Shown: positions 1-64,000 of the stretch, piece by piece
Numbering within the stretch: position 1 is the first letter of the stretch
Layout: each line of letters opens with the position of its first letter
DNA from: Gymnorhina tibicen
Taxonomy: Eukaryota; Chordata; Aves; Passeriformes; Artamidae
Reading direction: 5' to 3'
Assembly: GCA_013399875.1 (NCBI GenBank)
Contig: VXAZ01006790.1
Span: 248,001 to 312,000, forward strand
Length of the DNA: 64,000 bases
Notes under the pieces: generated by a model
Told to the model about the DNA's origin: nothing
The model's database searches: none
Seen by the model: only the letters and a program-made list of their open reading frames with translations
Translations under genes and position numbers: made by a program

Positions 1-3000
1 TCAGCAGCTCTCCAGGAGCCAGTTTGGGCACTTTCTTACTTGTTATGTCTGTGTGAAAGATGCTGCGTCCTTGGTGGGCTTGCACAGCCTCTTACCACCA
101 GCTTCCTGATAGCCTTGAGCTGATAGTTTTTTGTTGTGTAGTCTTGGTGGCCTAATCTTTTACCAAGACCTCCCTTCTGGGTTTTGGAGGCAGAGGTATT
201 GACATGCCAGTACCCCTAGAGAGAGAGTAGGAAAGTAAGAGAGGACTGTAGACATGGTGGAAAGCTCATTTCTGGGACAGTTATGGAACCTTAGGAGGAC
301 AGGGGAGGCACTTGTGCCACAACAGGCTAAACTATATAGCTGTAACTCAGTCTGTGGGGCAGAAGAGAAGGGAGAGATCCTGTAGAAGTGTTCATCATAA
401 CTGTTTAACAGACATGGAGGAGACACAGAATTTGCTCCAAAAGCTTTTCATTCAGAGTGTGCATCCACGTTTCTCTGTAGGAGTCCTCTGCCAGCTGCTT
501 CCCTCCTTTACCTTCTGTCTAACAACAGGGGCTCTTCTGGAGTCCTGTGTGTGAGTGTGACTGGGAAATCAAAAAAATCAAAGTCCTGCCTCTGGTCATC
601 TCCCTTCTCCCATGCCACATGTTGCCTTTTTTCCCAGTGGATCTGTGGCCTCTGCATTTTGGCTGGCTATTCTTCTAATTAGGTCCTTGGGAAGAGGCAG
701 AACCCAGCTAAGAAATCTGTAGCTAGAAATACTAAAGGAGAAGGTGAAATAGGGGAGGAAGGAAGATTTTTCAGGCTGTTGATGAGCTGGTGTTAGAGAA
801 GGTCAAAACCTGCTGTTTGATGTTGACCCCTGAGCTGTTTCTGAAGCTGCTTCTGTTTTTTGCTTCCAGGCTGTAATCAGAGTGGGAATTGGTGCTGGAA
901 TGTTTGATCAGGGAATTTGTTTCTTCCTTCTGATGGTCAGACGCATGTTTCTCTATGGTTCCTGTGTGTGGGAGAAGTGTTTGTAAGGTGAGGCTTGGGG
1001 TGGGTCAGCCAATGGTTTTCATGTTTCTCTTGTTTCTCATGGCTTGGTTGGTGCTGTCACTGCTGAATCTCTTGCTGTGACAAGATCATCCCCACCTTCC
1101 CATGAGGCTTGGCATAGGAGCTGGTGTGCTGTGTCAGAACGAAAGAGTATCCAAATTGGGCACTCCCATCTTTTGGGACAGCAGCCAGCAGGGAAAGCCT
1201 TGGGAGTATAGCAGCACTTTACTCAAAAGGCTTGGCTGGGTACTTAAAACATCCAGTGCCTAATAACTGTTACAAAAAACAAGCTAGTGAACTGCACAAG
1301 TAGAAAGCTGTAGGTACCACCAGTGCCAAATCCATCGAGTGCCCCTGTTCTCCAGCCGTGAGAGGTGCTACAGGCACTCCCTCTGTCCTTGCTTGTGAAC
1401 CTGTCCTGAGGACTGGGGAGTGCTCGTGTGCTCATTCATGTCAGGCTGGAATAGGGGCAGCAGTTGGCCTAGAGATACATTGCTACTGATGAATTTTAAC
1501 TTCTGTCTGAAATAGATTATGGGTACTTCAGACCTTGGGGCTGAAGTCTGAAAGATCAGTCCAGCTGTCTCACAGAGCTCCCTGTGCTCCCGACCATGCA
1601 TCTCCCTTGGTTTGGCTGAGCTTGTTAAAGAAGCAGGAAGCTGACCTGGGTGCAGGGGAGTTGGGTTTGTGTGCAGGACCTGGGGGAGGCAGGTGGAAGA
1701 ACCAACAGCAAATGCTTGGGTAAGCTAAGCCAAGGCTAAGCTCTCATTTACCTGAGCTGCTCTGGAGTCTGCCCGCTGTTGTCTCTGTGCCAAGTTTCCA
1801 AATGTCATGTGTTGATACTGCCCCTGGTATTGATACTGCTTCACATTCCATGTCGATCTTTCCAGAGGAAACAACCCTGGCTCTGTGTCATTAACATAAA
1901 AGTCAATTACAGTTGATTTTTTTTTCTTTAGTTCCATTAGGGCTAAGCAATCCAATATTGTGTTCAGTATTCCCTGGAGCAGGTCAGCACTTTGCAGTCC
2001 TCTTTGCTGCTCCCCAAAGCACACCCCCAAGCATCCTGCCAGCATCACTGCAGAATTTGAGAGTGTGTCTGCAATCCCTTTAGCAGTAGGTGGGGCGTTG
2101 GCATACAGAGACCTTGGAGAGGTATTCTGGAGATATTGCTTGTACAGGCATGTGGTGGAAGAGGCTGCCAGTTTGCCAGGAAAGCTGATTTACTGAACAG
2201 AGAATTTATTAAATGAAATCATGAAATCAGGACTCCTTCCCTGATGTGTGGCCCAGCCAAGGCTGAGGGCTGCCTACCTTAGATGTGGCTGAATACACTC
2301 AGGTTTTTTGACTGTTGCCTGACATGTTTTTTTGGAATATGTGTTTTGGTGAAATCTCAGCTTGATTATAGATGCTAAAGCACTATTTCTGCTTAATGGA
2401 AGTTTTTTTGAGGGAGTGGTGGGGAGCAGAGGTGTGACATTTCAGCTTCCTTGTCCTTGAGCTACGCAGCTCTCTAGACAATGGTGGCAGGGTGGTCCTT
2501 CCTACTGATGGAGTATCCTCTCTGCTGAAAAGGCAGCCTGAGATAGCTACTTGCCAGTGTTAGAAGGGTGCATTCAGTCAGGGCCATCCAGCAAATCCCT
2601 TTCCTCAGGTCTGCAACACACCCTTTAGATGCTAATTTAGCAAATCTCCCAAGAAGAAACAGGGAAACTATTAGCTGGGAAGAATACTTTTGTGGATCTT
2701 AAAAGGTTTTAATAGGATTTCTCACAGTTTTGCACAAGTGCTTTCATTGTATTCTTGTATTTCTGGACACTTGTGAAGAAGGGAGGACTTCAGGAATAAA
2801 TTTTAGGCAGTCTTTTCCTACTTTGGGCAAGTTCAAGTCCCTGTTGCTGTTGGAATAGTTGTTGCCACAGGAGATGGAGGGATGCAGAGATCAGGCTTAG
2901 ATGGTACCTTTGGGTCAGCTGTCATGTTTGAAAAGTCATAGGTTCAGATTTTTCTGCAAAGCACTGATTGGCATAAGCATAATTGCTTCTCAAATGGAAG

Positions 3001-3331
3001 TTGCTGGAGTGAAGTACTTGATGCCCTTCTAGCAAACTCGACACTGAGGAAGTAATGGTAGGGGAGAGTTCTCTCCTCTCCCAGCTCTTCTCTGCCTTTT
3101 GCTGTGCCCCTGAATGCTTATTCCTTCTCAACTGATGGAAGGAGAGGATGTGTTCAATCTGTGCCTTATGTGCCCTGTGGAGAACAGAGGGCTTAGTGAG
3201 TAGGTGCTTCGAGTCACCAGGCTAGGAACAGAAATGATCCTCCTGCCTTCTCTTCTCCCCATCTGCCCAGATGGGCTTTCTGTGGGCTTTGGCTTTGCTG
3301 TGGCAGCCCCCCACCTTTATATTGGAAGACA

Positions 3332-3371
3332 AACCTGAACATTTAATGGTGAACCTGAACATTTAATGGTG
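3332..3371. repeat. 20-bp perfect tandem duplication
   Basis: AACCTGAACATTTAATGGTG is repeated twice with no spacer. Confidence 0.9.
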
Positions 3372-4533
3372 TCCTGTGGGTGTCCAGCTTCCTTTAATGT
3401 TCCTTGTTTCTGCCCCTTCCCTTGCTGTTCCTGCTTCTCTCCCTTTTGTCTCTGCAAGAGCTTTATCCGTGTGCTCCTGTCATTTGAAACTATCATTTCA
3501 GCCAGTTTTGACAGTCTTCTCTTGACCTTCATGGCTCAGTTCTTCTTCCTTCACTGTCAAGACATTTGTGATGTGATCTTTTCTCTCCTCTCCATGCTGC
3601 TGAAGCTCCTGTGTGTAACTCCCACTTATTGCTGATCTTGTGATTGTTTTGTTTTTACCCTGAAGTTACATATCTGCAGAGTCTACTCAGTGCAGTTTCT
3701 GGCTGACATTGTTGGCTGGAAATATAATTAAGTATTGATCACTGGGCATTCAGCAGTCAAATGAGTGAATATATTAATTATGTGTAAGAGTATGTCATTC
3801 CAATAATGATTGTTACCTATTGGCTGACATAGTGTGCGTTATGTGTTGAGAGGAAGGGTGTAGATGGACCTTGGAGTGGTGTTTGCTTTCTCTTTCGCCT
3901 TCTAATAGTTATGAGTCCCTTGACCAGTGGTGGTCTGGGTACTGCTGTTTTGTTGGTGCTGTTGTTCCTGCTCTTTGTTCTTCACTGATCATAAATTTTC
4001 AGAAGCCTTACAGTACCTCAGTGGTTACTGCACAATCCCTTGGAAGCCAGGCTGGAGTAATCCCAGTTAACATCTTGCTTCTGGGGGCTTCCTGGGGAAT
4101 GGCAGCGCCTCCCTTACTCAGGCTATCTGGTGGTGGTGGACCTGATTCAGGAGCTGAGTAGCTACTGGCTGGAAGATGCTGAGTAGCTACTTGGCTCTGC
4201 CAAGCCTCCACATCACAGAGAGAGCAAAAAAGTCCACCTTGTCCTCCTTGCTTCCTGGTGGTCTTCACTGCTCTGACTCCCACCCCTCCCTTAGACCTAC
4301 AGAGGGGCTCCGTTGTGGATATATGGCTTAATATGGGAAAAAATGTTTCTCTGCTGCAAAGTCTTGCTAGCAGTTCATGTTGGATTCTGTCCATCAAAAG
4401 TTTTTGAAAACTTCTGGCTGGAGGCAGCTTTTAATAGGAGCTGTGCGATTAACCTGAAACAGTCCCTGCCAGCTTCCCCTGTGCCACAACTGGTGTAAAA
4501 CATCACACAGCGTGACCTCAGTGTGTGTGGTGG

Positions 4534-4980
4534 GAGATTCTTCACATTTCCAGAGAAGGGCAGTGGAGCTGGTGAAGGGTCTGGAGCAAAAGCCTGATGA
4601 GGAGCAGCTGAGGGAGCTGGGGGGGCTCAGCCTGGAGAAAAGGAGGCTCAGGGGGGACCTTCTCACTCTCTACAGGTCCGTGACAGAAGGGTGCAGCCAG
4701 GTGGGGCTTGGGCTCTGCTCCCAAGGAACAAGGGACCAGAGGAAATGGCCTTGTGTTGCACCAGGGGAGGTTTAGATTGGATATTGGAGAAAATTTCTTC
4801 ACTGAAAGGGTGGTCAGGCATTGGAAGGCGCTACCCGGGGCAGGGGTAGAGTCACATCCCTGGAAGTGTTCAGAAGGCATCTGTGGTGCTTAGGGACATG
4901 GCTTAGTGGTGGGCCCTGCACTGGTAGGTTAGTGGTTGGACTTGATGATCGTAGAGGTGTTTTCCTGACATCCAACCTAA
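4534..4980 (+). mobile_element. CR1 LINE 3' fragment
   Basis: The 3' region of a CR1 element from the TTCCAGAGAAGGGCAGTGGA block to TTTTCCTGACATCCAACCTA, including GATGAGGAGCAGCTGAGGGA and the 3'UTR GGTTTAGATTGGATATTGG. It lies head-to-head with the next, oppositely oriented copy. Confidence 0.9.
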
Positions 4981-4984
4981 ACTT

Positions 4985-5330
4985 CCCCTGACTCAGCTCC
5001 CTGCCCTTTCTTTGAGTCCTGTCACTGGTCATGAGAGCAAAGGAGATGAGTGTCTGCCCCTCTGCTTGCTCTCGGGAGCATGTTGAAGATCACAGGTCTC
5101 TCCTCAGTCTTCCCAGGCTGAACAAACAAAGTGACCTGAGCCACTCCTAACAAGGCTTCCCCTCCAGACCCTTTTCCATCCTTGTGGAATGGAGTGTCCT
5201 TCTTTGGATACTCTCTATAAGCTTGATGTCTTTTTTTGTATTGTGGTGCCCAAAACTGCACACAGGACTTGAGGTGACGCCGCAGCAGTGCAAAGCAGAG
5301 TGGGACAATCCCCTTCTTTAACCAGTTGGC
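4985..5330 (-). mobile_element. CR1 LINE 3' fragment, reverse orientation
   Basis: It contains the reverse-orientation CR1 blocks around CAGTCTTCCCAGGCTGAAC and CCCAAAACTGCACACAGGAC. Read on the minus strand it is a 5'-ward part of the CR1 3' region. Confidence 0.8.
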
Positions 5331-6147
5331 AATGCTGTTTTATTTTATTTGTTTTATTAGTGTCTCTTCTTTCCCCAACACTTGCCATCAGGTAAAGTGT
5401 GCACTGTCTTTGCTCAGCAGGATGGAAGGGCTGAGCCCTGGGATTCCTCCTGCCTCTCTTTTTCCATCTCCATCTGAGGGAAGGTCCAGCTGTAGCTCTT
5501 GCTACTGGTTGCATCCCTGCCTTGTCAGATGATTAAGGGAGTGGTTCCTGCAGGCCCTTGTTTTGCCAAGCTGCACAGTGAACACGGTCCGGTTGCCTGT
5601 CTTTCCTCATTTCAGTTAAAGAAACTGATTCCAGATGATACAATCTGTCCAAATCCCTCCATGTCCTGTTTTTCCCAGGAAGATGGCTTTGAATGCTAAA
5701 TCTGACTCAAAGAAATGAGGAAAACTCTGTACTTCTACCAAACTGATGAATCCATGAAGATGTGTTGTGTGTAGGAGTGGGGGGAAAGATGGGGCTCCGC
5801 ACATAACAGATTTTAGTGTTTGCTGTAATCCCTGAGAAACAGCAGACAACTCCACAACTCGTTCTAGTTGCTATCTCACACATCCTCCTGTGTGCAGCTG
5901 GTCTGCTGCCAGTGCTGCAGTGGCACCTGACAGTGACATATTTGTCTGTCTGCCTTGGAAGTGTGTCCCTCTGTGCTTTTGTCCCTCTGTCCTCTGAGCA
6001 TCTTTAAATCCTTATTTTGTTTCCCTCTCTTTGTTTCCCTCTTTGTTTCCCTCCCTGTTTTTGTCTGCTCTCTCACCTTTCCCCAGCACCCCATCAGGCC
6101 ACTGCTTTGGCTTTGAGGGGAAATGCAGCATAAAATGCTGCCTGAGG

Positions 6148-6213
6148 CAGGCGTGGTTGGAACTAGATGATCTTTAAGGGCCCTTCCAACCCAAACCATT
6201 CTGTGATTCTGTG
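6148..6213 (+). mobile_element. CR1 LINE 3' tip
   Basis: Only the last ~65 bases, ending CCAACCCAAACCATTCTGTG plus the ATTCTGTG repeat tail that marks CR1 3' ends. Confidence 0.85.
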
Positions 6214-7047
6214 ATAAAATGCAGTGTCTCCACTGTATCCTTCCATTGGGAATGTAATAACAAGTACAGCTGAGCAGAGCTGCCTCCCCTAAGGTGCTGA
6301 AAGAGAATATAAGAAGGCATAGGTAAAAGAAATGCCAGGTGCCGAAAACAGTACAAGAGGGATTATAGGAACCAGTGGCCGGAGAGGGAAAACTTCCCTA
6401 GGGAATGCCAATTTAATTGTCTACTAGCTAATATGCAGTTAAAAGGCAAGGAAATTAAGGTAGACTAATATATTCTTGCTTTTTGCATAAATTAGAAGCA
6501 ACAGATAAAATCCACTAGTGTAACTATTTCAGATCTAGATCTTTCACTGTGTAATACTGTAGAGATACCGAACTACTGATTTTTAAAACTTCTCGAAGGT
6601 CAGTGTAGTCAAAGGTAATCTTATTAGCAGGAAAGCAAAGGATATTTTGGGGAAAATCTCTTTCAAATGCAGGCCTGCAAGGCATTGTCAAAAAGTATAG
6701 CAATGTTTCAGTATTCTGCCTCCCTTAGTAAGCCCTAAGGAGAGAATTTACCCATTGGTAAACATGAATTACTCCTGGTCTCAGAATAAATCTCATTCCA
6801 GAGATTTGTTGCTGTTCAAGCTTTTGTAGAAATGGTGTTCTGTTCTTCTCACTGCCCTTTAATTGAAACTGTAACATCTGCACAAATAACTCTGGTGCAT
6901 GAATCTCTGTTGCTAAAATATAAATTTTTATCCTTTGTGAAAGGACTCTTGCCAGCTGTACAAATTGTGCTGCAGATTCACTGGAGTCTACTTTGGTGGT
7001 CCACTTTGGTCAGATAAAGCAGGTTGTTTAAGTCTGTGAGTAGTCAG

Positions 7048-7590
7048 GTTTTGAATATCTCCATGGATGGGGACCTGGAGGCTCCATAACCTCCTGACAA
7101 TTTAAAAAATCATAAAAATTATCCCAGAAATAAGTGGTTCAGTGTGTGCTCCTTGTCTCTTGTCACTGGGCACCGTTGGGAATAGTGTGTCTCTCTCTTC
7201 TTCTTCCTTTCCATCAGGTATTATGCACATTGATAGGATTTCTTTTGAGACCTCTTTTCCAACTGTCTCAGCTTCTCCTCAAGTAAAAGATACTCCCGTT
7301 CCTTAATCATTTTAGTGGCTCTTATCTGGATTAACTTCCCCAAGTGTGTATCTTCCTTGTCCTGGGGAGCCCAGGAGTGGCCCCTTCACTCCAGATGTGG
7401 CCTCACCAGTGCTGAACACTGAGGAAACATCACCTCCTTTGACCTGCTGGCAGCACTCCTAAAGCATCCCAGGGCACCGCTGGCTGCTGTCGATGCAAGG
7501 GCACATGCAGTGTGCTGGTTCGTGTTCAGTTTGGTTGCCCCAGGGCCTTTTCTGGAAAGATGCTCTCCAGCTGGTGGAAGAGTGCTTCAT
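7048..7590 (-). mobile_element. CR1 LINE 3' fragment, reverse orientation
   Basis: It carries reverse-orientation CR1 blocks such as CCAGATGTGGCCTCACCAGT and CTTTTCTGGAAAGATGCTCT. A fairly long, diverged copy. Confidence 0.8.
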
Positions 7591-8403
7591 ACCCCACGTT
7601 TATGTGCTGCTTCCCAGAAATAGTGTGAGTGCTGGTTGGAAGAAGGAGGGCAAGTGGCTTGCTAGGTCTCCTCAGACAAAGGAAAGGATCGGCAGTGGGA
7701 CAGAGGCACTAGAGATCCTGTCAGACCAGCAGGAGCAGGGAAGCAGGTATAGTGGGTGTAATCCCAAGGAGGGTCACGTGTTGCTTATCTGCAAAACTTC
7801 TGCTAGGGCTGAGTTAAGCCTTTGGGAAGGCTGGTCTTTCAGGAAGTGAGGATTGCCGATGCTCCCAGGGGAGCTTTCCCCTGAGTCTGACCTCGAGGTC
7901 TTTGCGTAGCCCTACATTTGAATATATATCCTTATATATATGCATTCCTGTATCTTCCCCTATGTCTGAATTGCAGCAGAGGAAGCTTCTTTAACTGGAT
8001 GGCAATGCTTAGTGCCACAGTACAAGCTCACCAACTTTTTTCTTCAGGAATATCTTGAGCCGGTCAGCGTTCTTTCCTCTGGGTGAGGGAGGGTCCAGGC
8101 TTCTCTGGTGCTGCCTGAAGCAGCATTTGGCCTCAGCTCCACTGTCTGCACTTCCTGGAGATGTGACTCTTGGGCTTAAACATGGGTGGTGGAAGCAAAG
8201 AAAGCATGGTTGACTCTCCTGAGGGGCCTGCGGCCATGAAGTTGCCCTCAGAAGCCTCTGGCGGGGTTTCTCTGCTCACAGTGTAAAGGAAGGATGTTGG
8301 AATGGTCAGGTTTCTTAGCTGAGTGTGGAAAATCCGAGGCTACTGTAGACCTACAGTTCCTTGGACCAGCTTGATTGCAAGAAGGCTTTGCCATTCATAC
8401 AAG

Positions 8404-8585
8404 TGTAGAATTTTAAGGTTAGAAAAGCTCTCTGAGTCCCACCATTCCCCCTGCACTGCCAGGTGTGCCCCTAAGCCACGTCCCCAAGTGCCACATCCAC
8501 ACATCTTTTGAATGCTTCCAGGGATGGTGCACTGATGCTTGTAGCCTCTGCTGCTCTGGTGGCTGGGTGACCTTGTGTAAGGCTG
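8404..8585 (-). mobile_element. CR1 LINE 3' end, reverse orientation
   Basis: Reverse complement of the CR1 3' end, with the diagnostic AAGTGCCACATCCACACATC and TTCCAGGGATGGTG blocks. Confidence 0.85.
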
Positions 8586-8849
8586 GAAGCTGCAGCAGAA
8601 CTTGCTGAGAGCTGCTGGGCATAAAATTAAATTCACTGTGATCACGGGTATTTAGATTGTTTATGGAGCTGCACAGAGAGTAAATACATGCCAGAGAAAA
8701 CAAAGAAAAAGTCAACTTTTTTGCCATGCCATTCCTTGACAAATAAGAATATTTGCACTGTGTAATTTATGATACTTTTGGAGAACTCTTTCATTGGAAG
8801 AAATGTACACACTCTTGTTGCATGTACATGGAAATGGGGGGGGGGGGGG

Positions 8850-8871
8850 NNNNNNNNNNNNNNNNNNNNNN
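8850..8871. other. Assembly gap (22 N) between poly-G runs
   Basis: N run with G14 on the left and G13-14 on the right. A homopolymer or G-rich repeat was probably not resolved. Confidence 0.97.
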
Positions 8872-9149
8872 GGGGGGGGGGGGGGAAAAGTTAAAATGTC
8901 TTTTCTTCTTTTCTTGTAAGCAGACTCATTCTCCCAAAGCTGGAAAACCCTGTTTCTTGAAGGAGATCACACCTGGTCTTGGAAAGTCCATGACATGGCA
9001 TGTGTTTCCCAGGGCACCTGTCTGTGGGTGAGCCTTTCTGCATTTGTTTTGTGGGCTTTGACGTTTTCCATGTCAGGGAGTACTGAGACCTGTCCTTTTT
9101 TTTTTCCTTTCTTTCTTCTTTTTTCTTTTTTTTTTTTTCTTTTCCCCAC

Positions 9150-9213
9150 AGCAGGGTTTGGAATGAGTTTAAGGTCCCTTCTAGCCCAAACCACTCTATG
9201 ATTTCTTTGATTC
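9150..9213 (+). mobile_element. CR1 LINE 3' tip
   Basis: GGAATGAGTTTAAGGTCCCT to CCAAACCACTCTATGATTTC, the final bases of a CR1, preceded by a T-rich run. Confidence 0.7.
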
Positions 9214-12200
9214 TCTGTGCCTGAAATAGCAATAGCAAGCTCCTGGCTTAGACAAGGTATTCTGCAGTCCTTGTGGCACGCTTAGCTCAGAAATCCAGGT
9301 TCCCTGCAGCATTTCAGCCTTGGTTATAAAAATAACCTTCAGCTGCACAAGTGGCTTTAGGAGCAGTGACACATTGGGCCACCTTGAGCATCGTCTGTGT
9401 GCCTGTCTGTGACTGAGCCTTCGAAGGGCAGCCTCTGTGCTGGGGAGGGCTGCTGAGAGCATGCAGGTTGGAAGGATGAGGACCTAAAATGGAAAAGGCC
9501 TTGGGGAGAGGAGGAGAAGGAGGTACTTTTACCTTGTGGTAGGGGCCGAGTGTGCCAGCAGTGCTTAAGACACTGTATGGAAGGACAGACTTTGTCTCTG
9601 AAGTTGCCGTTCACAGCCTGATGTGCGTATTGTGACTTCCCAAGCACCTCCTGAGGGGACGTGCTCCTGCCTCAAATGGAACATCAGTTGTGCACTTCTG
9701 TGAGCTGAGTCTGAGCTCTGCTGCACTGGGAGGCCTTGCTGGGGCTGCTTGGAGCCTGGGGATGTTTACCAGGCCTGATGGAGCCATGACCTTGGTGTGA
9801 GGACAGGAGCTGCACAGCTGCTCTGGGTTTCCAGTGGGAAGCCAGGCTTGGAAGTAGGCTTTGCCTTAAATAACCAGGGGATCTGAAGGGGCTGAGAATG
9901 CAGATCCCACTTTTTGTAGGATGCCTTCCACATTGGGCAGGAGGAGTGCTTGCATGCTGGTGTAATTATTAAGTGTGAATAAAAATGATGTAGCTTGTTT
10001 TAGATCATGAAAAGCAAATGCTGTATCCATGGAGAGACCTGCCCTGGCCCGGCAGGAGCTGGCACCTTTTCCTCCAACACTGGTTCCCAAGCCTGCTCAG
10101 GGTGTGGCAGGGCTTGGACTGGGAAAACCCAAATATGTGTTTTCTGTGCCCACATACATGTACCAAGCTGTCCCTGGGGGCTCCTCTAATAGCAAGAGGA
10201 CAAAGAGCTTGGATACAACCCCCTGCCTCTGTCCTTGCCACTTCCAGGCTTTGGTCACACTAGTGACCCTTCTGTATCAATGCTTTTCAGAGCAGTGGAG
10301 GTGGACACTGGTTGGGAGCTGTGGGTGGGATGAGGGCAGGGAGCTGCTGGGCAGGCTCTTGTGGAGCATCTTCTCTGCCAGAGGACATCTTGGCTGGCTT
10401 TTTGCCTGGCCTGTGTTGTCTCTCAATTCTGTTCCTAGAGGAATAAGAACACCTTCAGGGGTTGTGCACTGACAGCTGCCAGGTCACAGCACTGTTGCAT
10501 GTGCCCCAGGAGACTGTCCTTCCCATTTCCCAGGCTCTTTCATTGGACAAGAGTAGAGCACAATTTACAAGTGACACTATGTAATTTAAAAAAACAACCC
10601 CAAACCACACCCAGTATTCTGCTTTTGGATGTAGTCTGACTTCTTTCATGAACTCATCCCACAGCTGTAGGCATATGCTCATTCTTGCTGTTACACAACT
10701 GAGGCTAAAATTAACACATCTGTTGCTATTTAACTTCAGTTTGCCAAAATACTATGTTTTGAGCAGCAACAGCTTTACTGTTATGTATCATCTGGATTCT
10801 GGGAATAATAATTAACATTGCATGTTGTTTCTTAATGTCTCATAGCCAAGGTGCAGGGGGGAGCAAATGCCTGGTGCTGAAGGACCCTCCTCTGTCCATG
10901 TGGCATTTCACAGGCTTATTGAATATTTCTGCTCGTGGCCGAATGCTCCAAGTAATGTAGTTTCCTGGAACTGTCAAACCCTCTTGGTTGCGGAGCCAAA
11001 CTTAAATAGTGGGATCTTGGGGGAAGGAAGCCTGTAGTGTTACAGCTTTAACTCAGTTCAGCTTCTTTCTGAATGCCTAGAAAGGCTAAAATGGGGATTT
11101 CTAAGGTAGGATTTATAGATATATTTAGTCTAAGGAGTTCTTCATGAAAAGTAGTCATATATACATGTGTATATATATATTCAATTTTTATTTTTAGTCT
11201 GAGTCCTTTACCAAAGAAACCTCAAGATTTCTGAAATTAAGGAAGCCATCCTCAAAAATCTGCTTCTCTGCCATGAAAGCAGGATCCTGAGGATTGCCAG
11301 GAGTAGTACCAAATGCTTGACGTAGGTGGCAAAAAGCTATTGTTTTTTTTTAAAATCTGTTTATATCTGGGATGTCTTGTACTGCACAGATCAGAGGGAA
11401 GAAAGAAAAAACATGTTCTCGCTAAAACGAATAATTGTCAAGTTTACAGTATGGAAATTACCCTCAGCTAATGTAATGGGGCTTGCTCACCTTTCCTTCA
11501 CGCATAGGATTTCAAAGGCAAGTGTTGTTAAATTACCTGTGGAATGGGCTGGAGAGGGGGATTCAAACCCTTCTGATTTCACAGGAAAATAATTTAAATG
11601 GAGCTGCGGCTTGGCTTGATCTCAGAGGTGCTTGCAAGCTAAATAAAAATAAAAGACTACCTTGGGGACAGTCTGTGCCATTAATTAACCAGCTAAATTC
11701 TGCCTTCACTGTTCTTCAGTAGGTTTCCAGTGGTTTTGGCACTCGGCATTGCAACTGGAAGCTGCCAAACACAACTTTGCACCTTCCAGCAGCTGAACAG
11801 CCTTCTGAGGGGCAGGCTAGCATATGGAAATTGGGGTGTCTAGGGAGCCAGGTGATGGAAAAGGGCAGGAACCGGCTGCTGGCAGAGGAGGGATGCAACT
11901 CCTTTCCCCCAGGCACCCTCTGGTGATCTGTGGCCACCTTCCCCCAGCCAGCAGCAAGGTTGGGTTCCTGCCAAGAAAACAGCTTTTGTGTTTTCTTAAA
12001 TATTCCACTACCATTTGGGGGAAAAAACCACCAACCCAAACCTGAATTGCTGTTATTACTAGAATTGGCCAGCTGGCTGAATTGGGCCTTTTTTCCTTCA
12101 TTAACAAATGCTGCCAGGCGCTGTTTTTCCAGTGAAGTAATGAGTGTGTTTCCAGATGAGGGGCAGATCTTCCCAGCACTGCCATGGCTGAGATCTGGGC

Positions 12201-13049
12201 AGGCTGGAGCAGCTGTGGTGTCCTGTGCAGGCAGCCTTCTGGAGATCACTGGGGTGTGATAATAATTCAATAATAATAATACTTCTGTGATAATTGACTA
12301 TAATTCATCCCTTTTCCCCCTGAAACCACAGAAATGTGGGGTGATCGGGGTGGGCGTAACTCAGAGTTGGTTATTGGACCATGCAATTTGTTGTTTCAGC
12401 ATCTACTTTGATACCACAACAAACATGGTTTTAGTAAGTGCTTTTTGGGAATTTATTTTTCTGGGAAACAAGGCTGTGGAAGCTCCAGCTTCATTCTCCC
12501 TGTCTTAGAAACTCAAAACATGGTGGCGGTTGTTGGTTTTATGGAAAGGTCCCTTTAGCCCCAGCAGGCTTGTTCTGTTCTTAAGAAATTACTAAATGAT
12601 GCTTTTGTTTAAATCATCCTAAAAGATCTGTAACTTCAGAGAAGTTATCCTTAGTGAGTTGTTTTCATAATTGTATGGAATTCCTTTATTTTCTTTCTTT
12701 TGGGGGGGGAAAAGGGGTACTTCTCCAGATTTAAGAATAAGCTAAAGTGAAAGGCATGATCTTTGGGGAGCTTGTTACTCTATTGGAATTCTGGTATTTC
12801 CAGCATATTTCAGGAGAAAAGTTGACTGAAGTCAATTTTGTTGTAAACATGTGAGCTAAGATATAATTTTATAGCACTTGCAGCAGATCTCCAGTAAAAA
12901 TATTTGTGATGGTATTTTACTTTATATTGGATATCAGTGCTCAACAGCTGTTTTCCAAATACTGAATTTGGTAAATAGTAGGTAGTAGTCTTTTTTTACA
13001 AGCTGCTGGTGATCAGCTGTTCCTTAGGACTGCCCTGGATATATTTCAG

Positions 13050-13258
13050 AAGTTCCTCCTTATGAGGGTGGTGAGGCCCTGGCACAGGTTGCCCAGAGAA
13101 GCTGTGGCTGCCCCATCCCTGGAAGTGTCCAAGGCCAGGTTGCACAGGGCTTGGAGCAACCTGGCATAGGGGAGGGTGTCCCTGCCCATGGCAGCGGGGG
13201 TTGAAATGGGATGAGCTTTGAGGTCCTTTCCAATCCAAACCATTCTGTGATCCTGTGC
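13050..13258 (+). mobile_element. CR1 LINE 3' end, close to SLX9 exon
   Basis: A complete CR1 3' block (GGTGGTGAGGCCCTGGCACA ... CCAAACCATTCTGTGATCCT). It ends about 205 bases before the SLX9 exon at 13464. Confidence 0.92.
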
Positions 13259-13463
13259 TAATGATCTGATCTACTTACTTGTTTCTTGTTTTTTAACTCA
13301 CAGCAAGGCAGGTTTGATTTGTTTGGCTAAAAGTTGGGGTGCAGGGTAGCCTCTGGATCTGCCTGCAGCCTGCCTGCCGTGCCAGCAAGTTCAAAAGCAT
13401 TAAGGGTTGAAGAGAATCTGTTGTGCAGGAGCCAGGCTTCATCTCATGTCTCTTCTCTTCCAG

Positions 13464-13532
13464 GTTTGGAAGAAAAAACAGTTCTTTCCAAAAAAGAGAA
13501 GATGAAGCTGAGGAAGGAAAGATGGCTGCAGA
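13464..13532 (+). CDS. SLX9: SLX9 exon (LEEKTVLSKKEKMKLRKERW block)
   Basis: This is a 69-nt internal exon. The acceptor is a pyrimidine-rich run ending in TTCCAG at 13463 and the donor is GTGAGT at 13533. The first two bases complete a codon from a missing upstream exon, 22 full codons follow, and one base (A) carries over to make Lys with the next exon. The lysine/arginine-rich KKEKMKLRKERWLQ block is the best conserved piece of the family and is nearly identical to human KKEKMKLRREQWLQ. Confidence 0.93.
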
Positions 13533-16500
13533 GTGAGTATTCCTGTGACATGGCATCACAGACCATAGTTACACTGGGTTTGGGTGACAGTGCTAGGAGA
13601 GGCTGAATGCTTCTCAGAAACCTTCATCTCTCACCAGCACTGGGGTAAAAGTTCCAGGCATTGCTTCTCAGTGTTCAGCACCAAGACTCAGTCATTGCCC
13701 CAGTTCTACTTTTGATTTTTTGCCATGTGTAATATATATGACTACATAAGCCCTTTTTTTATCCAGAAGGGCACTGTGCCCATGTAAGTTTAGCATATTT
13801 TTCTGTCTTTTAAAGCTCTGGTACAGATGTGAGTAGCTGTCTAGTGGAGCTCCTCCTCGCCCAGGGCCTGTGGGGATGGCAGGACAGGCTGGAGCTGAGC
13901 TCCATGCTGCCACCAGCTAATCCCAAACCTCTGTGGTGAGAGCCTGCAGTGGGCTCTCCAGCTCCTCAGTAAGGGAGAACTCTGGACGCTGCTGGTTGTG
14001 TTACTGCTCTTTCCCACATGCTGCAGGTCAGTGAACCCACTTACCAGACAGTCTGGCCTTTCTCGAGGCAGTGAAATATGAGCTAAACAAATCCAGCCCA
14101 TGGCAGAAATGCTTTTCTTTCCTGTGGGAAGTGTCTGTATTTTTGCTTTGAGTGTCTTAGCACAGTAGGGGACTATGCCGTCCTACCCAGTGTAGCAGAG
14201 GGATTCCTTGTGTCACCTGAAGCTGTTCTTGGGACAAGCTTTTCTCCTAACACCTTCTTGCCCAACAGAGTTGGATGCAGACTGTTTGGGGCAGAGGGAT
14301 GCAGCTTTCTGCTACACCAAATGTTCTCTGTGCCTGAGCTCTGAGCACAAGTTCATTAACCTGTGATTTCACCAGGTGCACTGAAGGTGTGTCTAGCTCT
14401 TCTTAGATAAAAAGCTAAGAATTTAACACCCATGAGTGTGAAGGAAACCTCCCGAACAACCAGCCAACAGCTTCCGAGTGCCTTGACATCTTGATTGGAC
14501 ACCAAGCATAGATGGCTGTGCTAGTCAAGGTCAGCTGCTTTGGAAAAGCCTGGGAGCAGGATCCCTACACTGTCTTAATCCAATCCTCCTGATGCCTTTG
14601 TAGCATCAGTCTTTCCCAAGGTTATATGTGCTATTTTGGCCCTGCTGTGGCCTCTTTCCCTTTCTCTTGGTTCTGAAATTCCTAAGATGAGGGAATATGA
14701 GTGAAATGCAGAGGCTTTACTTTGAGGAGAACAGCAAGACAGTAAACTCCAGGCCAAATTATCTGTCTTAGGAGACACTAGGTGTTAAAAGTGCTTTACA
14801 GTCACAGAAGTAACTAAAAACTCTGACAGTTCTTTGTGAAGAAAGAACTCTTTGTCCCCCAAAAGAGAACCCAACTTGGACTGCTGAAGTTATCACTACA
14901 TCTCTGTTTTCCTGAATCTGAGTTTGTTGTTTCTTCTTGTCCCAGGGCTGCTTTTGTGACACTGGATGCCAAGACTCTGGGAACCAAAGTTCAGCCCAGT
15001 AGTGCAAATGCAAAATTTGGAGCTTTCTTCCATTCCAATAAGTAATCTTAGGAGACACTAGAGAGGGGAAAAAACTTATGTAATGCTTCAGACATTAGAA
15101 GTATGCACATTTAAAAATACATATATCGCATGGCTCCTCAGACGAACAAGACTTCATAGGAAAAGAATTTGGGATGTTTGTGCAGAATCAGGTGTCTGAA
15201 AATTTTGAGCACATACTGTTTATGAAAGCACTGAAGTAGTCAGCTTCATAAAGCCAGACCAAAAAAAGAAGTAATGCAGAACAGAAAGCTGTGTTCTTGG
15301 CAGGGATTGCTGTGAGGAGAAGTGTTTCCAATCCTGATTTGTCACAAACATCCATGTACAGAAGAACTGTAGTTCCTGAAAAACTGTTGCTCTTCAACTC
15401 AGCTGAGTTGGAGAACAAGCAAGGCAAAGGTATTAAAGGAGCCAGCCACTGAATTTGAGTTCCGCTTCCTTGACTGTGGGAGCAGGATTAGACCTAGGAT
15501 TGTGGTCTGTAAGTGGGACTGGCTACTTTTGTGCTCCCGCCAAAAATACTTGGGATCTGTAGCCATACTGCCTTGGGAGCTGTTGGCCTGCCTGTGTCAC
15601 CAGCTCAGCCCCATGGCTTCTGGCACACTGTCATGTCCACACAAGGAGTTTGTAGCTCAGCACTGAGGCGCATCCTTGCAGTTGTCCAAGGGACTTTTGG
15701 GTCACGTTGGGGCATCTTGGAGTTCAGCTGGAGGCTTGTAGCAGTGCTGGGCTTTTGTGGGCTGTCCTAAAGGACGTGTTCTCCTGGTGCTCACCCGGGA
15801 AGCTGCTGGCTTTGAGACGTGTGAGCAGCTGTGGGACTTATTGCTACACCAGGGAGCCTCAAGGACTGAGGCAGAAGCCTGTGGCTTTCAGTGCCCACCT
15901 CCTAAGGCAAAGAAGGGGACAGATAAAACATTTGTGGAGCTTTCTGTGCCCACACCCATGTCAGAGCTGCTGCTGGGAGACTGGGAAACCTGGTCCTGAG
16001 AAAAGCCATCTGTATCTGCACTTGGTGTAGTGCTTTTCCAAGGGTCCACTTTATCCAGCATCTGACTGCTTGCACTCCACAATGAGTCATGAAGGTGGAA
16101 CTTCAACTCGCTCCAAACTAAGTAAACAACTGAAATTAAGTCCGTCTTTTCTGCCTGTGCTAGGAGACCATTGTTTGGTCCCAACAGCAATGCAGAGAGG
16201 GGGCTGTGCCTGTTTAAGGCCAGATGCGGAGTTGACTGTATTTGGGTTGTCCCTTCCCTTACAGTTTCCCAATTCCATGCAAGGTCAGTGTGGTTTTTGC
16301 CATGCCAGGGCTCCTGTGCCGTTTTACTGTGAGCAGTGAACAGTGTAAGGGATGGAAACAGACAAAGTCAGTTTGGGAATTTCACTTTCCAGTGCAATGT
16401 CAGAAGGGATGTATATAGTTACAAGCAAACACATCAGTGGAGGGAATGGCCCAGCTGCATTTTGTTCATTTTTTCCTTGGTTTAAATCACTTCTGGCCTG

Positions 16501-19500
16501 TTGTAAATGGTAAAGCAACCTATGAATTTCTTAGCTCAAGGGTTATCTCCTGCAGGTGTTTCCCCTTCTTCCAGTAATGCCTTGTTTCTGACTCAGAAAT
16601 AGAAAGTGTAAAGATGGCCAAGCAAAAGCAGAAAGCTGAAGCGAAGCGGAAAGCAACACCTGTGGTGGGAGACATGCAGCCCTTGATGGAAGCCCTGCCT
16701 GAGCTCTCTGACCTGACCACAGGTGGCAGAGGCAGGAAGCCTCTCAAAAGGTATGTGCTATTTAGGGATGGGCTATGTATTTCCCTTCTCTCTGCAGGAT
16801 GAAGTGTCCTTCAGCTCAGTTTGTAGCTACAGGCAGCGGTCAGGAAAACAGGGTCTCATTCAACTCTATTTTAACCCTTTCCATGCTTCACTTGACACAA
16901 GAAAAAAAGATGAAATGTGTCTTCTGAACCCACAGCTAAGAGGGGAACCATATTGCTCAGATGAACCTTGGCATGAGACAGGCTGGGAGCATCCAGATGT
17001 CCTGGGAGTTGCAGGAGTGGCATGTAGGTGTCCACAATGTAATGCTGCTGATCTCACCTGATAACCTGGGCTTGTGGTGTTGCAGCCTGACATTCCATCC
17101 TTCATCCAGGCTTTCTCCTGAGGCAATTCAAGCCCTTTGAGCAGAGCCCTTTGCGCTCTGGCCAGAATCTTTGTTGTCTTGTAGTGTGACTTCGGCCAAG
17201 AGCGTGGCTGAGTTGGCTGTTCGCTGTGCGCTGTCAGCTCCCTCTCTCCCTGTCCCTGACCTTCACCAAAAGTCTCTCCTTTTAGAAGCCCGAGTTGGCA
17301 CAGTGGAGGTGGGAGTTTGACATGGGCTGATGTCACCTACATTGCCTGTGACCTGCTAACCCAAAACCAGCCCCCTTGGTACTTGCATGGAGGAGCTACA
17401 TGTTTTTCTTCCCCTTGCTGGCTTCTGGCTTCCTGGATGTCTGTATAAAAGTGTTTGAAATAATCAGAGGAGGCTTTTATAGGATTTGAATCATTACAGA
17501 AAGGAAGGGTAATACTCTGGTGATTTGTCAGCAGTATTAATAAAAGATTAGATTCTCCAGGAATTTGATCTCCTGCAGGGTAAAAGCGCATTACAGGGAG
17601 GTTTTTATTCTGTTTTATAATGAATGAAGGCAATGAAGTATAATGAAGCTGGACTGCTAACAGGGTCCAAGTGAACAGGCAGCATGCTGGTGGTTTTGGG
17701 GGGAAATCCAGCCAGGAATGTACTCTAGAATAACTTTCCTTTAGGCTTTGTCACCCTCTGCAGAGCTGCTCACCTCTGAAGGGACTGCCATGATGACTTG
17801 GTGGCACACACAGGTTTGGCAAGCCCTGCTGTGGTGACCAAGGGTTGCCATCCAGCTTGAGGAAGGATTTTCCTGAGCTTCTGTGAGCATTCCAGGCAAA
17901 CTAGGACCAGAAGTTGTTCCTGTGCTGAGCTGTTCAAAATGAGGAGAGGGAGAGGAGAGAAAAATGAGCAGGAGCTGATTGAATAGAGAGGGGTGATGGA
18001 GATGAGTGACGTGAAGGAATGTGAGGCAAGGGGAGTAAGAAGAAAGGAAGAATGGGGGGGAAAAAAGCAAAATAAGAGGATGGAGGGTAGCATGCCAGAG
18101 AGTGAAACAGGAAGAGGAGGTCACTGTAACAAGAAACCAGATCCTGCTGTCTTGAAGAGAAGGGGAGAAACTGTTGTTTCCTGACCTTTGAGGTCAGGAA
18201 AGGTCAGCCCCCACCAGTATGGGAATTATTCCTCCTTGATCCCTGCTTCAACAGAGAGGTGGGATGCAGGCCCTCCTTCTCTCCCTTGGCCTGTGTGCTG
18301 GAGCTCTGCTTCAGGGCAAAGTGGGGAGGAGCTACCCCACGGTGGCAGACCCTTTTCCCAACTTGTTTCTCCTGTTAACTTTCGTATCTGTGTAATCCTG
18401 AAGAACGGAAATTTCTTCTCCTCTCCTTAATGTTCAGTTCTACCAGCAACTCCCCTTGTGCACCACAAGTCCCAAAAGCAATCTGTGCCCTTCCTGCATA
18501 TGTCCCTTGCTGGGCCTCAGTGCTGGTGGTAAATCTCTGCTGCTGCTTGGCATCGGGCACCACGTGGGATGGGGTTACACCTCTGGTCTCCTTGGACTTT
18601 GCCCAGGAATAAGGAACGTGTAGAGAGATGGCAGATCTATATCTGCTCTTGTGTCTCTTCTGCACAGAGTGCGCCATCTTGCATTACAGTGCGTTATATC
18701 CCAGTGATCCCACTGCAGGAACCAAAGCAGGGCTGGCAGCTCCCTCCTCTTGCTGAGTATCCATGGTGCTCCCTGTGACGGATGGCTGCGGAGGCTGGAG
18801 CTCCGTGGCGTCAGTAGGGAACATGAGCTGTGCAGAGGTGACATGTGTGGTGGGGAGGGGAGGTTTGATGGAATCTTTTCTCTAAGCAGCAGGATCAGTT
18901 TGACCTGGAGGTCAGTGATAAGTAGAAAGTGATCTGAGCATGGACAGCTAATGACCAGTTCTGGCACTGAGTGATCTGGTTTTCCTGTAATGCCTCCTGG
19001 TCTGTCAGCCTTGGGTGGAAGGAGTTTGCATTTCCATGCAATGCCTGGCTATGGAAATAATTGCCTTTCAGGACAATTTCCATGCAGGACAATTAATTAC
19101 CTGTCCTTTCTGGGAAGGCAGATGCAGAATCCCTGGACTCTTTCCATCTACACAGCCATTGCTAAATTAATGCTGTAACACTCATTTTGTTTCTTCTCTC
19201 CACAGCCACATAAAAGCAAAGGCAGAACCAGCAGACTTCTGTCTGATGAAACAAGCTCAGAAACATCAGCTCCTGTAAGTACCCAGTTGTCAGTGTCCAG
19301 TCCCTGCAGAGCCCCACAGAATGGTTGAGACTGGAGGGGACCCCTGGGGGTCACCTGGTCCAACCCTTGTGCTCAAGCAGGGTCACCTAGAACTGGTTGC
19401 TCAAGACCCATGTCTACGTGGCTTTTGAATATCAGCAAGGATGCAGAACTTAAATGTTTCAAAGTTAACTCCTGGACTTAGTCTGGCAACTCCTTATTCC

Positions 19501-20787
19501 TCTGTATAATCTGTTGGATAGTTTATACTGCCATCAAGAACTTTATTTTCCCTCAGCACAGCTCTCCTGGGGCTAGGCTCTGTGATCTGGCAGTGTTTGC
19601 TTTCTTGTTTCCAGCATTTCTGTCAGTTTTGAGCCATTCAGCTTCAAACTGAGGCTGAACAGTCAGGCTACAGATCCAGCATTGCTCTCCATGAATACCC
19701 TTCTCTGTCAGAAACAGGCCAGTGTTGGTGCTGGGATGCCTTTCTTGCTCAGCTCTGCCTTTCTTTACTTTTTGATGGTCTGGGAAGTCTGTGCTTCTTG
19801 GGAAGGAAAAAGTTTGGAGGAAGGTCTTGAGGTTTCTTTCCCAAGGTATTAGTTCAGATGAGAGGTTCCCTAAGCCTCACCTTACTGCCCCAACTCAAGC
19901 TTCAGGTTTGGCTCCTCTCTCTGTTCCTCTGGCAGGAGCATTGAAGGGAAGGGCCATGCTTGGGAGGAAAGTACCTGAATGCTACCAAGTGTGTGTCTGG
20001 CGAGGCTGTGGAGAACCTGGCAGTCTGAGGGAGATGGGGATGCTGCAGTGGATGTGGCTATGTGAAAACTCACAGGTTTTCTTTCATACTCCTGCTCTGT
20101 TCTTGTCCCTCCCTGCTTGCTTGCTTTTTAAGACAAGGCTATTTCCCCAGGAAGTAGCTGTGACCAAGCATGCAGAGGTAATTCTGTCATGCTCTTCCCA
20201 TGGCGTCCAGCTAGTGTTGCATGTAGGATTACTGAGGCTCAATGTTCAGCAATAAAGAGAGTTAGTAGATGAGCTCTCTAAAGAGAATTTGTTTTTGTGC
20301 TGGTGCAGTCTGAAGTCATTTTCATTCCTGGTGATTCACCAGATCCACAGTCTCTTGTATTCTGGTTTACTAGGGAAAAGCTGTAAAAAAACCCATTCCG
20401 AAGTGATGCTGGACACGAACGTGATTGTTTGTGTCTCCGTGGCATGAGATCAAAGTCTCTGACTCCCATGAAGCTGGCAGCAATTTGAGCTTTGCCCTTG
20501 GCTAAATTAGGTTTATTCTTGTACTGTCTTTCTCTGAGATTTACACCCAGGATCACTCTGTCTCAACAGAAATCTGCTGCTTTGTGAGTTGGTCCTTATC
20601 GGCTCAGTTCCTTTCACATGAGGCACTTGGAGAACTGGTGTGTTATTTTTCTTCCCTCAGAGAGGAGGAAGTGGCTCGGTTTCATGAGGCTATCGCCGAT
20701 CCCCAGTACAGAGCCAACCCCCTCCTGGCCATCAGCAAGCACCTCTCCAAGAGGCTGAGGCAGGGGGAACAAGGAGAACCACTTTAG
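13464..20787 (+). CDS. SLX9: SLX9 (FAM207A) ribosome biogenesis factor, C-terminal four exons (5' partial)
   Basis: The gene model joins 13464-13532, 16597-16750, 19206-19274 and 20661-20787. All junctions are AG/GT and the phases are compatible (1, then 2, then 2), leaving one uninterrupted frame that ends at TAG 20785-20787. The fragment reads LEEKTVLSKKEKMKLRKERW, then IESVKMAKQKQKAEAKRK, then VVGDMQPLMEALPEL, and near the C-terminus EEEVARFHEAIADPQYRANP. These correspond block by block to human FAM207A/SLX9 (KKEKMKLRREQWLQKIEAIK, VVGDLHPLRDALPELL, EEERTRFQELLASPAYRASP). The family is a small, basic nucleolar protein; yeast Slx9 acts in pre-40S ribosome assembly and export. The N-terminal exons are not seen in the window. 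Introns are 3.1, 2.5 and 1.4 kb. The next gene, ADARB1, follows on the same strand as in human. Confidence 0.93.
14766..15061. repeat. 16-bp direct repeats flanking a 264-bp segment
   Basis: TCTTAGGAGACACTAG occurs at 14766-14781 and again, identically, at 15046-15061. The 264 bases between are not a repeat family I know. The arrangement looks like a target-site duplication around a retro-inserted sequence, though no poly(A) tail is evident. Confidence 0.55.
16597..16750 (+). CDS. SLX9: SLX9 exon (IESVKMAKQ...VVGDMQPL block)
   Basis: This 154-nt exon lies between CTCAG (16596) and GTATGT (16751). It carries 50 codons plus two bases at each end. It first continues the basic helix (IESVKMAKQKQKAEAKRK), then encodes the conserved VVGDMQPLMEALPEL motif, equivalent to human VVGDLHPLRDALPELL. 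A Gly/Arg-rich stretch (GGRGRKPLKR) follows, which in human is also variable and basic. A second AG (CCAG at 16573) lies 24 bases upstream, but using it would bring in an in-frame TAA, so the 16597 start is preferred. Confidence 0.93.
19206..19274 (+). CDS. SLX9: SLX9 exon (HIKAKAEPADFCLMKQAQ block)
   Basis: This 69-nt exon follows a strong pyrimidine tract ending in CCACAG (19205) and precedes a consensus GTAAGT donor (19275). One base completes Ser from the previous exon, then it reads HIKAKAEPADFCLMKQAQKHQLL. It aligns with the human segment ESNKPRPSELSRMSAAQRQQLL. Sequence identity is low except at the ends, but length, phase and position all agree. It is the most diverged of the four exons. 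Confidence 0.88.
19311..19440 (-). mobile_element. CR1 LINE 3' end, reverse orientation
   Basis: Reverse CR1 3' end (ACAGAATGGTTGAGACTGGA, GGTCACCTAGAACTGGTTGC, TTTTGAATATC). It begins about 36 bases after an SLX9 donor. Confidence 0.88.
20661..20787 (+). CDS. SLX9: SLX9 terminal coding exon
   Basis: The acceptor TTCTTCCCTCAG ends at 20660. One base completes Leu and 41 codons lead to the TAG stop at 20785. The protein EEEVARFHEAIADPQYRANP followed by LLAISKHLSKRL matches human EEERTRFQELLASPAYRASP and LVAIGQTLARQM, the conserved C-terminal helix pair of the family. The acidic/Gly tail (RQGEQGEPL) is similar in style to human (LEDGGQL). Confidence 0.94.
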
Positions 20788-21286
20788 AGCTTCAGCTGGA
20801 CCCAGACATGCGCAGGCTGCGAAGGAGCACATCCCTGGCACAACCTCCCAGCCACTTCGGTCCTTGGAAGCAGTTCAGCAGATGATTAAATCCAACAGCC
20901 CTGGTTTCTGTCTGCAGAAATAACGCACCTCTTTCCTGACAGGGGCAGCTGCTCCTTTACAGGCAGTCTGCACAGAGCAGGGTGTTCTGTGAGGTTCTTG
21001 TGCAGGCATTAATCTCCCTGCAAAGTGTCGTGATACATTTGCTCTTCTTGTGAGCAGGCATGATTTCTGAAATTGTGCCAACAGCCGTGTATCTGTTTTC
21101 TGTCATTCCCCCGCCCTTCCTGTCAACTCTGAGAAGAGATTCTTGCTTGCTCTTTTGGGATGGTTCAGGACCCCAAGCCCGGGAGCCCAGCTGGCTTTTG
21201 GAGTTTGTCATGACCAATGCTGCTGTTCATAGACATTGTTTTCTGTGAGAAATTTAGCTTTGGAATAAACATACTTTTATACATAC
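20788..21286 (+). other. SLX9: SLX9 3' untranslated region
   Basis: This runs from the stop codon to about 17 bases past the AATAAA. It is ordinary non-coding sequence without visible repeats. The exact cleavage site is inferred. A weaker ATTAAA near 20885 could give a shorter form. Confidence 0.75.
21264..21269 (+). terminator. SLX9: SLX9 poly(A) signal AATAAA
   Basis: A canonical AATAAA lies 477 bases after the stop codon. It is followed within 40 bases by a T/GT-rich stretch (around 21288-21312), as expected for a cleavage and polyadenylation site. It is the first full consensus signal downstream of the stop. Confidence 0.8.
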
Positions 21287-21553
21287 TGAGTTTGTCTGGC
21301 TCTTGTTTTGGTAAATGGGAATTGAAATATGAGTTTGTTTCCTTCCCTGGAAAAATGACTTGAAACAATTGTTCTTTCCATGTGTACAGTGAATCAGGAG
21401 ACTGCTGCAAGCAATGAGAAATGACTGCAGATTGCTTCTAACTCACGGACTTGCCTTCCTCCTGCCCTGGAAGCACGTGCTTCCTGTGGGTGATGCTCAT
21501 CCCTTTTGGCCTTTGTTCCCTGTTTGGCCTGCCCTGTAGGAAGCATCCCAAAA

Positions 21554-21558
21554 CATGT
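21554..21558. repeat. Left target-site duplication CATGT
   Basis: Five bases directly before the LTR start, identical to 23113-23117. Confidence 0.7.
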
Positions 21559-23112
21559 TGTGCTACTTTAAACACAGTCTAGTTTTTTTAGTGGGCGGGA
21601 AGAGCTGCTCAAGACTTCTGTGTCCGGCACAGGGCCAATTACTGAAGGCTCTGACGATGGGCAGGTTACTAGCCCAATTAGACAAGTTGGTAACACCTCT
21701 GTAATGACATGTTTAAGAAAGGAAAAAAACGCAGGAAGCTCTCTTTTCTTGCTGCCTTCCAAGGGGTGGCGAGGGGGCCACCAGGCCCTTCGCAGCGCAG
21801 CAGCCGCGGCCGTGCCACCGGGGGCGGCTATCCCGGTGCCGTGAGCAGCCATGCAGCCAGATCATGCAGCTGGGACCAGACTGGGAGTGCCCATGTGGTC
21901 GGGGTGGTGCGGCCGCTGCCATCTTAGCATGGCTCACAATGAACTTTACTTGCTTAGCCGCTTTTAACCAGAAGGGCGGGGATGGCAGCAGCTTTTTCCT
22001 TTTCAGCACTCCACAGGAAGAGAGGTGCTGAGCGGAGCCGGTGGCCGGCATGGCCTGCGCGGTGCTGGCGGAGACCACGTGGCCAGCAGCAAGGGGCATG
22101 GCGAGCGATTCCCCGATACAGAGCCCAGATGGGATCAACCTTTCAGGGTTGTAGAACTCTATAAAAACTTTTCAACTGATAGAACTTGAGACCAAATGAA
22201 ACCTGTGGACACCAATTCTCTCCCACGTCAGAGACAAGGGAAAAGTGAGAACACGTGAGGAGAACCAACATGGCGACACCGAGGTCAGTGAAAAAAGGGA
22301 GAGCGAGGAGGTGCTCCAAGTGCTGGAGCTGAGATTCTCCTGCAAGCCGTGGTGAGAACTATAGTACAACAAACTGTTTCCCTATAATTCATGAGTTGCA
22401 GAGATCTACGCGCAGCCCGTAAAAAGAGTACTCATGCTGGAGCGCGTGGATACTGAAAAGCTGTAATCTAGTGAGGAACTCGAACAGAGAGAGATGACCC
22501 TTGCTTTTAGAGATAGAGGAAGAGAGCCTTCACTTCCAAACTAGAACAGCTCATCCTTAAAAGACTAAACCCCATGAACTAAAATGACCCATGCTAGGCA
22601 GCTGTGGGAAGACTGCTTGGCTGTGGGAGGGACTCACGTTGCAGCAGGTTTGGACGGGACTGCTGCTTGTGGAAGTTAAAACCACACTAGCAGAGTAGAG
22701 ATAGCAGAGAGCTATGTCCTGTGGGAAGGATCCCATGGCACTGCAGAAGAAACTCTTTTCCTTAAGCATACTGAAGAAGGACTTTAAAGAAGTGAAATAC
22801 TGACCAAAACCCCATGTTTTGTTTATTGCACAGTTGGTGGAAAGAGGGAGGGACTGGGAAAGAAAGGTGTTCTGAAGATTTGCTTTGGTTCTCATTACCC
22901 TTTTCACTTTTAATTCTGTTAATAATAAATCTTCTTCATACTGTTTAAGTTTAGAACCTGTTTTGCCTTAAAGGTTTTTTTACAATAATCCTTATCTCAA
23001 CTCACGAAAATGAAGTTTTCAATTCCCCCTCCTCTGCTCAGCTATAGCAGAGGAAGATAAGTAGGTAGTTTTTTTGTGGGTGCCTGGCGCTTAGCCAGCG
23101 TCAAACCTGACA
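21559..23112 (+). mobile_element. Solo LTR of an avian endogenous retrovirus (ERVL-like), 1554 bp
   Basis: The element starts TGTGCTAC and ends CCTGACA, the TGT...ACA ends of an LTR. It is flanked by a perfect 5-bp duplication CATGT (21554-21558 and 23113-23117), the duplication length usual for ERVL and some gammaretrovirus-like families. It contains a CpG-rich segment (about 21755-22110), a TATAAAA at 22160, and an AATAAA at 22924. Its 3' end is a C/T-rich section running to the terminal GCGTCAAACCTGACA, a style I recognise from avian LTRs. No gag, pol or env reading frame is present, so it is a solo LTR left by recombination. The size is large for an LTR, so an internally rearranged or non-autonomous element is possible. 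Family assignment is by memory of end sequences. Confidence 0.72.
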
Positions 23113-23117
23113 CATGT
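23113..23117. repeat. Right target-site duplication CATGT
   Basis: Five bases directly after the LTR end, identical to 21554-21558. Confidence 0.7.
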
Positions 23118-23729
23118 CCAGCCTGCAGGCTGTGAACTTCAGCCAGTCATTTTTGGGATTGGGAACCTCTGGAGCAGACCTTTCTTTTACCAAACACCAA
23201 CATTCACAAAACCCCAGTGAATTTTCATGGGGGACAACTGAAGGCAGGGCTATTCCCTATTGGAGATGATCCTGATTTGACACCCACAAATACCAGTGCT
23301 GTCTTTTGAACCACAAAATGTTTACTGATTCTTCTTAACCTTGGGAAAGCAGCCTGCTGCAGTTGACTCTGACCCAAATTAGTGCCTGAAACCAGCTGCA
23401 ATGGGGTGGTTGGCACCTTGATCATACCTGTCTTGCCTCAGTAGTAATGCTGCTGCTCTTCTCTCTCTAGGCTGGCACTGTTGAATAAAGGCTTTGTCTG
23501 GTGCCTCTTGGCTCTGGCAGTGCAGACACTGTTGCTGACTCTGCCTGTTAGAGAAATGCCACCCCTTTTCCCACAGGGCCTGCCAGGAGCTTCCTGCTGG
23601 CAGAGGCCACGGAGAGATGCTGACTGTCCCATCCTCCATCCTGTTGCTCTCAGGCTGGCCAGCCCCAGGTGCAGCCAACCTTGTGCTGAATGGAGAGAAG
23701 GTGGGAGATGAAGAAAGTGAAGACATCCA

Positions 23730-24128
23730 AGAATTGAGATTGTTCAGCCTGGACAGGAGAAAACTCTCATGAGACCTTCGAGCCCCCCCACCCCCAGTGC
23801 CTACAGGGGCTTCAGGAGAGCTGGAGAGAGCTGTGGATAAAGGCCTGGAGGACCAGGACAAGGGGGAATGGAATGGCTTCACACTGCCAGAGGGCTGGGT
23901 TAGATGGGATACTGGGAAGAAATTGTTTCCTGTGAGGGTGGTGAGGCCCTGGCACAGGGTGCCCAGAGAAGCTGTGGCTGCCCCATCCCTGGAAGTGTTT
24001 AAGGCCCGTTTGGATGGGGCTTGGAGCAACCTGGGATAGTGGAAAGTGTTCTTGCCCATGGCAGGGGATGGAACTAGATGAGCTTTAAGGTTCTTCCCAA
24101 CCCTAACCATTGTATAATTCTCTCTATG
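23730..24128 (+). mobile_element. CR1 LINE 3' fragment
   Basis: A long copy from TTCAGCCTGGACAGGAGAAA through the GGTGGTGAGGCCCTGGCACA block to the 3' end CCAACCCTAACCATTGTATA. Confidence 0.92.
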
Positions 24129-26314
24129 ATTTTAAGTACAAAGGAGGATGGAAAACTGGAAACAGCAATGAGATAAGAAAAGGAACAGTAACAGCAACAA
24201 TATTAATAACAAAAGAGTACAAAAGAGAGGGTGATTCACATGCAGAAATGCTCACCCAGACCCTGAGACAATGAACGATGGCAGACAATGCTGCTATGTT
24301 TTTCTTCGACTGCAAGCCAGAGAATCCCTACCCCCCACCCTGGTAATGACATGAGGTGGTATGGAATAATCCCTGGGTCCTGGCCAAAACTTGGACATAC
24401 CTCTGCAAAACCAGCTCCAAGCACGTTGGAGCCCCCCAAAGCATCACTGTCATGAAGGGCTCTGTGTGTGTAGCTCTTTACAGGATGGCACCAAGGTAGG
24501 GTCCCTACCCGTCTGGCTGCATGTGGATTTCCCAGCACCTTTAGGTGGCTACAGCCAGAGCTGGTCACTGGAAATTTGCCTAGGAACAGTGCAGTTGTCC
24601 AGCACTTTTTCCTTGCTCAGCCTGCTTGCTGGGTCCCATTCTTTCCCTTCAAACCTCTGGGAGCCACCAGAGCTGAAGCCTCATTATCTGGGAAGCGAAG
24701 GGGTGACTGACCCAGTGGAGATGTTGAGCAGGGTGACCCCTCCTTTTACTGCCTGGTAGCTGTCCCCAGGTGGAGGTGTTAGGCCAGTGACCCCCCTCAG
24801 TACCTCCTGTACCCGGGCTGGCGGCCCTTGATCTGCATGTACAGCATCACTGTGCAACACGTTCACACCTTTCCTTCACCTCGTATGGTCCGGCGCCATC
24901 ACTCAGCTGTGTGTGTAGCTCTGAGCCCGCTGTTTGGAATTGTTGGTCCCCCAGGAATTTAGCAGCAGTTAAACATGTGAGTGTTTAGAGCTCCAGTTCA
25001 CAGCCTGCTGCTGCAGGCATCTCCTGCCCCCGCCATCTGAGCAGTTGAGCAAAGGACTTAAAATCTGCCAGGAAACAGGCGTCTGAGACACAGAGTCGCC
25101 TTCGCAGTTGGCATGTTTTCAGGATGATAAAAGCTTTCACGCCTTTTTTTTTTCTTTTTTAGATAGCAGGGTGGGAAAAAAATAGCTTCCAAGCTGTAAG
25201 GAGTAGTTGTGCCAGAGGGGTGGGTGGGGGCCCAGCCCAGCAGCTCCAGACTTGGCAAGAAGTGAGTAAGCAGTGAATGCACCACAACTCGGGACTGGAG
25301 AAATTTGGGGCTACTTTTTTGAGCTGTTCTCTTGTTGGGGATTTCGCCTTTGAAGGCTGCTCATAGAGCTGTGTCTGAAAGCGGGAGCCAGGGTATCCTG
25401 TCCATCTGGTGGTACCAGTGGATATTTTCAGCTACACACAGAGCAGTGGGTGGAAGGAATTCTCCCTTCCCAGCAGCTCATGGGTAGTGTTGTTGGTGTG
25501 CAGGGATATTTTTTAATATCCCTGCTCTTACTGTTCCCACATTTCTCCGTGGTACCTGCGATGGCCCATTGGTTGGTTCCTGCTGAAGCAGGGCTTGCAT
25601 CAGCGCAGCAGCACGGCTCGCAAAGGTGCAGTGAGTCACACAGACCCGGTCCCAGCCTTTAGTTTAACCCTAGGAAATCCCTTGAGTTGTGAGCATGTAG
25701 CCTACCTCCATCTTCCTTCTGCTTGCTGGCTTGTCTGCCCTGGAAAATTTTCCTTACAGACCTCGTACAAGTCCCCTTTGCCTGTGGAAAATATGACTTC
25801 TTCTGGGTAGAGAGCACATTTGCTTACATTCTGTTTGAAGCCATGAGCTGCCTTATCTGCCCATGGCTTTCTTTGTTCCCCCGGAGCTAAGCATGTGAGA
25901 TGGCTTTTGCAAGCCCTGTCAGCCCTGGCACTGAGGTGCATGCTGGTGCTGTGGGTATTGGGGTGGAGCTGGCTGCCTCCCAGGCTACCAAGGAAACCTT
26001 GTGGCTGCTGGGGTCCAGATGGCTTGTCCCAAGTGCTGGCTGGGAGCTGGGGGGCTGCCATGGGCTCCTTGAGATGACTCCAGGGTTCTCCCCTCCACCA
26101 GCTGAGAGGAGACCCTGGGTCATGCCATGGTCTGGTGCAACTCCAGCTACACTACTTACGCTGTCCTTAGGGTGCCAGTGGCAGCTGGCGAGGAGCAGTG
26201 GGAATATTGGGAGCATTGGGTCTCTGCTGCAGTATGGTTGCTCTCCTTTGCTCCCTGGCTAGGGCACAGCGGGACTGACTCCCTTCCCATGCATGTCTTC
26301 ACCACAGCCACTGG

Positions 26315-26350
26315 TCAGTCTGAGCTTTGAGCTCAGTCTGAGCTTTGAGC
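26315..26350. repeat. 18-bp perfect tandem duplication
   Basis: Two adjacent copies of TCAGTCTGAGCTTTGAGC. Confidence 0.85.
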
Positions 26351-28852
26351 CTCTGTAGGTCATTTGGGGATGTGTCTGTAGGTTTGCTCTCTGGGGGTGA
26401 GGAGTTGCCTCCCAGCTCACAAAAAAGACCTGCACTCCTCACCCTTCCGTAACCTCGCACGTCACCAGTCACACCCCAGCCCACAGGAGAGTCTGCTTCG
26501 GGCACCTTGCCAGGGACGTGGCTGCAGGTGCCAACAGGCCCCTCCAGCCATGGTGACGGTCCTCAACAGTCCCACTGGGGGCAGTGTGGCTGACCACTCA
26601 GGGAGCTCCAGACAGTTGAAACTCCAGTGTCTCCTGCTCCTTCTGGCCCAGAATATGGCTGGCAGAGCAGAGACTTGGCACTTCTGACCTTCTGCCACTC
26701 TTGCATGTTCCAGCATGTGCAGTGAGCTCTTTCCCTGTGTGGGGTTATTTCCCTTCCCAAATGCCCTCTTCCCTGGCTGCTCCTTACATTTCCCACACTT
26801 GTATCTGTTTCTTCTGCCCATTTTTTTACCTCTGAAACCAACCCAAGGTGGGTTCCTGCAGGAGCAGCCTCAGGAAACCCAAGGAAATACAACTGCATGC
26901 AAATTCAAGCTGCATGATGGTTTTGGAAGCAGATGAGGTTGGCACCAGCAACTGCTTTCATTGAGGTGTCGTACAAGAGAGGGGCAGAGGTGAATCACCC
27001 GATCTAGCCTTTGCCTCAGAGCACAGCCCCACTTGTCCCTGCTCAGAAGCACAGGTTTCACCATGGCCTTTTTGCCTTTGTCTGTTGGCATCACTGCCCT
27101 TGGTGGCCATCCTACATGGATGTGCTGCCACAGTGCTGTGTCCTGGCCTTTTCAGAGCACTCAGGTAGGATGCATCGGACCTTCCCTTTAGAGATGCAGT
27201 CCTGTTCCTGCCCTTTACTTCCTGACCCTTCACCAGTTACTAATCCCAGGAGGGCTCTACCTCTTATCCCATGGCAGCTCAGTTTCTTTAAGAGCTTTGG
27301 GGTATTCTTTAAGTGCTTAAGAGCATTGCCACATACCACTTTGAAATCCCCATAAAGTCCGGTTAATTGGATCACCCTTATCTCCACACTCACCATTTCC
27401 TTGCAAGGGAAAGTCATGCCCTGGATGCTGACTCTTCCCAATGAGATAATTGCCGGGATCTGCTGATTGTGCTCTGAACCATGGTTGCTTCAGTGTGAGG
27501 CGTTAAACCTGGCTTTGTGTTTTTAGTTTGATGAGCAATTTAATCCTGTTCAGACGTTTTTTCTGGGAGAGGCAGCTGGTGTGTGGCTCTGTGGTTTCTC
27601 TCCGTCCGGTCCTGATGCCACACTGGGTGCTCTGGCAACCCAAGCTGGGATTGGCATCAGGAGTGGCATTGCTGGCAGGGGCACAAGGATTTTTGTGATG
27701 GCTTTTTTTTCCTTAACCGATTCAGTTTTCCTTTCGAGGAAGCTGTTAAATAGTGCAAACAAAACACAGTGCCTTGCCAGCAGCATTTTTAAGATTTAGA
27801 ACTTTGCATCTGGATGCTCTGAGATTTTTCAGACTGCTTGATTCCAAGTAGGATGCATAAAATATTATCTGAGGGTTTCTCTCTACTTTAACGATTGGTG
27901 TTTTGTGCCAGATGGGGTGTGTTAGTGACCCTGTTTGAACTCAGTGTGATTTGTACAAGAACCATACAGGTGTGCCTGTATCTGCTCCTTGTGGCTCATC
28001 ATCCCCAAACATCTGGGGAGCCACAGTTGTCCCTGATGGTGCTACCCCAGGGCAGTGAGGAGTAGGGTCTGGATCCATGCTCAATGTTCCTAAATGGAGG
28101 ATTTCTGTGGTTGAATGCAGTGCAGGTTCTCTTTGAGACTGAGTAAGCCATAACCAGGGGGTTTGCTGCTGGTCTGCCTTCTCAAGGAGTGTGTAGGATG
28201 CAGTTTGCTGTGGAGGATGTTGACAGTGGCGTGTGACATGTTGTTTGCCTGATGCTCCCTGGACTTGGTTTCAGCAACACAAGTAGGAGAGGAAGCTTAG
28301 ACAAAGAAATGTCCCAAACAGGAAGGTGCTAGAAAAAGGAACAAATGTCAGGCCCTGAGCAGGTAAAAGCAGATGATGCCAGGATATCCTCCCAAGTGAA
28401 GGAGATCAAGGAAGAGATAATCAGCCCCTCAAAGGCACCCCTTTGTTTCAGCTCAGCCAGCCCGGGGGATGGACAGACTGTTCTCGGCTGAACACTTGAT
28501 CTGTATTTAACGTGTGGTTTGTCTGGCTTTAGCAGGCACTGTTTGAGGGATTGATGGAGAGAAGCCAGCCCACGAAAGGGGAGAGGCAAGAAGAGTGGCT
28601 TCCATGGGGGATGTTGCTGCTCCTGACTCCCTGCTTTCCACAGGCTTGGCAGGGAGGAAGGGGGCTGCTGAGAGCCCTGCTGTGGGACAGGGCCACAGGG
28701 GCATCAGTGCCCCCCGCAGCTGCGAGGGCTGCAAGCCCAGACAGCCTGATGGGTTTATGAACATATCCACATCCCTGGTGCCATGGCCCAGAGCTGTGCC
28801 AGCAGCTCCAGGCTGGAAGCAGTGTTGGTGCTCTGGGCAGAGGGGACGTAGC

Positions 28853-28910
28853 TGTGTTTACAGCTGTTTTGGATGTGCTTTTTCTGAATGTGTTTACAGC
28901 TGTCCTGGAT
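28853..28910. repeat. Imperfect ~36-bp tandem repeat
   Basis: TGTGTTTACAGCTGT followed by (T/C)(T/C)TGGAT occurs twice, 36 bases apart. Confidence 0.7.
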
Positions 28911-31218
28911 ACATGTAATCTCTGCTCACCAATGTGATGGTTCATCTTAACACCTTCCACTTCACTGGTAAAACAAGCCCTGCCTGCCTCATGAACCCCT
29001 TTGCTTTGGGAGCAGGAGGTGTTACTATGGGAAGACACTTAACTCTTACAACTCTGTTGTTGTTCCTCCACCTGCCTTTTGACCCTCTGTGTAAAGGTAG
29101 AGCTCGTGCTGCTTTCGGGGGTGCTGTGCCCACAATGCCTGATGGTGGTGGTGGGCTCCAAGTGAACGCTGGGATGCTCATCATTGCTCACTGTGCAATG
29201 CAGGTGCATCAGACAAGCAGAGGAGGCTGCAGGCACCTGGGGTGAGCTCTGGATGCTGCTGCTGCTGGTGACCAGTGTAAATAGAAGTGGTGAATCAGTT
29301 CAAGCAATCCTTTTCCATGCATTTTTCCAACTTCTCACAGTCCGTGTCTTGGGATTTTTGAGCCAGAGATGTTCTTGTACTTGAATAGCACTTGCTGGAT
29401 CTTGCTTCCAGTTTTTCTTCCTCCTAATTCCCAAAGTTAACTTTACTTTTTTTATTTTTTTGACCACTCCTTGTCACAATTCCACAAAAGGTCAGCTCGA
29501 TCTGTCTTGGTGCCAGGGCCTGGCAGCTGAGCAGTAACAGCCAGCCTACACTGCACCTCATCTGCCATGACCAGAACCTCCCTAGATGCTCATGGTTTAA
29601 AAATTGGCCTTGTGTTTGTCACTGAGCAGGTTGGTTCATGACCTGTTGCTGGGCAGTGCTCAGACTGTCCCCAAGGCAGTTCTGCATTTTGGTTTCTGAT
29701 CCTGCCTGCCCACTGTGACCCCAAGGGACATTTTGCCATGGGTGGCACCACACAGCCCCATGCCTGTGGCTGCCCAGCCTGGCGGTGTGAGAGGGTGAGG
29801 GAAGCCAGAGTCCTTCCTCTGCTCTGTACCACAGTGGGGTCCCTGCAGGCGGGGTGAAAAGACAGGACCATTGGTGCTCCTGTGAAATTGCATTGGATGT
29901 CGCTCTTCCTCCAACCCCAAGGATGGAGATCCCTGTCTCTAGGACGTGTCCCCAGCCCAGTGTGAGGGCCTCTCTGTCTTGGGGCTGCCCTGATCCAGCT
30001 CTTCCCTTGGATGACATCAGGCAGGGCACTCTGCTTGGTCTATCACCTGATCTGTGTGCTCACAGGTGGTCTGGGATCACCATCCTGCCGGTAGACCCAG
30101 CCCCGGACACCGTGTAGGCATGAGGATGCACCTCGGCATTGTTCAGGGGTCTACACAAGCAGGTTACTGCAAGAGGAGCTACAAAACTGACTTGAGGCAT
30201 GTGCTGGCCTTAGAAATTCATGCTACAGACCATCTACGAAGCAGCTGAATCTTTGATTAGGCATATGTGCTCCCCAGTTGTCCTACAGCAGCAGCCACCA
30301 CCCTGGTGAGGATGCCATTGTCCTTTTACAGGACTGCCAGCTTGCCACTCTGCAAGGAATGGGTTAAACATCCTCCCTCTTTTTTGCAGCATGGATTTGG
30401 AAACAGCTTCCCTAGGCTTGGCAGCTGCTCCGCTGAGGATCATATGGCGACAGCAGGGAGAAACTACCAAGCTTGGATCTGCTGCCAGGGCTTTTCAGGG
30501 ATGCAGCTTCTGTTGGGTTGGTGGCACAGAATGGTGGAGGAGGTGCTGGGTCTGGCAGTGCATCCACCACATCCTCAGGTGAGGTTAAGGACTCTCAGAG
30601 TAGGTCTGGATGGACTGGCATGCAGGATGCAAGCTGTGTCTCCAGTATGGTGGATGTGGGATGGAGAATCCATACTGCAGAACTGTGCAGCAAGACTAGC
30701 ACACAGGGATATGTTCAGCACATGTGGGGACCCCAAGGAGCAAGACCAGTTTGCAAATCACGTTTCCCTGAGGTGGAAAATCACTGCTGGAGTATGGAAA
30801 GCATGAAGCTGCTTTTGGCTTGTGGTGTTTGAAATGTGCCGTTCTCACTTCTATGAGTGACTGCCTAACATTTCCGATTTCCCAAGACTTTGATGAAAAA
30901 ACATTGTTAAAGAGCCATTAATTTATTAAAGTGGGTTTTCAGAAAACAAACTAAGCCAAAAAAAAGAAACCAATCAAAGAAAAAAACCTCTACACACCAA
31001 GGTTTGAATGATTTGGAAAAACGTGGTTTCATAAGCACCAGTAACTGAGTCATAGTGGCTCAGGTCTGCAAGGCCAGTGCTGTTTGGGGAGGGAGCCCCT
31101 TTCATCCCACAGTGGCAGGGAGCCAGCTGATCCATGGTGGAGTTGGGTCTGCCACTGAGCAGGATGAGGAGCCTGGGGACACACTATGTCTCCCACCTCA
31201 CCGTTGTCCCTGCCACAT

Positions 31219-31360
31219 TTCAAGGTCAGGTTGGAAGGGACCACAAAGGGTCACCTTATCCAACCTCCCAGCTCAGGCAGGGTCATTTCAGAGCACATGG
31301 CACAGGACTGTGTCCAGCAGTGATTTTCCCAACATCCTGGTGGGACACAACCACTTTGGC
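31219..31360 (-). mobile_element. CR1 LINE 3' fragment, reverse orientation
   Basis: GGTTGGAAGGGACCACAAAG, CCAACCTCCCAGCTCAGGCA and similar blocks of a reverse CR1 3' end. Diverged, right boundary approximate. Confidence 0.7.
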
Positions 31361-31914
31361 TGGTGACACAGAGGTGGAACTGAGGAAAGTGGTTTTGTTT
31401 CGTGGCTTCACTGCTGATCCTAAGGCAGGGGAAAAATGCAGTAGTTAGTGTTAAATTCCCTGAGCTTAAAATAGGATAAGAAAACACAGACACGCATTCC
31501 CGGAGGTGAAGGCACCAGCAGCCAAAAGCAGCCTGCCCGTTGGTGCTGCTGCTCCCGAGCAGGGCAGAGGCGAAGGGTTGTGCCTGCTGGAAGGAAGTAC
31601 AAAAATAGGTTGTTGTTTCCAGCACTGGCTTTTGTGCTGGTCCTCACTGCCCTCCCTGTGAATGCCTGCATGAAGCCTTACCCCACCAGGAACAAGGAAA
31701 GAAGGAAGAAGCCATGAGCCACTCAGTGCTGCACCTGGAGCCCACACTGGGCACTGAAGTGACGTGGTAATTTGGGGGCCACCACCCAGCACTCTGGAGA
31801 AACAGGTGAGAAAGCACAGAGTTCTCAGCATGAAGTTTTAGTAATGCCAAGGTGGTTGATGCAGCAAGACGTGTCAACGCATATCCAGGACCACAGGAAA
31901 CTGCTTCAAGCTGT

Positions 31915-31976
31915 ACCGGGGAGGTTTAGATTGGATATTAGGAAAAATTCCTTCACTGAAAGGGTGGTCAGGTAAC
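31915..31976 (+). mobile_element. CR1 LINE short fragment
   Basis: GGTTTAGATTGGATATTAGG and CTTCACTGAAAGGGTGGTCA, a short internal piece of the CR1 3' region. Confidence 0.75.
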
Positions 31977-32236
31977 CTCAAAGGGACAGAAAGCTAGGAA
32001 AGTTAAGATTTCTCTTTGACCAGTTGATGTCTGTGGTTAACTGTGTCCAGGAACGAGATTTTGGGACATGATGAAAGTGCTCTGAAGGGCAGAGATGAGG
32101 AGCGATATCAGGCTGCAAGCCTGAAAACCCACAAAAACTGGGAAGAGCAAGGCCGGTGTTGCATGCCTCTGCATCCTGCAGCATCCCATGGGCTGGGCTT
32201 GGTTCAGGACCTGCAGTGGTTTTAAACTGACAGTGA

Positions 32237-32462
32237 GTAGGTTTAGATTGGATATTGGGACAAAATTCGTGGCTGTGGGGGTAGTGAGGCCCTGGCACAG
32301 GTTGCCCAGAGAAGCTGTGGCTGCCCTATCCCTGAAGTGTTCCAGACCAGGTTGGATGGGGCTTGGAGAATATAGTGGAAGGCGCCCCTGCCCATGGCAG
32401 GGGGTGGAATGGGATGAACTTTAAGGTTCCTTCCAACCTAATCCATTCTGGGATTCTATGTC
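32237..32462 (+). mobile_element. CR1 LINE 3' end
   Basis: It starts again at GGTTTAGATTGGATATTGG, so it is a separate insertion from the piece at 31915. It runs through GTGAGGCCCTGGCACAGGTT to CATTCTGGGATTCTATG. Confidence 0.9.
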
Positions 32463-32789
32463 AAGAGCAAAATGCAAGTCAGAAACGTGCTCCCCAGGTG
32501 ACCACATGCTTTCGTTCTAAGCCTGCTATCACAAACAGCCAAGCTTAAAGGAGTTACTTAATCCTTCTAGGATCTCCTGTTCTGCAGGAGGCTGAAGCCC
32601 TAACACACATAAAGGGCCATACACGTGATGGAAGCACTGATGAACTTTACTGATGCTGTTTGGGTGGAGATCTCCCTCTGCTTTCTGGAAAACACTGTTT
32701 GGCCTTCTTATCTTGGCACGGTGAGATGCACTCGGACACGGACACCGCATCCAGGATGACACTGGGATGGCAGAGGCTCAGTCCTTGGG

Positions 32790-33780
32790 CCCCGTGGGGG
32801 GGTGCTGGATGCCCCGGCAGCTGTGGAGGCTGGTGCCGGCACCCCTTCGGGTGTGGGGGCTGCGGGTGTACGTTCCGGCGCTCCGGGCGGGCCCGGCCGG
32901 GGACGGGCTAAGGGCGGGGGGGGGGTGGGNNNNNNNNNNNNNNNNNNNNNNNNNNNNNNNNNNNNNNNNNNNNNNNNNNNNNNNNNNNNNNNNNNNNNNN
33001 NNNNNNNNNNNNNNNNNNNNNNNNNNNNNNNNNNNNNNNNNNNNNNNNNNNNNNNNNNNNNNNNNNNNNNNNNNNNNNNNNNNNNNNNNNNNNNNNNNNN
33101 NNNNNNNNNNNNNNNNNNNNNNNNNNNNNNNNNNNNNNNNNNNNNNNNNNNNNNNNNNNNNNNNNNNNNNNNNNNNNNNNNNNNNNNNNNNNNNNNNNNN
33201 NNNNNNNNNNNNNNNNNNNNNNNNNNNNNNNNNNNNNNNNNNNNNNNNNNNNNNNNNNNNNNNNNNNNNNNNNNNNNNNNNNNNNNNNNNNNNNNNNNNN
33301 NNNNNNNNNNNNNNNNNNNNNNNNNNNNNNNNNNNNNNNNNNNNNNNNNNNNNNNNNNNNNNNNNNNNNNNNNNNNNNNNNNNNNNNNNNNNNNNNNNNN
33401 NNNNNNNNNNNNNNNNNNNNGGCGTCGAGGCCATTGTGGGGGGGTGGCGGTACCGCGGGAAGTTTGGCCCCGGCCACCCGACCCGCCGGCAGCTCCCCAG
33501 CGGGACCGGCCGCCCGGCACGGCGCCTGTCCCGGCCGCTCGGGGCCGCGGGGAGCGGGGGAGCTGGGAATCCCCTGTGCCCGGCACCCGCTGCTGTTGGG
33601 GGGGCTTGGCCGCCCTGCCCTTCTCCCGGTGCCCCCGGGCCGCCGCCGTGCTCCTCCGGCGTCGCCTGGTCCGGCCGCCCCCGGCACCGCCGCCCGCCCT
33701 CTGCAGTGGGGAGGCGGCGCGTCCTTGGAGAGCAGCTCGGGCGTGAAACGCGGCTGCACATCCCAGCACCTTTCCTTCCC
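32790..33780 (+). promoter_or_regulatory. ADARB1: CpG island with assembly gap: probable main ADARB1 promoter and first exon
   Basis: Both sides of the gap (32930-33420) are extremely GC- and CpG-rich, with runs such as GGCCCGGCCGGGGACGGG on the left and many CCGGC/GCCGC motifs on the right, in a window that is otherwise CpG-poor. It is the only strong CpG island here outside the solo LTR. It lies between the end of SLX9 and the ADARB1 coding exons, where a TATA-less housekeeping-type promoter for ADARB1 is expected. The first exon and its donor cannot be placed; CAG|GTGAGG at 34056/34057 is one good donor candidate. Assignment to ADARB1 rests on position only. Confidence 0.5.
32930..33420. 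other. Assembly gap of 491 N inside the CpG island
   Basis: Unsequenced bases flanked by very GC-rich sequence and a poly-G run on the left, typical of a region that failed to sequence. The size may be an estimate. Long open frames reported across it are artefacts of the N run. Confidence 0.97.
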
Positions 33781-34181
33781 AGCTGGATAACCCCCCAGAG
33801 CCCTTTTCCATCTGTTGCTGTGGCCCCTGGTGGGTTTCGTTGTTCCTTTGGGATTTGGTTCGATTTGTGCTGTGCTGGAGCAAAACTGCAGTCGTGAGAT
33901 CTGTGACTGTGCTTTTAAAAGTCTGGTTTGCTTAAAAAAAACAGAAGCAAAAGGCTTCTGAAGGGTGCCTGTATGGTGCCTGGTGACCGAGGGATACCAC
34001 TGGCCTGGGCCACCCCTGCTCTCTGCCCATCTTCACCTTGTACTTCTCAGGACTCAGGTGAGGGAAGCACTGGTCATGCCAGAGAGGGTCTACAGAGCAT
34101 TCAGGACTCTGCACTCAGGCTGGTGAAACCACAGAATTGATGGATGAACCACTATCAGCCATGCTGGTCCTTGGCCTGGGC

Positions 34182-34259
34182 TTTTTTTTTTTTTTCCTTT
34201 TTTTTTTGTTTTTTTTTTTTTTTCTTTTTTTTTTCTTCTTAATTTTTATCACCTTTTTT
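34182..34259. repeat. Long T-rich tract
   Basis: T runs of 10-15 broken by CC, G and C. It would be a poly(A) tract on the minus strand, but no adjacent retroelement body is recognised. Confidence 0.85.
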
Positions 34260-36970
34260 TGGTGGTATATAAAAGAAAAAACAACTTCATGTATTTTTTA
34301 GCATAAACAAGATTAGGGTTTCATTTCTTACTGTATTTTATTTTATCCAAGTGGTGGTGGGCTTACTGGAGCTGTTGGGATCCCACAGGCACCCTGCTTG
34401 CTCTGTGACTTACTCTGTCACTGCTGAGAGTGAAGTTGTAGCGTCGTTCTCAGAGCTGTTTTATTCTGGAGAGTGGCAGCAGGCCAGCCTTCCCGGACAC
34501 ACAAGATGTTTAGAATAATTGGTGATGGAATACCCTTTTAAAATAATTGTTTGGGTTTATCTAGCACTCAATTGTAGCGATATCTACCTCTAAAAATAGG
34601 TAGGCCTCTGTTGTAATGAGCCTCGTAATATAAACAAGTCATGTCTTGAATGACTGTTGTTACTTTTGGGATGTCCGAGATAGATGCCTTTGGGGGTTTT
34701 GCCAAGTCTTCTGTCTAACTTTTTTTTCCTTCTGCAGTGAACTATGTTTCTTGGCCCTTACGCCGTGTAGTTGTGCACTGACCAGAGGCAAGGCTCAGTA
34801 ACCCTCGCTGTTCAGGGCTGGCACAGCTGCACGGAAAAGCTTCCCACTGCTCCTCTGGCAGCCCAAGGTTGAGCAGTCCTGGTTTTTCCGTGAAATCCAT
34901 GTTCGTATGGCGATGGCTAACAGTGGGCTCTGCCAGGTGACTGTGCATCGCCCCTCTGTGGGGCACTGCCCTCTGTGAATTCAGTGCAGAGCCCCGTTTA
35001 TCTGTGCTCTGCGTCCATGGTTTTCCATGAGACAGGGACAGAGCAGCTTGGGTGTGATCCTGGCTGTGCTGCTCCTTCCTGGGATGCCTTCCCCAGGTTT
35101 CCCAGGGCGCAGCTGCGTGAGCGCACCGTTCTTGCTTTCAGGAGCTGAGAGTGACGATGGCACGAGGAATTTTCTCACATTTTGCTGTGTGGTTTATCAG
35201 AGCGTGACGGATGAGCGTTGGCCCAACCTCTCATGCACACATGCTTTTTGAAGTTTGTTTTCAGCAGCCAGTGTGCTGGCTGAGGCTTCTCTGTGTTGCT
35301 GATGTTCAAGTGCACTGGCTCCTCAGCTCGAGAGAGAAAAACAGATCTCTTTTTCAGCAGGAGGAGTGTTTGCTCTATGAGCACTTGTTTTCTGAGAAGG
35401 TACCAGAGAGGACATTGTGCTCAGTGTTTGAAACAGGAGTGTCTCATAGCTTTGATCACGCTGTGCTCACAGACCCCAACCTACTTTGATGTTGCCCCCA
35501 GTTATCCAGATTTATCTGCTCAGTTGGAAGTTTAGTGCCCTTTTGTGGGCTGTATGTGTTTTGGGAATGGAAATGCAATTCCGTAAACCCTCAGTGGCAG
35601 GCCTGTGGCTTGCTACGAGCACAAAGGTCTTCTGGAGTACTTTTATTATAACTATATGGGACTTTATTCTCTTTTAAAAGCCACCCATGTTTTGGTTTAA
35701 GTGAGTAGAACCTAAATGACTGGGCTTAGTCATTAGTCCCTGTGGCTTGGGACTTGACAGGCTCTGCTGTTCCCTAGCAAACTCATGCCTACACTTGGCA
35801 AACCCCAGACTGCTGCCTCTGGTTATTCCCAGGTGCCTGGTCAGAGATCCTGCACGGGAACAAGGGGTTCCTGCTAAACAGGGTGATGGCAAACACTGCT
35901 GTGAGAGAGCCGTGGGACAGACCATGAGTGTAACACACCCTCTCAGCAACTCAGCATCAGTGTTGTTGAGGTGTCACCTGTGACTTGAGGACGTTTTGGA
36001 GATGGCAGTGGTGGTTGTGGGGGAATGTTTCCCTGGCTGCAGGGGCTGGGTTGAGTGTGTTGATGCTTCTAGGTGCCAGGGTGGTTTCAGGTGTGGCTGA
36101 AATGGGTTGTTTCCAGGTGCTTGCAGTGAGTGTCTTGTTAGGCCTGTTGTGTTTGAAATCGTGGGGGTGCAGGACCCTGAGGGTCTTTGCTTGGATGCCT
36201 TGGATGAAGAGAGACCAGAGCTCTTGCTGTTTTTGCAACTTCTGAAACCAGTAGGTGTTTGGCGCGTTTGAAACTCAGACCATCCAGCTGCTGCAGTGTG
36301 GATTTCAGCTTATATTTAAGTACAGAAGATTGATACTGTGGGTTTGGGCTGTATTTATCAGTGGACACTATTATTTATGTATCTTGGTTTTAAAGGAAAT
36401 ACCTTTGTAGTAGAAATGCTGCCTGACAAAAAAAAAAAAAAGCTTGGTGAAATGATTATGTAAGCAAGCGAAATGACATTTTAAAGCAAGTTTCTTTCCT
36501 GTTTGGAGACAGTGTGGCTGGTTTTTTTTGCTCTTTCCTGCTGTTTAACATTTTAAAAATCCTTTTAGTGAATGTTTTTTGTATGGTAGGTATGAGAAAT
36601 AGCTGTTTTTGCAATTTAAAGTCCTTGAAGAGGTCATCAGCAGGCTCTGGGAGCTAGCAGGAGCCAGCTGTATTTAGGGCTGTAGCTGACCAAAGCAGCA
36701 GCACGTGTGTGCATTTAAGTGATAATTAAGGTAAAAAAACCCCAAAGAAACCCAGGTAACTGCTGCTACTGTGGAAGCTGAGCTCAGAGGATGCTCAGGA
36801 CAGTTGTCCTCTTAAGAATGTCTGGTTGCAAAGGGATTCGGGATCTTTTTCTGTTCTCTGCCTCCGGGTCAGCTGCGGTGTGTGTCTGTCCCCAAGCCAA
36901 GGGAATCCATCACCTCCACAAAAGCTGCCGGGGTTACCTTGAGCCTTTGTTCCCGGCGGGAGTGCAGGGC

Positions 36971-37004
36971 TGAGTCAGTGCTGGCTGCCCAGGGCTGTGA
37001 CTCA
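36971..37004. promoter_or_regulatory. Pair of AP-1 / half-MARE sites
   Basis: TGAGTCA (36971-36977) and TGACTCA (36998-37004) lie 27 bases apart, each followed by GTGCTG, in a locally GC-rich patch. Both are perfect TGA(C/G)TCA sites bound by AP-1 and by small-Maf/NF-E2-type dimers. They sit about 600 bases before a good splice donor at 37618. Function is inferred from sequence only. Confidence 0.35.
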
Positions 37005-37453
37005 GTGCTGTCCCCTCGAATGCACGGCCAGCCCGCTGCCGGCGCAGCCAGGGAATAGCCTCATTCCACAGCTGTCCTCTGTGAATATCACCTGGTTAGA
37101 GGGGTTTGGCAATGTCGGACTGCTTTCCTTAATTGTGTGTGTTGGTGGAAGTTGGTTGTTACTGAGCTTTTTTTCCTGTGTGATACTGAGCATCTGTGGA
37201 AGTGCCAGGGAGCTCCGAGGCAAGAAGCCTCTTCTCTTGTGTACAGTATTATGGTTTTGTCTTCGTGGGTTGTGTTCTTTCTTTACATTTTATTTTATTT
37301 ATTTTTAAGTTATTTTTTTAAAATTTATGTGCTTGAAGAGGAAGGGTGCTGTGTTTTTCTTGTGGAGAAATGTCTTCCCTGATGCTCCAGGGTTAGGTCT
37401 CTTTGTGGTTCTGTCTCCTGAAATGAGGAGAGCTGTCTGTGCTTTTAACTCAG

Positions 37454-37617
37454 GGTTGCTTCATAAAAAATGTCTGTATTGGGAACTCTGGCCATCTTCC
37501 TGTGCTTCTAAGCTCGATTTCCCATTGCATGGCATCACACCGACAGTGCCCTTAAACGAAATTGGTCAACACCTTGAAAAGTCCATCAGATTTGACAAGA
37601 GGGTGGATATGTCACAG
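37454..37617 (+). other. ADARB1: Tentative ADARB1 5'UTR exon
   Basis: The donor CACAG|GTAAGTA at 37617/37618 is one of the strongest in the window, and a reasonable acceptor (CTTTTAACTCAG) ends at 37453. It could equally be a first exon with an upstream start. There is no recognisable protein. The local open frame (ending DKRVDMSQ) is phase 0 at the donor and would not join the ADARB1 frame. Splice-site quality is the only support. Confidence 0.25.
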
Positions 37618-40423
37618 GTAAGTACTGAGAAGCTGTGTGAGCACAGGAATCTGTGAGGAAGGAAATCTCGGACGAGAGCTCTGCTGAAAGAAAAGCTGTT
37701 GCCATAGTGCAAATATTATTGGACATCAGAGGATCTCTGTGGTAGTGAGACAAACAGAAAATCAAGTTTCATAGGTAGTTCCAGTAGAAGGCAGGTCCTT
37801 ATCTTCCTGAGTATCGCTTGTTTTCCTTTGTGAAAGTTGAGAGGAGTAATCTAACGAGCACTCTTGCATCATCATAGGTGATAGAAGAAAACAAAAGGTT
37901 TGGGTACAGTCCCTCACCCTGCCCCTGGGGGCTGAAGCACGAGGGAGATGAGCGAAGGTTTTAAATTTCCCTGTAAAGGCTCTTGCAGTTGTTTGGGATA
38001 ATGTCCTTTCATAGGTTTAGGAAAGCACCAAAGTCAGGATTTTTTGTGCAGAGTGCTTTTGGCAGAGATGCAAAAGGAAGGGCTGCTCAGCAGATTGCAG
38101 AGGAATTTCTTGGTTTAGTTTATTTTAAAGAGATTTTAACAGAATGGAGTTCTTGGACCTAGGTAAGATGAAGAGTATCCTCATTTGGAGAAAACATGTG
38201 AGGAATATACCATATTTTGAATTTAAAGTAGAAATCTTCCTCAGTTGAGGGTGAGTTTGGTGCTGCATGGCAGAAGGTACCTTCTGATTACTTCTTTGCC
38301 TGGTGTTTTTGTTATTATGATACTTTTAAGTAGCATAAACAATTTTGTGATGGGTCTTGGGTGAAATATACCCAATGTCAATTTATCTTTGTTCCAAACT
38401 CAGTTTACCAATGGCTCCTCCTTTTTGCTATTAATTTTGTCATATCAACTCTGGAAAGAGATGAACTGTTTAAAATTTGATCAAAAAGAGAACAAGCAAG
38501 TATACAAAACACTAGTTTCTTTCATTTGTAGTACGTAATGTCAAAATGAAGTTTTTGCGTAGGAATTGTGAGGCAGCCTCAGCTAGGAGTATTTTTTCCC
38601 ATTTAGTCTCCGTAGGTTTTGAGATTTGCAGAGGTAGTTAATACCTGCCTCTGCCATTCTGAAGGACTTCTGCAGAAAGTGGTCTGTGTGTCTAAAATGA
38701 GGTTGATTTTGATGTAGGTTGATTTACTCAGCTCTTCAACTGTATTAGCAAATGAGCATTTAAGTTTAAGCTTTCACTGCCTTCTTCCTTGCTTAGTTAT
38801 GCTCTAATATTTGTGCATGGTCTTCTGGAAAACTATTAGAGGGGAAAAATACCTTTGACTTCTTTCTTTAGATGCAGATTTTATAAAAACCTTGTTTACA
38901 GAGGTCATTCTGTATCAAAATGAGCTTTAATTTTTCACCTCAAATACTGAGCACAGATACTGAGTACTTAATAAAACAACTCTAAAACTCTTTAGATGGG
39001 TCCCAGTAAGAACATAGTAGGATCTTTAATTAAAAAGCATGATTAGCTCTATGTTTTCATTAATAAAATTTGAAGATTAGGTGGAAAATAAGTGTGGCCA
39101 ACTCTAGGGGAAGATTCCAATTAAGGATAATATAAGCACCAAGGTCCGGACCATAGATAATGAAATTTATGCAGCAGAAATTACCAGGGACTTGGGAGAA
39201 CACTGAAGGAAAATACTTCTGTAGGCTTGGTCTGAGGGAAGAGTATAGCCCTCTAGATGATGGACCCATAGTGTGGTCCACAGGATAGGAAGAAAAAAAA
39301 GCATTCTGATCAAAACCACACTAAGATAACACATTTTAATGCTGCTTTTGGCCTTAGAGTTGCCATGTTTTTCACAGCTAAAGATAAAGGATCAGTGCTG
39401 GTATATTTAAATCTCTGAAAAATGGGAAGAATTAATATAAGCCGATGGGAGTGCTTTGCTTGGGAGAAACTTGTAATAAAGCTGGCTCTGTGATGGAACC
39501 AGGGTTATATCCCTTCTCCACTGCCCGGGTTTTAAAGCTTGCTCTTGGCATGCAGAAGTAGCTCACACTGGGAGATCAAAGGAGGAGGAGATAACTTCTC
39601 TTTTGTTGGATGCTTACTCACTTTTATAACCCTGATAGCCTTCGGTCAAGTTTACACCTGGAAAGCACTATGTAGCATGTGTGTTTTCCATGCTATGGAA
39701 ATTACCAAGGGGTATTAAGTAGGGAGAGATCTCCTTTGCGATAGCTTCTGAATCTGGAAGACAAATAGTGTTTTTCTCCCTTAAATTTTGGCAGTTTTGG
39801 TAGCTAAAACTTGTCAACTGATTGCAGCCCCTTTTGGATGCTGACTCTGTGCAGGTTTGCAGCCCCTTGGACCTGTTGCCTGTGGAGTCTGCACAAAGTC
39901 TGGGTGTTGTTCACAGGTGTGGAGCCACAGGCAACTGCACAGTCATAATCTCTGTTAAACCAGAGTCATCTTTTCCAGCTAGAGTGTATTCCTGGTTTTG
40001 TTTTTTACCTGTAAGCTTTTCAGAGCAGCTGTGTGGCACAATGCTTGTATTTTCTCAGCTGTGGTGGCTTTGATGTCTTCTCTGGGGCTGCAGCCCCTCT
40101 CTTGGTTAGACGCACTCTTACAGCCAGCAAAGCCATCCTTCCAGTGCTGAGAACAGATAGGCTTTCCTGGGATTTAATGTATATTATACAGACCTTCTTG
40201 TAGTGATATTTTTACAGATGCTTTTTATCTCCCGCCGCTCACCAGTGCCAAGTGGTGTTCTGCAGTTTGATGTCATGTGATACTGTGTTTTGATAACAAA
40301 GAGGAGCTGGAAATTAATGCTTAACTCAAACCAGTGATCCTGGCAGTTGTGGGTTGGGCGCGTATGCCAGCATTTTAATTGGAATTGGGAACATGCTTCT
40401 GAGTCTACAAAAACATGTATATG

Positions 40424-40515
40424 TGGCACATAGGGGCATGGTTTAGTGGTGGACCTGGTTAGACTCAATGGTCTGAGGTCTTTTCCAGACTTAATGATTC
40501 CATGATTTTGTGACA
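40424..40515 (+). mobile_element. CR1 LINE 3' tip
   Basis: GGCATGGTTTAGTGGTGGAC to GATTCCATGATTTTGTGA, the 3' end of the CR1 type seen at 4534. Confidence 0.85.
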
Positions 40516-41572
40516 GTCCTGCATGTCTCCACCTCTGTGCTTGAGCTGGGATGGAGCTGGGAGAGTGTGCACAGGCTCCCTTTGAAGGAGGGTGAGTGCA
40601 GAGATGAGCTCTAGGGGCATGTCCACTGCCTCTAAATTTGTGATTGGGTTGTGCTTCTGTCGCTAATGAGTGTTCAGAGTCTGATTAATCAGAAGCTAAA
40701 TCAGGACCCTTCGCTGAGTTAGCAGCTCTCAAGAACGTGAGACAGAAAAGCACAGCTGATGCAAGTGAAAGCAGGAAGGTCTGGTTGGGAACATGTGCCT
40801 GTAAAGTCTCCCAGAAAAAGCTTTTGTGAAAGTGGAGAAAATCCTGTCTTCACTCCATAATCTACCATACATGCTTGAACTGGTGGGAGCTCAAGCCCAG
40901 TAGCCCCCCCCCCGTATTTCACGAGGACTGTCAGGTCCTTCCATCAAATCCACAAAATCTGTTTTTTCTTGCATCTTTGAAATTCTTGCAAAAATCTGTT
41001 ATTTTAAATAGAACTCTGCTCATTTCCATGAGGATGATAACGAGTTGGGAAAGCTTCCCAACTAGTGGAAAGGGTGCCTTTGGGTAGTTTGTCCCTGTTT
41101 GATGCTTTTATATCAAAGTTGATTTCCCCAGACCTCAGTGCTGACAAATATGGATAATGAGGAATAGTGAGTACTACTGTAGCTCTGTCATTTTTTTTTC
41201 CTGGTGCAGCCTAGTTTATCTTCTCTTATCCCCTGAAAGCTATTCTTAGTAAATGGTTGTTTTTCGTAAATGAGTGAATAATCACTATTTCATTCACTGT
41301 CCTTACATATGCTTAAATATAGTATTAACCTAATCTTCTTATATGCTTTTCCTTCTGCTGCTCCTGAGTTCCTAAAGGAATCAGGTGCACTATTAATAAG
41401 ATCTATGAATGAACTTGCCTGGAAATGAAATACTTCTTTTGGGCTTTGGCTTGTGTTTATTGCCAAGATGGTAATTTATTCATATTTTTGGACAGCAGCA
41501 TCGTTCTTCATGCACATAACTTCTGTGCTGTCAAGATAACTTCTTCAGTGTACAAATTCCTCAGATACAGTC

Positions 41573-41768
41573 TGTGAGTTGTTTTTGGGGTTTTTTTTCC
41601 TGCTTGGAAGGGAAAACGACTGTTTGGTGGCAAACTTTTGGTTTTCCATTTTAGGAGAAAGGGAGGAAGAGAGGGAGGGAGCTCTCCGTGGTACCGAGCG
41701 GGGCCGGGACCGCCGGGCTGTTGGTTCTCGCGCCGGAGGGAGGGAGGGAGTCTCGTCCTGCCCTCCTG
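41573..41768 (+). mobile_element. Possible LTR fragment (CpG-rich patch)
   Basis: It begins TGTGAGTTG with a T-rich stretch, then turns into a purine-rich and CpG-rich block (GGGCCGGGACCGCCGGGC, GGGAGGGAGGGAG), ending abruptly against very AT-rich sequence. The start and composition resemble the 5' part of avian ERV LTRs. No matching 3' end or target duplication was found, so it is at best a truncated piece. Confidence 0.35.
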
Positions 41769-42265
41769 GTCCTGGCACATCCCAGATATATAAAATATTA
41801 TAAAAATTATATTTTATAGGTCTTTAATACTAGTATATATAATACATATATTATATATAAACAACTTCAATAAACAGAGCATAAGTAAATATAGCTAGTG
41901 TTCCTATAACTCAGTAGGTTTCTTTCTGCTTGTCCTTCTCTCATCACTGCATTTCAGGTCATGATGGCTAGCTGGCTTTTTTTTTTTTTTTAATGCCCAG
42001 ATAATACCCAGCACTACTGGACAGTATTCCCAACCCCACTGCTTATTTTCCATCTCCTTTGGCCTCCTCGTGCACTTCTTCCCAGACAGAACCCAGACAG
42101 AAGCTCTTCATGCAGGCTTCAGTCAGGTTTCAGTCAGCAGCTCAGCTGAAGGTAAGCCACGACCCTTTTGAGGCCAGTTTGCTCAGCCCAGGTATGAACA
42201 GCCACAGCTTCTCTCAGCATCTGTGATGCCCTTGCTGGCTTTCAGCAGAAGCCTTTTTCAAGTTC

Positions 42266-42350
42266 AGAGTTCATAGAATATCCAGTGTTGGAAGGGACCC
42301 AGAAGGATTATTAAGTCCAACTCCTAGCCCTGCACAGGACAACCCCAAGA
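42266..42350 (-). mobile_element. CR1 LINE 3' tip, reverse orientation
   Basis: Reverse CR1 end: TTCATAGAATATCCAGTGTT, GGAAGGGACCCAGAAGGATT, CTAGCCCTGCACAGGACA. Confidence 0.8.
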
Positions 42351-44379
42351 AGAGTTGTGGCTTGTTCTCCTTTCAATATGTTCTTTCCTCAGTCCTTTGT
42401 TCAATAGATTTGCTTTCTTTTAAAGTTTGCTTTCCAGACTTAAGCGAGGTTCCCTGATGGCTGTGAGAACATTTTCTGAGTAGCTGCTCTTGATGGCTTT
42501 CAGTGAATATGGAAGGGACTAGAAGTACAACATTTGATTATTGTAGTAAAAGCTCTGTGGAGGAATATGGCTATTGACTGTTACTCTCTTGCTGGTGTAT
42601 CACCTGATCCGTAGGACAGCTTAGCTGAAGCAGGCTGCTTTAATGCTAAAGAAAAAACCCAAGTATTTTGAAGGTAGTAGCTTTTAGAGTGCAGTGGTAG
42701 AAAGTAGGGAAAGAAATTTTTTCCTGGTAGCTTTCAGTGTAGCAAAGCTCCTCAGCATTACTTATGGCTTTGGCTTGGGTATTTGTGCATCTCCCTGGGT
42801 CACTGGACCTTCCTTGCTGTCTTCTAGTGTTTTCTTGCCTAGGTTTGGTATGTTGCTGTAGTCCAAACTGGACATAAATTGTAAAAATACAAAATAATAC
42901 AAAAATTGTATTAATGGATATTTTTACATCCAGTGGTACTTAAAATGCATACAAACACCTCTTGCTCCAGCAGTTGTCCCGGCAGCATTGCTAGTGAATA
43001 CTACTTTAATGTGTGTGCACTGGGGTAGTCTTGAATAAATGACTTTTGGATCTATCTTAGGAGGCTGACGATGTTCTTATTGGAGGATTTCACCTCCCAG
43101 AGCTAAATCTTGGTTTCTTCTGTAGTGCATGTTCACAGTGCATAGGTTATCCTTGAGAGAACAGCCAACTCCCTATATTTCTGAATCAGTATCTGCTTCT
43201 TTAGTTCACAGAAAATGCATGCAGTATGTGCATATATTAAAAATACATGCATATGTATAATATTTTTTCCTCAGTACTTTGTCCAGAATAAAAACTTCAG
43301 TCTAAAAATAACTACAGTAAAAGGTCACTAAAGTAGGTTCATAATCCAAATTCCACTCAACATGGGGTTTTTTTTGGTATATGAACTGATACACTCTTTG
43401 CCTCTGTGGATAAGATCTCTTAAGTAGTCTTGATGGCATTAAATGGCTCTTTCTCTCCGTGGTTTTGTTGTACTGAACCTGAAGGAAGTGTTGTGTCTTG
43501 AGCTATTTGCTCCCCTGGGTTGGTCTGCCAGGGGAATGGGGATTTTCCATCCTCTTGCCTGGAGCAGGTGCACCACAGTCTGTGCAGAAGCAGAGCTGGT
43601 CTCCTTGGTAATCTGCTGCTGTTTGTAAAATCCTGGGGACCTCTGGTGGGGTCATCCTTGGACGTTATGCATGTGCTACTGCAGGTGTTGGGAGCAGCAG
43701 AGACAGAGGAAGGATGTGGACGTGGTCCAGGTATGTGCGTGCCATGTGAGGTGGGGAGGGTGGCAGCAGGCATCTTGGGTAGCTCCACTTTTGCCTGGAG
43801 TGAAAATACAACCAAGCAGGGAAGGCACAACTCTCTGGTCTCCAGCAAAATCACAGGCGAGTTCCCCGTGTCCCAGGTGAAGGCTGGTATCCCTCGGACT
43901 TTTCATGCTTCCTCCGCAGCTCATGGCTGGTTGGTGGTGGGTGCTGCCTGGTTGCTGCCTGCCTGTGGCACACATGGAAGGCTGGCAGCTCTGCCCTTCT
44001 CCTGGGGCCACCTGGATATGCTTTCTGGAAGGCTGTAGAAGAATAGATATGCTTGAGGCTAATCCAGTGTACGTGCTCTGCCAACATTTGCAGCATGTAT
44101 CAATTCTACCTGAAAAGCATAGACTATTTCTTGTGTTTGATTCTGTACAGTGCTCCCTCCCAGGAGTGATAATTGTTTCCCTTTTTCCCTTTACCCCCTG
44201 TAATTGCACAGTCAGACTCTGATTTGTTCTTCTAGACTGAGCAGCTCTTTAGGGTACTTCTCTCATGCTCCCTGTGTCATGTATCACCCTGTAGTCCTTC
44301 TCTGTTTGCCTTTCGCTTTGATGTGATGTTGATTTGCAGGAGGTAGCAAAGTTGGGCAGGGTCCTGTATGCACAGGAAT

Positions 44380-44552
44380 TCTGTTGCCCAGAGAAGCTGT
44401 GGCTGCCCCATCCCTGGAAGTGTTCAAGGCCAGGTTGGACAGGGCTTGGAGCAACCTGGGATAGTGGAAGGTGTCCCTGCCCATGGCAGGATTTGGACTG
44501 AGATGAACTCTAAGGTCCCTTCCAACCCAAACCAATCTGAGATTCTATAATC
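44380..44552 (+). mobile_element. CR1 LINE 3' end
   Basis: TTGCCCAGAGAAGCTGTGGC to AACCAATCTGAGATTCTATA. Truncated on its 5' side, as is usual for CR1. Confidence 0.92.
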
Positions 44553-44929
44553 TGGAACTTGCATCACTTACTCATTAATTCTTCCTCTCTAAAGAGTTTC
44601 AGATTTGTCTTGCTGGGAGATTCTTTGGGGCTACTTTGTGTAAATAACTTAGTAGATAAAATACGTGTAAATATTTCAGCTCTCATTTGTCTTGTTTTCT
44701 TTGGCTATCAGGAACAACTTTAATACTCAACAAATGATGTTAGGTTATCTGAAGAGCTATTTATCAATTTTTATTTGAACTCAAAAAGGCTAATGAAAAT
44801 TAATGCATGAGTTACCTCCCAGCATCTCAGCCCTTGTGGGTAATACATTAAAACTGTCTGATGTAGTCTGGAGTCACTGTCTCGATACATTCACAAGTTT
44901 TGGTCCAGTTGCTCTCTGATGTGGTTTTT

Positions 44930-45278
44930 GTTCAAGGGGGATCTTATTGCTCCCTACAACTCCCTCACAGTAGGTTGTATCCAGGCAGGAATAGATCTCT
45001 CCTCTCAGACAACAAGTGACAGGACCAGAGGAAATGGCCTCAAGTTGCACCAGAGCACGTTTAGATTGGCTAGTAGGAAAAATTTCTTCACCAAAAAGAA
45101 GCGCTGGCACAGGCTGCCCAGGGCAGTGGTGGAGTCACCATCCCTGGAAGTCTTCAAAAGGCATGTAGATGTGGCACCTGGGAACATGATTCAGTTGTGA
45201 AAATGGAGGTTCTGTCTTAACAGCTGGACTCGACGATCTTAGAGGTATTTTCCAACTTCAGTGATTCTACGATTCCAT
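44930..45278 (+). mobile_element. CR1 LINE 3' fragment
   Basis: Contains ATTGCTCCCTACAACTCCCT, AGGAAATGGCCTCAAGTTGC, GAGTCACCATCCCTGGAAGT and an ending with TTCTACGATTCCATG. Confidence 0.9.
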
Positions 45279-45568
45279 GTGCAAGTAACACAGGCCACAG
45301 GTCCTGACCTGTGCCTGGTCATGCCAGCATCTTCCCTCTCTCTTGCTCTCCTCCTGCCCTATCCAAAATCTTTCCTTGCTTGTCTTGTCAAACTCTGGGA
45401 TGCATTACAGTTTCTTGAGTATGAAGGTGGTAAGTCCCATTTCTGCACAACGTGGCTGAAAAATGTCTAATATTCTGTGATGGCAAACACTCTGCCCACA
45501 CACCTGAGTGATGATGGCACTCAGATTTTACACCATAAGTGTGGTTGGTGGTGTGGGTTTGTGGTTTG

Positions 45569-45708
45569 TTTTTTTTTTTTTTTTTGGGGGGGTGAAAAGG
45601 AAAAAATTATGATAAATTNNNNNNGTGTTGGGGGGGTGGGTTTTTGTTTTTTTTTTTTTTTTTTTTGGGGGGGGTTTTTTTTTTTTTTTTTTTTTGTTTT
45701 TTTTTTTA
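45569..45708. repeat. Poly-T / poly-G tract with 6-bp assembly gap
   Basis: Runs of T (up to 21) alternate with runs of G on both sides of six N (45619-45624). Base calls here are doubtful. Open frames across it are artefacts. Confidence 0.85.
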
Positions 45709-46794
45709 ACATACAGTAACTTGATATTGAATAACACAAGGAACTGCTCTGGAAGGGACAGTTTGAGTCAGTCTTTTGTTAGAGAGATCCCTGACAGCCA
45801 GTTGCATGCCAGAGCCTGAGGAAGGCTTCCAGGATCTCAGAAGACTGGCGAGAAGTCAAGGTGCATCAAAAGTTAGCTTGAAGTTCTTCAAATCTGCTCA
45901 TATTTTAGTAGGAGAAAAGCAGAAATGTGACTGTAAAAGTGAAATGTAACACTTTCATATTCTTAGAAGTCCAGCAGCTTGTTCTTCCTAAAACGTAGCA
46001 GGGATGAGACACAGATGTCAAAGTCCTGGAAGTCTCCACTATGGAAATGCGGGCTGTCAGTGAGACTTGAGTCACAAATATGGGGTACTTCTAGTTTAGC
46101 TTGCTGCTGCCATGCTTCCTCTCTGGGACGGCCTTAGAGTGGGCCTCTGTGGGGAGGAAAACTCACTTTAAGATGCCAGCACTGTTTTTTTTTGGCTCCT
46201 GCGGCACTGGGACATTTGGTGTCTTTTCCTTGGCTGATGTGGTGGGATGAGAGCCACCATGTGCCCAGAGTCCTTGCTGTGGTCTAGTCCCATCCCTGCA
46301 TCGCTCCTCTGTGGTCTCCAGTTCTGCCCAGAGCACAAAATTAATATCATAAATAGAGAAGCAGCAAGAAAACAACTGACCTGGAGACATGTTTTCCAGC
46401 TAACCCAATCCTTTGTTGGGAAAACAGCGTGATTCAGGTTTCTTTCACAGTCTTTTAACTTCCCTGTGCATGGAGTTCCTGTAAGGTGCAAGTTGAAGCT
46501 AAAGGATTAAAGACCTTTAAAACTCTTCCACATTACATGCATAACATATATGTAAAAAATAATATCAAGCCTGGTAAAAAGGTTATTGGTGGGTGCCCTG
46601 GCTTTGGGTGCACATGTGCAGTCCATGGTTTTTGTTCCCTTGGTGTAGTTTGTGCTTTCTGGCGTTTTGTGCACAGCAGATGCAGTTTGTGCTGTATCTC
46701 CCATGGGGGAAGCTATTGGTGAGCTGCAGGCTGATGGAGAATGGTTGGCTTTGGGATTTGTGTCAAAGGATAAGCCCAAAATTCCCCCTTTGCC

Positions 46795-47333
46795 CTCATG
46801 AGACTCCACCTAGGGTACTGTGTCCAGGTTTGGGATCCTCAGCAAAAGAAGGACATGGGCCTGTTAGAGTGGGTCCAGAGGAGGCCTTGAGGATGCTCCA
46901 AGGGCTGGAGCCCCTCTGCTCTGGAGACAGGCTGGGAGAGCTGGGGTGTTCAGCCTGGAGAAGAGAAGACTCTGGGGTACCTTGTAAGCCCTTCCAGTGC
47001 CTGAAGGGGCTCCAGGAGTGCTGGAGAGGGACTTTGGACAAGGGCCTGGAGTGAAGGAGAAGAGGGAATGGCTTCCTACTGACAGAGGGCAGCATTAGAT
47101 AGGATACTGGGGAGAAATTCTTCCCTCTGAGGGTGGTGAGGCCCTGGCACAGGTTGCCCAGAAAACTGTGGCTGCCCCATCCCTGGAAGTGTCCAATGCC
47201 ACATTGGATGGAGCTTGGAGCAACCTGGTCTGGTGGAAGGTGTCCCTGCCCTGGAATATGACCCTTCAGGGCAGGGATTAGAACAAGATAGTCTTTGGTT
47301 TAGGTTGGAAGGAACCTTATTCTGAGACTGTAT
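46795..47333 (+). mobile_element. CR1 LINE 3' fragment
   Basis: A long copy starting in the ORF2 3' end (CATGAGACTCCACCTAGGGT, GTGTCCAGGTTTGGGATCCT), then TTCAGCCTGGAGAAGAGAAG and the GGTGGTGAGGCCCTGGCACA block, to the 3' end. Confidence 0.92.
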
Positions 47334-49667
47334 GAAATGTGCACAGTGACTGTGTTAAGCCCTGTTTGCAGCATGTACATTTTACCTTGGTGAACTCTTT
47401 TTACTGAAGTTGCAGCTCCCTCTTCTACTGTTTTATTTTCATCTTGGGGCAATAAGCTGCAATCAAGTTGCCTCTCGTCAACAAAACTGAATAAATTTGT
47501 TGTCTGGGCTGCATAAGATGTTTTTTCCTGCAGTGATTTGTGTGGGTATGTCTTGGCCTCTTGGATCTTGTCAACAGGGAGGTGGTTTAAATCTCCATCA
47601 TGTCACTTGTCTTCTGTCAGGTGCTGAGAGGTAACACTTAGCCTCTCTCAGTGTTCTGCTTTTAAATACAGGAATAAATCACATTGGTTCTTGAGGCTGT
47701 AGACATGGTCATGGTCCCAGTGAAGGGTGTATCACTGCAGGCATGGCTTCGTATGGGCACTTCATCCCAACCTTGCTAATTCTCAGTCTGTCTCCCAGCT
47801 TTGTCAGCAATCTCTTGTTACACCAGGAGGCTGGAGGCAGCAGCACAGCCATCCCAACCTGTCTTTAAAAGCAGAGGTCTGGGAATAAAGTGCCTTGTTC
47901 TGGCACTCCTGAAGCAGTAAACTTTATTTAAGGACTGTGGAGAGTGACTTCCCATGGTAACAGCCAGAGAACATACTTATACGTCCTTAATGCACAACAT
48001 AATCTCATGGTTTTGAACACTGTTAAACTGAGTGATAATTATTTGGCATCTTTTATTAAACATTGATTTCTGAGCATTTTTCTGAAGACTAATGCTGAGT
48101 ACAAAGTGTTCACGTGCATCTAATCTTTGCCCTAGGGTGGGAGTAAGACTGAAAATAATCAAGTCTGCCTTGTGAAGGCTGGAAAATATTGCTGCTGTTC
48201 AAAGGAAGAAAGATTTGCATTCCTCTAGTATGTGCTGCACATATGTAGAACAAGTTTGAAGGAAGTTTTACAGGTATTTTTTTAGACTGTGTTAACCTGA
48301 AAACCCTGGTCGATCACCATAGCATTGAGAAGAGCTTTCAGCAGTTTTATCAGTTGGTGCAGTAACATCTGCTCCAAAGTGGGGCATTTTCCAGTGTCAG
48401 AATTGGTCAGTGTGGTGGGATGGGTGGGTTGTTTTGTCTCTGCTGCTCCTGTAGCCTAAATTCTTGTCCACAATTTGTCTGTAGTAAAAAATAACTTTTT
48501 TTTTTTTTAGCTGTCGTCTAAAAAGTACTAATACCGAACGGAGAAATTACAACTGATTTCTTAAATTCTGTTGCCTTTTAAAAGCTGCTGCTTAGTTTGG
48601 AGGTTGCACTGTTGGACTATTTCAGTTTGACTAATATTTAAAGCAGCTAAATGAGTAATGTAAACGTTTAAACACTAGCTATAGTGAAATCATAAACAAC
48701 AAGATTAAAGCCTAAGTTCCCCTGAAGACATTTATGGTAATTTTGCTCATGTGAATAATTCCTTTGGCTTCAATCACATTCTCTTCTAAGGTAACTGCTC
48801 TTATACATGGGACGATCCTGTAAAAAGAGGAGTGGCATTAAAACCTTTGATTTTGAAATAATGTTTCAGTGTCAAAATTTTGTATTGAGGCTATAGGATG
48901 CCAGATGTTCATCACTGAATATAGTTTTTCAAACATAGGAGATAGCAAAATTAAAAGTTAGAAGTGAAGAGTTTCTTGCTGATACTCTGCGAATATGTGA
49001 AACCATTTCTGGTGAGACAATGAAAAATAATTTACTGTGTTTCTTCCTGAACAGTTTTTGAATAATTGAGTGTTCTAGAATAAATGATGAACTTACTTTT
49101 GTTTGATACCTGCAGTAAAAGCTTGAATATTACTTGATGGAGTAGCATTCTTTTTTCTTTTTATCCGTGGATTCCTGTTGCTTAATAGCTGCTGAATTTT
49201 CATAGCTTTTGAAGCATCAGTGAACTTTGTTTCAGTGTCTTGTGTATAAAAAGTACCTGTTTGTAAGTTCAAAAAGAGTTTGTTTTGTATCAAGGCAAGG
49301 AGAAGCATTTGACAGCTTGTATCATGTATAAACTGTACTTATTTTTCCAATTGCAGCATACATATCCTTTTTTTGCTAAACTTTTTTTTTACATTGTGGT
49401 GCTCAGTTGATAGATTTTCTTAATTTACTTTGGAATTTTAAATGAGCAGTTCAAAAGGGCTGTAGGGAATGTGGGTTGGATTTGAGCTATTATATCTTTA
49501 ATTCAGACTGATAAACTGAAGTAAGTACATCATAGATGTCAAACTGTTTCTTCATATTTAGGTGGAAAATGTTTTCAGAGGAAAACCCAGTTCTGTAGCT
49601 GTGCTGTTGAACTGCGTTTATGGCAGAGACTCATGACTTGGTGTATGAAGAAACATGTCATGTCACA

Positions 49668-49850
49668 GACTCACAGAATATCCTGACTTGAAAGGGACCC
49701 GCAAGGATCGTTGAGTCCAACTCCTGGCCCTGCATGGGACACCCCAAGAATCCCACCCTGTGCCTGAGAGTACTGTTCAAACGCTTCTTAAACTTGTGTC
49801 TTTTACTGGAGGCTCACAGTATTGTTTTCTGGGATCAAGAACAAAGTCTT
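49668..49850 (-). mobile_element. CR1 LINE 3' end, reverse orientation
   Basis: GACTCACAGAATATCCTGAC, GAGTCCAACTCCTGGCCCTG, CACCCTGTGCCTGAGAGTAC. It forms a head-to-head pair with the next copy 43 bases away; the right boundary is approximate. Confidence 0.82.
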
Positions 49851-49892
49851 GCTTGAAGGCATCTCTTTCTCACATTCCCTGAGTGACTTTTA

Positions 49893-50172
49893 CACAGGCA
49901 GATAGTGACAGGACAAGGGGGAATGGTTTTAAACTAAGAGAGGAGCATTTTACATTAGGTGTTAAGAAGAAACTCTTCCCTGTGAGGGTGGTGAGGCCCT
50001 GGCACAGGTTGCCCAGAGAAGCTGTGGCTGCCCCATCCCTGGAAGTGTCCAAGGCCAGGTTGGATGGGGCTTGAAGTATCCTGGACTAGTGGGAGGTGTC
50101 CCTGCCCATGGCAGGAGGTTGGATTGAGATGAGCTGTAAGGTCCCTCCCAACCCAAACTGTTCAACACTGGA
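49893..50172 (+). mobile_element. CR1 LINE 3' end
   Basis: GGCAGATAGTGACAGGACAA, the GGTGGTGAGGCCCTGGCACA block and an ending CCAACCCAAACTGTTCAAC. Confidence 0.92.
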
Positions 50173-51867
50173 TTTAACGTACCTGTGGTTTTTGTCATGC
50201 ACCAGCGGTTGAGATGCCTCAGCAGATTACTTTTCTTTTTCAACATGTGAGAAGTAAAATAAATAGGAAAGTAAATATGTAAAGATCAGAAGTGGTGTTC
50301 TTTTATCCTGACTGTAGGACTGATGCTGAGTGATGAGTGCCTCCAGGTTGTTCCTTTGGTGTTTGGGTGGTTTTTGCAGGTTTGTCTTGAGGTGGCACCT
50401 CAGATGTCTGTTTTGATTCTCATTGCCTTGAAATATTTATAGTTGATCTTTAAAAAGTTAGTGTTTGAAGGTATTCCTAAATGGCCAACATGTGTTCTTC
50501 AGATGATTTTCAAGTGTCCTTTGCTGCCCTGGGAGAAATCATGGGCATGTTTCTGAACGTTTCAGGGTAAATTAACTCAAATGTAAGCGACATGTAAGGG
50601 TTTATTGAACTTTTTGGAAGGTAACAATATGGAGATGCTGTGGCAAAGTGCTGAGCTCCTGGAGGAGCCCCTTCTGGCAGGCTTTCCCCGCAGAAGGTAT
50701 TGGGGAAGCATGTCATGACTTGAACAAGCCCCAAAATATCCATTTGTCACTGGGCAGAGCCAGGTAGGACATGCTGAGGTTTGTTCCTGGCTTTTATAAC
50801 ATAGTGGTATTTCCCTTTCTTTGCTATTTAGAGTTTTTACTGGTTTAAGGTGTTACAAGTCTCAGTTTTTCCTCCACCTGTTTTTACTGCTCACAGTATA
50901 ACAAAAAGAATTACTAAAATACACTTTTTTTTTCCTAGTTCTTAACCCTGGCTGGTTCTTTCTCTGTAAAACTCACTGCAGCTGTGAGTATGTAAGGATT
51001 TTTGGTACTCAGTGGTAAACTTAAAGTCTAAATTTTCATGGATTGTTATTAGTTTGTTAGGGAATTATCGACTGGAGTAATGTTATGTATAAGGAAGATA
51101 ATATGAAATATAAAATAACTCAAGGATATACTGAGATAAAAACTTAGTTAAAAACTATTAGCAGTGTGTTTTCTCAGGATTAATTATAACTTTACTTTAA
51201 GCAGTGCTCACACAGGAAGAGAATTATCAACAGCTTGTTTTAAAAACACATTTTTGGTGGTTGTTGCCACAAATATGGGATTTTCACATCACACCTGATT
51301 TATAACTCGTATTCCAAGAGTTTGGAAGTTCTTATTGTGGATATGGGAACACTAGATTGGGACTTTGAACTGAGTATTCTGGGCATTTTTCCTGCTTTAT
51401 GCTAAGACCAATGTAGTATTTGTATTAATCTTTTTATTTTTATTGGAAAATGCCACCATGAAGTGTTGGGAAATTGAAATGTCTTTAAAAAAAAAAAAGC
51501 TGGGATTGAATTGATGCAATATGCTAGTATATGGACTTTAAATATTGTGTCAGATCCCTTTTTGAACAAGCCAGTTTACGACCCGAGATGTGCATCCATC
51601 GGTTTGTGTTGTGTAGCTGTGCTCTGTGTAACCTGAATTCAGTGCAGGTTTCTGCAGGGTACCAGCACCCCCTCGTGGGCTGTGTGATTGTGATTTTGGA
51701 ACCATTTTAGAATAGCCTTATCTTCATACTGGTAAGGCCCCATCAACATTTTTTCAGAACTAGGAGGTTATTTGTTAAATTAAAGCTGTCTGTTCCTGAT
51801 CCAACAGCTGTGCCTATTCGTGGAAATAAAATTTCTCACAGCATCCCTGTTATCCTGTATCCTCCTT

Positions 51868-51912
51868 AGAATAAGAATCACAAAACGGTTTGGTTGGAAG
51901 AGGCTTTAAAAA
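51868..51912 (-). mobile_element. CR1 LINE 3' tip, reverse orientation (very short)
   Basis: AGAATCACAAAACGGTTTGG then TTGGAAGAGGCTTTAAA, the reverse of the last ~45 bases of CR1. Confidence 0.65.
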
Positions 51913-52576
51913 TTGGGGTGTGTGTGTTTTACCCTACATCTACCAGTTGTTTTCCACCCCACTGCTGGTAGTTGAGGGATTTTCCTGTTTTGCAGAATAC
52001 AGACTGATGCAGTGGGATCAAGAAACTGGTGTTTGGAAAGGGGGTTGTTGTATGAGGGGCCATTTATATGGATTAAAATCAATCCCTACAAAGAAAAACT
52101 GAAGAGCTAAATTAAAAAAAAAATCTAACAAGATGAGGACTCTGGATTTGTTTTCAGGGTAAGCTGGCTGTGATAACACAAGTTTATTTTGGTTTTAAAC
52201 CATTATTTACCACATTTTTTCTGATCCTCTCTCCTAGAAGGTGCAGAGATTGCAGATTGGGTTCTACTACATAACTGCTTGTACCTCAGGGGTGTTTCTT
52301 CTGACCTCCAGTGCTAGGCACCTTGAGTCTTGATTTCTTTTATTTAATTTATTTTTTAATTTTTTTTTTTACCAACCAGGAATGTCCAGAATGGTCTGTC
52401 CCCCTCTCTTTGCTAGGGTTACAAAGGACTTGGCTCTGGGACTATGTATATATAGTATGGACTATTTATTTATAGAGAATCAGAAGTTTGTCCCTTTTAA
52501 GGTCAGGAGTTGCCATTTGTAATGCACTTAAATTTTTAGAGAGCCAAACAATTAACTGGATTTCCTCTTCTTGCAG

Positions 52577-52613
52577 GTTGCAGAATCAGCATGTGTCTCC
52601 AATAGTTAAAAAG
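52577..52613 (+). other. ADARB1: Probable ADARB1 5'UTR exon (37 nt) with in-frame stop
   Basis: A strong acceptor (TTTCCTCTTCTTGCAG, ending 52576) and a strong donor (AAG|GTAAGC at 52614) bound a 37-nt exon. If joined directly to the start-codon exon at 61215, the ADARB1 frame running back into it meets TAA at 52607-52609. Translation of that transcript would then have to begin at the canonical ATG. Mammalian ADARB1 also has several small non-coding 5' exons. It is called from splice signals and position, with no sequence match recalled. Confidence 0.5.
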
Positions 52614-54629
52614 GTAAGCATACTATATTTGCAAACAGAGTAGGATTCTCTGCTTTCTGATTGATGTATTTGGCTCATAACTTGGAGGAGGAGAGACTTC
52701 ATCTTAATGTATTTGAACACTTCTTTAGTACTTTATTGTTTTATCTATAACTTTTACTTGTTTGTACTCTAAATCCCTTCACAATTATTGGATCAGCACA
52801 GTTTGAAAATAGGGATGATATTGGTTAGAAATATCTAAGGGAATCAAGTTGATACTGCAAAAACTTAGTTACCCTTCTGGGTGCAAATTTGTATCCAATA
52901 CATATTAATAAAGTAAATAGGCAGAGCTGGCATGTAGGACTTGAGAGTTTGCAGTGTTTGAGCAAAGCTTAGTAACTGATTTTGGTGGGAAAAGAGGAAA
53001 TAAATCCAATTTGTAAGTCTATCTCCTAATCCCAACCATCAGCCTACCTGTATGACTGGTTTTTTCATCTTTTTATGAAACAGCTTCAAGATATGAGTCT
53101 CTTTTAACCTCCTTTGAAACTATTTTAGATTTTTCTTGCAATTAGTTATTATTTTCCTTAGCACTGGATAGCTGTATCAGTTATCTTTTAAATGACGTTG
53201 AAAATATTGATATTACTTAATGGGAGGTCTAGGCTGCTCAGTTTTTCTCTGCAGTTACCACTTTTGCTTGGAAGCACATCATAAATACATTTCTGACAGT
53301 CACAGGTATTTGAGGAGTCCTTCAGAAATAAAATATGCTAAAAATGAGATGTTCAGCCCTAACAGTAAGCCGGCAAGGAGGTTATAAAGGAATAAATCTG
53401 CAAACATCTTAACTTATTTCTAATTTAAGCAGAGCTCTAGACTTCCTTGGTCAAGGGAACAATAGATGCAACCTCAATTATTCATGTAACAGCAGATGGC
53501 ACTGTTGGAATGGATTGAATAAACTCCAAGCTGAGCAATGTATGAGGTATATATGAGAGCTCTTGGGGTTCCCAGTGTGCAGCCAGCAGCTCTGGATCTG
53601 GAATTTGCTGTGCAGAGCAACTTCTCAGGCTGTAGTTTAGCCCCTACTAACGCTAGCAGTTGCTGCTAATTTATATTCATTCTTGCTGAAGTGCACAAAA
53701 CTAAAAGGAAAACTGCTGTTGGCCTGTAATATTGTCCTTGTGCTTGAAAAATACACAACTTGCTTGTGGGAGCGAAAAATTGAAAAATCTTTGAAAGTGC
53801 ATACAAAATACAGTGTATGGCTATTTCTTCTAAGAGTATGTAAAGTAAACTGATAATAGGGGCCAAATCCATAAGTAAATGAGATTTGCAAGGATGGTTT
53901 TGGTGTGTGGAGATTTTCATGTGATATCTATTTAAAAATTTACCATACAATATGTGATGTATATACATATACTTTATCTATATGTAAAATAGAGGCTGCA
54001 GCATGGCCTCGAGCCTCGTGCTGCCAGGGGACCTGATGGGAAGGGATTAGAGATGCCACAGCTGCAGGGGGTCTCCAAGCTGGGCTCACAAATCCTTCAT
54101 TGCAAAACTCCATCTATCACAGGCCATAAATCCATGGAAAAATAGACTGGCTTTGTTCCAGTGGACTAGGTGGCAGAGGGGAGAACTGAGGAGATGCTGA
54201 AGTTTTCCATCAGTCTGGCTGTGTTGCTTCTGATCTCACCTGGGTTAGTTTACCTCTGAGATTTGGGTGGAATATTCTTGAGTTGTTTAGTGTCTCTGCT
54301 TTCCTGGTTTAGTGATGCAGGTGAAATGGGAGTATTGGAGATGGGTAGGTCCAAAATTCCACCTGGGAACTGCTTTTTCTTTGGAGAGAAGGCAGCCCAT
54401 TTTCTTCTTGATGCCTCAGTGGATGTCAAATCTGTGAAATACAAGGTGTCATGGGATTTACTGCTTCCAGCACACACATTAACGCTGAATGCCATAGTTT
54501 TGTTCTGTGTGCAGCATTTACTTCCTTACACTTGGTTTTCAACCTGCTTTTGTCGAATCATGTAGACATTATAATACACTTAAGGATATTGAGTATTTAA
54601 CTTCATACATATTACAGATTGCTTATAAC

Positions 54630-55013
54630 GGGGTTGTTCAGCCTGGAGAAGAGAAGACAAGGCTCTGGGAAACCTCACTGTAACCTTCCAGTACCTAAAG
54701 GGGGCTTGTAAAAAAGAGGGAGAGTGACTTTTCATGCGGACAGATAGTGATAAAAGAAGAGGGGGAATGGTTTTAAACTATAAGAAGAGAGATTTAGATT
54801 AGAAGCAAAAAGGAAATTATTCCCTGTGAGAGTGGTGAGGCTCAGAGAAGCTGTGGCTGCCTCGTTGCCAGAATCGTTCAAGAGTAGGTTGAACAGGGCT
54901 TGGAGCAACCTCGTCTAGTGGAACGTGTCCTTGCCCATGGCAGGGGCTGGAAAGAGATGAGCTTTAAGGCCCCTTCCAACTTAAACCACTGGTCTATGAT
55001 TTGATTCTATGAT
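54630..55013 (+). mobile_element. CR1 LINE 3' fragment
   Basis: GTTGTTCAGCCTGGAGAAGA to GATTTGATTCTATGATA. Internal blocks are recognisable, with a deletion in the GGCCCTGGCACAGG section. Confidence 0.92.
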
Positions 55014-56849
55014 ATTTCTTATTTCCTAAAACTGTTGTTAATGTCACACCTGCAGTGGGTCACCAAGTTTCTCTCCCAAGGGCACTGTGTATGTTCTTTA
55101 GACAGTAGTCAGATTTTAGAGGCCTGTTTCTCTCTTCAAAGCTGTCATCCTTCAAGGCCTTGTCTCAGGCCTCCTTCCTGAGTGTCATACGCCAGAGTCA
55201 CTGCCTTGGGGAGCAGAGGTTGGTAGAGTTAGGAGCTGCTTTGGGGAGGAGAGCTACAAAGGTGACCTGGAGAATTCTCTTTTCCATCTTTACACCAAAT
55301 TTTGTGAATCAAATCTCTGACAGGTTAGGGCAGATAGAGTAATTATTAAAAGCAAAATCACTTTTGACTTCAGATAGCTAATGCAGCAACTCTTCCCCCA
55401 GAAGGAAGGAGAAATACACATTGTTCTGTATCTCTTTCTTGGCTGTGCTGAGAACAAGGTGGTAAAAATTTGAGCAGCTGAAGGAATTATGGTAAAGAGC
55501 TCAGTAGCTGCACAGACTGCTCTTTGCATTTTAAAAAGTGTGCTGTTTTCTCAAAGGTGCAAAATGAATTCTCATCCCCCTAAGGGGTATTTTTTCCTTT
55601 CTCTCTGTGTCAGTGTTGCTTTTCCTTCAAAGCTGTGTAGAGCTAGATACCTCACCCTCCATGTCCTTGGTCTGTCACACAGCTTATTGTGTATTGAAAT
55701 GTGAAACTTGGCTTGAAACTGTTAATTAGCATGCAGAACAGCACACCAAATTAGGCACAGTACTAGTTTGGGGAGTTGCTGTTAGATGGGACTCATTTCC
55801 TCCTGAGTTTCTTGGTGATGAACATGTGACTGTGGCATGACTATGGCATTGATGGCTTGTTCCTCCATGGTAAGTTCTTCTTTCTAAATTGTGTCACCTG
55901 AGCTCAAAGGTTCCTGTTGCTCTTTCTTCATCCTTAGAGAAGTAGTGTCTAATAACATGGATGCTGAAGTAAAACTTCAGCTCTTCTGAAGTGGGGAAGT
56001 TCAAAGCTTTTAGTGCTTAGGCTTCAGACAAAAATAATTATAGTCACTCAGTCTCTTGCTTTCCATCACAGTCTGGAGATATAAAAGTTATCTGGGGAAT
56101 GAGTGCCAGCAGGTAGAGCTCCTTGTTAGCACATCAGCCCAGTACCAGTGGTGAGCTTGAGCATGTTGGGTTTGGTTAGTGAAGTACTGCTAATTTTAGA
56201 TGCCGGTGACAAGGCTTTTCAAAAAATGCCAGCCTGGATAGTTGTCAAAATATGATGGTGCATGGAAGTCATCTACCAGAGTTCATCTAGATTCAATCAT
56301 GTGCTGTCTTCCTGATGTACTGAGAAATAAAAGTCTGAGAGCAGCTGGAGGTGACAGGTCAGAGAAATCTCATCACTGTAGTAACACACTGAAGAAACCT
56401 GTGGAGCTTGCCTCTGCAGGCATTCCCTGCTGGAATGTGCTTTTTTGTCCTGTGAGGTTTCATCTGAGGGCAGGATTAAAGGATAGCTGCAACCCTCAGC
56501 CTGTGCTGATGATCTGTAGGATCTACAGGATCAACATATGTTTGTTGGTCACTCAAATGGGGAAACAGGATGATATCACATTATCCCATAATGTCGCATG
56601 TTACTTTTTAGTTTATGAAAAGGCTGGAAAATACCACACGTAATGTTGACAATAGGAGGCCTCTTGGTCAGGCCTGGCGTAGAAACCCTTGTATGGAAAA
56701 TCTGTGACTAAAGTATATTTGAGATTAGCATATTTATGTATTCCTGCTATTTCCAAATACATTCTGTGCCTTTTGAGGCAGTGTATGAAATGTGAACATG
56801 AGAAACAGTTGTAAAGGATGCTGAAAGCATCGTTTCATGCACTAGGCTG

Positions 56850-56857
56850 TATAAATA
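56850..56857 (+). promoter_or_regulatory. ADARB1: TATA-like box, possible alternative ADARB1 promoter
   Basis: TATAAATA lies 388 bases before the first ATG of the upstream coding exon. A GC-box-like GGGGGCGAGG at 57185-57194 lies closer. The mammalian extended form is reported to use its own promoter, which makes a promoter here plausible. TATA-like strings are common in AT-rich introns, so this is weak. Confidence 0.22.
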
Positions 56858-57237
56858 TTTCCTTGCTTATGTCTCTCCTTGTTTCTGAGCTACAGGACTG
56901 AAGAGTTGCCCTCCTTTATTAATAACAAAATAAAATTAATTGTGCCTTTCCACACCTAGCAGTGAGGATGTCTTTGATCTAGTCCTTCTAGGAGAACTGT
57001 CCTTCCTTGCCCCTTCTGTGTGACAAAGGGTTAATTGCCACATGTGCCTCTGGCAGTGGGTAGGGGCGAGCTGCATCCTTCACTCATCTTTGTTCACTGG
57101 ACTGTGCATTGGTGTGCTCCAGGGTTCCAGGGGCTGGGTAGAGAGAGCATTCCTTTTGGGAATACATTGCTGCCGCTTTGGGGAGGGGGCGAGGGGTCGC
57201 ACAGGCAGTCAAAAGGTGCATGGCATAACGTCAAGCC

Positions 57238-57319
57238 ATGGCTCTGGGCATGGGGACCCTCTGCAGCACGGCCGGATTGCGCTGGAAACGAAGGAGGACG
57301 AAACGATCTGAGAGGAAAG
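57238..57319 (+). CDS. ADARB1: ADARB1 upstream coding exon: R-domain N-terminal extension (ADAR2R-type)
   Basis: From ATG 57238 (context GCCATGG, a strong start) the frame reads MALGMGTLCSTAGL, then WKRRRTKRSERK, to a donor AAAG|GTAGGG at 57319/57320. The single leftover G joins AC at the start of the 61215 exon to give Asp, so the product continues KRSERKD-RSSLRQPRNQHRYFT-MDVDD with no stop. The extension before the canonical Met is 43 residues, or 39 from the second ATG at 57250. The basic cluster closely matches the ADAR3 R domain (KRRRRRRSKRKDK), a single-stranded-RNA-binding element. Mammals have an ADAR2 splice form with such an extension from an upstream exon. An in-frame TAA at 57226-57228 limits the frame upstream. 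The 5' edge of the exon, and whether it is a first or internal exon, cannot be fixed. A local rise in CpG fits conserved coding sequence. Confidence 0.78.
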
Positions 57320-59147
57320 GTAGGGCTTGAATTGCTACATTTAATTGCTGAAACAAAGGAGTTGGTGGAGGGGTGGTGGTGGTGTTGTGAACATAGTTTT
57401 CAGGTGAGGTTTGAACCTCTTTGCTAAGTGCGACTTCAGTGTTTGCACTTTGGATTCATAAGAAATCCAGCTTATCAGAAATATTTTGAGCAAGAACCAT
57501 TTCCCAATGTTTTATTTTACTTGGCTTTCAAAGGACTTTGGAAGGAGAGGACTTTTTAACAAATATGAAACTTCTCTAAAACTGCAGCTTTCTGACTTAC
57601 ACTGTTTTCTAATAGTTCTGTGTCATCTGTCAGGTTAATGGGATTTTTTGCATACATGCCATTTGCTGAATGTAGAGCATTGTTACCTGCTAATTCTCCT
57701 TTTCAAGACATATTTAGGTTTTCTCTCAGTCATGAGAATAAACTAAGATAACTCTTAAGGTCTTTCACAACTCTTTTTTGCATGCAGTCGATTCCTAGGA
57801 TATTCTAACAGCAGAAATACAGGTTATCTCTAAGTCCTCATGTGATGTGTACTTGCTATAGCTGACATTTACTTAAAAATCTCTCAAGTAGTCTCCTGTG
57901 AAAATAAAGGCAAATTCTGTTGTGTTGGCTGCTGCATTTTTAAGTACTTCCGATGTTCTTCCTATCTTTGAAATACTCTACAGGAATTAAAGACTTCAAA
58001 ACCAGGAGAGGATTAAAAGTGTACTTTCTCCTGGCTCCAATTAAATTAGCATACATTTAGATATTGTTTTCCTGTTTGATATGGCTGGCTTTTAATGCAT
58101 CTAGGAAAAGAAAGGTTTTTGTAGTCAGAACACTTCAGGTGTGCTGCTATGCAGAATCGCTTGGCTTTGGTGAGTGAATTTAGGTAAGAGCTGGGTGGAG
58201 GTTTGTTGCTCTGTGTTATGAACAAAAAACTCCCCTCTGCTATATCAGCATAGTGCAGTCAAACCCTCAATTTATTTTATCAGTATACCTGAGAGCAAAC
58301 AGTCCCTGCAGCCACGGAGCCAGCTTCTACCACAGCCCCATTCCACAGAGAACGTGCTGTGAATACACTGACCCAAATCACTTCATATTTATGGCAGTTA
58401 TTCCTGGTTTTGAAAGTTTTGTTAATCTCTGAACAGCAATTAAGCTTTTTCCTTTACTCTTACATTTTCTTTTCCCAAATAAAAGTTTTTTCCAGTACTG
58501 AGAATGTTATTGTAGTTGTGTCCCTTATCCCAGAGCAGGATTTTAGGAACAAAACTTGAGAGTTTATCATACCTTGGTGTCCAAGGCAGATGCACAGCTT
58601 CAGTGAAGTCCTTTTGGAAGGTGTCCTTGCTCAGATGCCACTGACCATTGCCCAACCTCGTGTGGAGGTTTTGTGTCTGTAGGACCTGAGATGTTCCTGG
58701 ATATCAGTTGCTAAATGGGTTATTTACAGGCAGTGAATGTGTTTATTAATGCAGTTTTGCTGCTTGAATAAAAGTTTGGAAGGTCAAAGAAGTCAGAAAT
58801 GCTGTTTCTTCTTCAAAGTGAAATGCTAACTGAATCACTAATGATTTCAGAAGTAATCAAGCATGCCTTGGCAAGAGAGGAAGCTTTTTTTGTAGTGAGC
58901 AGCCCGGGCTCAGAGTCCATTTTGTGGAAAAAATCTCCCCTCTCTTTCTGAAAGCATACACAGGTCCTATTTTATATGGAAGGACTTTGAAAAACCTTTT
59001 TTCTTATTAGCAAATCCTCTACATTTGAAAGCCAGGTGGAAAAAAAAATCCATGGATTACAGTGGGAGGAAGTTTGGAAGATAAATGTGTATACAGAGTA
59101 CTGAGTTCATTCTTTCTGCGCAGCTGAGTACTGTCTCCTACACATTA

Positions 59148-59305
59148 TTCATAGGATCATACAATGTTAAGGGGTTGGAATGGACCTTAAAGATCATCCA
59201 GTCCCAACTGTGGGCAGGGACACCTCCCCCTAGACCAGGTTGCTCAAGTCCTTATCCATCCTGGCTTTGAACAGTGCTGGGGTTGGGGCATCCACAACAT
59301 TTCAT
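59148..59305 (-). mobile_element. CR1 LINE 3' end, reverse orientation
   Basis: ATAGGATCATACAATGTTAA, CTTAAAGATCATCCAGTCCC, AGACCAGGTTGCTCAAGTCC: the reverse CR1 3' end. Confidence 0.88.
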
Positions 59306-59444
59306 ACTGTTTAAATATCTAATTCATTCTCTTCCAAGTATTTTTGACTTGAAGTGGGTGGTTGTTAGAAATTAGTTGTAATGGAAATAGTTACTTGTAT
59401 AAAACACACACAGTCTTGTAGTGATGTGCTTAGAATAAGAGAGG

Positions 59445-59612
59445 CTTAGCAGGCTGCCGTAGGAAGTGGTGGAATCACCATCCCTGGAGTTGCTCAGGAA
59501 ACAAATAGACATGGCATTTCATGCTTTGGTTTAGTGGGCATTGCTCTTACTCAGTCAAAGGTCGGACTTGATCTTGAAGGTTTGAAGTCAGTGGTTCTGT
59601 GGCTCTTACATT
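59445..59612 (+). mobile_element. CR1 LINE 3' fragment
   Basis: GGAATCACCATCCCTGGAGT, GACATGGCATTTCATGCTTT and a diverged 3' end. Confidence 0.78.
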
Positions 59613-60329
59613 CTTTACCAGAGTGATCTGCCGGTGCAGTTGTGGGGACTGGAGAGAGCAGCTGAGCGCTGCTAACTGTACTCATGTATTTTTTTTATAA
59701 AGAAAGGATTAGGAAAAAAGGCGATCATTCTTGATATGCCAAGAGTAGTCTAACTCTTAAATACATATGGTTAAAGCTTAAAACAGAGAGCTTAGTGTCA
59801 TTTGGCTGCATTAATACTGTAGGGAGTGTATCTCTTAGGTACCTTAGGGCTCTTCTGTCAACTGTCCTCGGCTGTTTATCTTCCTTGATGCTTCCAGAAT
59901 CTGTTTTAGCAGAGTTACTGAACTTATTTAAAAAAAAAATAATTATGCAGATATTTATGCAAGTGGAGTTTCTGTTTGCCTTTGCTTTTAGCAGAGAGGA
60001 GCTTGCCTTTTCTCTCCTCCAGGCTGTGGGGTGAGCTGCTGAACCGAGGCTGATAACCCAGCTTCTCAGGAGGGTTTATCCATGGTGTGGAAGTGTGGGG
60101 CAGCTCTACAGTCTTTTTCACTTCTGGCTTGGCTCAGGGAGCTCACTCATCACCTTGGTAGGAGTTAAACCAGGAATTGTTCAAGTCTTTTGTCCTTGAG
60201 TACAAAGTGGTGCTGCAGGAGTAACTGGAGCAGGTGTGATGTGCTAATTAAGGTGATAATTATTTACAAGTCCTGTTGATTACAGTCAACTAATTTCCTC
60301 TTGTTACAGTGGAGTGTGCTGATGTTGTG

Positions 60330-61010
60330 TAATGCAAACTGTCTCAGGGGTTGGGCCCAATGGGTTATAGTGGATGGGGTGACATCAGGTGTGTGTTCAG
60401 TCACTACTGGGGTTCCACAGGGCTCCATCCTTGTCCCTGTGCTTTTCAACATCTTCATAAATAGCCTGGAGGCAGGAATCAAAGGAATACTAAATAAGTT
60501 TGCTGCTGATACTAAATTGGAAAGAGCTGTTGACTCACTCAAGGGTAGAGGGGCCCTGTAGAGAGGCCTTGACAAATTTGAGGGCTGGGCAGTCACTAAC
60601 CATAAGAAGTTTAATACGGGCAAGTGCTGGATTCTGCACCTGGGGTGTGTGTATAGACCAGGAAATGAGAGGCTGGAGAGCAGTGCTGTGGAAAGGGACC
60701 TGTGGGGGTCCTGGTTGATGGCAAGTTGAGTAGGAGTCAGCAGTGCCCTGGCAGCCAGGAGGGACATCAGGCACAGCATCCCCAGCTGGGCAAGGGAGGA
60801 GATTGTCCCGCTTTGCTCTGGGCTGGTGTGGCCTCATCTTGAGTCCTAGGGACTACAATATAAAAAAGACATGAAGCTATTAGAGATTGTCCAAAGGAGG
60901 CTGCAAAGAAAATGAAAAGTCTGGAGGGGAAGCCATAGGAGGAGCAGCTGAGGGCACTTGGCTTGTTGAGCCTGGAGGAGGCTGCAGGGAGACCTCACTG
61001 TGGTCTTTGT
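60330..61010 (+). mobile_element. CR1 LINE fragment with end of reverse transcriptase ORF
   Basis: The longest CR1 copy. Its left part still reads as reverse transcriptase: TTGVPQGSILVPVLFNIFIN, then GILNKFAADTKLERAVDSLK. This corresponds to the RT palm region, in which the conserved catalytic motif is usually FADD; here the first Asp is replaced by Ala (FAAD). The frame stops at TAG in the segment after LKGRGAL (about 60559). Downstream blocks continue into the CR1 3' region. The copy is dead and 5'-truncated. Confidence 0.9.
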
Positions 61011-61214
61011 CATCCCACTCTGGCCTTCGACAGACTGGGGCTGCATCTTTCAGTCACTGACGATCATCTCAGTTTTAGGAGGGATCTTTCGTCAGGATTT
61101 ACCCAAACAGTCCAGTGCCAAGCCAGGGCCTAGGCTGCTGCTTTTAAAGGATATTTAATACTTTACCTTATAAATTGGTACCTTAAAGCCTAAATATCCC
61201 TCCTTGTTTTCCAG

Positions 61215-61289
61215 ACAGAAGCAGTCTCCGGCAGCCAAGAAACCAGCACAGATATTTCACAATGGATGTAGACGATGAAGAAAACATGA
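61215..61289 (+). CDS. ADARB1: ADARB1 start-codon exon (double-stranded RNA adenosine deaminase 2, first codons)
   Basis: The acceptor CTTGTTTTCCAG ends at 61214. ATG at 61262 starts MDVDDEENM plus one base, before the donor A|GTAAGA at 61290. This is the N-terminus of ADAR2 (human MDIEDEENM, followed by Ser; the carried-over A is the first base of a Ser codon). ADAR2 is the nuclear enzyme that converts adenosine to inosine in double-stranded RNA, including the glutamate-receptor Q/R site. Its two dsRNA-binding domains and deaminase domain lie in exons right of the window. The 47 bases before the ATG are open in the same frame (RSSLRQPRNQHRYFT), so they can be 5'UTR or coding depending on the upstream exon used. 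Confidence 0.93.
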
Positions 61290-64000
61290 GTAAGATGTGT
61301 TTATTTATATAGTAATAAACTCTGTAATAGTTTCTGAAGGTGATTTTTTTCTCCCAAGCACAGGGGCAACTGCAAAGAAACTTTGGATGCAGAAATGAAA
61401 ATACTTTAAAATGCAGTGAAGAAGAGTGAATTGGAGCTTTTGCATTAACAGTGTTTTAAATATGCTAATATAGTATACCTTCTGTATTATACTTTATACC
61501 TTATATTTTTCTCACAGCAGCTGACTAATCAAATAAAATATTTCCCTGTTTTGAGCCAGCAGTGAAGAAGGGAGGGATAATATCAGTAGTGCCCATGCCA
61601 AGGGTTAACTACCGGTAAGGAGTGAGATGAAGGGGCTGGAGTCGAAGAGTATAATATGAAGGAGGGAAAGCAGAAACAGAGGAAGGAAAAGGCAAAAAAG
61701 GAGCTGGAAAAGCTCTCCGCAGGTCTCACATAGGTTGATTATTCTCTTTAGATGCTGGTTGTCCCAACCCATAGCTACTGAATTATTAAAGTGATTTTAA
61801 AGCACAGAAATAGTCAAATAAAGTGATCATCTTGATGCATACTTCATACAGCCAAGTGTGTGAGACTGCTAACTCTTGGGTATAATTAAGATCTTTCCGA
61901 TAACTTGTGAGAAAAGTGTTCTCATTAAACCATTCTAAAATATTTTTACTGTTATTTGCCTTTCAGCTATCTATTTTTTTTTTGTGACTCAAGACAATTG
62001 TTCTGTTGCTGCTGTGCTGTGCCTGACTGTAAATAATTGTATATTATGTTATAACAAATGTGCTTCTTTTTCCCCCAAGTGACAGTGACTAAAGAATGCA
62101 TCTGGCAAAGGTGACAAAGCCCAGCAATTGCTTTGGAGCAGAAGAGTTGTAGTTCAGTCTGGAGGAGTTACAGAACAATTTTAGAGGGAGATGAGGAAGT
62201 TAGATCATTGTGTTAAAATAAACCAAACAAACCCAAAACAAACATCCTCCCCCTCACCCCACCAAAAAAAAACCAAAACCAAAGCAAAAATTATTACGTG
62301 AAATAGAATTAATATTTTTTCCTTAGTGAAACAGTGAACTCAACTGGAATATGCTTGGTGTAATTTTCTTTTCCTTGACATATAAGAAATTGCTTCAAAT
62401 GGATGTTTTAGCTGTTTCTAAAAGTGGCCTCCCTAACGAGGCCTTCAAAAAGTAGTGTAATTGGATAATTCACGTAAGTTTTTTTCTGATAAAACATCCT
62501 TTTTCTCAATCATGGTATAGCTGAGCATGAATAGAAGGTGCTTTCCTGAGCTGAAGAAATATAATCTCTTTATAGGGGCATTCTTTAATTCTGTGTCATT
62601 AAACAAAACACTAAATTTTGTCTGCTTCTGGGGTTTTTTTTGTGTGTTAGTGCATCATTATGGGAAACCATTCAAGGAATTTGTCAGGAGTTGTTATTTT
62701 GTCAGGAGCTGGGCTCCATGGAACTGTTTAGGGAATGCATTTGTATAATTTCAGTTTTGAGATGTCAGAACCTTGGCTAAGCCCAGTCCATGTAAAGTGC
62801 AAGATGACCTTCCTGTGTGTGCCCACGCAAACAACATGAATTTGAAATGTTAAATCATTTAATTTTGGGGGGGGGGAGGGAAGGGAGGGAGAAATCAAAG
62901 TTTAAATTGTTAAGTTATTTGCTTTGATTTGTGCAGAGATATGTTTTTTAAACTTTTTATCTCTCTTCACTTTTATATCTCTTAAAATAGTGAAGTAGCA
63001 TATTAGAAGTCACCTACTGAATTTTTTATTATTTTATGTAACTGCATTTGGGGAAAGTTTCTTAAAGGAAAGAAAGGTGGGCTATGCAGTCTTTGTAGCC
63101 TATGGTTGCATAACGAGAATTCCTCTGCAGAAGCCAGAATTAAGATGATTTTTTTTGGTTCAGATGAAATATAAGACAGTGATGATGTCTTACATTAATA
63201 AATTAATATCCCTGACAAACAGTGTTTCAGACTTCAATTTTTAGTGTTTTCCTTCTTTATCAATTGATCATAGAGATGTAACAAGATATTTGGGGAAAGA
63301 TATGGTTATTTAGAATGTTTTTATTTGTTTTCTGTTGCTTTGCATGGCTGGTGTGTCTGCATCACTTTGAACACTTGAGACACAAGCATGTGACTCTCCT
63401 GACCTTTCTCTTTGATCTGTTTGCTCCTTTTTCTAAAAGATGCTCAGAAGAGAGCATGTGGTTTTTTCTGCTTGTTTTTTAATGAAAAAAATTACTTATT
63501 TAGAATTTCCCCCAGCCACTAAATGAGAGCAGCAGTATAAGGGGTAGCTAGAACCATCTTTTGGTTCAGCTATGAGTCATCTAAATTTAATTAATTGTGT
63601 TACAGACCAGACAGAGCAGGGGGAGTGTTGTCTCTCAGCAAGCAGGTCCCCAACGGATCAAGTATCTTAATGGCAGACACTTTTTAATGACAGGGAATAA
63701 ACCCAAAAATAAGCCAGCACATCCAGACGGAAGATTTATTTCTTTCCTGGCATGATAAATTCCCCGTGCCTCTTTCCTGCTTCGAGTGTTCTTGGGTTTG
63801 TAAGCACTCATATGAGATCTGGGGACAGGACTGTCCTTCAACTGAAGTTGTTGGTGTCAGCTATGATTTTTACTAAGGTGGCTTCCACAGGCATCAATCA
63901 ACTCTCTATTTGAAGCTGCCATCTTTTTTTAATGACTAGAAAATACACTAATCTCATGAAAAATGTCCCATTTTTAAATCATGGATTGTATAAATGTTTA
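61290..64000 (+). other. ADARB1: ADARB1 intron after the start-codon exon
   Basis: AT-rich intron to the window edge. No further coding exon was recognised; the next one, with the first dsRNA-binding domain, would be expected downstream. It contains an A/C-rich stretch at 62221-62289 and a G-rich run at 62867-62892. Confidence 0.65.

Follow-up and report, generated by a model that had tools for sequence, protein, structure and literature searches.

Predicted exon 0 of ADARB1 in a bird, orthologue of an alternative first exon that encodes an ADAR2 R-domain motif

The window analyzed here is a stretch of 64,000 nucleotides from a bird contig (C1612:248001-312000, plus strand) belonging to a 1.02-Gb genome, and it includes the 5' portion of ADARB1, with the remainder of the gene lying 3' of it on the same contig. 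The features that bear on this region are as follows, with coordinates given in the window unless another sequence is named.

56850..57237, plus strand: putative promoter and 5' UTR of exon 0, proposed from TATAAATA at 56850 and GC-box-like sites at 57063, 57181 and 57186
57219..57350: CpG-dense patch covering exon 0; three clusters of this kind (at least 6 CpG in 82 bp, the mean being 0.60) occur in 34001-63981
57238..57319, plus strand: coding part of the predicted ADARB1 exon 0, comprising 27 codons and one base, with the motif KRRRTKRSERK and the donor GTAGGG at 57320
61215..61289, plus strand: ADARB1 exon 1, comprising 47 bases and then the usual ATG at 61262 (MDVDDEENM), with the donor GTAAGA at 61290
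L009:3236 onward (C1612 about 315,135), plus strand: ADARB1 exon 2, dsRNA-binding
C1612:325635-342058, plus strand: ADARB1 deaminase-domain exons

The interval 57238-57319, as read from the window, translates to MALGMGTLCSTAGLRWKRRRTKRSERK. Its start codon, the ATG at 57238, stands in the strong context GCCATGG and is preceded 12 bases upstream by an in-frame TAA at 57226, while the 3' boundary reads AAAG/GTAGGG, with 57319 as the last exon base. Lysine and arginine account for nine of the final 14 codons and run directly into the phase-1 junction, the arrangement expected of an R domain of the ADAR3 type. The coordinates, start-codon context and donor given by the first-pass annotation prove exact, and the longer shadow frame that it described over the exon is also present, as an open reading frame of 130 aa at 57035-57427. 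Under approximate or ad hoc splice-site weights, the exon 0 donor falls within the best 1.0% of the 1976 GT sites and the exon 1 acceptor within the best 0.2% of the 2225 AG sites; since the exon 1 donor at 61290 scores poorly under the same weights (-0.27), these ranks serve as supporting evidence only.

Exon 1 is entered through an acceptor junction in which CTTGTTTTCCAG is followed by ACAGAAG at 61215. Joining 57319 to 61215 forms a split codon, G/AC, for aspartate and gives the product MALGMGTLCSTAGLRWKRRRTKRSERK-D-RSSLRQPRNQHRYFT-MDVDDEENM, the two exons together reading MALGMGTLCSTAGLRWKRRRTKRSERKDRSSLRQPRNQHRYFTMDVDDEENM without a stop. The first 47 bases of exon 1 are thereby coding in the exon 0-containing form (ADAR2R), whereas the main form has them as 5' UTR. 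With the usual start at 61262, the N-terminal extension amounts to 43 residues. The frame runs on past exon 1 into exon 2, 3' of the window (SSSSTDIKENRNVDN), and yields the joined product MDVDDEENMSSSSTDIKENRNVDN; the in-frame, stop-free splice previously claimed to reach MDVDD therefore holds and continues into the next exon. Over 311 residues, the product of exon 2 shares 83% identity with human ADAR2 (approximate reference sequence), and two stretches within it match the Pfam dsrm family. Exon 0, exon 1, exon 2 and the deaminase exons lie on one contig and one strand (plus). The gene is ADARB1, and any other genomic context for exon 0 is ruled out by exon 1, exon 2 and the deaminase exons on the same contig and strand. 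The intron between exons 0 and 1 also holds what is presumably a CR1-like retroelement fragment at 60300-61000.

Human reference letters for exon 0 can be taken from the primers and junction probe that Maas and Gommans published in 2009 for exon 0/exon 1 splicing (PMC2626628). The human junction probe consists of 20 bases, 12 from exon 0 and eight from exon 1, and it matches the predicted bird cDNA at 19 of 20 positions (all 12 from exon 0 and seven of the eight from exon 1). When each of the 1824 GT donors from 33.5 to 61.2 kb was joined to 61215, the donor at 57320 scored 19 and the runner-up among the remaining 1,823 scored 16, the exon 1 part of the probe being constant across all donors tried. 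The human reverse primer, which lies wholly in exon 1, agrees with the bird cDNA at 19 of 21 bases. The forward primer, which lies within exon 0, matches at just 14 of 23 bases at the expected place (the best unrelated place in the window, on either strand, reaches 16), so the part of the R motif that it covers has diverged at the DNA level. Translated, these codons read YKRRRKK in human and WKRRRTK in the bird, with three synonymous codon differences; one human lysine is a threonine in the bird, and the human tyrosine is a tryptophan. Between human and mouse, the R domain is reported to be 100% identical at the protein level (PMC2626628).

Across the 20 human-bird codons compared, eight are changed, four of them silently and four with an altered amino acid. 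Path averaging assigns 5.0 silent changes to 11.5 sites and 6.0 amino-acid changes to 48.5 sites, giving a pS of 0.435 and a pN of 0.124 in a small sample from two species, without a significance test and with the partial codons and the unprinted human bases between the forward primer and the probe omitted. Seven of the 20 codons come from the forward primer, whose register presumes that no indel occurred in the few unprinted human bases 5' of the probe. The excess of pS over pN points to the direction expected for a coding exon. The first-pass annotation had proposed examining the exon for synonymous-biased substitution, and the comparison with human bears out such a bias per site, yet half of the changed codons are nonsynonymous.

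With high confidence, the bird interval 57238-57319 is predicted to be orthologous to ADAR2 exon 0, of which it holds the coding part; exon 0 serves ADARB1 as an alternative first exon. The earlier interpretation of this interval as an R-domain exon of ADARB1 is supported by the junction probe, the frame into exon 2 and the 20-codon comparison, and the accompanying claim that birds keep the mammalian exon, 3.9 kb 5' of the start-codon exon, is borne out by the 19/20 match of the human probe at this very join. The bird exon resembles human exon 0 in where it lies in the gene, in the phase of its donor, in the junction sequence and in the CATGG start context, as well as in a basic motif followed by SERKD (in human, SERKD is partly inferred, as the probe starts within the S codon); its surroundings are CpG-rich as in human, but to a modest degree. 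It differs in its distance to exon 1, which is 3.9 kb in the bird and about 18 kb in human, and the predicted extension comprises 43 residues as against 49 in mouse (PMC2626628).

Two explanations would deprive the bird exon of a present function or of homology. The more radical holds that the open frame, the basic run and the GT that joins in phase coincide by accident. Given how short exon 1 is 5' of its usual start codon, an open frame there is nothing rare in itself, but the accident would also have to produce all 12 exon 0 bases of the human probe and a total of 19 of 20, where no other donor exceeds 16. A screen for ATG-initiated frames of 15-60 codons that end at a phase-1 GT and carry at least nine lysine or arginine residues in the last 14 codons returns a single match on the plus strand of 33501-61200, at 57319, none on the minus strand of the same interval and none in 60 Markov-1 controls; because the lysine/arginine threshold was fixed at the observed value, the screen counts as supporting evidence only. 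On the probe match and the Markov-1 controls, a chance frame is rejected, and its probability is negligible. The other explanation, that the interval is a decayed relic derived from exon 0 and no longer transcribed or translated in birds, would account for the low match of the forward-primer region, for the four nonsynonymous codons among the eight changed and, if transcription starts above them, for the upstream ATGs at 56968, 57042 and 57220. Human and bird lineages have been separate for roughly 300 million years. An open frame, a strong start context and a good donor in the right phase are unexpected of such a relic, as is a per-site rate of amino-acid change below the silent rate (0.124 and 0.435 over the 20 codons), and decay of this kind is considered very improbable.

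A further alternative concerns how exon 0 enters the transcript. The segment 57061-57320 contains 11 CpG, with a G+C content of 0.58 and a CpG observed/expected ratio of 0.54, and is among the most CpG-rich 260-bp stretches in 33.5-64 kb. The customary criterion for a CpG island is an observed/expected ratio of 0.6, and the bird patch stays under it. In human, a CpG island of 209 bp overlaps exon 0 in its 5' region, and a separate promoter has been inferred from this (PMC2626628); the bird patch is similarly placed but modest. This location of exon 0 in a local CpG-rich patch, as in human, suggests that the exon has a promoter of its own and is not a splicing accident. The word "cryptic" in the first-pass annotation suits the exon only in respect of its small size. 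The TATAAATA element at 56850 occurs at about background frequency, matches to TATA[AT]A being found about 0.9 times per kb across 34-61 kb. Exon 0 might instead be an internal exon without its own promoter, spliced from an untranslated exon farther 5', in the principal CpG-rich region around 33 kb. Sites resembling acceptors at 56894, 56958, 56961 and 56990 would permit this arrangement, but the CpG-dense patch sits at exon 0 itself, and the alternative is regarded as unlikely, though less so than the two considered above. The protein would be identical in that case, so an internal position is compatible with the identity of the interval as exon 0. The stretch 32001-34000 is rich in G+C and CpG and flanks an assembly gap (N at 32930-33420); of the candidates for the main promoter of ADARB1, it is the strongest.

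Upstream of the predicted exon 0 start codon lies a minimal open reading frame (ATG GCA TAA, 57220-57228), which is in the frame of exon 0 and ends 9 bases 5' of its start codon. A separate out-of-frame ATG at 57042 opens a frame that overlaps the exon 0 start and stops within exon 0 at 57309. Either could dampen the translation of ADAR2R, the ATG at 57042 on the condition that transcription begins above it.

The first description of exon 0 cited here dates from 2009 and covers mammals, platypus among them, and zebrafish, in which the start codon is uncertain owing to a 10-bp deletion (Maas & Gommans, PLoS ONE 4:e4225, PMC2626628). The legend of Figure 3 in that paper names eight species, and birds are absent from this legend. 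The proposal of the first-pass annotation that the R-domain extension predates the bird-mammal split is correct but not new, given the platypus and zebrafish exons and the ADAR3 donor reported in the same paper; the occurrence of exon 0 across vertebrates and its relationship to the R domain of ADAR3 have been in print since 2009. With the general fact already published, the gain lies in a further lineage and in the compactness of the gene. The new elements are the bird orthologue itself, the short 3.9-kb intron, the 43-residue extension and the change of one basic residue relative to the human letters. Among the open-licence papers listed, titles and the openings of abstracts do not name the exon in birds. 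The retention of an ADAR2R exon that is open and rightly phased in a bird supports a function for the isoform.

According to the abstract of the 2009 report, ADAR2R expression is highest in the cerebellum (PMC2626628), a statement echoed in two reviews (PMC11120146, PMC2694175). In the Results section of the same paper, hippocampus leads with 9.6%, colon comes next with 5.0%, and the isoform is described as undetected in liver and lung. The emphasis that the first-pass annotation placed on the cerebellum thus agrees with the abstract but not with the tissues that lead in the Results. Recombinant ADAR2R and ADAR2a are reported to be alike in general deaminase activity (PMC2626628). The R domain of ADAR3 binds single-stranded RNA (PMC4693238) and acts as a nuclear import signal bound by KPNA2 (PMC11120146); the same review states that the importin interaction of the ADAR2 variant differs. 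In the bird, transcripts would begin just 5' of exon 0, from the putative promoter, and 57319 would be spliced to 61215. Exon 1 would then be translated from 5' of the usual start, producing ADAR2R as ADAR2 with 43 additional N-terminal residues that include the basic motif KRRRTKRSERKD. This tail likely works in the manner of the ADAR3 R domain, combining an importin-alpha-binding nuclear import signal with contact to single-stranded RNA, and would shift location and substrate choice while leaving the deaminase itself unchanged. Drawn by analogy with ADAR3, such a role in nuclear import or RNA contact is held to be moderately probable.

The paralogous gene ADARB2, which encodes ADAR3, allows the exon structure to be compared within the same genome. 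Two of its exons can be placed on another contig.

C1621 about 1060260-1060174 (L017:4175-4261), minus strand: ADARB2 exon 1, contained in a 33-residue match of 76% to an approximate ADAR3 reference, the end of which overruns the donor
C1621 about 1052355-1051453, minus strand: ADARB2 dsRNA-binding exon, 51% identical to ADAR2 over 323 columns and 75% to ADAR3 over 76 probe-covered residues (approximate references)

ADARB2 exon 1 starts at the junction of TTCTTCTAG with AAAAACTGAGCATA; its first codon borrows one base from the preceding exon, which makes the boundary phase 1, as in ADARB1 exon 1. At the other end, exon 1 of both genes closes with A/GTAAG and the next exon begins with GT, giving serine (the ADARB2 join being read from the sequence). 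The exon 1 phases of the two bird genes are accordingly the same at both ends. ADAR3 and the predicted bird ADAR2R each have a run of arginine and lysine at the N-terminus right before a phase-1 splice site. The poly-arginine run of human ADAR3 is longer than the ADAR2 R motif. The ADAR3 gene is reported to have the same donor directly 3' of the R domain (PMC2626628). A difference is that ADAR3 is depicted with the R domain in the protein itself (PMC4693238), whereas that of ADAR2 belongs to a minor alternative form.

In the gene from which ADAR2 and ADAR3 both descend, the R exon may have been the usual first coding exon. ADAR3 would have kept it as standard, while the main start of ADAR2 would have shifted to an ATG lying in frame within what had been the second exon, with the R exon kept as a low-level alternative (measured in mammals, and deduced from genomic sequence in birds and fish). 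The exon 1 phases common to bird ADARB1 and ADARB2 fit this history, toward which the balance tips slightly. A candidate R exon of ADARB2 itself is absent from C1621:996800-1204599, where three basic-run matches occur on the ADARB2 strand, none with a well-placed donor; the scan of this interval also returned a lysine-rich simple repeat on the strand opposite ADARB2. The exon would be expected beyond C1621:1204599, on the minus strand. A protein search of the whole genome with the 53-residue bird sequence recovers the two exons it derives from and nothing else below E 0.8, followed by three further matches at E 0.9-5.6 on contigs other than that of ADARB2. Searches with the 52-53-residue N-terminus gave 0 matches in PDB and nothing useful in Pfam, where one match (E 0.22) failed the cut-off, and relatives in viral contigs, and in phages for the 320 bases around exon 0, are absent, as expected for vertebrate DNA. 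Bird ADARB2 exon 1 also contains an in-frame ATG, in the context CCACCATGG, that opens the reading MEDEDNLS two codons from the usual ADAR2 start position; judged from this sequence, ADAR3 could in principle start there as well.
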